Assembly: GCA_947626065.1 (NCBI GenBank)
Contig: CANQQT010000016.1
Span: 1-39,783 of the forward strand
Direction: 5' to 3'
Length of the DNA: 39,783 nucleotides
Source of the DNA: an uncultured Clostridia bacterium
GTDB taxonomy: Bacteria > Bacillota > Clostridia > Oscillospirales > CAG-272
Below, in pieces: positions 1 through 39,783 of the stretch. Numbering within the stretch: position 1 is the first letter of the stretch; every line of letters starts with the position of its first letter. The notes below the pieces were generated by a model. That model made no database searches. It had not been told where the DNA came from and saw only the letters and a list, made by a program, of their open reading frames with translations. The position numbers were made by a program, and so were the translations under genes.

Positions 1-251
1 GCGGGAATCGCCGCATTTTCCGGAACCCCCGCGGGGGAAGCCGAGCTGACTTCCGGAAGCCCGGCCAGACTCGTCAGCAGCGAGAGAATCCCGGCCAACG
101 CCGCCGTCGAGAGTACCGCGAGCCAGTCGACGCGCTGGAGCAGCGCTTCCGTTCCGATGGTGGCAACAGCCGCCTGCGCGACGGTTTTCAACGCCCGGAT
201 CCCGGCGGCTCTCAGCCATGCGCGGATTTTTTCCTTGTTCATGCTCTTCAT
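1..251 (-). CDS. Phage holin (r1t/LC3-like), C-terminus cut by window start
   Basis: Reverse strand reads MKSMNKEKIRAWLRAAGIRALKTVAQAAVATIGTEALLQRVDWLAVLSTAALAGILSLLTSLAGLPE..., a holin-like pattern; start overlaps upstream stop. Confidence 0.75.
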   Translation of the reverse strand, partial: MKSMNKEKIRAWLRAAGIRALKTVAQAAVATIGTEALLQRVDWLAVLSTAALAGILSLLTSLAGLPEVSSASPAGVPENAAIP

Positions 252-595
252 TTTTTATCCTCTCTTTCTTTTGAGACTTTCCCCGGTGCTTCCTCCGGTA
301 AAGCCATCATTTTCTCAAATAATCTTGTGGCAACATCGTTGCCGCCGAGGGAGTGGTAGCTGTCGTAGGCCTTTTTCAGGGCCTCCTTTCCGTAAATCGG
401 GCAGAAATTGCGCACCATGTATTTTTCATAGGAGCGGATAATTTCTGCCCGTAAGAGGGAACACATCCCTGCTTTTATCGCCTCCTGCTCTTTTCGTTCC
501 TTCTTTAAGAGTCCGAAGAGGAACCAAAAGAGGGAAACCATGCATCCGCATATAAACGGAATCAGCCAGCTGAAAAACAATTGCTTAAAATCCAA
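248..595 (-). CDS. Small phage membrane protein, unknown function
   Basis: 115 aa ORF with N-terminal hydrophobic helix, between fiber and holin genes, overlapping the holin start. Confidence 0.6.
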   Translation of the reverse strand: MDFKQLFFSWLIPFICGCMVSLFWFLFGLLKKERKEQEAIKAGMCSLLRAEIIRSYEKYMVRNFCPIYGKEALKKAYDSYHSLGGNDVATRLFEKMMALPEEAPGKVSKEREDKK

Positions 596-610
596 GGGAA
601 ACCGCCTCCA

Positions 611-2548
611 TCAAACATCATACCTGAGCTGTATATCTTCAATCGCCGGAGTCCATACCATCTCCGGGGATATTTTTTGCAATTTCAAACCGGATATCGT
701 CATATCTCTTGAAAAGATTATGCCTATTTTAAAATCTTCATGGACTGAAAATTGAAAATTCCCGCCCTCTCCTATGCCTTTTAAATACGGGCGGCCATAT
801 TCCGTGTCGTAGAATTTGTTGTATTCAAATCCGGCGGCCTGATAGCTCATAATAAGGCGCATTCCTACAGTGCCATTTCCATTTATTGAAAAAATATAGT
901 CCCCCCCGGAAAATGTTTTTTCAATCAATAGTGCCGCAATGGAGCCGCTCTGTGCGCTTGTGATTTCAATGTGATTGGTGCTTTGAATATAGGCACTACA
1001 ATATTTATAAGTTAAATCATCCCGTGCGATAAGATTTATCCCGGGTATCCCAAGATTCATCCACGTACCGGTTAATGCACCATTTGAAAACGAAACCGGC
1101 ACATTAAAATTGAAATCGCTTTTCCCCCAGTCAAAAACCGGGATTCCTCGATTTACTCGGGCAGTGGCAACCTTTTCTTTCGTCAGCTCGTCGGAAACGC
1201 TCACCTCAACATCAAGGGCGGACGTGTACGCGCTGTCAATGGTCGCTGTTAGCGAATAAGTGTTCCCGGATACCGTCGGAGTCGGCGCGTCAGTCCATCC
1301 CGTGAAGGCTTGCCCTTCATTCTTCCAGCGCATTTTGGCAGAAACGGAATTTTTCACCGTCCCGAAATCGCCATTGAAAAAATTCCCGCTTATCGTCAGC
1401 TTTACCGTGTCGGCAGTTGGTGATTCCCGCGCCGCGCTCAGATTGACGGTAAGCGGAATGTATCGCACATAATCCAAAGTAAAGGACTTTTCGGTGGTGA
1501 ATCCCCGGGAATCCATCGCCGTTACAGATAAATTGTTTCCGTCAACCGCTTCAAACGTCATGGAGCCGCTTGTCTTGCTGATTACTTGTCCCTTGCTTCC
1601 GCAAGTTGCCATGATCCGCAGTATATTCGCGCCTTTTTTGAGCGTTGCTTCCACATTGACGCTCAAGTTTGACGCGCCTAAAACAACCTTCTTTTCGTCA
1701 CCCGTTGCGGCTTTTGTGGCCGCGTTGATATCGGAATATTCAACGACAAGATCCGGTCGGCATACCGTCTGATTCGCCCGCACCGTTATGGTGGTATCAC
1801 GATATCCGAGAGAATTTGCGCCCGAAAAAGTTTCGCATCGAATTGTCAGTTGCATATTCGACGAATCGGAAGAGAGATAATTGTAACAATCTTCCGGAAC
1901 TGTCCATCCCCACTGTCCGGCGGTCGTTCGGGAAACTATTGTTTTGAAATCGCTTTCGCCGGGCATACAGTAGGAAAGCGTATGAACAAAAGAATCGTTT
2001 GAACGGTTAATAACGATGATAGTGCTTGCGCCTATTTCGCAGTCGCTCGCGAAAACAGCGCTCGCCCTCGGTATCGCCGCAAGCTCCGCCGAAACGGTGA
2101 CCGTACCGGTCGCGCCGTTTGACGGGGTAAACCCCGCGCCGCTGACTCTGAATTTCCAAGTCGTACTGAGTGAAACAGAGCGGGAAAGCCCGTTTGTGGC
2201 GTCCACCTGAACGCTCCCCTCCCCGATGAGAGAACGCCGTCTATACCTTTGCCCTCCTTCCGTGAAGTCAATCGTTTCCCATTCGGCAGAAGGGCGGCTT
2301 TCCCCGTAAGTGCTACGAGAAAAAACAGTCGTTCCGTTAATCGTCCCTGAATAGTCTGTCCCGTATCCGTAAAAGGAGGAGTTAATTGTACAAGCGATAT
2401 ATTCTTGTATCGATACCGTATAATAGCCGGTGACGACGTCCGGCACCGCCTTGCCATACAGGAGAATATAATAGTAGTAGCTCCCGCTCTGTGGCTTGAT
2501 TCCCGAAGAGCGTCCCAAATATTGATATTCCGAAGTCAAAGTTGCCAT
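611..2548 (-). CDS. Phage tail fiber / minor structural protein (DUF859-like)
   Basis: 645 aa, beta-rich, at distal end of tail module. Confidence 0.7.
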   Translation of the reverse strand: MATLTSEYQYLGRSSGIKPQSGSYYYYILLYGKAVPDVVTGYYTVSIQEYIACTINSSFYGYGTDYSGTINGTTVFSRSTYGESRPSAEWETIDFTEGGQRYRRRSLIGEGSVQVDATNGLSRSVSLSTTWKFRVSGAGFTPSNGATGTVTVSAELAAIPRASAVFASDCEIGASTIIVINRSNDSFVHTLSYCMPGESDFKTIVSRTTAGQWGWTVPEDCYNYLSSDSSNMQLTIRCETFSGANSLGYRDTTITVRANQTVCRPDLVVEYSDINAATKAATGDEKKVVLGASNLSVNVEATLKKGANILRIMATCGSKGQVISKTSGSMTFEAVDGNNLSVTAMDSRGFTTEKSFTLDYVRYIPLTVNLSAARESPTADTVKLTISGNFFNGDFGTVKNSVSAKMRWKNEGQAFTGWTDAPTPTVSGNTYSLTATIDSAYTSALDVEVSVSDELTKEKVATARVNRGIPVFDWGKSDFNFNVPVSFSNGALTGTWMNLGIPGINLIARDDLTYKYCSAYIQSTNHIEITSAQSGSIAALLIEKTFSGGDYIFSINGNGTVGMRLIMSYQAAGFEYNKFYDTEYGRPYLKGIGEGGNFQFSVHEDFKIGIIFSRDMTISGLKLQKISPEMVWTPAIEDIQLRYDV

Positions 2549-2551
2549 ATT

Positions 2552-4417
2552 TTACCCTCCGATATAGAAACAAGCCGTCCGGACGTCCATGTAATCTTCA
2601 AATCGGGAATTAAGCCCAATCGTCAGATATTTACGCGCCGTCAGGTTCAAGGCGTTCACACCTTCATTTGTCGCCGATAAAATATCGACGTCGTCACGCC
2701 GGACGAAAAATCCCTGCGGGGAAACTCGGCTTGACATCTCCTCGCCCTCTCTGCTTACGTCAAGGCCTTCATCGTTGAACGAAAACCCGGTTTTCGTCGT
2801 CACCTTGTCAACACCGTTTTCGACGATATTTTGCACCGAAATGGAAAGCTCGCTCGCCGTCTGCTCGAACGCCGTCAGCCGTTGCTGAACGTTTTTCTGT
2901 GTCTCGTCAAGTCGGGAATTAGTCTTTTCCTGAAAGTCCGAAACGCTGAACTGAATCCGGCCCTGCTCGACTTCGAGGGCCGTGACGCGCTCCGTGATTC
3001 CGTCGATATACTCTTCAAAGCTGTAATCGCCAACCTTTATCCACTCTGCGTTTACACCCTCCGCCGAAAGTATCCGCGTTATGGTCTCGCCGTCAAGCGT
3101 GATTCCATAAGGGTACGTTTGCCCGCCGTCGTTTGAAATGCCGATTGACTCCGACGTGAATTTGATGACGTTCCGGGAATCCTTTAGCTCCGGCTTGTCG
3201 TGTAGGTAGCGGATGATTGAGCCGTCCGGCTGTTCCTCGTCGGTCTCGAACATTCCGCCCGCTTCCGCCAATCCCTGCGCCAGCTTTTCAACCGCCAGCT
3301 CCCGGTCGGTCTTTTCCTTCTCGAAAAGCGCCGCCGCCTTTTTTTCTACTCTCGAAATATCCTTCTGAGTTTGTGAAGTGTAAACAGGCCGCTCCGCCGC
3401 CGGAGTCTGATTCTTAAAGGTTGTATAACCGGGGATATTAAACTGAACATCGGTTATAAAGGTGAAGTAAGCGTTTCCGCGCCAGTCCGTAACTTTGCAC
3501 GCGTCCATGAACTCAAGAAGAGGATTTGCCGCCGCCTCTCCGCTGAAAGTCCGGAAGGGAACTTCTCCGACGGCCTCGAAAATCCATTGAACAAGGTCGG
3601 CCTCATGCCCGGGAACAAGCGGATTTTCAACATTGAGCAAATACCCGTCCTGCCCTGCTAAAAACTCTTGTTTTTCCTCTTCCTCGCCCTCGACAGTCAT
3701 CTTTACGCCGGTTATTTTCGTGTCGCTGTAGCCAATTGTGGGGGCTTTGAAATCGGATATAATCGGCAAGCTCTCGTCCTCTGCCGATTCTTTTATCCCA
3801 TACGGCAGAATTTCAAGCCTGTTGCGGTTATCAATCCGCGCGTTGCCACAAGCCAACATCGCTATTTGCCCGATAACATCCCGGAAAGTGCCGGTTGGCG
3901 CGGTCTCTATCATAAAGTCGTCATGGGGAAAAGAGGTAGAAAGAAGATTGATATCACAGGTAGAGCAGACATCCCGGAGAACCGCCCCGGCGGTCTGAGG
4001 GAACACAAGCGCGGAGCTGTACTCCTTATCGGCCTTGTACATATCGTCATATGCTGTTATAACGATTGACTGCCCGTAAGTCTCCGGCGTTATGACGGTA
4101 TACGTGCCTTTTTCGACTCTTTCCTTACCTTCTGAAAGGGCAAAGTCAAGATAAATCCGAATCTTCGCCCCAAGAAAGCCCACGTTTTTATACTTTTCGT
4201 CCTCGTTCAGAATCTCAAGGGAAAGCGTTTTTTGAACCGCCGTTCCGATGGGGAAAGAGGAGCTGCCCGGCCCGTCCGTTATGCTGTTGTTGTTCGCCGA
4301 AATTTCGGAAGCGTCAAGAACGATTTCCGAACCGTCCGGGAAAGTTATTTCCGCCCCGCACACGAAATTCCGGTTTTCGCTCATCTTCTCGCGAAATTCT
4401 TCGCTTACATTTATCAT
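2552..4417 (-). CDS. Tail tip / baseplate protein (Tal-like)
   Basis: 621 aa, N-terminal tail-protein-like region and coiled coil before C-terminus; position after distal tail gene. Confidence 0.65.
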   Translation of the reverse strand: MINVSEEFREKMSENRNFVCGAEITFPDGSEIVLDASEISANNNSITDGPGSSSFPIGTAVQKTLSLEILNEDEKYKNVGFLGAKIRIYLDFALSEGKERVEKGTYTVITPETYGQSIVITAYDDMYKADKEYSSALVFPQTAGAVLRDVCSTCDINLLSTSFPHDDFMIETAPTGTFRDVIGQIAMLACGNARIDNRNRLEILPYGIKESAEDESLPIISDFKAPTIGYSDTKITGVKMTVEGEEEEKQEFLAGQDGYLLNVENPLVPGHEADLVQWIFEAVGEVPFRTFSGEAAANPLLEFMDACKVTDWRGNAYFTFITDVQFNIPGYTTFKNQTPAAERPVYTSQTQKDISRVEKKAAALFEKEKTDRELAVEKLAQGLAEAGGMFETDEEQPDGSIIRYLHDKPELKDSRNVIKFTSESIGISNDGGQTYPYGITLDGETITRILSAEGVNAEWIKVGDYSFEEYIDGITERVTALEVEQGRIQFSVSDFQEKTNSRLDETQKNVQQRLTAFEQTASELSISVQNIVENGVDKVTTKTGFSFNDEGLDVSREGEEMSSRVSPQGFFVRRDDVDILSATNEGVNALNLTARKYLTIGLNSRFEDYMDVRTACFYIGG

Positions 4418-4800
4418 GACTGCTTCTCCAGCGGGACGATATCCACGGCGTTAAAGGAAAGCGAAGAAATCGTTTCCCCGTCCTCTTCAAGCGTCCCGAT
4501 ATTTAAACTCCCTTGTCCGGTATAGCATTTAACCGTCATCCACTTACCGAAAAACGGATTGAACACGAAAAGGGAATACTTCTTTGCCACAATGAGCTGA
4601 AGAATCTTCCGCGCCTCCTCGACGGGGATATCTGTCGCAGAATAGGCGAAAGACTCCGTCGTGAACATCTCCGTGAAATACCCCGTCCCGTCCTGCGCCC
4701 TCGCGCTGTCCGGTGTGTAGGTGACTTCATAGCTCCACGCCATATCCCGGTCAGGTTGCCATATCTCGGTATCGTTTATCTTGATAACATTCTGAGCCAT
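4414..4800 (-). CDS. Small tail protein (distal-tail position)
   Basis: 128 aa ORF between tape measure and tail tip genes. Confidence 0.6.
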   Translation of the reverse strand: MAQNVIKINDTEIWQPDRDMAWSYEVTYTPDSARAQDGTGYFTEMFTTESFAYSATDIPVEEARKILQLIVAKKYSLFVFNPFFGKWMTVKCYTGQGSLNIGTLEEDGETISSLSFNAVDIVPLEKQS

Positions 4801-4811
4801 TCTTTCACCCC

Positions 4812-7748
4812 TTACAGAACCTCAAAAGGATTGACGCCCATCTGACTTCTGACAAGCCGCGCCTCTTCGATAATCTCTTCAAACAGCGTTCTGCGGTTAA
4901 TCTGAGCGACAAAACGGTAAACAGAACCGGCGTTTGACTTCCCGCCCAATTCTTCGCGGAAAATCTTTCGGAGAAGGTTTTCCGGCGTTTCAATGTTCGT
5001 TCCGCTCCGTTGATCTCCGAGAATCGCGGCAAAGGGAGCATTTGGTGGAATAACAGCGCCGGTTGCAAGGCGCGGGATTTGAGGAACGGTGAGTTCGTTT
5101 ATCCAGTCAAACGGTTTTATTTTTAAAATGCTGATTCCCTTTAGCTTACGGAGAACGGCGTTAATGCCGTTGAACGGCTGTTCAATTACCCAGTTTATTC
5201 CGTCAATCAGGGTATTTAACAACCCGGCAAGCGCGTTTTTCAGGCCTTCCCAAGCCTCGCCCCAGTCTCCTTCAAAAATACCGGTTATAAAATCGAATAC
5301 ACCCGTCAGCACATTCTTGATATCCTCAATCAAGTTTTTTACCGTGCCTATAATGCTGTCGAAAGTGGGCTTGACAGATTCCCAGATAAAGTTCACAAGA
5401 GGCTCAAGAATCTTGTCCCATAACCATTTCAGAACGGCTATAATCTTGTTCCACGCGGGAAGCAGAACTCGTCTAACATACGCGACAACAGCGCGCCATG
5501 CCGAAAGAAATACCGATATCAGAAAATCCCCAAGAGGCACAAGAACGTTGTTCCAAAGCTGGTCGAGCACGTAGGAAATAATAGAGATAACCGGCTCTAA
5601 AGCATCCTTAAGAAATGCTCCAAGAGGCACAAGGACGTTTTCCCACAAGTCTTTTGCGACGTCTTTCAAATCAGAAATAACGGTTGCGCAAGCGTCAATC
5701 GCGGGGTTTATGAAATCTCGCCAAGTGCTGACAAACGCGCTCATCAGGAAATCCGTAAGAGGAGAAAGAGTATCCATCAAAGAATTAAATCCGGCGGTCA
5801 AGTCCGGCAACATTGTGCCCGTCAGATAGCCGATAGATTCCTTGATAGAATCGGTCGCGTTTGAAAGGCCTTCCATCGTCCCGGCGGCGGCCTGCGACAT
5901 CTCGTCCTTGTGTTCGTTGAAAATCCCCGTGAACTGACTTACAATATTCAGAAGATTTGTTGAGACAAATTCCCCGATTCCGGTGAATAAGTCGGCAAAT
6001 ATCGAAAGCGTATTCGCGGTGACTTGCTGTGCCGTTTCGCTTCCGAAAACGGAAAACACCTCGGCAATACCTTGCGACAAGCTCCCTTGAAGCGTATAAA
6101 GGGAAGCGCCGACGTCAAACATCTTCGTGAGACGTTGGGAAATCTTCGGCCCGTCGGATTCCAAAAATTTGCTGATTCCTCCGGTCAGATTTTGGCCAAT
6201 CGTCGCCCCAATGCTCGCAATCGAGCCGGCCACTTGTCCAAAATAGCGGGAAACAGATTCCGCAAAATTCGACGCGGAAGAGGATAATTCAGGGCTTGAA
6301 AACATTCCGGAAAGCTCTTGTGCGATTCCCTGAATATTGCTCTTTATGCTGTCAAATTTGGGGGAAATATCGCCGAGCCCGTCCTTGAATCCGGACGAAA
6401 AGACAGACGCAAGCTTTTTTGCCTGTTTTACGATTCCCTGTATCTTTTTCGCGATAGAATCGAAAATGGAAGAGCCTTTTTCCGCAGATGAAAAATCCAC
6501 TTCCGGAACAATCGTTTGAATCGCCCCGGAACTTCCGGCAGAAGAGCTTGCGCCGCTTGCCGCCTCCGGTTCCGAATACTTGTTAATCTCATCAAGCCCG
6601 GAAAGATAGCCGTTTTGAGCCTTTTCCGCTTCTTCCACCGATTCCGTTATCTCGTTGAAAGAACCGGCTACTGCTCCGTTGCTTTCGACTGCCTGTTCTG
6701 CCGCGTCTGCTCCTGTCAGAACTTGCGTAAAATGTAGAAAAGCGTCGGCGGCCTGTTGCAAGTATCCAATAAGCTGATTCAGGCTAACAAGAAGAGGCTT
6801 CAACACGTTAATGAGGCCCTGCCCAAGCGTGGCCTTTAGGCTGTTGAACTGCTCCGAAAGGATACGCGTCTGATTCGCCCATCCGTCCGAAGTCCGCGCG
6901 AAATCCCCTTGCGCCCCGCTTGTGGCGTTCAGCAAATAGTTATACCGAAGAAGAGCTTGCTCCTGTTGCGTCATCGCGTTGTACGACTTCGTGATACCCT
7001 GAGAAAGCGCGAATTGCTCAAGGTTTGCCACGTTCAGGTTGATTCCAAGCTGTTTCAGAGGCTCTGTTTCCCCTGAAATCCCTGAACGGATTTTCGCGAA
7101 AGCCTCTTCTGCGTCAAGGTTATAAAAGGACGCCATATCACCGGCAAGCCCGGCAATACTCATACCCATATCTGCCGCTTGCCGTTCGCTGAATCCCATG
7201 GATTTCAGCATCGCACCCATGGTAGAAGAGAATTGTTTCGCGGAGGTCTCGGAAAGCCCGAATTGCTTTATCGCGTTTTTCGCAAAGTCGTTAATTTCTC
7301 CGTTCAGATCTCCAAACGTGACGTCGACCACGTTCTGAACTTCTGCAAGGTCTGAGCCAAGCGCAATTGACTCCTTGCCGAAAGAAACAAGCTTGTGGAC
7401 TGCAAAGGCCCCGGCCATAAGTTTTGCTATTTTTTTAATAGCAGAAGAAAGGGAAGACAGTCCTCCGCCAGCGGCGGATTTTGCCTCGTTTCCAAGCTCT
7501 CTTGTGCTTTGAGAAGTGTTTTTTGTTTCCTTGCCGTACTCCTTCATTTTTTGAGTTATATCGGCATTTGGAGCCAGTGAAAGCCCTTCGACAGAGGAAG
7601 ACTTGAGAGAATCGGCCATGCCCTTCACAGATTTCTCGGCCTTGTCCACCATATCCTTAATCCGCTGTTCGACTTTTTCGGCACCGCCTTCTACGCCGTC
7701 GGTGTTGATTTTTGTATTTATATATACCGCGCCGTCTTCGTTTGCCAT
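4812..7748 (-). CDS. Phage tail tape measure protein
   Basis: 978 aa with long helical regions and hydrophobic segments; largest gene in tail module. Confidence 0.9.
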   Translation of the reverse strand: MANEDGAVYINTKINTDGVEGGAEKVEQRIKDMVDKAEKSVKGMADSLKSSSVEGLSLAPNADITQKMKEYGKETKNTSQSTRELGNEAKSAAGGGLSSLSSAIKKIAKLMAGAFAVHKLVSFGKESIALGSDLAEVQNVVDVTFGDLNGEINDFAKNAIKQFGLSETSAKQFSSTMGAMLKSMGFSERQAADMGMSIAGLAGDMASFYNLDAEEAFAKIRSGISGETEPLKQLGINLNVANLEQFALSQGITKSYNAMTQQEQALLRYNYLLNATSGAQGDFARTSDGWANQTRILSEQFNSLKATLGQGLINVLKPLLVSLNQLIGYLQQAADAFLHFTQVLTGADAAEQAVESNGAVAGSFNEITESVEEAEKAQNGYLSGLDEINKYSEPEAASGASSSAGSSGAIQTIVPEVDFSSAEKGSSIFDSIAKKIQGIVKQAKKLASVFSSGFKDGLGDISPKFDSIKSNIQGIAQELSGMFSSPELSSSASNFAESVSRYFGQVAGSIASIGATIGQNLTGGISKFLESDGPKISQRLTKMFDVGASLYTLQGSLSQGIAEVFSVFGSETAQQVTANTLSIFADLFTGIGEFVSTNLLNIVSQFTGIFNEHKDEMSQAAAGTMEGLSNATDSIKESIGYLTGTMLPDLTAGFNSLMDTLSPLTDFLMSAFVSTWRDFINPAIDACATVISDLKDVAKDLWENVLVPLGAFLKDALEPVISIISYVLDQLWNNVLVPLGDFLISVFLSAWRAVVAYVRRVLLPAWNKIIAVLKWLWDKILEPLVNFIWESVKPTFDSIIGTVKNLIEDIKNVLTGVFDFITGIFEGDWGEAWEGLKNALAGLLNTLIDGINWVIEQPFNGINAVLRKLKGISILKIKPFDWINELTVPQIPRLATGAVIPPNAPFAAILGDQRSGTNIETPENLLRKIFREELGGKSNAGSVYRFVAQINRRTLFEEIIEEARLVRSQMGVNPFEVL

Positions 7749-7769
7749 TCTGTCCCCCTCCTTCCTGTC

Positions 7770-8351
7770 TTATTTTTTGCTCTTGAATCCGAACAGCTTT
7801 CGCAATTCTTCTTTTTCGTCGTTGCTCCGCTGTTCCTTCGGCTTCAAGTCAATAAGCGCTTTGTTCGCTCTATAAAATTCTTGCTCGTATTTTTCAAGCT
7901 TCTTTCGCTTCGACTTTTTTAGGCGAATCGAAAGAACTTCCGAAAAAAGGCTTTCGCCGATTCCATAATAAGCTGCAAGGAATCGCCACCAATGAAGAGG
8001 CGCCGGGTCTCGGATATCTCTCCCCAGCTGTGCGCTCATCGGGGCCGCCATAATCGGCGCGTCCTGCTCCCAGTCCATCAACCGGGCGTGCTGAGTCTTT
8101 TCCTCCGGCATTCCCATGTTGAAAAACGATACTGCGCCATTCATTAGTGCTTCCTTTTCGTCTGCGGGGGGCATTCTGTCTATATCGTAATCTTCATACA
8201 GTAACGAAAGGCAGATTTCCCATTTTTCGTCATCTTCGTATTCCGGACTGTCGAAAAATTTGAAAATGGTAAGAACATTTCGGAAATCCGTCCGAATCTT
8301 CCACTTTTTGCCCCCCGCTTCCACGGAATCGGGTAACTCCCAGACGTTCAC
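7770..8351 (-). CDS. Bacteriophage Gp15-like protein (tail assembly chaperone position)
   Basis: 193 aa, MNVWELPDSVEAGGKKWKIRTDFRNVLTIFKFF pattern typical of Gp15 family; just upstream of tape measure; GTGA overlap with preceding gene. Confidence 0.75.
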   Translation of the reverse strand: MNVWELPDSVEAGGKKWKIRTDFRNVLTIFKFFDSPEYEDDEKWEICLSLLYEDYDIDRMPPADEKEALMNGAVSFFNMGMPEEKTQHARLMDWEQDAPIMAAPMSAQLGRDIRDPAPLHWWRFLAAYYGIGESLFSEVLSIRLKKSKRKKLEKYEQEFYRANKALIDLKPKEQRSNDEKEELRKLFGFKSKK

Positions 8352-8767
8352 GACTTATAGGGCGCAACCGCTTTTCTGATTTTCGCCTTTTTCCTTGCCA
8401 CCCTCTGCTTCGTCACCTTCTCAATCAGGGCGCCGATTCCTTCGAGGACAACTTCCACATAGAAGTCGCCGCTTTCCGTAAGCGTCAGAGGGTTGCACTT
8501 CGCGAAAACGTCCGCAGAAACAGGAAATCCGAGAAGATAGTCTATCAGCTCTTTCATCTTGTCCGAAATGGCAAGAATCGCGTCGGAGTCCGGCTTGTCG
8601 GGAATCTTAATCGCTTCGAGCTCGTCCAGCGTGTGCTGGTATCGCGTTAAGATATCGATATCGTTAGGGTTGAACGTCAAATTCCCGATAACTTCGCCAT
8701 CACTGTCAATAATCGGCGCGGTAATCTTACCGGTGCTTACTCTTAATTCAAGGACTTCCTGTTCCAT
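8348..8767 (-). CDS. Tail assembly protein (first chaperone position)
   Basis: 139 aa ORF between major tail and Gp15-like genes. Confidence 0.6.
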   Translation of the reverse strand: MEQEVLELRVSTGKITAPIIDSDGEVIGNLTFNPNDIDILTRYQHTLDELEAIKIPDKPDSDAILAISDKMKELIDYLLGFPVSADVFAKCNPLTLTESGDFYVEVVLEGIGALIEKVTKQRVARKKAKIRKAVAPYKS

Positions 8768-8804
8768 GTTCTTTTCCCTCCGTTTTTGTGCGTCTGTTTT
8801 TTGC

Positions 8805-9377
8805 TTACTTGCTCAAGCCGGAAAGGCCCTCGGTCTTACCGACTGCGACAGAATTTCTCATGGAAAGCGCAACCGGCATCGCCCCGGCCTTATAGGTCGG
8901 AACTCCTTCTGCCAGCGTGACATATCCCTTTTCGGAAGCTCCATCTTCGGAAACGTTAAAGGGAATATTCACGCCTTCCGTGCCGCCGCCGTAGCTCTGA
9001 GGCTTTACGATGACTTCGCGGACAAAGGCCAGATGATTTTCTTTTCCCGAATCCTCGACAATAACTTCCAACATAAGCGTTTTACAGTCATCGCCCTTCT
9101 TGCGCTCCAGCGCGATATCCCGAAGCTTTTCATACAGCTCGTTGTCGGGGTCAGCATAGAACGGATCCGCGTCCATGCTCGGCTCATAGCCGTTGTCAAT
9201 AGTCTTTGTCTGCCCCAGAATGTTCTTCATCGTGCTTGTGTCGGGATTAAGCTCTTCGGTCATCTCCTCGATATCGTCGCCAATAAGTACCCATTTAGCC
9301 TCGCCCGCCGCGCTTACCTTTTTTCCAAAATTCGCGTCGATATAGTGCGCGAGGGCTTCTCTGTTCAGTTTTGCCAT
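8805..9377 (-). CDS. Major tail protein
   Basis: 190 aa; position after minor capsid/terminator genes, before chaperones. Confidence 0.65.
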   Translation of the reverse strand: MAKLNREALAHYIDANFGKKVSAAGEAKWVLIGDDIEEMTEELNPDTSTMKNILGQTKTIDNGYEPSMDADPFYADPDNELYEKLRDIALERKKGDDCKTLMLEVIVEDSGKENHLAFVREVIVKPQSYGGGTEGVNIPFNVSEDGASEKGYVTLAEGVPTYKAGAMPVALSMRNSVAVGKTEGLSGLSK

Positions 9378-9380
9378 TTC

Positions 9381-9902
9381 TCAGTGCTCCTTTTCCGCCC
9401 TTACGGGCTTGAATGTATTTGTATATTCAACCGTCGCCGGTAGAATCCAATCCTGCACGCCGTCCGGGTTTGGCTCCGTCCCGTAAGCGTTCATGCGTGT
9501 TATTCTCGTTATCTCGCGGCCCTGCGAAAGGGCGGGGAATCCCTGCCTCTGAACCGCCTTCCCGTTTATAACTGCAACTTCGCCGCATAACCATTTGCCG
9601 ATGGCGTCAAGCGTCGCCTGAACGGCCAACTTTTGGCTCTCCTGCGTGCTTGCCGTTCGATACACCACCAAAAACGGGTATTGGCAGGTCTGAATTACCC
9701 GCCCTGTAATCGTCCGCTTCTCGGTCATCACAAGCGCCCCACTGTCGGACGAAAACGCGATGCCGGAATCCTTTCCCAATTCCTCGAAAAGGATATCCCG
9801 CCCGATTATCTCGGAGAAATCGGTCATCATGGAAAGCACCGCCCGGGTCAGCCCTTCGTAACCTTCGCCGTCAATCCCTATCGGCTTTGTCTGTTCCGGC
9901 AT
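9381..9902 (-). CDS. Head-tail joining / tail terminator protein
   Basis: ORF trimmed to MPEQTKPIGIDGEGYEGL start, adjacent to upstream gene stop. Confidence 0.6.
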   Translation of the reverse strand: MPEQTKPIGIDGEGYEGLTRAVLSMMTDFSEIIGRDILFEELGKDSGIAFSSDSGALVMTEKRTITGRVIQTCQYPFLVVYRTASTQESQKLAVQATLDAIGKWLCGEVAVINGKAVQRQGFPALSQGREITRITRMNAYGTEPNPDGVQDWILPATVEYTNTFKPVRAEKEH

Positions 9903-10360
9903 TATTCGTTCCCCCTCATCGCGTTTTGCGCCTGCTGAATCCAGCTTTTCAAATCGGCATTTTTCGCCGCGTCGAACCAATGGGCCGTCACATCCGGGTT
10001 TGCGTGCGTGCTGTACTGCAACTTCTTGCCACTCAAAACCTTTCTATGATTCGGTTTCGCCCACGCTGAGCCGGTCTCTTCGTCCACCATCGCGTTTCCC
10101 TCGTAGAGGAATCGCCCCATCGGAGGAGCCGCCGCGCAGACTCTCCCAGTCCCGGAAAGCGCGGCGCTCATCGCCCGCGTTACGTGTATAAACACACCGG
10201 ACTGCAGGGGCATAAACTTTACCATACTTGTCATGACGGCGGAATCAAGCGCGAATTGCGCTCGATTACAATTCTTTTCGATTCTCCGGAAGCTGATTTC
10301 CGCATGGACGTTGCCGTCCTTTATGCTTAAATCTTTTAACTTTAAAATGTTCTCTGCCAT
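9902..10360 (-). CDS. Minor capsid protein (Minor_capsid_2-like)
   Basis: ORF trimmed to MAENILKLKDLSIKDGNVHAEISFRRIEKN...; the upstream part of the ORF is read-through of the RNA-like region. Confidence 0.65.
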   Translation of the reverse strand: MAENILKLKDLSIKDGNVHAEISFRRIEKNCNRAQFALDSAVMTSMVKFMPLQSGVFIHVTRAMSAALSGTGRVCAAAPPMGRFLYEGNAMVDEETGSAWAKPNHRKVLSGKKLQYSTHANPDVTAHWFDAAKNADLKSWIQQAQNAMRGNE

Positions 10361-10400
10361 AGTTAATACTTGTAATCGTACCCGGCGGCCTTTCATAATG

Positions 10401-10430
10401 AAAAAAGGATATACCAACATGGGTATATCC
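10401..10430 (-). terminator. Rho-independent terminator after tRNA-like RNA 2
   Basis: Minus strand: GGATATACC-CATGTT-GGTATATCC followed by TTTTTT; 9-bp perfect stem. Confidence 0.8.
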
Positions 10431-10435
10431 CTCAG

Positions 10436-10506
10436 AAAGGCACCCGGATTTGGACCGGGAAAATGCTCCGAATCGAGCCGTTTTACCAGACTTAAACTAT
10501 GCCTTT
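10436..10506 (-). ncRNA. tRNA-like RNA 2 (shortened anticodon arm)
   Basis: Minus strand parses as AAAGGCA-TA-GTTT(AAGTCTGGTA)AAAC-G-GCTC(GATTCG)GAGC-ATTTT-CCCGG(TCCAAAT)CCGGG-TGCCTTT: 7-bp acceptor, 4-bp D stem, 5-bp T stem with 7-nt loop; anticodon arm 14 nt instead of 17; no CCA. Confidence 0.65.
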
Positions 10507-10514
10507 CCAAGGTG

Positions 10515-10542
10515 ATTATACCGCAATTTTGGTATATCCCAA
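10515..10542 (-). promoter_or_regulatory. Candidate sigma-A promoter for tRNA-like RNA 2
   Basis: TTGGGA-N16-TATAAT on minus strand; predicted start about 2 nt before acceptor stem. Confidence 0.5.
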
Positions 10543-10543
10543 T

Positions 10544-10610
10544 AGTGACACCCGGAGTCGCACCGGGCCCTCCGCTTGTGCGGCGTCCTCCTTCGTAGAC
10601 GATTATCACT
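10544..10610 (-). ncRNA. tRNA-like RNA 1 (shortened anticodon arm)
   Basis: Minus strand parses as AGTGATA-AT-CGTC(TACGAAGGAG)GACG-CCGC(ACAA)GCGG-AGGG-CCCGG(TGCGACT)CCGGG-TGTCACT: 7-bp acceptor (one G-T), D stem, 12-nt anticodon-position hairpin, 5-bp T stem; no CCA. Confidence 0.65.
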
Positions 10611-10616
10611 AATGAG

Positions 10617-10645
10617 ATTATACCATACTTACTCTTGAATTACAA
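10617..10645 (-). promoter_or_regulatory. Candidate sigma-A promoter for tRNA-like RNA 1
   Basis: TTGTAA-N17-TATAAT on minus strand; predicted start falls on first base of acceptor stem. Confidence 0.6.
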
Positions 10646-11038
10646 GCCTATTTTTTTTCTTTTCCTATCCCAAAGTAGAAGAATCCTATCTATAATTTTT
10701 TGCTCTTTTGCATTTGGTTTTCGTGTACCGTATTCGTCATGTTCATATCCTATGTGGGTATGCGGCACCTCTAACTCTCCATGCTTCGGACCTGTTACAT
10801 CTATTTGTCGCGTTCTTTCTCCCTCAACATCGTAGAAGGTTATGTACTTGATATTATTGTTTCCATCCAATGTAGCGTAAACTCTTCCTCGTGTCATGGT
10901 TTCCATAGGGGATTTTGTAGAATTCGTATCAAGATACTTTACAACTTTGATATTACCAAATTGGGCCAAAGTCTTATACTCGCTCCCATACGGCTTCCCG
11001 CTGTCGCTCATCCCACTGCTTGCGCCTCTACCACCCAT
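10640..11038 (-). CDS. MGGRGASSG-leader small phage protein with PHxH motif (toxin-domain-like)
   Basis: 132 aa MGGRGASSGMSDSGKPYG...YITFYDVEGERTRQIDVTGPKHGELEVPHTHIGYEHDEYGTRK.... Confidence 0.6.
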   Translation of the reverse strand: MGGRGASSGMSDSGKPYGSEYKTLAQFGNIKVVKYLDTNSTKSPMETMTRGRVYATLDGNNNIKYITFYDVEGERTRQIDVTGPKHGELEVPHTHIGYEHDEYGTRKPNAKEQKIIDRILLLWDRKRKKIGL

Positions 11039-11633
11039 TACAGACTGCCTCTTTGAATTTATCTTGAAACGCCTTTATCCGCAAAATATTTCCCGTACAT
11101 TCTTCAGGAACGCTTCCGTAAAAGATAATGCTTTCCGGCTGTAACCGTCGTACCATTTCCGTATATCCGGCGAGAAACAGCTTACGTTTTGCCTTGCCGT
11201 TCATACAACCTACACTGGAAACCGCTACCGTACCGCCCACCGGCTCACCGTCAAAGCACCACTCGAAGCTATCCGGTGTACTCCACGATATTGTTGGTAT
11301 CACATTCACATCGTATTCTTGCAGATACGCACCAACCCAATGTTTGCGGTAGTGGTTGTAAATCTGTATCGCTTTCGGAAAATCTGTGTACATGGAAAAG
11401 TCTGGTGTCATTACATAGCAAAACTGTGAGAGCATTTCTACGTATCGGTCAATATTTGTCCACAGCCTGTTGAATTGGTAGTCGTCAACGAAAAAATGCA
11501 CGCCCTTGTTAGCCCGGTCTTTTACCCCTGACGCATAATTGAACCCGATGAACTCACAGTTTCCTCGAAAATGTGTCGGCAATAGCTGCGGTATGCCGTA
11601 TTCGCCCACGCCGTCAAATATCCTGCGTTCCAA
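11028..11633 (-). CDS. DUF4417-like protein
   Basis: 201 aa from TTG start, RRIFDGVGEYGIPQLLPT...ISWSTPDSFEWCFDGEPVGGTVAVSSVGC; frame open upstream to the stop of the previous gene. Confidence 0.65.
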   Translation of the reverse strand: MERRIFDGVGEYGIPQLLPTHFRGNCEFIGFNYASGVKDRANKGVHFFVDDYQFNRLWTNIDRYVEMLSQFCYVMTPDFSMYTDFPKAIQIYNHYRKHWVGAYLQEYDVNVIPTISWSTPDSFEWCFDGEPVGGTVAVSSVGCMNGKAKRKLFLAGYTEMVRRLQPESIIFYGSVPEECTGNILRIKAFQDKFKEAVCNGW

Positions 11634-11675
11634 TTTCTCATAGTTACGGAGATTTCTTGAATCGTTTATACTCTG

Positions 11676-12182
11676 TCACCGCCCCATCAGCTCGAAATGA
11701 GGAATCACAGTATACGGCCCGCCTACCGATGAAATCGCAAAAACATAATCGTTCACGCGGTTCATATACCCATAGAATCCCTCGTCGGTCTCATAGTCTG
11801 AATCGGATATAACTTTCTCTCCGTTCCATTCCCCGAACCAGAAGAAATCGAAAGCGTTACCAGCCTCGAAGGTTACGCACGACGGCAACAAATCGTTTAC
11901 TTGCGCGTCCCATTCATCCGGCGGTAGCCATATTTTCCCTCCGATTACAAGCTTTTTCCCGGCAAGCCAAGGGATCTGTTTCACCTGAGGCTCGCCCGGT
12001 TTCAGCTCCTCGAGGGAATACCGGATATTCAAGACGGCGCTGTCTTGCGTCTGTGGCCCGTATTTGGCGATAATCGCCGCCTTGTCCATGTTCAGATGAA
12101 CCCCGGAAAGCACGGTCGGGTACCACGTCCCGCCAAGTCGGCTTTCGTATCGGTTGAAAAGTGTTATCGTGTCGTTATACAT
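11676..12182 (-). CDS. Minor capsid / head closure protein
   Basis: 168 aa, after connector gene; MYNDTITLFNRYESRLGGTWYPTVLSGVHL. Confidence 0.65.
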   Translation of the reverse strand: MYNDTITLFNRYESRLGGTWYPTVLSGVHLNMDKAAIIAKYGPQTQDSAVLNIRYSLEELKPGEPQVKQIPWLAGKKLVIGGKIWLPPDEWDAQVNDLLPSCVTFEAGNAFDFFWFGEWNGEKVISDSDYETDEGFYGYMNRVNDYVFAISSVGGPYTVIPHFELMGR

Positions 12183-12687
12183 GACTGCACCGAAAGGGAT
12201 AACGTCCCATGTAAAGGAGATTTACCCCGTTAGCGTCCGCGATTCCTGAAAGGTACTCCCGCGCGATATCGTTATAGAGCGCGGCCTCTTCTTCTTTGCT
12301 CGCCGCCGCTTTGCCGAAAGCGCTTCCGGAAGACTCAGAAGAGGAGGAGCTAAAGGAAATACTTTCATTTCCGGCGGAAATGGAAGATATCACCTTCCCG
12401 TGAACCCCATTCTCTGACTCCACAAAGCCGCTTGCAAGCGCGTTTTCTTTCCCAGCCTGCTCAACTCTGTAGGCCGTGTCAATAAACGCGCAAACGCACC
12501 GTTTGACGGCCTCTGCGTCCTCCTCATCGACCGGGAAGGCGGCTTTCAGCTTTCGCACCCCGTCAATCCCGGTCGTCATTCGGTCAAGTCTGCGGCAAGC
12601 TCCCCAAGACAGACGGAGGAACTCTGCCTCGGGAATTGCCTCGTCGCCGGTTATTTTTTTATAAAAATCATAGTCGACGTATGCCAT
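12175..12687 (-). CDS. Head-tail connector protein
   Basis: 170 aa MAYVDYDFYKKITGDEAIPEAEFLRLSWGACRRLDRMT..., typical connector pattern after major capsid. Confidence 0.7.
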   Translation of the reverse strand: MAYVDYDFYKKITGDEAIPEAEFLRLSWGACRRLDRMTTGIDGVRKLKAAFPVDEEDAEAVKRCVCAFIDTAYRVEQAGKENALASGFVESENGVHGKVISSISAGNESISFSSSSSESSGSAFGKAAASKEEEAALYNDIAREYLSGIADANGVNLLYMGRYPFRCSHV

Positions 12688-12777
12688 GCCGCACTCCTCA
12701 AGTTTTCTTTCTCGCCCTCTTTGTAGTCACCGTCAGGGGCTGCCCGGGGGCATTGATTTTTAGTGGGTCAGCCCGGA

Positions 12778-13650
12778 TTATTCCCCCGGCGTAATGGACG
12801 CTACCACGATGCCGTCGGTCTTTTCCGCGAACAGCTCGATTCCGCTTACAACGGTGTCGGTCGCGGTCATATTGGAATAGTCCGCCTCCTCGTGAATACC
12901 GATATACCCGGTGTCGTCGGAGGTGAACGTAAACGCCTCGGACAGGTCTGCGCCGTTCACGGGGATATAATACATCACGATATTGTCCCGCGCCGTCGCG
13001 TAAATCTTGCCCTGCTCTACCGACGAATTGAAGAACACGTCGCCGAGTCCGAGGAAGTTTGAAATATAGCTCATGCCGAACGCGGTCTGAGTGGTGATGT
13101 TCGCCGCCGCAAGATAGTTCGCAACATCGAGCGGATTCATGAAGAACACCGTGCCGACTTCATCATCTTCAAACAGAATTTGAAGCTTGCCCCACGCCTG
13201 CGCGAGCGCGTCCTGAAACGTCTTGCCGGTCGCCAGTGTGCTTCCTTTCGCGAGAAAGTCAAAAAAGTCCTTGCGGATCCCCTTCTGAATATCGCGCAGC
13301 ATTTCCTCAGTCGTCATATCGACTGCCTGATCGTACCCTCGGTCGATGATAGCCTCGGCGGGGGTCGCCTTGCGCCACTTCTTGAGCGTTATCTCCTTGT
13401 AGTCCTGCGCTGTGACGGTATACTTTGACAGAGGGATGGTGTCTCCCTCGTCAACCTTGCCGCCGCCCTCGTCGAGCGTACCTGTTGCCTTGTACGATTT
13501 AAGAATCGTTCCCGCCTGTTTCGGGATCTGTCTCGTTACGCCCAGCGCCTCCATGAGCTTCTTCACGGAATAGCCGAACATATTCACAAATTCGACTTCG
13601 CGCACACGCGCAAGGTCTGCTTTTTTAATAAGCTTTTCATCTGCTGGCAT
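12778..13650 (-). CDS. Major capsid protein
   Basis: 290 aa, directly downstream of GP20-like scaffold; capsid-like sequence. Confidence 0.85.
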   Translation of the reverse strand: MPADEKLIKKADLARVREVEFVNMFGYSVKKLMEALGVTRQIPKQAGTILKSYKATGTLDEGGGKVDEGDTIPLSKYTVTAQDYKEITLKKWRKATPAEAIIDRGYDQAVDMTTEEMLRDIQKGIRKDFFDFLAKGSTLATGKTFQDALAQAWGKLQILFEDDEVGTVFFMNPLDVANYLAAANITTQTAFGMSYISNFLGLGDVFFNSSVEQGKIYATARDNIVMYYIPVNGADLSEAFTFTSDDTGYIGIHEEADYSNMTATDTVVSGIELFAEKTDGIVVASITPGE

Positions 13651-13664
13651 TTTCTTTTTCTCCT

Positions 13665-14303
13665 TTACTGTTCAAAAAGTTCCATATGTTGAGCAATAGC
13701 CGCCCGCCGCTCGCTCCGGTCTTTAATTGCCATGATTTGTTCTTTCGTCATTCTCACTTTCCCGTTGCTTCCGGTAGTGGCTGGCTGTGTGAATCGGGCT
13801 TTACTCTGTTCAAGGGCCTCCTGCTTTTGGTCGACGAAAGCGGAAGAATCGTTCTTTTTTATCTGTTCCAGTAAGTCAGATAAACCAAGGATTTTTCCGT
13901 CTTTCAGCTTCAGCTCTGCCGCCTTAATCTGCGCCATCACATCACGCTTTGCCGCCTCGCTCGAAAACTTTACGCTTTCCAGCTCTGTTTTCAGCGCGTC
14001 GGAAAAATCGCGCTCGTAAATCTGCGCCTGAGCGCTTTTTTCCGCGTTTGCGGCCTTCGTTTTCCAATCGTCCAGCTCTTTTTTCATGGTGTCAAGGTCG
14101 ACCCCATCGAACCCTTTTAGGGTCGTTTCGGCGGTGTTGGCCTTTTCCTTCCAAGTGTCCCTCTCGACTTCAAGCTTCCCGATTTTCTTTTCGTGTTCGG
14201 CCTTCGTCAGATAATTTTCCGATACTTTTTTCAGAAAATCGTCTTTTTTATCGTCTCCAACGGTAAGCCCGAACTCCTTGCAAATTTCGACAATGTTCTC
14301 CAT
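13665..14303 (-). CDS. Phage scaffolding protein (GP20-like)
   Basis: ORF trimmed to MENIVEICKEFGLTVGDDKKDDFLKKVSENYLTKAEHEKK; coiled-coil; good RBS AGGAGG. Confidence 0.85.
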   Translation of the reverse strand: MENIVEICKEFGLTVGDDKKDDFLKKVSENYLTKAEHEKKIGKLEVERDTWKEKANTAETTLKGFDGVDLDTMKKELDDWKTKAANAEKSAQAQIYERDFSDALKTELESVKFSSEAAKRDVMAQIKAAELKLKDGKILGLSDLLEQIKKNDSSAFVDQKQEALEQSKARFTQPATTGSNGKVRMTKEQIMAIKDRSERRAAIAQHMELFEQ

Positions 14304-14470
14304 AATATCCTCCTGAACGTGATTTATAAACCGGGTCGTCACCGGTACGGATTAAGCCCGATGAACCCCGGGCAAGGTTGGTATCCGCCGCAGGTGCCGC
14401 CCCTGCGTTCGCGCTGGCTCGGATATAGGGCGGGGAAGAGTCCCTCCCGGTTTTTAAGAAATCGCGGATT

Positions 14471-14536
14471 TCATTTTTGAAATATGGGCGCGGTTTGCCC
14501 CATTCCTCCGTAATAATAGGGGTACTGATAATTCAT
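14471..14536 (-). CDS. Short peptide MNYQYPYYYGGMGQTAPIFQK
   Basis: 21 codons, GGAGG SD 4-9 nt upstream of ATG on minus strand; missed by ORF cutoff. Confidence 0.45.
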   Translation of the reverse strand: MNYQYPYYYGGMGQTAPIFQK

Positions 14537-14573
14537 CGCTTTTTCCTCCGAACATTTGTACTTTTATTTTACA

Positions 14574-14599
14574 AAAGAAAAAGGGCCTTTAAAAGACCC
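14574..14599 (-). terminator. Rho-independent terminator
   Basis: Minus strand GGGTCTT-TTA-AAGGCCC followed by TTTTTCTTTT. Confidence 0.65.
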
Positions 14600-14600
14600 A

Positions 14601-14688
14601 AAAAGTAGCGGAAAAGTAGCGGAAAAGTAGCGGAAAAGTAGCGGAAAAGTAGCGGAAAAGTAGCAGAAAAGTATCAAGAAAGTATCAA
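14601..14688. repeat. 11-bp tandem repeat array, 8 units (AAAAGTAGCGG)
   Basis: Five identical copies from 14601 to 14655, then AAAAGTAGCAG, AAAAGTATCAA, GAAAGTATCAA. Confidence 0.95.
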
Positions 14689-14718
14689 AAAAGGGCGGCC
14701 AGTCACCCGGTCGCCCTT
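14685..14718 (-). terminator. Rho-independent terminator after HTH gene
   Basis: Minus strand GGGCGACC-GGGTGACT-GGCCGCCC followed by TTTTTT. Confidence 0.7.
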
Positions 14719-14720
14719 CG

Positions 14721-14930
14721 TCAATCTTCTTTTTTCCTTTGCTTTTTCAAAGGCTCCATCGATTCAAGCTTTTCAATGAGGAGCCGAGCGGCCCATTCCG
14801 GGGGCGCTCGTTTCTCGTTCTCCCAGCTCCATACCGTCATCGCAGGGATACCAAAAACCTTATTGAAGCCCCTCTGCGAAATATGAAGCCTTTTTCTCTC
14901 TGCTTTCAATTTCTCCGAAAATTCACTCAT
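14721..14930 (-). CDS. Helix-turn-helix (XRE-like) protein, moron
   Basis: 69 aa MSEFSEKLKAERKRLHISQRGFNKVFGIPAMTVWSWENEKRAPPEWAARLL. Confidence 0.7.
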   Translation of the reverse strand: MSEFSEKLKAERKRLHISQRGFNKVFGIPAMTVWSWENEKRAPPEWAARLLIEKLESMEPLKKQRKKED

Positions 14931-15226
14931 TCTTTGCCCTCCTTCTTTTCTTCCGGTTTCCAGCTTTCGCTGTAGACAAGATAAGAATCGTCCACCATGT
15001 TCTCAAGGGAGAACTCGCGCCACGCGTCTTCTGCGCTCTGCCCGTCCTCGCACGGGATAGAATAGCCGGAGATGATGAACTCCCGCGTTTCCTGCTCTTT
15101 CTCGGTCAGGCTCTGGTAAGCTCGTTCCGCCGCCGCTCTTGCTTCTTCAAGGCTGAATCCGACGTAATCCTCGAACCAGTCGCGCCCTTCTGCTCCGCTT
15201 TCCGTGATATAAATGATTTTTTTCAT
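14927..15226 (-). CDS. Unknown 99 aa protein, moron
   Basis: ORF with GAGAGGTAA SD directly behind consensus promoter; overlaps HTH gene. Confidence 0.65.
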   Translation of the reverse strand: MKKIIYITESGAEGRDWFEDYVGFSLEEARAAAERAYQSLTEKEQETREFIISGYSIPCEDGQSAEDAWREFSLENMVDDSYLVYSESWKPEEKKEGKE

Positions 15227-15264
15227 TTTTCTTTACCTCTCTTTTTGTTTTTCATTGTAATTCA

Positions 15265-15293
15265 ATTATATCACAAATTTTGTACGTTGTCAA
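15265..15293 (-). promoter_or_regulatory. Perfect consensus sigma-A promoter
   Basis: Minus strand TTGACA-N17-TATAAT. Confidence 0.9.
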
Positions 15294-15325
15294 GCGCTTT
15301 TTAAAAAAATTTCAAAAAAATTTTT

Positions 15326-15346
15326 GCCCGGCTTTTTGGGCCGGGC
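15326..15346 (-). terminator. Candidate terminator hairpin upstream of moron promoter
   Basis: GCCCGGC-7 nt-GCCGGGC; on minus strand followed by AAAAATTTTTTT. Confidence 0.6.
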
Positions 15347-15353
15347 TATTCGT

Positions 15354-15593
15354 TCAGAACCTCTGATTTATCCACTTTTTGATATCGACCGTTTGACCGA
15401 TGAAGTCCATCTTTGCCCTCACTTTTGCGCTCACTCTTTTTACGCCTGTCATCTCCATGTGCAGAATTTCGCAACAGCTCTCCAGCGTCTGCCCCTCGGC
15501 TCTTGCCTCGAAAAGCATTGACTCCTCCGGTGTGAAATTGCACATCTCACGGTAAAGCTCAAGTTCCGGCAAAGTGCAAGCGGATATCCTCAT
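15354..15593 (-). CDS. Small HTH-like phage protein
   Basis: 79 aa with TPEESMLFEARAEGQTLESCCEILHMEMTGVKRVSAKVRAKM, sigma-like HTH pattern. Confidence 0.5.
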   Translation of the reverse strand: MRISACTLPELELYREMCNFTPEESMLFEARAEGQTLESCCEILHMEMTGVKRVSAKVRAKMDFIGQTVDIKKWINQRF

Positions 15594-15602
15594 TTGCTCC
15601 TC

Positions 15603-15998
15603 CTATGTTCTTTCCCAGTAGTACTCCGGTATTTCCTCCCCGCTGTCCCACGTGTCCCAATAGAGACCGTCAGAAACGCAGACCACGTGCCCCGGAATCG
15701 CAAGAACAAATGTTCCCTCCGGATTATCCCGGCAGAAATCCTCGACCGTGTAAACATCTCGGCCCCCGTCGTCTACCACTTGCCGCCGGAATCCGTTTCT
15801 CCGGAGATAGGCTCCCCACACATGGTTGGCCGACGGCATATCGCAAAGCTCAAAGCCGACAGCGGAAAGCTCGGCATAGACCGTCTCCCAGTCCTTCCCT
15901 AAAGCTTTAGACAAGGCCCGGACGGTACAATCGCCGACGCGCTTCCCTCGAATGGGATTCGGATTATATTCGCGCCATCTGCTCATAACGTTTATCAC
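15603..15998 (-). CDS. Putative papain-like cysteine peptidase fold phage protein
   Basis: GDCTVRALSKAL ... FVLAIPGHVVCVSDGLYWDTWDSG: ordered Cys, His, Asp typical of papain-like fold. Confidence 0.5.
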   Translation of the reverse strand: MINVMSRWREYNPNPIRGKRVGDCTVRALSKALGKDWETVYAELSAVGFELCDMPSANHVWGAYLRRNGFRRQVVDDGGRDVYTVEDFCRDNPEGTFVLAIPGHVVCVSDGLYWDTWDSGEEIPEYYWERT

Positions 15999-16213
15999 CC
16001 GATTATCTCGATCTTGTTCTCGTTCTTCCCGTCCTTTTTACCTGTGCATAAAGTCATAATCTTTCCCGGATTCCCCGAAAAATGCAAATTGTCTTCGGAC
16101 GTTGTTACGATCTTCACACCATACCCGGAAACGGTGATTTGAGAAATATTCTTCAGTGGGAAGACGTAGCCTTTTACAATGATACGGTCGAATGAGGAAA
16201 ACTTTATTTTCAT
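15995..16213 (-). CDS. Unknown small phage protein
   Basis: 72 aa ORF overlapping its downstream neighbour in the same operon. Confidence 0.45.
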   Translation of the reverse strand: MKIKFSSFDRIIVKGYVFPLKNISQITVSGYGVKIVTTSEDNLHFSGNPGKIMTLCTGKKDGKNENKIEIIG

Positions 16214-16228
16214 ACTGCCTCCTTGGTA

Positions 16229-16411
16229 TCAATCAAGCCAGCCTTGCAAGGCTCGCTCTGTTTCTCTCGGAATAATTATGGACAGGACTTCTCCATATTC
16301 TTTCATAATCTCCTCTTTATTTTTCTCATACTCCTCTTTTGAAAGAGATAAAATAACTTTTCTTGCTTGATCCGATGACATTTCTTCTGTAAACCATTTC
16401 CATTTAGACAT
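16229..16411 (-). CDS. Small protein immediately downstream of minor capsid fusion (candidate immunity protein)
   Basis: 60 aa ORF overlapping the 3' end of the minor capsid gene. Confidence 0.5.
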   Translation of the reverse strand: MSKWKWFTEEMSSDQARKVILSLSKEEYEKNKEEIMKEYGEVLSIIIPRETERALQGWLD

Positions 16412-18221
16412 CTAAATTTCCTCCTTCCAATTTCCACTCAAAAGCTCTTGCTATCCGATATGCTTTTTCACGAATAACCATATAGTTCCGCTGCTCTTCT
16501 GTCCATAATGCAAAGTTAGGATCAGCCTGCATATCTTTTAGAATCTCTCTTTCGATCAATGCAGTGATATTATCAAATTCTTCTTTGCTCGGTCTCCATC
16601 CGTATCCCACTCTTGCGACAAAAACATCATTGTTTCGTGTAATGTTTCCGATTCTTTCAACGTTTTCGTTGAGCAATAGAGAGAAATCCTTTGTTGACAG
16701 CGGCGTCTCGTTCGTGTGGCTATGAAATATCGCCGTCCCAGGCGTTATTTTTGACGTATCAAACGCGACTTTATCCGCAAGCCCACTTGTGAACGGATCC
16801 CCGGCTTTGCCGTCTTTAATGAAAACGCCGTATTCATGCCCGCTCTTTTCCGAGAGTTCGTGAATCTTTGTGACAGCGTCTCTTTCTGCTTTCGACAACG
16901 ACAACTCCTCAAAATCATCGAAATTTCCGCGCACGCTTTCCGGTATGGCCGACGGCCTGTCGTCCTGCTTAAGCAAGGTTTTAACTCCGGATTTGGTCTT
17001 TCCGCTGTTATACTTCCTCGCCGCCCCGCTCGCCGCCGCCGCTTGTTGTCTGTCCCACTTCGCAACCTGTAACCGGTCTTGTAGTTTCTTAAGGTTATTT
17101 TCCTCGCAGAAATCGTTGTATTCTTTATTCTGCTTTTGAAGTAGCGCGGCCTTGCGTTGATATTCCTTCTCTAACTCTGATTTTACCACAGAATCCCCCT
17201 CGCTGTCAAGAGCTGTTTTTCGCCCCATGACGTCGCGCTTCGTGTTCCGGATTCTGCGTTCCAGCGCCCTCTGCCTCTGCTGTAGCTCGTATTCCTTTTG
17301 GTTCTCCTCACTGTCGAAATCCCTGAACGGATTGTTTACACCGTCACCGGGGCCGAAGCTGTGCCGACAGTTCCACCCGCACAAGCCTTCGCCGGTTCCA
17401 TACCCCGTAACCGACAGGGGAGGGAAGCGTTTATCTTTTCCGTTTCGGCTGTAAAACTTCCCCTGCCACCAGAAGTGATTCCCGGGATTTTCTCCGCCGT
17501 CCCCCGGACGCGCTCCTAAATGGGAAGATACCAGAACGATATCCCAGTCCATTTCCTCCATCCGCGCTTCCGATATCTCCGCCGAAGTCTGCCCGGCTCC
17601 CGTTCTCACGGCTCGCAAGGTTGCGGTTTCTATCGTGTCCCGGTGATAGATCATCCCGTTTTCGTCGGTATAATTGACGTATACCCCGCCGCTTGCAATA
17701 TCGTTTACGGCCTCTTTGACGGCCTGAGTATAGCCAACTGCCCCCGACATCGTCAAGTGATAAGCTTTGTCGCAAGACGAAATAAAGAGCCTTTGAGCGG
17801 CGTTCGCGGTCGTCCGGGTAAAGTTATACCATTCCCCCATAGTCGCCTCATATCCGCGTTGAATGAGTCGCGTGAAATAGGGAGCCTGTAATGCCGGAGA
17901 GGGGGAAAGCCCGGCGGCAAGGTATATCTTGTCATCGTAAGCAAGAGACTGAATCCCGACGTCCTGCATTGCCTCCGCGACTTCCCGCTCCTGTAGTTTT
18001 GTTCTCCGTGCGATTTCCTTTTGAATATCCTCCAAAAGAAAACCGGCGTCCCGCAAAACCTCCAACTGCCATTTGTCAAGAGGAGTCAATATGTAATCGG
18101 CGCCGCGCCCGATTCGCTCCATTATCCGTTTAATTATCCTGTTGATGATATCGGAGTGAAGCTCTTCCGCTATCTGTTCCGCCCCTTCGGATATCCTCAA
18201 AAGGTACTCCGGTTTTAGCAT
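16404..18221 (-). CDS. Phage minor capsid protein 2 with C-terminal toxin-like extension
   Basis: 605 aa; N-terminal Phage_min_cap2-like (GAGQTSAEISEARMEEMDWDIVLVSSHLGARPGDGG); C-terminal HSHTNETPLSTKD. Confidence 0.8.
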   Translation of the reverse strand: MLKPEYLLRISEGAEQIAEELHSDIINRIIKRIMERIGRGADYILTPLDKWQLEVLRDAGFLLEDIQKEIARRTKLQEREVAEAMQDVGIQSLAYDDKIYLAAGLSPSPALQAPYFTRLIQRGYEATMGEWYNFTRTTANAAQRLFISSCDKAYHLTMSGAVGYTQAVKEAVNDIASGGVYVNYTDENGMIYHRDTIETATLRAVRTGAGQTSAEISEARMEEMDWDIVLVSSHLGARPGDGGENPGNHFWWQGKFYSRNGKDKRFPPLSVTGYGTGEGLCGWNCRHSFGPGDGVNNPFRDFDSEENQKEYELQQRQRALERRIRNTKRDVMGRKTALDSEGDSVVKSELEKEYQRKAALLQKQNKEYNDFCEENNLKKLQDRLQVAKWDRQQAAAASGAARKYNSGKTKSGVKTLLKQDDRPSAIPESVRGNFDDFEELSLSKAERDAVTKIHELSEKSGHEYGVFIKDGKAGDPFTSGLADKVAFDTSKITPGTAIFHSHTNETPLSTKDFSLLLNENVERIGNITRNNDVFVARVGYGWRPSKEEFDNITALIEREILKDMQADPNFALWTEEQRNYMVIREKAYRIARAFEWKLEGGNLDV

Positions 18222-18244
18222 TTCTCCCCCTCTTCTTCTCCTTC

Positions 18245-18847
18245 TTATGCCGTCATGTATACAAGAGTCACAGCGTGGTTGTGCAAATTCTCAAGCCTGC
18301 TTTCGCTCCCCTTGTCCGGCTGTCTGAGAATGATTCCGCCCTCTGCGCTAACACCAAGGGAGAAGTTGCCGCCGAGGTATTGCGTCACGTCGCTTTCCGG
18401 TTTCGGGATTACGTTCCCGGTAGTCTCCGCAGAATAGAGCGTCATGTGTTCATCGCTCTCGCCAGATGTTGCGATTTCCTCCATCGCTCCCGCGTCGGCA
18501 GAGGCGACGCCGTCAATGACTGTAAGCGTCAAGACGGCAAGCTTTATTTGTTTGAAAACAACTCCGGAAGCGCTCACCTTTACGCGGACATTCCACTGCT
18601 TACCGTCGAACGGGTCAGCGGTAAAGCCACCGTATTCAAGGCCTCCAGGCGTATAGCTAACCGGCGTGGCGGTTATAGAAGTACCACCAGACGGGGAAGA
18701 AGAGGAGCTTGTCGCCTCCTTTACTTTCTTTGCGATTTCCGAGAGGAAGACCTCCTCCCGCGTGATAGGCTCCAGCGTTTCGGAACCGTTAATAATTGCG
18801 CTATAGTAATTTTCTTTTCTCGTGATAGGCTCTAATTTATCGGCCAT
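18245..18847 (-). CDS. Phage structural protein with repeated EPITR motif
   Basis: LEPITRKENYYSAI...LEPITREEVFLSEIAKK at N-terminus; between portal and minor capsid genes. Confidence 0.55.
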   Translation of the reverse strand: MADKLEPITRKENYYSAIINGSETLEPITREEVFLSEIAKKVKEATSSSSSPSGGTSITATPVSYTPGGLEYGGFTADPFDGKQWNVRVKVSASGVVFKQIKLAVLTLTVIDGVASADAGAMEEIATSGESDEHMTLYSAETTGNVIPKPESDVTQYLGGNFSLGVSAEGGIILRQPDKGSESRLENLHNHAVTLVYMTA

Positions 18848-18877
18848 TTTCTTTCTCCCTTTCCTTGTTCTTTCTCA

Positions 18878-20299
18878 TTATTCTTCCTCACCGCCGCCCG
18901 GGATAATCTGCGGCGCGGTTACCTGTGCCTGGTTTTCCAGCTCCTTCGCGTCCGCCTCCGTGAAGCCCTCGAACTTCTGCAAGAAGTAAGAGAACGGAAC
19001 CTTACCGGCGATAACATAACTATACCAACGGGAGCGGTCTTCGTCGAAGTTGTAAAGCAAGTCGCCCCAATTGTAGACGATTCCCTCTTTCAGCTGTTCC
19101 CAGTCCTCAGCCGGTAGGTCGGTGTAAAGGTCGGCCATGACGTTCAGACTGTAGAAAAGCCCGTTCAGCGCGTGCTTCAGCTGGTCGCGGATATTCTTTA
19201 TCGTCCGCACCGTTTCTTGGTCGTTCGCCTCCACCTGCGTGGCGGTCATCATGCCTGTTTTTTCATCGAGAACGAACATCCCCTGAGAAAATCCGCACTT
19301 CGTGGAAATCAGTGCCAGTATGGAGTTAATATCTGCGATTCTGTCGCCGGTAAGAAGTGTTGCGACGTGTTCCTTCACTTCTTCGGAATCAAGCCCTCCG
19401 CCCATTTGCAAGCCCTTCACGAAGCGCGGAAGCTTCTGCCGGTGCTGGTCTGCATACATCACCGCCGACTCCGGGACAAAGGTTATATGCTTGCTATCGG
19501 CGACTTCTGATTTCTTTCGGCTCCACGCGACGTCCAGCGCCTCCAGCTCTTTAATCGCGTTATGCCAAATAGGCACACCCAGCGGGGAATAACGGTCAAG
19601 ACGATTCGGAGCCGGGTTTTTGAAATAAGAGAACAGCGGCCTTTCGACGTTATCAAGCGATAAATCCGGCAGAATTTCCGCCCACTCTCGAACCTCCGTC
19701 AAGGCGCACGGCTCGCCGATAGACGCGCCGGGAGTGCCGCTCTTCTTCTTGAAACAGTGGTTTGTGATTCTATATTTCCGGCCCTCTCCTTCTCCCTCGA
19801 AGCGATGCCATTCAAGCCGGGTATAGGTTGTTTCGCCCTTCGTTAGCTGAGTTTGAAAAACACACCCCAGAATGTTCCCGTTACTATCGATTTCGGTTGG
19901 CGCGAATCCGCCCGGCTCCACGTAATCCACATTCGCCCCGTTCGGCTTGAACATCAGGCCGCAGTTACCCAGCGCCTCCGATACCTTATCATTTATTACT
20001 TGCAGAATATAATCGGCTTGTTTCTGCAAATACTGCCCTCGCGGTGTGTTCGGCATATTTATCCCGATATCCAGAGTAACAAGCCCCGCCGTCACGTCGT
20101 CGATGAATCCCGCGAAATTTATACTTTCGATATCGTCTTCCGGGTCAATCCAATACGGCCTCCCGGAAGTGATATTCGTAAAGCGGTCAACCCACTTCTC
20201 CATTTCTCCGGAATAGAGCAGATCCGTGTTGAACTGCTCCTCGATATCTCGTCTAAACAACCTATTCCACACCGCCTTTATAAAGTTTATCAGTCCCAT
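18878..20299 (-). CDS. Phage portal protein
   Basis: 473 aa, downstream of terminase; portal-like sequence. Confidence 0.85.
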   Translation of the reverse strand: MGLINFIKAVWNRLFRRDIEEQFNTDLLYSGEMEKWVDRFTNITSGRPYWIDPEDDIESINFAGFIDDVTAGLVTLDIGINMPNTPRGQYLQKQADYILQVINDKVSEALGNCGLMFKPNGANVDYVEPGGFAPTEIDSNGNILGCVFQTQLTKGETTYTRLEWHRFEGEGEGRKYRITNHCFKKKSGTPGASIGEPCALTEVREWAEILPDLSLDNVERPLFSYFKNPAPNRLDRYSPLGVPIWHNAIKELEALDVAWSRKKSEVADSKHITFVPESAVMYADQHRQKLPRFVKGLQMGGGLDSEEVKEHVATLLTGDRIADINSILALISTKCGFSQGMFVLDEKTGMMTATQVEANDQETVRTIKNIRDQLKHALNGLFYSLNVMADLYTDLPAEDWEQLKEGIVYNWGDLLYNFDEDRSRWYSYVIAGKVPFSYFLQKFEGFTEADAKELENQAQVTAPQIIPGGGEEE

Positions 20300-20305
20300 G
20301 TGCTA

Positions 20306-20908
20306 TCACTCCGCTTTTCCTGCCCATTGTTCTGCCATAGCCTTTGCTATTCCGGGAAATGTTTTCGCCCGGTTCTTCTGCCTTTCCTTACCGCCTTTGT
20401 TGAACCAATTCCCTGCTATTTTTGTACTTTGCCTGTTTTCCTCCGGCACTATGTCTGTCGGCTCTAATTCCGGCAGCCCTTTCAACCATAAGCACGTTTT
20501 TTTCTTGTATGGGTGTCCAAATTGCCAAGGCTGAATACATTGTGTGTATGGCGGTAATCCGTATATTTTACTTGGGATAGGATTTTCAACTGCAATCTTC
20601 GGGCAATCGGCGTTATATAATTTCATAAAAAATTCTTTTGCCTTTAATCCCTTTTGCAGTCTTTCCTCGTTTAATACGCCTTTCGGAAACAAAAATCTTG
20701 CGCCCGCATTGGAAAGATATGTACAAGGCGGGTGCGCTATAATCATATCCCATTTCATTTTCAAAAGCTGTGTCACGTCCTGCTGCAAGTGCCATTCCGG
20801 GTGTCCTCCCGAACAAGGCTCTATATCACACGAATAGGCTTCATGCCCTAACCTTCGCAGCTCTTTTGTAACCGCTTGACTTTCTTCGCAAGCCACTAAT
20901 ATTCTCAT
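20306..20908 (-). CDS. Phage DNA (cytosine) methyltransferase-like protein
   Basis: MRILVACEESQAVTKELRRLGHEAYSCDIEP (SAM-binding-like), HPPCTYLSNAG, VENPIPS motifs. Confidence 0.65.
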   Translation of the reverse strand: MRILVACEESQAVTKELRRLGHEAYSCDIEPCSGGHPEWHLQQDVTQLLKMKWDMIIAHPPCTYLSNAGARFLFPKGVLNEERLQKGLKAKEFFMKLYNADCPKIAVENPIPSKIYGLPPYTQCIQPWQFGHPYKKKTCLWLKGLPELEPTDIVPEENRQSTKIAGNWFNKGGKERQKNRAKTFPGIAKAMAEQWAGKAE

Positions 20909-20919
20909 CGCCTACCTCC

Positions 20920-22110
20920 CTATATAACCCACTTATTCAACTGCCGCGCCACCGTATAGATCAGGTAACGGTCAGCGTCCATGTGGTGGTCGTTCTGCTT
21001 TATTACCGCGTCTTCCTCGCTTTTGTCGTCCCATGAATAGCTCTGAAATTCCTTTATGGTCTCAACACAGCTTTCATGAACGGAATAAAGCCCATAATTC
21101 AAGTATTTTGTAAGCTCCTGAATCCCGTTCAGGACGTCATTATTGGCCGCTCTTGCAATATATCGCCCATGCTTTTTTATCGTCTCAATAAACCCCGCCG
21201 CCGACGGATCTATAATAATTCCTTCGATAGGGATATTCCCTATTGCATCACACATTATCTTATAATATTCTTCGTTATCGAGTCGCCCGCTCTTCCGCCC
21301 GTCGTGGTGGATTTCCCGGATTTTCCGCACCTTCCCGCCGGATATCTCATAAACGCCACCAGCGAAAGGATTTACCGTACCATAGTCGAGCGATACGAAA
21401 TACCGTGCTCCCGCTCTCTTCTCAACCGGGCCGGTAAACACATGTTTTTCCCGGCTAAACATCGGATAAACAAGCCCTTCCGCAAGCGCCCACTCGCCCA
21501 AGATATAGCGCTGGTAATAGACGCTTCCCTCATACTCGCGGCACATATCCCGCACAATATCCGGGTCAAGAAAAGGATTATCGAAAATCGTGTATTTCTG
21601 TACGTAGATATCAAGCTCTTTGTTGTCGATAAACTTTTTCAGCCAGTGATTCGGCCCTTGCGGGTTTAATGAGCCATCAAAGCAAGAGTAGGGCTTGTCA
21701 AGTCGGCTTTTCAGAATCTCAAAGACCTCTTTGCTCCAGTCTGCGACTTCATCGCCGTAACAATATTTTATCGACGAACCACGCAATTTTGAAACCTGAC
21801 TAACCTTTTCCGCTCCGAGGCAATACACCTTTTCCCCGAACAAATAGCAGATATTCTGACTGTTTATCTCACCGACAAGAGCCGTCCCCCAGATATCCCG
21901 CATAGGCTCAAGAACATTCCGCTCTATTGTGGATTTCGTAACTCCAAGAATAACGGCGAGCCCCGGCTTCCCGATTCGTGCGCGGATACGTTTCGGAATA
22001 ACACACAGAGTGTCAATATATGTTTTCCCGCTCCGAGTCGCTCCTGACTTGATGCACCATCTCTTGTTGGCGTTATCAAGGTATTCCCTCTGCATTTTGC
22101 TAATCGGCAT
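20920..22110 (-). CDS. terL: Terminase large subunit
   Basis: 396 aa, SGATRSGKTYIDTL ATPase motif, DYGTVNPFA nuclease motif. Confidence 0.92.
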   Translation of the reverse strand: MPISKMQREYLDNANKRWCIKSGATRSGKTYIDTLCVIPKRIRARIGKPGLAVILGVTKSTIERNVLEPMRDIWGTALVGEINSQNICYLFGEKVYCLGAEKVSQVSKLRGSSIKYCYGDEVADWSKEVFEILKSRLDKPYSCFDGSLNPQGPNHWLKKFIDNKELDIYVQKYTIFDNPFLDPDIVRDMCREYEGSVYYQRYILGEWALAEGLVYPMFSREKHVFTGPVEKRAGARYFVSLDYGTVNPFAGGVYEISGGKVRKIREIHHDGRKSGRLDNEEYYKIMCDAIGNIPIEGIIIDPSAAGFIETIKKHGRYIARAANNDVLNGIQELTKYLNYGLYSVHESCVETIKEFQSYSWDDKSEEDAVIKQNDHHMDADRYLIYTVARQLNKWVI

Positions 22111-22514
22111 TATACGACACCGCCAATTTCTTTCAGTACTTCGTCAAGCTTTGCAAGCGTGTTTTCTCCTGCGGGTGTCGATTTCGTGAATTTGTCAACA
22201 ACAATTCCGAGGGCTGTCGCAATCTGCTGTAAGGTGGCGTTTTCCAGTTTTTCCGGGTCGGCCAGAGCCTCAAGGTATTTGTCGATGATATCTTGAGCCC
22301 GCTCCTTTCGCTTTTCCATGTATTCCAGCATATCAAGCGTATTTTCGGCCCTTTTTTGTCGGCATTTCTCGGCGGATTGCTCGTCTTCCAGCACCCATTT
22401 TTTCACCGTATTCCTCGCAACGCCATATTTCCGCGCCACAGCGCTATAATTTTCGCATTCGACAAAATCAGCAACAAGCCGTTTCTTCTGCTCATCCGTC
22501 AATCTGTCGGCCAT
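22110..22514 (-). CDS. terS: Terminase small subunit
   Basis: 134 aa with N-terminal HTH, directly upstream of TerL. Confidence 0.8.
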   Translation of the reverse strand: MADRLTDEQKKRLVADFVECENYSAVARKYGVARNTVKKWVLEDEQSAEKCRQKRAENTLDMLEYMEKRKERAQDIIDKYLEALADPEKLENATLQQIATALGIVVDKFTKSTPAGENTLAKLDEVLKEIGGVV

Positions 22515-22657
22515 TTCACCATCCCTTGCTTCTTATGTTGATTCCGACAACTCTTTCACAATCTCAATTTCTCTTTTAAAATCTCCTTTTCCCTCCTCCC
22601 ACCCGCTCGGTTTCACAATCCCAAGCAATCTTATTTTATCACACTTTTTTTGACGCG

Positions 22658-22675
22658 TGCCCAATATATTGGGCA
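22658..22675. promoter_or_regulatory. Perfect 18-bp palindrome, candidate operator
   Basis: TGCCCAATATATTGGGCA between XRE gene and terS. Confidence 0.6.
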
Positions 22676-22690
22676 TTCCAAAAATTTTTT

Positions 22691-22900
22691 TCAAGGGTAA
22701 TAGAAATCTTCCGGCGATACTCTCAAAGCCTCCGCTATGCGAATAATAGCGCCATATGTTGGCTCACACTTTCCGCGCTCGTAAAGGCTTATCATGTTCT
22801 TTGAAAGACCGCTTAATTCGCTCAATACGCGCCTGCTGATTCCCTTTTTCTCCCGTATCTGCTTTAGCTTTTTCGGAAAAGGGCTTCCCTCGGTACTCAT
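22691..22900 (-). CDS. XRE-family transcriptional regulator
   Basis: 69 aa, KLKQIREKKGISRRVLSELSGLSKNMISLYERGKCEPTYGAIIRIAEALRVSPEDFYYP. Confidence 0.9.
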   Translation of the reverse strand: MSTEGSPFPKKLKQIREKKGISRRVLSELSGLSKNMISLYERGKCEPTYGAIIRIAEALRVSPEDFYYP

Positions 22901-22918
22901 GACTTCACCCCTTCACGG

Positions 22919-23017
22919 TCATTTCTTGCGGTTATGAAACAGTGAATATACCAAAAGCGCCAAAAACTCGGAAAGAACGGTCGCCAATACTCCGACGAAA
23001 AAAGGATTTATATACAC
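22919..23017 (-). CDS. 32-aa membrane microprotein (GTG start)
   Basis: Minus strand GGAGGGATAGAA-GTG; translates VYINPFFVGVLATVLSEFLALLVYSLFHNRKK*. Confidence 0.6.
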   Translation of the reverse strand: MYINPFFVGVLATVLSEFLALLVYSLFHNRKK

Positions 23018-23019
23018 TT

Positions 23020-23298
23020 CTATCCCTCCTTTTTCTCCGGCTTTTCCGGCTTTTTGAACGAAACGCGGCCCTCATCCAACGCCTCCTGAATCAGCGCGTT
23101 CGCGATGGGGCATATCCTGTAGTCGTAACTGTAGCAGAAGTTTTTTTCATGACGATACGCGTCTGCGTAATTTTCAAACCTGAGAACCGTTTCCTCTCCT
23201 CCTGCTAACCCGTCGCACGTAACGCCGAACCATCGGGAGTTGGCAAAAGATTTGTGATGAAAGGGGCAAATCGCATAGCTCTGAATGTTTTTTCCCAT
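23020..23298 (-). CDS. Phage Cys/His-rich small protein
   Basis: 92 aa ORF in early operon, ICPIANALIQEALDEGRVSFKKP. Confidence 0.55.
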   Translation of the reverse strand: MGKNIQSYAICPFHHKSFANSRWFGVTCDGLAGGEETVLRFENYADAYRHEKNFCYSYDYRICPIANALIQEALDEGRVSFKKPEKPEKKEG

Positions 23299-23302
23299 GT
23301 TC

Positions 23303-23653
23303 CTACACCTCCCTGATTCTAATTCCGAAAATCCAAAGCATAAGCTTGCGCTTGATCACGTAATCCCTCGTTCTGATTCCTTTTGCGTCTTCGACAACCG
23401 TCTGCCCCGTCTCTGCATCTTTGTACACAAAATCGGCAATATAGGCGCATTCTCGCTCGATTACTTTTCTTTTCGCGTCCTTCTGCTCCGGGATAAGGTT
23501 ATATTTCACCTGCCGCTGAAGCTCCTTTATTACCCCGGCTTTTTCAAGAAGTCGTAGCTCTTGCCATCTCCGGGCCTCTCGCTTACTGTCGAAAACCTCC
23601 CCGGAAATCCGCGTCCTTTTGTTTCGGTATTTGTTCATCCGTCTCCACTCCAT
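23303..23653 (-). CDS. DUF1064-like nuclease/resolvase
   Basis: KYRNKRTRISGEVFDSKREARRWQELRLLEKAGVIKELQRQVKYNLIPEQ. Confidence 0.75.
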   Translation of the reverse strand: MEWRRMNKYRNKRTRISGEVFDSKREARRWQELRLLEKAGVIKELQRQVKYNLIPEQKDAKRKVIERECAYIADFVYKDAETGQTVVEDAKGIRTRDYVIKRKLMLWIFGIRIREV

Positions 23654-24450
23654 TCTTTCGCGGCCTTTTCCATCACGGCATAACTTCTCCGCAATGCGCG
23701 GTCGAAGAAATCTTCCGCGTCAAAGCTCTTTTCTCCCTCCGGTGGCGTTTTCGCAGATAGGGCATTCTTCTTTGAAACCTTCTCGCATCTGTCGAAAACG
23801 ATCCCCTTGTACCCGTTTGCCATTGAATCGTCAATAACCTCGATAACGGAATCTTCGCCATATTCACGCGAAAACTTTTCAACACGGGAAATCAGAGCCT
23901 TCACCCCTGCGGGCTTGTACGCGCCTTTTCCCTTGTAAGAAAGCCATTCGGATACTTTCCCTTTCATCCGGTCAGATAGGCCGGAAGAGTCAAGCTCCGC
24001 CTGAATTCCGGATTTTCCGGGCACTTTCTCGCCCTTTTCCCCCGTGAGGGGGGGACAATAGGGGGGGAGAGAGTTATATATTTGTTCTTGTTCTTTATTT
24101 ATGCCATTTTCGCTATCGGTTTTTAGCGTTCGGCAGCGTTCGCTATCGTTCGCCATTTTCGCTATGCCCGAATCTTCGCCTTTTTTCCATCTCGCGGAGG
24201 CTCCATTTGCTCCCGCTCTTGCGTTCTTTTCGCACTTGTCTTGATATGCGGCCTTTGCTCTTCTGATATCCTCAGATATGAAGTCGTACGCTATGCTTTC
24301 CCGTCCCGCAAGCTCCTGCTCCTCTCCGGTCTCGCTGAACACTGTCAGCGCCCGTACAAGGCGCCCTAACTCTTGATCTGAGAGCTTCGCCGTCTTGTTC
24401 ATATAATCGTGATACCATATGAACCCTTTGCCGCCTTCGTTTGAAGACAT
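23635..24450 (-). CDS. Replisome organizer-like protein (DUF6291-like)
   Basis: 271 aa, MSSNEGGKGFIWYHDYMNKTAKLSDQELGRLVRAL; next to SSB. Confidence 0.6.
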   Translation of the reverse strand: MSSNEGGKGFIWYHDYMNKTAKLSDQELGRLVRALTVFSETGEEQELAGRESIAYDFISEDIRRAKAAYQDKCEKNARAGANGASARWKKGEDSGIAKMANDSERCRTLKTDSENGINKEQEQIYNSLPPYCPPLTGEKGEKVPGKSGIQAELDSSGLSDRMKGKVSEWLSYKGKGAYKPAGVKALISRVEKFSREYGEDSVIEVIDDSMANGYKGIVFDRCEKVSKKNALSAKTPPEGEKSFDAEDFFDRALRRSYAVMEKAAKEWSGDG

Positions 24451-24478
24451 AAGTACCTCCAGAATTATTTATTTTTCT

Positions 24479-24910
24479 TTAAAAGGGTAATTCCTCATCT
24501 TCCTTTACTTCTTCAAGGCTTTCCGCCTTTGCCGTTCCTTCGACCGGCTCCGTTCTGACTTTACCGCCTCCGATTTCGTCCTTCGAATCCACGAAATAGA
24601 TCTCCTCGGCGCTTATTTCCAGCTCCGTCCGGTTGTTTCCGTTCTTGTCCTTGAATTGATTTGTCCGGATAGATCCCGAAATACAGATATTACTGCCCTT
24701 TTTGAAATGCGTTGAAACAAGCTCCGCCTGCTTTCTCCATGCCTTAACGGTCAAGAAATCCGTTTCCGCTTGCTTTCCATCCTCCTTTCTCGGCCTGTTT
24801 ACTGCCACGCGGAAAGCGCAAACCGGGATCCCGCTCGTCGTCTGTCTCAACTCCGGGTCAGCTGTAAGCCGCCCGCCGATAATCGCTTTGTTAAAATTAA
24901 AGTATGCCAT
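24479..24910 (-). CDS. ssb: Single-stranded DNA-binding protein
   Basis: MAYFNFNKAIIGGRLTADPELRQTTSGIPVCAFRVAVNR..., acidic tail ending EDEELPF. Confidence 0.92.
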   Translation of the reverse strand: MAYFNFNKAIIGGRLTADPELRQTTSGIPVCAFRVAVNRPRKEDGKQAETDFLTVKAWRKQAELVSTHFKKGSNICISGSIRTNQFKDKNGNNRTELEISAEEIYFVDSKDEIGGGKVRTEPVEGTAKAESLEEVKEDEELPF

Positions 24911-25550
24911 TTGTTTGTGTCCCCTTAACCTTCCAATTTTCCGCATAATTTTCCCAAAGTCCGGCAAGCATTAGATAGTCCACGAAATCCTCAATGTGTT
25001 TGGAGAAATCTGGCGTGTCGTACCTTCGGTAAGTCTCCGTGTAAAGGTCTTGGCCGTCTGACACAAGATAAATAAACGTGTCCGCCTCCGGGACAAGCTC
25101 GAAGTATGCCGAATGCTGACAAGCTCCAAAATACTTTCCGGGAAGATATGCCGCACTAAATGACTTGTTCAAAAACTTAACGTCGTAGATCGTCCCGGCC
25201 TTTATCGCGTCGGGGATCCCGACGAGCTCGAAATCCATCCCGAAAACCGTCAGCCGCTTTCTCAGCTTTACTTGAAAAACCGCGCCTTTCAGAACCTCCG
25301 CAACCTTCTTTATACCCGGCTCCCACATCGCGTGGGGAGTCCTCGTCTCCCCGTTCGCCTCCTTGTAGACTTCTGCCTCGAATTGCAAGCCGTTTTTCTG
25401 CTCGATAGAGGGCGTTTCCTCAAGTCTTAATATCTTTCTTACAAGGTCGTTTTCCGCCTCTTCTGCGACCGTTTCCGGGGCCGATAGCATATAGAGCCAT
25501 GAGCTTATCAGCGACTGCGTGATCTCGTACACGTTTTTATCCGTTCCCAT
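24897..25550 (-). CDS. PD-(D/E)XK nuclease-like protein
   Basis: FELVGIPDAIKAGTIYDVKFLNKSF motif; overlaps Sak4-like and SSB genes. Confidence 0.65.
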   Translation of the reverse strand: MGTDKNVYEITQSLISSWLYMLSAPETVAEEAENDLVRKILRLEETPSIEQKNGLQFEAEVYKEANGETRTPHAMWEPGIKKVAEVLKGAVFQVKLRKRLTVFGMDFELVGIPDAIKAGTIYDVKFLNKSFSAAYLPGKYFGACQHSAYFELVPEADTFIYLVSDGQDLYTETYRRYDTPDFSKHIEDFVDYLMLAGLWENYAENWKVKGTQTNGIL

Positions 25551-26511
25551 TCTCCGCGCCCTCCTTTTCGGTCTCCGGGATAACATAGGCCCCGGCCTGC
25601 TTGTCCCATCGGAATCCTAGCTTTTTCGCCTTTGCTGAAAGCAAGGCGCTCGATTCTTTCTTTGAAGTAAGGGAATGATTCATAGCCTGTAGAATGTTCA
25701 CGGCCTCCGTCGCCTGTTCCGCCGTTTCGATTTTGGAAACGATTTCCCGTGCCTTCTCCATAACCTCGAAATACTTTTTGCTCTGCTCCTCGAAAATTCC
25801 TTTTTCCTCTTCAATTTTCGATCGCGCTTTATCGAAAAGCCGGGTGAGGAAATCGTTTGAATCTCCGACTTTCAGGCTCGGAACGGGGATCTGTCCATCG
25901 ACTCCGAAACAACCTTTGGCGAAATACTCCTGTGTCGGCGAAAATCCGATGACTCTTGAGCCGCCTATCATCTGCACATATCCGCCGAAGTCGCACGGTT
26001 GCCACACAAGATTCCGTGCCGCTCCTTCGCACAAGAGCCGTTGCTGTGGCATTCCGTCCTTGTCCTTCTGCTCTTCGGAGTGGAAGACGTAAATCAAGTT
26101 CTTTTTCATCACGTCCCGGACAACGTGGGAGAACCTCTGGAACTCCTGCTTGACTGCGCCGAACCCTTTCAACGAAAGCGCCCCGTTTTTCTGGCGGTTT
26201 ACCGCCGGGTTGCTCCTCATCGCCCAATCTTGCAGGTACCCGACAAACGCGCCGCCCGTATCAATAATTACTGACTTGCACCCCTTGAACTCCGTTTCTT
26301 CAAGGTCTTTTAAAAGCTCCTCGTAAGTGTCCACGACCGCCGTCGGCTTCCAATAACGCGCTTCCACGCGGGAGACTCCGCCGTCGAAGTCAATCAGAAT
26401 AGGGTCTGGGGCCGAAAGGGCCAGCGTCGTTTTACCGACACCGGGTGCCCCGTAGATAATCATTGTAAAGGTTTTTCCCTCAAAGCTCAGTTCGTTAGGT
26501 TGTTTAATCAT
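25537..26511 (-). CDS. Sak4-like RecA-fold ATPase (AAA_24)
   Basis: MIIYGAPGVGKTTLALSAPDPILIDFDGGVSR; Walker B-like CKSVIIDTGGAF. Confidence 0.75.
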   Translation of the reverse strand: MIKQPNELSFEGKTFTMIIYGAPGVGKTTLALSAPDPILIDFDGGVSRVEARYWKPTAVVDTYEELLKDLEETEFKGCKSVIIDTGGAFVGYLQDWAMRSNPAVNRQKNGALSLKGFGAVKQEFQRFSHVVRDVMKKNLIYVFHSEEQKDKDGMPQQRLLCEGAARNLVWQPCDFGGYVQMIGGSRVIGFSPTQEYFAKGCFGVDGQIPVPSLKVGDSNDFLTRLFDKARSKIEEEKGIFEEQSKKYFEVMEKAREIVSKIETAEQATEAVNILQAMNHSLTSKKESSALLSAKAKKLGFRWDKQAGAYVIPETEKEGAENGNG

Positions 26512-27037
26512 TTTCTTTTACCTCTTTCAAATAGGTTATAACGGAATATTCAATCCATGCCTGAACCGTCTCGAATCCATCGAGGCGGATTTTTTCAACA
26601 AATTTTTCGTACACGTTATCCGGGAGTCGCCCGGAGACTCTGCACCGCCTCGAATGCCTCCCACCTCGCTCATACTGAATAACCGGGATCAGCTCCGGGA
26701 CAAACTCGGCGATTAAGGAGTCATAGATTTCCGGGAGAAGCGTCACCCCGTAGTTTCTGCTGTTCTCGCACTTGCAGAGGAGCGGGGTATCAAATAGCGG
26801 GTATCTCTTTCGGACAAAATCCGCAAACTCTTCCTGTTTTCTCCCGGATAACATCCGAAGAGCCCGCACCGGTTCCCTTGTCTTTTTAAGAGCTTCCGCC
26901 CATTCGTCCACGACTTTCGGGGCCTTCTTTTCGTTGCCACAGTCGCATTTTTCTCCGGGGTCAAGATGAGCTCCGCAATATTCGCAAATCCTGAACGGCC
27001 TTTCCCTCTCCGTCATCGTCTGAATGTTCGCATTCAT
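26504..27037 (-). CDS. Zinc-ribbon phage protein
   Basis: CEYCGAHLDPGEKCDCG motif. Confidence 0.55.
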   Translation of the reverse strand: MNANIQTMTERERPFRICEYCGAHLDPGEKCDCGNEKKAPKVVDEWAEALKKTREPVRALRMLSGRKQEEFADFVRKRYPLFDTPLLCKCENSRNYGVTLLPEIYDSLIAEFVPELIPVIQYERGGRHSRRCRVSGRLPDNVYEKFVEKIRLDGFETVQAWIEYSVITYLKEVKEND

Positions 27038-27052
27038 CGTTTCCCCATCCTC

Positions 27053-27256
27053 TCAATCGCAGAAGCTTGTCCTGCAAAACGGACAGCTTGTGATCAGCTC
27101 TTCGCCCGCTTTCTTTTCGGAGATCCCACCTTCGCCGAAGATTTGCCGGTGACAGTGGTAACATTCCCCGAAAAGCGGAACGAAGAAAGGAAGATTTTTT
27201 TCAGAACAATACTTCTTCTGCGCGTCCATCGCTCGTTTTTGTTGCCCGTAAATCAT
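27053..27256 (-). CDS. Small zinc-finger protein
   Basis: CYHCHRQIF and CPFCRTSFCD motifs; SD AGAGGTAA. Confidence 0.55.
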   Translation of the reverse strand: MIYGQQKRAMDAQKKYCSEKNLPFFVPLFGECYHCHRQIFGEGGISEKKAGEELITSCPFCRTSFCD

Positions 27257-27292
27257 GCCTTTTTACCTCTTTTCAAAAAAATTTCTTCGAGA

Positions 27293-27321
27293 CTTGATTT
27301 TCGAAAAAACGTGTGGTATAA
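27293..27321 (+). promoter_or_regulatory. Sigma-A-like promoter on the plus strand
   Basis: TTGATT-N17-TATAAT. Confidence 0.75.
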
Positions 27322-27327
27322 TGAAAT

Positions 27328-27412
27328 CAGCCGGAAACTCTTGTGCCTGCAAGAGCCTTTCATTTCCGACCGGGCCGGGCGTTACCTCTCCCGGCCCTTT
27401 CCTTTTCTTCCC
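27328..27412 (+). ncRNA. Candidate plus-strand small RNA
   Basis: Starts 7 nt after the -10 box; CGGAAA-CTCTTG-TGCCTG-CAAGAG-CCTTTCA-TTTCCG stem, then terminator. Confidence 0.65.
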
Positions 27413-27563
27413 GGTCGCACTCTTCTTTGAAAGCCCGAAGAATCGCGGCAATTGAAATCATGTGAACGGGAAGGAAAAGCACGGCCCAGTAGCCGAAGAC
27501 GAAAGCTTCCGTTATCGGCCATACCGATTGGAAAAGAGCCGCAAATCCATATAAGTACTTCAT
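27360..27563 (-). CDS. Small membrane protein
   Basis: MKYLYGFAALFQSVWPITEAFVFGYWAVLFLPVHMISIAAILRAF; AGGAGGTGG SD. Confidence 0.55.
   Translation of the reverse strand: MKYLYGFAALFQSVWPITEAFVFGYWAVLFLPVHMISIAAILRAFKEECDREEKERAGRGNARPGRK
27372..27402 (+). terminator. Rho-independent terminator of the small RNA
   Basis: GGGCCGGG-CGTTACCTCT-CCCGGCCC followed by TTTCCTTTT. Confidence 0.7.
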
Positions 27564-27580
27564 TCTCTCCACCTCCTTTC

Positions 27581-28030
27581 TCAATCCACGAATGTTTTCT
27601 TTTCGGAATCATAAATCCCGAAGTACTCAAAATCAACCTCGACGGAATAACGGGCGGCGTATGAAGATTCGCCAAACAGCGGCGGGAAGATCTCCCGAAT
27701 GCACGTTATGCGCCCGGTTTCTCCTAAAGCCCTAACGGCTTTTTTTATTTCCTCAAACGAGATGAACTTGTTTTTTTCTGATGTTTTTCTTCTTCCTCTC
27801 CGCTTCATCATTGTTTCAAAATTCCGTTGCCCCAAAACCGCACTATATATAGGATTCCCGTTTGCGTCCTCTTTTTCCGTGAATCCCCTTTTAAGCTCGC
27901 TATAGATGGTCACATGGGCCTTTCCAAGAGCCTCGGCGATTAAGGATACGTCCTCGCCGTTTTCGTAGCGCTTTTGGATTTCTTTTCTCTGCTCAAAAGT
28001 TAAATAACTGTATACTCTTTTTCCCTTCAT
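27581..28030 (-). CDS. HTH phage protein (IS30-like HTH)
   Basis: YLTFEQRKEIQKRYENGEDVSLIAEALGKAHVTIYSELKRG. Confidence 0.65.
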   Translation of the reverse strand: MKGKRVYSYLTFEQRKEIQKRYENGEDVSLIAEALGKAHVTIYSELKRGFTEKEDANGNPIYSAVLGQRNFETMMKRRGRRKTSEKNKFISFEEIKKAVRALGETGRITCIREIFPPLFGESSYAARYSVEVDFEYFGIYDSEKKTFVD

Positions 28031-28046
28031 GTTCTTTTCTCCTCTC

Positions 28047-28343
28047 TCAATTCATGCATACCGAAACCGGGCAAACATCGACGAAATCGCGGTCTTTAAA
28101 GCATCTTATGGTCGTTGTAATACTCGTAAAAATTCCCGTGAAAATTCCGGCAAAGATTATATAAATCCCTTCGTTTGTCTTAACTACGTCTTTAACCGTC
28201 ATTTTTCCGTTTCCAATGTTAAATACCTCTCCTGCGTCCGGTATTCTCTTTTCGCGGCATATTAACGCGCATATTTCATTAACCGAATTTGCCGCCTCAT
28301 TAATGCCCGACGTGTAGGTTAAAAAATCCTTTACTTCTTCCAT
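28047..28343 (-). CDS. Unknown early phage protein
   Basis: 98 aa, SD AAGAGGTAA. Confidence 0.55.
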   Translation of the reverse strand: MEEVKDFLTYTSGINEAANSVNEICALICREKRIPDAGEVFNIGNGKMTVKDVVKTNEGIYIIFAGIFTGIFTSITTTIRCFKDRDFVDVCPVSVCMN

Positions 28344-28373
28344 CTTTCTTTACCTCTTTTTTTAAATTGATTT

Positions 28374-28562
28374 TCAGGGCTTTTCGCCCGAAATTCCTTT
28401 TTCGTGCTCCCGTTTGATTTCAAATAGCTTTTTGAAATTCTCGCATTCGCCCTCCGCTATAAGCTCGCCGTTTTTCGATCCGTTCGGATTCTGTAGAATC
28501 ATATCGGCGAAATTGGCGTAAATGCTCCCGTCGGGATTCCTGTAAATCTTGTAAGCTCTCAT
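28374..28562 (-). CDS. Unknown early phage protein, first gene of the operon
   Basis: 62 aa MRAYKIYRNPDGSIYANFADMILQNPNGSKNGELIAEGE, SD GAGAGGTAG. Confidence 0.55.
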   Translation of the reverse strand: MRAYKIYRNPDGSIYANFADMILQNPNGSKNGELIAEGECENFKKLFEIKREHEKGISGEKP

Positions 28563-28594
28563 GCGTTCTACCTCTCTTTTTTTCCTTGCACTTC

Positions 28595-28623
28595 ATTATA
28601 CAATAAAATCCTTCCCCTAAAAA
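28595..28623 (-). promoter_or_regulatory. Candidate leftward early promoter
   Basis: TATAAT on minus strand with weak -35 (TTTTTA) at 17-nt spacing. Confidence 0.4.
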
Positions 28624-28637
28624 AATCAAAATGTGGG

Positions 28638-28666
28638 TTGCAAAAAGGTTGAAAACGTGTTATAAT
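28638..28666 (+). promoter_or_regulatory. Sigma-A promoter of the Mur ligase operon
   Basis: TTGCAA-N17-TATAAT. Confidence 0.75.
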
Positions 28667-28696
28667 AGGATAAGTTATTCTGTTCAGAGGGAAAGG

Positions 28697-30226
28697 GTGA
28701 GAAAGGACGTGGAAAGAAGGCATTCTCAGCCGGGGGAGAGAGGACTGCAAAGCTACGCGGCGGTGCTGGAGGCGGAGGGACTGCTCCGAGAGGGAAGCGA
28801 GGAGAATCCCGCGGTGAAGAGCCTCACGTTCGACACAAGAGACGTAGGGGAGAAGGCCCTCTTTTTCTGTAAAGGAGCCCATTTCAAAGAGGAATACCTC
28901 AAAGAAGCGGAAGAAAAGGGAGCCGTGGGCTACGTGGCGGAGGAAAGACACGGGAGTCGACTGCCGTGCCTGCTCGTTTCCGACGTCCGGAAGGCCATGA
29001 GCGTCCTCGCGCCCTTTCATTACGGGTATCCGCAAGAGGAACTCGCCGTCGTGGGAATCACGGGAACCAAAGGAAAAAGCACCGTGGCCTATTATCTGAA
29101 GGCCATTCTCGATAAAGCCTATCCGAAGGAGTGCGCGATTCTTTCGTCGGTGGACAATTACGACGGAGTCATAAGAGAGGAATCGCACCTCACGACGCCG
29201 GAGGCCCTGACGCTCTTCCGGCATCTGGCAAACGCTGCGGATGAAGGAATCCCGGCGCTCGTCATGGAGGTGTCGAGCCAAGCGCTCAAATACGGAAGAG
29301 TGGAAGGACTGATCTTCGACGCGGCCTGCTTCCATAACATCGGATCCGACCATATCAGCCCCATCGAGCACCCCGATTTCGAGGACTATTTTTCCTCAAA
29401 GCTGAAAATTCTCGACGCCTGCCGCGTCGCCTGCATCAATACCGACGCCGAGCTTGCCGAGAAAGTCCTTGAAAGGGCGAAAAGGAATCGGTGCCGAATC
29501 GTAAGGTACGGAAAAGGGAAGGGGAACGAGGTCACCGTTTCGGGAGGAGAAAAGAGGGAAGGAAGAATCTTCTTCCGGGTCAGAACTCCGCGATACGAAA
29601 GGGAGATGAGTCTGGCCATGCCGGGACTCTTCAACGTCTCAAACGCGGCGGCGGCCATAGCGCTGGCCGAGGTGCTGGAAGTCCCGGAGGAGGCGGTCGC
29701 CGAGGGACTGAGGGAAGCGAGGGTCAAGGGAAGAATGGAGGTTTTCCCCGCGGAGGACGGAAGAACCGTCGCCATCGTCGATTACGCGCATAACCGAATG
29801 AGCTTCGAGGCCCTGCACCGGTCGGTGAGGGAGGAGTACCCCGGGAAAAAGCTGATTTTCGTCTTCGGAAGCGCGGGAGGAAAGGCCTATAGCCGAAGAA
29901 GGGATCTCGGGGACGCGGCGGGTGAGCTGGCCGACTTCACGGTGATTACCGAGGAGGATTCCGGAGAGGAGCCCTTTGAGAAAATCGCGAGGGACCTCGG
30001 GGAGAGAATCGCCGCGAAGGGCGGAAAATATACCGTCATCGAGGACCGGGGAGAGGCCATCCGGAAGGCGATTTTCGGAGGGGAAGAGGACAAGGTCGTC
30101 CTCGTCCTCGGAAAAGGAAGGGAAACGAGACAGAAGAGGGGAACGGAGTATGTCCCCGTGCCCTCCGACGTCGATTACGTCAAAGAGGCCATCGAGGAGT
30201 ACAGCCGAAGAAAGGCGCACGTCTGA
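28697..30226 (+). CDS. Mur ligase family protein (MurE-like)
   Basis: GITGTKGKSTVAYYL ATP loop, VMEVSSQALKYGRV; start moved to GTG with GGGAAAGG upstream because the listed ATG precedes the promoter. Confidence 0.85.
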   Translation: MRKDVERRHSQPGERGLQSYAAVLEAEGLLREGSEENPAVKSLTFDTRDVGEKALFFCKGAHFKEEYLKEAEEKGAVGYVAEERHGSRLPCLLVSDVRKAMSVLAPFHYGYPQEELAVVGITGTKGKSTVAYYLKAILDKAYPKECAILSSVDNYDGVIREESHLTTPEALTLFRHLANAADEGIPALVMEVSSQALKYGRVEGLIFDAACFHNIGSDHISPIEHPDFEDYFSSKLKILDACRVACINTDAELAEKVLERAKRNRCRIVRYGKGKGNEVTVSGGEKREGRIFFRVRTPRYEREMSLAMPGLFNVSNAAAAIALAEVLEVPEEAVAEGLREARVKGRMEVFPAEDGRTVAIVDYAHNRMSFEALHRSVREEYPGKKLIFVFGSAGGKAYSRRRDLGDAAGELADFTVITEEDSGEEPFEKIARDLGERIAAKGGKYTVIEDRGEAIRKAIFGGEEDKVVLVLGKGRETRQKRGTEYVPVPSDVDYVKEAIEEYSRRKAHV

Positions 30227-30318
30227 AAAGGAACGGGTGGAAGAGGACAGACGCAAAAGGAACGCGCCGAGCACCCCCGGGAGGCCCCTCGAAAAGAAAC
30301 AAGTCAGGAGAAGAAAAA

Positions 30319-32178
30319 ATGTGCGGATTTGCCGGATTTTACGGTGGAGAATGGGAAAGCAGAAAGGAAATCTGCGAGAGAATGGGGGAGAAAATCGCCC
30401 ATAGAGGCCCCGACGAGGCAAGGAGCTATGACGACGGGAAGCTGAGCGTCAGCTTCCGGAGGCTCTCGATCATCGACCTCGACAGAGGCTCCCAGCCGAT
30501 GACCTCCGAGGACGGAAGGTACGTCCTCGTCTTCAACGGGGAAATCTATAATTTCCGGGAGCTGAGAGAGGAGCTGGAGGAGCCGGGACGCCCCTTTGCC
30601 ACCGATTCCGACACGGAGGTGCTCCTCCGGTGCTGTCAGAAATACGGGGAGCAGACCCCGAAGCACCTCAGAGGAATGTTCGCCTTCGTCTTTTACGACA
30701 GGGAAAAGAAGAGCCTCTTCGGGGCGAGGGATTTCTTCGGAATCAAGCCGCTTTTCTACGCGATGTGGGAGGGAACTCTCCTCTTCGGATCGGAAATCAA
30801 GAGCTTCCTGCCCCATCCGGCCTTCAAAAAGGAGATTCATAAGGAGGCGCTCAAGCTCTATCTTGAATTTCAGTATTCGCCCCTGCCGGAGACCATCTTC
30901 AAGGGCGTCTACCGGCTCCTCCCGGGGCATTTCTTCACCTACGACGAAAAAAACGGATTTCGGACGGAGGCCTACTTCGAGCCGAAGCTTGAGAAGAAAA
31001 AAAAATCGTTTCACAAAGCAGTGAGCGGAATCGAAAAAGCCGTCCTCTCCTCTGTGGAATATCACCAGATTTCCGACGTTGAGGTCGGCTCCTTCCTCTC
31101 AGGAGGCGTCGATTCCTCCTTCGTCGCCTCCACCGTTCGACCGATGAAAACCTATTCGGTCGGCTTCGCGGTCGAAAAATTCGACGAAACGGGGCAGGCG
31201 GCACGGCTGTCGGAGCTGCTCAAAATGCCAAACCGCGCCAAAATGATTTCGCCGGAGGAGTTCTTCGACGCGCTGCCCGACGTGCAGTATTATTCCGACG
31301 AGCCGCACGCCAATCTCTCCGCCGTTCCGCTCTATTACCTCGCGGGACTGGCCGCCGAGGATCTGAAGGTCGTGCTGTCGGGAGAGGGAGCCGACGAGCT
31401 CTTCGGGGGCTATGATTGGTACATCCAGAGCGAGGCCGCAAGAAGAATGAAAAAGCTCCCGAAGGCGGTGAAGCATACGCTGGCCAAAACCCTCGGACGC
31501 CTGCCCGTCCGCCATCTGGCGAGCTTCTTTAAGGCTCTCGACGAGAATGTGGAGGATACCTATATCGGACAGGCCTTCATTATGGACGATAAGGAGGCCA
31601 ACCGCCTCCTCGCGCCGGAATGGAGATGCGATATTTCCTATAAGGACGTCACGGCCCCCTTCTATGAAAAGGTGAAGGGAAAGGACGACCTGACGAAAAA
31701 GCTCTACCTCGATATGAAGCTCTGGCTCCCGGGGGATATCCTCCTCAAGGCCGACCGGATGACGATGGCCCATTCGCTGGAGCTGAGGGTGCCCTACCTC
31801 GACACCGAGGTGTGGGAGCAGGCGAGAACCCTCCCACCGGCCTTCAAGGCAAAGGGAAGGAAAACCAAACGCGCCTTCCGGGCCGCCGCGGGAAGACACG
31901 TCCCGAAGGAGTGGAAGAAGAGAAAGAAGGCGGGCTTCATGGTGCCCTTCCGGGTGTGGCTGAGGGAGGAGCGCTTCGCGAGCCGCGTGAGGGAGGCCTT
32001 CGAGTCGGAGGCCGCCGGAATTTTCTTCGACCGGGAAGCCCTGCTCGACCTGCTGGAGCGCCACGTCGCGGGAAAAGGGAACCACGCGAGAAAAATCTAT
32101 ACGGTCTATTCCTTCCTGCTGTGGTATGACCGGTATTTCGTCAGCACGAAGGAGGCCGGCCATGAAGACAAAAAGTAA
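30319..32178 (+). CDS. asnB: Asparagine synthase (glutamine-hydrolysing) family amidotransferase
   Basis: MCGFAGFYGG N-terminal Cys, HRGPDEA, FLSGGVDSSFVAS. Confidence 0.9.
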   Translation: MCGFAGFYGGEWESRKEICERMGEKIAHRGPDEARSYDDGKLSVSFRRLSIIDLDRGSQPMTSEDGRYVLVFNGEIYNFRELREELEEPGRPFATDSDTEVLLRCCQKYGEQTPKHLRGMFAFVFYDREKKSLFGARDFFGIKPLFYAMWEGTLLFGSEIKSFLPHPAFKKEIHKEALKLYLEFQYSPLPETIFKGVYRLLPGHFFTYDEKNGFRTEAYFEPKLEKKKKSFHKAVSGIEKAVLSSVEYHQISDVEVGSFLSGGVDSSFVASTVRPMKTYSVGFAVEKFDETGQAARLSELLKMPNRAKMISPEEFFDALPDVQYYSDEPHANLSAVPLYYLAGLAAEDLKVVLSGEGADELFGGYDWYIQSEAARRMKKLPKAVKHTLAKTLGRLPVRHLASFFKALDENVEDTYIGQAFIMDDKEANRLLAPEWRCDISYKDVTAPFYEKVKGKDDLTKKLYLDMKLWLPGDILLKADRMTMAHSLELRVPYLDTEVWEQARTLPPAFKAKGRKTKRAFRAAAGRHVPKEWKKRKKAGFMVPFRVWLREERFASRVREAFESEAAGIFFDREALLDLLERHVAGKGNHARKIYTVYSFLLWYDRYFVSTKEAGHEDKK

Positions 32179-33436
32179 AAGGGAAGAGGGAGCCCCGCAA
32201 AAAAAGGAAAAATTCCTGCCGATTCTGCTGGGAAGCGACGAAAACGTCTACGGAAACGTCCGACTCTTCCGGGAGGCCTTCCCCGTCACGCCGCTCGTCC
32301 TCTGCGGAGCGCTGCTTGTCGGAGTCCGGAAGAGTAGGCTCTGCGAGGTAAGAGTCGTGCCGGGACTCGATCGGGAGGAGGTCTTTGTCCCCACCCTCCG
32401 CGCCGTGCTGGAGGAGAAGGGAAAGGAGGCCGAGAAAATCGTCGTCGTCCCCTGCTCAGATTATTACGCAGAGCTGCTTTCAAGGCATTACGGGGAATTT
32501 GAGGGAAGAATTTCAAACGCTACGCTCCCGCCCGAGCAAATCGAGGAGCTGAACCGGAAGGATCGGTTCTATGAAATCTGTAAAAAATACCGGCTGGATT
32601 TCCCGAAGACACGCGTCCTCACAAGGGAGGAAGGAGCGGGGAGCCTCTCCCCCGCCGAGGAGGGATTTTCCTATCCCGTCGTCCTGAAGCCGGAGAACAG
32701 CAACGCCACGGAATATCTGCACTGCCATTTTCCCGGGAAAAAGAAGGTCTTCTTCCTCCACGACGAGGAGCAGTATAAAAAAACGGTGGAGGCCGTCTAT
32801 GCGGCGGGATATACGGGAAAGCTCATCTTGCAGGAGTTTATCCCGGGAGGGGACGACGCGATGAGGGTTGTCAATACCTATTCCGGGAACGACGGAAGGG
32901 TAAGACTGCTCTGCCTCGGGCAGGCCGTCCTTGAGGAGTATTCCCCCGCGACGCTCGGAAATTACGCCGCCGTCATCACAAGGGGAGACGACGACCTGTA
33001 TGAGAAAATCGAGGGCTTCCTCAACGCGATTCATTACGTGGGATTTGCCAATTTCGATCTCAAATATGACCGGAGAACCGGAAAAACCCTCGTCTTTGAA
33101 ATCAATAACCGCCCGGGAAGAAGCAGCTTCTTCACAAGGGCCGCGGGATGCAACCTGATGAAAACGATGGTGGAGGACGCCGTCGAGGGGAAGCCCTGCC
33201 CGACGCCGATAAGAACCGCGAAAACCGCCCTCTGGACGGAGGTGCCGCGCGGGGTGCTGATGAAGTATACCGAAAACGAAGAGCTGAAAAGGGAGATAAA
33301 GGCGCTCTGGAAAAAGGGAACCCTCTACAGAACCCTCTTCTGCCGGGAGGACAAGGGCCTGCGCCGACGCGCCGCCGTGTTGCGCTACTATTATTCCTTC
33401 TATAAAAACTATCGAAAATATTATTTCAAAAAGTAG
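32162..33436 (+). CDS. ATP-grasp carboxylate-amine ligase (COG3919-like)
   Basis: YPVVLKPENSNATEYL, LQEFIPGGDDAMRVVNTY, FEINNRPGRSSFF; overlaps the asnB end. Confidence 0.8.
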   Translation: MKTKSKREEGAPQKKEKFLPILLGSDENVYGNVRLFREAFPVTPLVLCGALLVGVRKSRLCEVRVVPGLDREEVFVPTLRAVLEEKGKEAEKIVVVPCSDYYAELLSRHYGEFEGRISNATLPPEQIEELNRKDRFYEICKKYRLDFPKTRVLTREEGAGSLSPAEEGFSYPVVLKPENSNATEYLHCHFPGKKKVFFLHDEEQYKKTVEAVYAAGYTGKLILQEFIPGGDDAMRVVNTYSGNDGRVRLLCLGQAVLEEYSPATLGNYAAVITRGDDDLYEKIEGFLNAIHYVGFANFDLKYDRRTGKTLVFEINNRPGRSSFFTRAAGCNLMKTMVEDAVEGKPCPTPIRTAKTALWTEVPRGVLMKYTENEELKREIKALWKKGTLYRTLFCREDKGLRRRAAVLRYYYSFYKNYRKYYFKK

Positions 33437-33525
33437 AGTCGCCGTTTTTTCATCGCCCGAAACCGAAGAGGCCCCCGTCGGGGCCAAACGAACCGGGGAG
33501 CCCAAGGAACCAAAGGAGAAATCGC

Positions 33526-34746
33526 ATGGAACTGATTGCCGAAGGAAAGCTCATGACGGTGAAGGAGGGGGAAGCCGTCCCCTGCCGGAGCGAAATTCTC
33601 GAAAAATACTTGAGGACGGTCAGGGAAAGCGCCGAGAGGAACGAGTGGAAATATTCCGGAGAGGGAGCGAAATTCACGGGGAGCTATCGGGGAGACGCCG
33701 ACGGGGAGAGCGCCGTGAAGGCGGTCAATTACCGATTCCGGGGAATCGCGAGGGAGGGAAGCGGAGACCTGCTCTATACGCTCTCGATCGACAACACCTC
33801 GGGGCTCTATCAGAGGCCGGAGGAGGGAGGAGACGAGGGGATTCTTCTCAGCGAACGCTTCGGAAGCTATCGGGAGATCGCGGAATGCGAGGGAAACGTG
33901 CTGGTGACGGTGGAGCAGATGGGAGAATGCCACGTCGGAGTGATTGAAAAGGGAAGCAGGAGCTGCCGGATCCTCACCGAAGGGGAAAGCCGGGAGTCCT
34001 CTCCCGCATGGTCGAAAAGCCGACCGGGGCAATTCTATTACAGCAGCGCGGGACTGGAAAGCCTCGGAGTGCCGGAGGAAGAAAGAAAAAGACCGAACGA
34101 GGACTTCCGGATGATGGGGCAGATGTATCTGCCGACGGTGGAGGAGGCCCCGACAAGGAGAAAGGGCCCGGCGGGAATCTACCGGATGAGCCTTAACGAT
34201 TTCACGATCGAAGAGTTGCTCTACGATGAAAAATACGACTACCTCTGCCCCGTCGAGGACGGAGAGGGCGCACTGTGGTTCATCCGGCGCCCTTATCAGG
34301 CCGGGAAGGAGAGCGGGGGAAGGAGCTTTTTCACACTGCTGAAGGATATCGTCCTCTTTCCCTTCCGGATGATACGGGCCCTCGTCGGATTTTTTAACGT
34401 CTTTTCGATGAAATATTCCGGGAAAACGATACGGAGCGGGGACGTCAAGGCGAAAAACGTGTCGGAGAGGGAGCGGTTCGTGATGGGGAATCTCATCAAT
34501 GCCGAGGAAGAAATGAAGAAGAACCGCGAAAAGGGAGACGCCTTCCCGGGGTATGTGCCGGGGAGCTACGAGCTCTGCCGAAGAAAGAACGGAGAGACCG
34601 AGAAAATCGCGGGGGGAGTCGGAGCCTTCGCCCTCGCCCCCGACGGAGTCTATCTGTCCAACGGAGCGTATCTTTTAAAAATGAAGGAAAAGGGAAAGGT
34701 CGAAAAGGTCTGCCGACTCGAAGGGATCACCGCCATCGTGCCGTAA
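33526..34746 (+). CDS. Unknown conserved-looking protein
   Basis: 406 aa ORF, good codon continuity with neighbours, GGAG upstream. Confidence 0.65.
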   Translation: MELIAEGKLMTVKEGEAVPCRSEILEKYLRTVRESAERNEWKYSGEGAKFTGSYRGDADGESAVKAVNYRFRGIAREGSGDLLYTLSIDNTSGLYQRPEEGGDEGILLSERFGSYREIAECEGNVLVTVEQMGECHVGVIEKGSRSCRILTEGESRESSPAWSKSRPGQFYYSSAGLESLGVPEEERKRPNEDFRMMGQMYLPTVEEAPTRRKGPAGIYRMSLNDFTIEELLYDEKYDYLCPVEDGEGALWFIRRPYQAGKESGGRSFFTLLKDIVLFPFRMIRALVGFFNVFSMKYSGKTIRSGDVKAKNVSERERFVMGNLINAEEEMKKNREKGDAFPGYVPGSYELCRRKNGETEKIAGGVGAFALAPDGVYLSNGAYLLKMKEKGKVEKVCRLEGITAIVP

Positions 34747-34876
34747 GGGAAGTCGGAGGACAAAGGAAGGCCGCGAAAGGCCTTGAAGGTTTGAAGAAAG
34801 CGGAGACGCGCCGGACGGTGAGGCGGGGAAGGCTTTTGCCGCATGGACGCATAGGAGCCAACGGCAAGGAGGAGCG

Positions 34877-35815
34877 ATGAATACACAGCATTTCAAATAT
34901 GCGCTGGAGGTGGAGCGGACGGGCTCCATCACGCAGGCGGCGGAAAACCTGTTTATGGGACAGCCGAACCTGAGCAAATCGATAAGAGAGCTGGAGGAGA
35001 CGCTCGGAATCGTCATATTCAAAAGGACGTCGAGGGGCGTGGTGCCGACGGCGAAGGGAAAGACCTTTTTGCGGTACGCGAAGGGAATTTTGTCGCAGAT
35101 CGAGGAGATGCAGGCCGTCTGCAAGACCGACGTGCCGGATATGCAGACCTTCAACGTCTGCGTGCCGAGGGGAAGCTACGTCTCCTGGGCGGCGACGCAG
35201 TTTGTCGCCTCCCTCGATAACGGGAAGCCGATGGACGTCAACCTCGGGGAGACGACCTCCATCGACGGGGTCAATATGGTGTCGGACGGAATTTTCAGCA
35301 TCGGAATCATCCGATACCAAACGGCGTATGAGAGCTATTTTCAGGACTTTTTCCGGGAGAAGAATCTGCTGTTTGAAACGGTGTGGGAGTTTGAAAATCA
35401 GGCGCTGATGTCGATGAATCACCCGCTGGCCGCGCAGGAGAGATTGGCGCTGGCCGATTTTGCGCCCTACGTGGAAATCACGCACGGGGACTGCAACGTG
35501 CCGTATATCAACGTGGCGCAGAGCGAAAACGTGTCGCTGAATCTGTCGGGGAAAAAGGTCATCAACCTCTATCAGGGAACGAATCAGTATTCGCTGCTCA
35601 AAACGGTGCCGGGATCCTTCATGTGGGTCTCCCCGACGCCGGAGGAGATTCTGAAAGGCTACGGACTGGTGCAGAGGAAGTGCGACGCACCGGCGCACCG
35701 GTTCAAGGACGTGCTGATTTATCGGGACGGGTCGAGGCTCTCCTATCTGGACAGAAGATTTCTCGATAAGCTCTATGAAATCAAGAACGAAATCGCCTTC
35801 TCCGGGGAGGAGTGA
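34877..35815 (+). CDS. LysR-family transcriptional regulator
   Basis: MNTQHFKYALEVERTGSITQAAENLFMGQPNLSKSIRELEETLGIVIFKRTSRGVVPTAKG. Confidence 0.93.
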   Translation: MNTQHFKYALEVERTGSITQAAENLFMGQPNLSKSIRELEETLGIVIFKRTSRGVVPTAKGKTFLRYAKGILSQIEEMQAVCKTDVPDMQTFNVCVPRGSYVSWAATQFVASLDNGKPMDVNLGETTSIDGVNMVSDGIFSIGIIRYQTAYESYFQDFFREKNLLFETVWEFENQALMSMNHPLAAQERLALADFAPYVEITHGDCNVPYINVAQSENVSLNLSGKKVINLYQGTNQYSLLKTVPGSFMWVSPTPEEILKGYGLVQRKCDAPAHRFKDVLIYRDGSRLSYLDRRFLDKLYEIKNEIAFSGEE

Positions 35816-35864
35816 GGAGACCGCAGGGCCGTTCGCAGAAGCACAGACGCGCCAATCGCCGACT

Positions 35865-35927
35865 GACCGCCGACAGTTGACCATCGACCGCCGACAGTTG
35901 ACCATCAACCGCCGACAGCCGACATAC
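35865..35927. repeat. Three tandem 21-bp repeats
   Basis: GACCGCCGACAGTTGACCATC twice exactly, then AACCGCCGACAGCCGACATAC. Confidence 0.85.
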
Positions 35928-36021
35928 GGACGCGCCGAAAGGCCGGTAGTCGAAGCCCGGAGGAAGAAGAAAGTCCCGAACACCTTCCCAAGAGCGAAAG
36001 AGGAGAAATCCCAAAACGAAA

Positions 36022-36048
36022 AGGCCGCCCCGCCGGGCGGTTTTTGCT
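36022..36048 (+). terminator. Rho-independent terminator after LysR region
   Basis: CCGCCC-CGCC-GGGCGG followed by TTTTTG. Confidence 0.7.
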
Positions 36049-36803
36049 TTTCACCCCCGCCCCGGAACGTCGGCGCCTATTCCCGCCCGCCGCAGGTTTC
36101 CCTTTTCACACGCATAGCGCAGAAAAACACCCGCACGCCAAAAAACGAAACACCCGCTGCCGCAGCAGAACATCGGCCTCCGCGCACGCCTTCGTCGGCC
36201 CCCCCCCGGTTGCGCGGGGGAGAGAGGCCAAAGGAAAAGCCGCTAAAAAAGCAACGCGAAAGCCCGAACCCCGGCCCCCAACGCACGACCCCGCGCTTCT
36301 GCGCCTTGCATCGGCTCCCGACCAAAGCAAACAGAAAAAAAACACCCCGTCCCTCCTCAAAAGCCCGCAAGTCCTCGCGGCGCAGTCCTTCCCGGACGAA
36401 GTCCGGGAATCCCCGGGGGGCCCAACGCACCGTCGCAGGTTCCAGCCCCACCGCAGAAACTAAATCCGAGCGCCGAAGCCCTTCTCCGACCGTGCAAGTG
36501 TGCAAGCACACGCTTCACAGCCCGGCAGTTTGCTGAAATCCTCTCGCCGGAATTTGTGAATTCTGCGAAGGAAAGGCCGCTCCAATATTCTCAAAGATAT
36601 AATAGTCATTCCAAACAGGAATGTTAAAACGGGAACTTTCGACCGAAAAAAGCGGAGAAAAATCCTATTTTGAGAAAATACCCCTCAATTTCAAAAGTGT
36701 TTTTGTTAAATTGATGGAATCGACACATATAAATTTGAAATTCCTCGAATCGATAAAAATATATCGATATTCTTTATTTATATTTCCCTTTTTCGCTTTC
36801 CTT

Positions 36804-36812
36804 TGCTATAAT
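36804..36812 (+). promoter_or_regulatory. Extended -10 promoter element upstream of ldh
   Basis: TGCTATAAT in AT-rich region. Confidence 0.55.
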
Positions 36813-36925
36813 ATTAACGTCGGATTCCTTGATTTTATCCGGAGGGCCGGGGAAAGAATTCCCCCGACGACGACCCGGAGAACGGGAGCCGTTTCACCGC
36901 GCAAAGCGGGAAAGGAAGCTGAAAC

Positions 36926-37870
36926 ATGGGAAGAAAAGTTGCTATTATCGGAGCAGGAAGCGTCGGGGCGACCGTCGCCTATACGCTTGCCGTCAGCGGA
37001 AACGCCGCGGAAGTGGTGCTGATCGACATCAATGAGAAAAAGGCCTTCGGAGAGGCGATGGATATCCGGCAGGGCGCACCCTATACCGCGCCGATCAATA
37101 TCTATTCCGGCGACTATTACGACGCCGTAGGCGCCGACCTTGTGATTCTCACCTCCGGAATCGCGCGTCGCCCCGGGCAGTCCCGTCTCGACCTTGCGCA
37201 GACCAACGTCGATATCGCCAAGAGCATCATCCCGAAAATCACGAAGGCGGCCCCCAACGCCGTCTATATCATCGTCAGTAACCCCGTCGATATCCTGACC
37301 TACGTCTTCTGCCGCCGCTCCGGACTGCCGGAAAAGCGCATCATCGGAACCGGAACGATCCTCGATACCGCGCGTTTCCGCTCCCGCCTCGCCGAGAATT
37401 TCTCCATCAATATGCAGAACGTCCACGGATGCGTCTACGGGGAGCATGGGGATTCCTCCTTCATCCCGTGGTCGATCGCCACCATTTCGGGAACCCACGT
37501 CGACGATTACGCCCGCTCCCGGGGACTGGAGGTCGACGGATGCGGCTTTAATCACGAGGAAATCGAGGAGTACGTGCGGAAGTCCGGATCCACCATCATC
37601 GACGCGAAGGGAGCGACCTATTACGCGATCTCCCTGTCGGTCAACCATATCTGCGGATGCATTTTCCGGGGAATCGATACCGCGCTGCCCGTCTCGACCA
37701 TGATGAACGGGGAATTCGGAATCAGCGACGTCTGCCTCAGCATTCACGCCTTTGTCGGAGCGGGGGGCGTCAACGGAAAGCTCATCAACCCGCTGACCGA
37801 GGAGGAGGTCGGAAAGCTGCGCAACAGCGCCGATCGCCTGAAGGAAGTCATTTCCAGCCTCCGCATCTGA
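36926..37870 (+). CDS. ldh: L-lactate dehydrogenase
   Basis: IIGAGSVGATVAYTLAVSG, VSNPVDILTYV, GTILDTARFR, VHGCVYGEHGDSSF. Confidence 0.95.
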   Translation: MGRKVAIIGAGSVGATVAYTLAVSGNAAEVVLIDINEKKAFGEAMDIRQGAPYTAPINIYSGDYYDAVGADLVILTSGIARRPGQSRLDLAQTNVDIAKSIIPKITKAAPNAVYIIVSNPVDILTYVFCRRSGLPEKRIIGTGTILDTARFRSRLAENFSINMQNVHGCVYGEHGDSSFIPWSIATISGTHVDDYARSRGLEVDGCGFNHEEIEEYVRKSGSTIIDAKGATYYAISLSVNHICGCIFRGIDTALPVSTMMNGEFGISDVCLSIHAFVGAGGVNGKLINPLTEEEVGKLRNSADRLKEVISSLRI

Positions 37871-37930
37871 AAGAGGCCGCAGGTTAGACCCGCAGGGAAG
37901 AGAGGCGCCGGTGACGGAGCCTGCCTGAGA

Positions 37931-38037
37931 CGGGAACCCTGAAAATTTGTAAAAACGCGGCCAAGTCGGGAATCCCGAAGCTTTGTAAAAACGCGCCAAG
38001 CCGGGAATCCCGAAAAACCGCAAAAAGGCGGTCGAGC
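37931..38037. repeat. Three tandem ~36-bp imperfect repeats
   Basis: Units at 37931, 37967 and 38002 begin GGGAAcCCtGAA / GGGAATCCCGAA / GGGAATCCCGAA. Confidence 0.85.
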
Positions 38038-38116
38038 CGATCCCTTTGAGAGGCTGTCTGGCCGCCATTTTCCCGAAAGGAAGAGCGCCGGAGGAAGAAC
38101 CGCCGGACAAAAAGAC

Positions 38117-39493
38117 ATGAATTACCGTATCGAACACGACTCAATGGGAGAGGTCAAGGTCCCCACCGACAAATACTGGGGGGCACAGACCCAGAGAAGC
38201 TCCGAGAATTTCAAAATCGGAGTCGGACAGGAGACGATGCCGAGGGAGATCATCCACGCCTTCGGACTCCTGAAAAAGGCGGCGGCCATGGCCAACGCCC
38301 TCCTCAAGCCCGAAAAAATGACCGCGGAAAAGAAGGAAGCCGTCACGGCGGCCTGCGACGAGGTCATCGCCGGCGAGCTGAACGGCCATTTTCCGCTGGT
38401 CGTCTGGCAGACGGGGAGCGGAACGCAGTCGAATATGAACGCAAACGAGGTCATCGCCAACCGGGGGAACGAGCTGGCGGGAAAGAAGCTCCTCCACCCC
38501 AACGACGACGTCAATATGAGCCAATCGTCGAACGATACCTTCCCGACGGCCATGCATATCGCGGCGGTGCTGATTTTGGAAGACCGCGTGATCCCCGCCG
38601 TCGACGCCCTTGTCGAGACCTTCCGGAGACTGGAGGAGGAGAACCGAGACGCCGTCAAATGCGGAAGAACTCACCTCCAGGACGCCACTCCCATCACCTT
38701 CGCGCAGGAGATCAGCGGATGGAGGAGCAGTCTGGAGCGCGACCGCGCCCTGATCGCCCTGTCGCTCCCGCCGCTGAAGGAGCTGGCGCTCGGGGGAACG
38801 GCGGTCGGAACCGGACTGAACGCCCCCGCCGGATTTGATCAAAAGGTCGCCGAGGCCCTGTCGGAGCTGACCGGGAAGGCCTTCGTCACGGCGCCGAACA
38901 AATTCCACGCCCTCACCTCCAAGGACGAGCTGGTCTTCGCGCACGGAGCGCTCAAAGCCCTCGCCGCCGACCTGATGAAGATTGCAAACGACGTCCGGTG
39001 GCTGGCCTCCGGCCCCCGCGACGGCCTCGGGGAGATTTTTATCCCGGAGAACGAGCCGGGCTCCTCCATCATGCCCGGAAAGGTCAATCCCACCCAGTGC
39101 GAGGCCGTTACGATGGTGGCGGTGCAGGTCATGGGGAACGACGTCGCGGTCGGAATGGCCGCCTCGCAGGGCAATTTTGAGCTCAACGTCTTCATGCCGG
39201 TCTGCATTTACAATTTCCTCCAGTCGGCGCGGCTCCTTGCCGAGGTCATGGTTTCCTTCAATAAGAATTGCGCGGTGGGAATCGTGGCCAATCGCGAAAA
39301 AATGGCCTATAATCTGCACCATTCCCTCATGCTCGTGACGGCGCTCAATCCCTACATCGGCTACGAAAACGCCGCAAAGACGGCGAAAAAGGCCTACGCG
39401 GAGAATATTTCGCTGAAGGAAGCCTGCGTGGCGCTCGGATTTTTGACGCCGGAGCGCTTCGACGAGGTCTTCCACCCCGAAAACATGGTGTAA
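38117..39493 (+). CDS. fumC: Fumarate hydratase, class II
   Basis: [51 protein letters not shown]. Confidence 0.96.
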
Positions 39494-39540
39494 ATCGCGC
39501 CGGACAGGCCGAGGCAACACTTCCGACGGCACGGCCCGCC

Positions 39541-39783
39541 CCTCTGCTTGCTGTGCTTTGAATTAGATGAACCGTGGATGCCTCCGGGCTCAGCCCGGCC
39601 CGGCATGGCACAGTCTGTCCCTCTGTTTGCCTTATTTTGGATTAGATTTATCTTGTTTGCCTCCGGGCGCTGCCCGGCATGGCACAGTGTATCCCTCTGT
39701 TTGCTTTGCTTTGAATTAGATGAACCGTGGATGCCTCCGGGCTCAGCCCGGCCCGGCATGGCACAGTCTGTCCCTCTGTTTGC
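39541..39783. repeat. Tandem ~79/74/79-bp repeats running off the window end
   Basis: CCTCTGyTTGC recurs at 39541, 39620, 39694, 39773; units 1 and 3 nearly identical. Confidence 0.9.

What the first reader, a model, noticed from the sequence alone, without database searches (positions are those of the whole stretch)
10436..10610. Two tandem tRNA-like RNAs with shortened anticodon arms inside a capsid operon
On the minus strand, both elements parse into a 7-bp acceptor stem, 4-bp D stem with 10-nt loop, and a T arm with the same CCCGG/CCGGG stem and 7-nt loops (TGCGACT, TCCAAAT) matching 6 of 7 TTCRANY positions. At the anticodon position there is only a 12-nt (CCGC-ACAA-GCGG) or 14-nt (GCTC-GATTCG-GAGC) hairpin, so neither can be a normal decoding tRNA, and neither encodes CCA. 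Possible roles (inference): decoy for tRNA-targeting nucleases, RNase P/Z processing signal, or a guide/effector RNA partner of the adjacent proteins.
Basis: partly seen in the sequence, partly recalled or inferred. Interest (0 to 1): 0.87.

Follow-up and report, generated by a model that had tools for sequence, protein, structure and literature searches.

The report
Anticodon-less tRNA-shaped phage RNAs
This prophage carries two members of a widespread, separately transcribed family of small phage RNAs that keep the full L-shaped core of a tRNA but have a stub in place of the anticodon arm; they sit beside a toxin-like phage protein and may be its RNA antidote.

Summary
Both elements (10610-10544 and 10506-10436, minus strand) parse as tRNAs with a 12- or 14-nt hairpin replacing the 17-nt anticodon arm. 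Each has its own sigma-A-type promoter ending 5-8 nt before the acceptor stem, and a terminator follows the second.

A covariance model finds the same RNA in dozens of phages and prophages, mainly of Bacillota, and in streptococcal satellites. All four helices covary. So do three tRNA tertiary contacts that the model does not encode (15-48, 18-55, 19-56).

The RNA almost always directly follows P1, a basic 130-aa protein weakly similar to the predicted RNase toxin Ntox24. In 115 P1 genes, 73 are followed by the RNA, 29 by a small acidic immunity-like protein, none by both. An extended -10 promoter (TGGTATAAT) lies at the 3' end of 58 of 66 RNA-type P1 genes and 0 of 29 protein-type ones.

Rfam's unexplained pneumococcal sRNA SpF41, Northern-positive in the literature, belongs to the family.

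Best explanation: the RNA is a tRNA-mimicking antidote for P1. Structure and transcription unit are well supported by sequence; the function is inferred and untested. Decoy and cofactor roles remain open.

The parts
10544..10610 (-). RNA1: tRNA-like RNA with a 12-nt mini anticodon hairpin (CCGC-ACAA-GCGG)
   Evidence: Descriptor match; covariance model R1 70.7 bits, E 2.9e-16; ordinary tRNAs reach only about 45 bits with R2
10436..10506 (-). RNA2: tRNA-like RNA with a 14-nt mini anticodon hairpin (GCTC-GATTCG-GAGC)
   Evidence: Descriptor match; R1 41.7 bits, E 4e-8; sub-threshold Rfam SpF41 match 26.7 bits, E 0.029, covering the RNA plus its terminator
10617..10645 (-). Promoter of RNA1: TTGTAA-17-TATAAT with extended -10 (TGG); the -35 box overlaps the last codon and stop of P1
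   Evidence: the -10 ends 5-6 nt before the acceptor stem, so the predicted transcription start is the first acceptor base
10515..10542 (-). Promoter of RNA2: TTGGGA-16-TATAAT, -10 ending 7-8 nt before the acceptor stem
10399..10433 (-). Intrinsic terminator shared by RNA1 and RNA2 (GAGGGATATACC-CATGTT-GGTATATCCTTTTTT)
   Evidence: an equivalent terminator follows 57 of 64 family members
10640..11038 (-). P1 (phrog_9479; MGGRGASSG N-terminus; 132 aa): basic toxin-like protein, linked partner of the RNA family
   Evidence: phrog_9479 E 1.9e-38; RNA or small acidic protein follows P1 homologs, never both; weak Ntox24 similarity; fold shared with C-terminal parts of phage minor capsid proteins
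11028..11633 (-). DUF4417 protein upstream of P1; frequent neighbour, probably not the RNA's partner
   Evidence: PF14386 E 2.6e-57; P1+RNA lies on the other side of DUF4417 in L005

Best explanation
The two elements belong to a phage-borne family of short RNAs (about 70 nt plus a terminator hairpin) that fold like a complete tRNA elbow and acceptor arm but end in a 4-bp stub where the anticodon arm should be. They are transcribed on their own: a strong housekeeping promoter starts RNA synthesis at the first base of the acceptor stem and an intrinsic terminator stops it just after the stem, so the RNA should also be made in the lysogen. Most likely the RNA is the antidote of the adjacent protein P1. 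On this view P1 is a small basic, tRNA-directed toxin or effector of the phage-capsid (MuF-like) polymorphic-toxin world, and the RNA is a pseudo-substrate that occupies P1's tRNA-binding site, doing the job that an acidic immunity protein does in P1 relatives lacking the RNA. Solitary RNAs in satellites would then be orphan immunity. Supported by sequence: the RNA fold, the transcription-unit layout, the link to P1 and the alternation with the acidic protein. Inferred: that P1 is toxic, that it acts on tRNA, and that the RNA binds and inhibits it.
For: Fold: all four helices covary in a structure-blind alignment (92.5% of cells paired, 16 of 20 pairs with two-sided changes, 0/500 shuffles) and in 64 sequences (94.2%, 19 of 20). 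Tertiary contacts not encoded in the model covary: 18-55 (G18.U55 vs A18.G55), 19-56 (G-C vs U.G) and Levitt 15-48, each p <= 1e-4 even at <78% identity, while the crossed controls 18-56 and 19-55 are not significant there; T54 and A58 are invariant in 64/64. Transcription: extended -10 in 53/64, usually ending 6 nt before the acceptor, terminator in 57/64. Link to P1: a model built on 18 RNAs found the RNA next to P1 in a separate genome collection; T-arm DNA patterns that ignore P1 recovered confident RNAs with P1 directly upstream. Alternation: of 115 P1 genes 73 RNA, 29 acidic protein, 0 both, 13 neither; the promoter is in 58/66 RNA-type and 0/29 protein-type P1 genes. Charge: P1 pI 9.7, acidic protein pI 4.4. 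P1 resembles Ntox24 in 12 of 38 members, best E 2.4e-4, described as a predicted metal-independent RNase toxin found with MuF and in toxin-antitoxin loci (PMC3482391). In MuF systems the gene after the toxin is usually a small presumed immunity ORF (PMC5576092). A family relative, SpF41, is expressed in TIGR4 (PMC3395615).
Against: No toxicity, binding or cleavage was tested. The Ntox24 similarity is below Pfam's cut-off, and P1 has no convincing PDB fold match. The acidic protein has no family or fold match either, so 'immunity' rests on position and charge. The RNA also occurs without P1: L047, L071/L072, L030 and six satellites. This fits orphan immunity but equally a P1-independent role. 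The P1 tree is poorly resolved, so how often the partner was exchanged is uncertain (at least 3 changes forced by well-supported branches, 9 by parsimony).
Confidence: 0.42

Rival explanations
1. The RNA is a free-standing decoy for host factors that recognise the tRNA elbow or acceptor arm, such as acceptor-end nucleases or nucleotidyltransferase toxins of phage defence. P1 is only a frequent neighbour.
For: Dedicated housekeeping promoter; tandem arrays with diverse acceptor stems (L035; three in satellite Javan160); presence in satellites without P1; only the anticodon arm is lost while elbow and acceptor are kept under selection.
Against: Does not explain why the RNA and the acidic protein alternate directly behind P1, or why confident RNAs recovered without reference to P1 in viral contigs had P1 upstream.
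Confidence: 0.22
2. The RNA is a cofactor or cargo of P1: P1 binds the tRNA-shaped RNA and the complex is packaged in the capsid and injected, or P1 uses it as a guide or activator. The acidic protein is then a replacement cofactor or chaperone.
For: P1's fold recurs in C-terminal parts of phage minor capsid proteins; P1 starts with the MGGRG motif also seen in other phage proteins beside such RNAs; P1 is basic.
Against: Satellites and some phages keep the RNA without P1. The constitutive-type promoter does not suggest late, assembly-coupled expression. An acidic protein is a poor replacement for a guide RNA.
Confidence: 0.17
3. The RNA regulates host or phage gene expression, for example by titrating RNase P, RNase Z or tRNA-modifying enzymes, or as a trans-acting sRNA.
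For: SpF41 deletion changes carbohydrate-transport transcripts in TIGR4 and lowers fitness in mice (PMC3395615); the retained elbow and acceptor are what tRNA-processing enzymes recognise (general knowledge).
Against: No conserved single-stranded sequence that could base-pair with targets: the mini-hairpin loops vary freely. No CCA and a terminator abutting the acceptor. It does not explain the alternation with a protein behind P1.
Confidence: 0.12
4. Degenerate ordinary tRNA genes or a chance structure.
For: Models built on the family also hit ordinary tRNAs at 33-45 bits, so common ancestry with tRNA is plausible; true tRNAs occur next to P1 in some phages.
Against: Compensatory changes in every helix and in three tertiary contacts, a conserved promoter and terminator, 0 descriptor hits in 575 shuffled segments.
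Confidence: 0.02

Closest known systems
Rfam RF02435 SpF41 sRNA (F41/srn277 of Streptococcus pneumoniae TIGR4)
   Same: In S. cristatus and S. hyovaginalis the above-threshold SpF41 matches fall on the same RNAs that model R1 finds behind P1; same D arm, mini-hairpin, T arm, acceptor and terminator.
   Different: The window RNAs score below the gathering score (26.7 vs 52 bits). I found no description of SpF41 as tRNA-like, phage-borne or P1-linked; its function is unknown.
Canonical tRNA
   Same: Acceptor, D and T arms, U8/A14-type positions, T54-A58, and 15-48, 18-55 and 19-56 contacts with tRNA geometry.
   Different: 4-bp, 11-18-nt stub (12 nt in most) instead of a 17-nt anticodon arm in the compact members; no anticodon, no encoded CCA; acceptor often 8 or more bp; own terminator.
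Type III toxin-antitoxin systems (ToxIN, CptIN, AvcID)
   Same: A structured RNA paired with a protein, proposed RNA inhibitor of a toxin.
   Different: Here the RNA lies downstream of the protein gene with its own promoter, has a tRNA fold, usually occurs once or twice, and can be replaced by a protein.
MuF / polymorphic toxins with immunity proteins (Ntox24-like)
   Same: Small toxin-like domain of phages with a short gene in the immunity position; fold shared with C-terminal parts of minor capsid proteins.
   Different: In most cases the immunity slot holds a tRNA-shaped RNA gene; P1 itself is a free-standing protein.
mascRNA/menRNA, viral tRNA-like structures, tmRNA
   Same: tRNA-like folds with a non-standard anticodon region.
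   Different: Those are parts of longer RNAs (eukaryotic lncRNAs, plant virus genomes, tmRNA); this is a free-standing phage gene with no tag reading frame.

Membership tests
tRNA | 7-bp acceptor, D arm and T arm with T54-A58 | tested here: met
   (acceptor often extended to 8 bp)
tRNA | D-loop/T-loop and Levitt tertiary contacts | tested here: met
   Covariation of 18-55, 19-56, 15-48
tRNA | 17-nt anticodon arm with 7-nt loop and an anticodon | tested here: not met
   12- and 14-nt hairpins; ARAGORN finds nothing
tRNA | 3' CCA, encoded or added | tested here: inconclusive
   Not encoded in the window elements; enzymatic addition cannot be tested here
Rfam SpF41 | Score at or above gathering threshold (52 bits) | tested here: not met
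   Window RNA2 26.7 bits, E 0.029; streptococcal relatives 84 and 101.6 bits
Rfam SpF41 | Same structure and gene neighbourhood in streptococci | tested here: met
   SpF41 hits coincide with the R1 hits behind P1 in two Streptococcus genomes
Type III toxin-antitoxin | RNA repeats upstream of and co-transcribed with the toxin gene | tested here: not met
   RNA downstream, own promoter and terminator
Type III toxin-antitoxin | RNA inhibits a toxic endoribonuclease | not testable with these tools
   Needs expression and binding assays
Polymorphic toxin Ntox24 | Pfam PF15529 at or above cut-off | tested here: not met
   12 of 38 members match at E<=1, best E 2.4e-4 among them; window 14.7 bits vs cut-off 24
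Polymorphic toxin with immunity gene | Small gene directly behind the toxin | tested here: met
   29 of 115 P1 genes have the acidic ORF, 73 have the RNA, none both
Polymorphic toxin with immunity gene | Toxicity neutralised by the neighbour | not testable with these tools
   Experiment needed

The most novel reading that the evidence does not exclude
Phages and their satellites use tRNA-shaped, anticodon-less RNAs as interchangeable substitutes for immunity proteins: a molecular mimic of the toxin's substrate that acts as the antidote. This would be a toxin-antidote arrangement in which the antidote slot is filled by either a protein or an RNA, with orphan antidote RNAs spreading on satellites.
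Probability: 0.38. Interest if true: 0.95.

Novelty: categorically new. Interest (0 to 1): 0.87.

Why it matters
A tRNA core that has given up decoding but keeps its tertiary contacts under selection, with its own promoter and terminator in many phages, is not a kind of RNA that I found described in Rfam 15 or in the papers searched. It offers a structural account of an unexplained virulence-associated pneumococcal sRNA (F41/SpF41), which was taken for a trans-acting regulator. It also makes a testable claim that an RNA and a protein can fill the same antidote slot behind one phage effector. If P1 acts on tRNA, the RNA is a ready-made minimal substrate mimic for structural work.

Tried and rejected
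Ordinary tRNA gene: ARAGORN and Rfam negative. Degenerate tRNA: rejected by covariation.

DUF4417 as partner: rejected as the main partner, since P1+RNA occurs on either side of it and many DUF4417 loci have no RNA.

Wide genome search with model R2 in 399 same-phylum genomes: 189 had hits, but the best loci are ordinary tRNAs at 33-45 bits. Of the matches listed, only the window exceeds 45 bits, so this search gave a background level rather than new members.

DNA-level search of phages with the window RNA: only 20-30-bp chance matches.

Two longer degenerate DNA patterns in viral contigs gave nothing. The T-arm patterns also returned chance matches without the rest of the RNA (e.g. L206, L209, L211, L212, L235, L238).

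PDB sequence and fold searches for P1, and a PDB fold search for the acidic protein, gave no credible match. PADLOC: none.

Literature searches for a tRNA-like phage sRNA found no prior description; only open-licence papers were searched.

Full report
OBSERVATION. The minus strand at 10610-10436 holds two RNAs that parse as tRNAs except at the anticodon. A structural descriptor run over the window and 84 other loci picked out these two elements, and the region folds 5.2 standard deviations better than dinucleotide-preserving shuffles. ARAGORN finds no tRNA and no Rfam family reaches its gathering score. The best sub-threshold Rfam match to RNA2 is SpF41, a streptococcal sRNA (26.7 bits, E 0.029), which aligns over the whole RNA and its terminator. 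Each RNA has a promoter-like sequence with 10 of 12 consensus matches, and a terminator follows RNA2. The window is a prophage: phage genes on the minus strand and host genes (Mur ligase, asparagine synthase, lactate/malate dehydrogenase, fumarase/lyase family) from 28.6 kb.

RELATIVES. I collected 80 viral loci by the neighbouring DUF4417 protein. In almost every locus that also carries a homolog of the gene just before the RNAs (P1, phrog_9479), a tRNA-like RNA follows P1 directly. Eighteen of these (including one from phage A25) were aligned without structural information. The tRNA cloverleaf with a 4-bp mini anticodon stem forms in 92.5% of cells, 16 of 20 pairs show changes on both sides, and no shuffle or slid control comes near. 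A covariance model (R1) was then applied to 77 P1 loci from a different collection of bacterial genomes. It found the RNA at the end of P1 in about half of them. The 64-member alignment (A3) shows 94.2% paired cells and two-sided change in 19 of 20 pairs. A3 is fitted to the model, so the structure-blind result on A2 is the cleaner test of the helices.

TERTIARY FOLD. The D-loop and T-loop columns are unpaired in the model, so they test the tRNA elbow independently. T-loop base 55 and D-loop base 18 covary (G18 with U55, A18 with G55). Base 56 covaries with base 19 (G-C or U.G), and base 15 with base 48 (G-C, A-U, C-G). Each is significant at p <= 1e-4, also after thinning to 35 sequences below 78% identity. 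The crossed controls 18-56 and 19-55 are not significant after thinning. T54 and A58 are invariant in all 64 sequences. These are the contacts that hold a real tRNA in its L shape. The mini-hairpin is usually 12 nt with a variable tetraloop, so no anticodon function is possible.

TRANSCRIPTION UNIT. In 53 of 64 members an extended -10 box (TG-N-TATAAT type, mostly with TTGAnA 17 nt upstream) lies before the RNA, usually ending 6 nt before the acceptor stem, and in 57 of 64 a terminator follows. The predicted transcript therefore starts at the first acceptor base and ends in a terminator hairpin. In most P1 genes the promoter is read as Trp-Tyr-Asn at the C-terminus. In the window P1 lacks this motif and the promoter has moved just behind the stop codon, which argues that the promoter, not the peptide, is what is kept.

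DISTRIBUTION. A model built from the 64 members (R2) run over 399 genomes of the same phylum gave matches in 189, but the best loci are ordinary tRNAs at 33-45 bits. This confirms the tRNA likeness and sets the background; of the matches listed, only the window exceeds it. The family is therefore sparse and mobile. SpF41 matches above its cut-off in S. cristatus and S. hyovaginalis lie exactly on the R1 RNAs behind P1, so SpF41 is a streptococcal branch. Six streptococcal satellite phages carry the RNA without P1, and Javan160 has three in a row. F41 of S. pneumoniae TIGR4 is Northern-positive and its deletion attenuates sepsis in mice (PMC3395615); it occurs in few pneumococcal strains (PMC12323649), as expected of a mobile element.

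THE PROTEIN PARTNER. P1 is about 130 aa, pI about 9.7, with strongly conserved K, E-T, R, Y and H residues in both classes of P1. It matches Ntox24 weakly in 12 of 38 proteins scanned (best E 2.4e-4). Ntox24 is described as an all-beta predicted RNase toxin with conserved Y, H, H, found in MuF systems and in toxin-antitoxin loci (PMC3482391). AlphaFold gives mean pLDDT 83.5. There is no PDB match, but there are matches (E 1e-4 to 8e-4) to a short viral protein and to parts of larger phage proteins, one named minor capsid protein. P1 genes without the RNA carry instead a small acidic ORF directly downstream (pI 4.4). Across 115 P1 genes the tally is 73 RNA, 29 acidic protein, 0 both and 13 neither. 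Several of the 13 are contig ends (L017, L152, L156, L165) or show an RNA by eye (L067, L100, L101, L113, L145, L153). The extended -10 is at the 3' end of 58 of 66 RNA-type P1 genes and 0 of 29 protein-type ones. The P1 tree is weakly resolved but forces at least three changes for the acidic-protein label.

MECHANISM. The most economical reading is that both downstream partners do the same thing. In MuF polymorphic toxins the small gene behind the toxin is presumed to be the immunity gene (PMC5576092). A basic nucleic-acid-acting toxin blocked either by an acidic protein or by a tRNA-shaped RNA is coherent. The RNA would be a substrate mimic, and orphan copies on satellites would protect the host or satellite from helper-phage P1. 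Supported by sequence: fold, promoter/terminator layout, linkage, alternation. Inferred: toxicity, tRNA as target, inhibition by the RNA. The main rivals are a free-standing decoy against tRNA-directed defence and an RNA cofactor or cargo of P1.

LIMITS. Nothing here was tested at the bench. The acidic-protein profile was seeded from ORFs next to P1, so 'immunity' is a positional inference. Cells in covariation counts are not independent events; thinning addresses this only in part. Literature was limited to open-licence papers, so prior description elsewhere cannot be excluded.

Noticed in passing
window 28631-39493 (+): Host genes (Mur ligase, asparagine synthase, LysR regulator, lactate/malate dehydrogenase, fumarase/lyase family) begin at about 28.6 kb, so the window is a prophage next to its bacterial host's DNA.
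   Followed up: partly
3' ends of P1 genes, e.g. L059:5960-5990, L051:6346-6376: Dual coding: Trp-Tyr-Asn at the P1 C-terminus is the extended -10 promoter TGGTATAAT of the downstream RNA (58/66 RNA-type, 0/29 protein-type P1 genes).
   Followed up: yes
L016:5981-6121, L045:4785-4928, L084:612-754, L097:3356-3499, L171:5900-6047: Long variants of the RNA carry extra sequence at the anticodon position (about 140-150 nt in total) while keeping acceptor, D and T arms; the insert may be a separate conserved domain.
   Followed up: no
L035:6044-6490: Four tRNA-like RNAs in a row behind one P1 gene, with different acceptor stems and mini-hairpins.
   Followed up: partly
L171 (satellite Javan160) 5821-6127; L172-L176: Streptococcal satellite phages carry one to three of these RNAs with no P1, before an accessory gene cassette at the end of the satellite's gene block.
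   Followed up: partly
L030:6799-7149, L071:2248-2604, L234 (3246-2398 on the minus strand): Other phage proteins start with the same MGGRG(A)SS motif but have different bodies; the motif may be a shared targeting or packaging tag.
   Followed up: no
L051:5697-5867; L088:3499-3570: Ordinary tRNA genes (Ile-UAU and Ser-GCU; Met) lie next to P1 and the tRNA-like RNA in some phages.
   Followed up: no
TIGR4 1071112-1071214 (from PMC3395615): The virulence-associated pneumococcal sRNA F41 appears to belong to this phage/satellite RNA family, which may call for re-reading its proposed regulatory role.
   Followed up: partly
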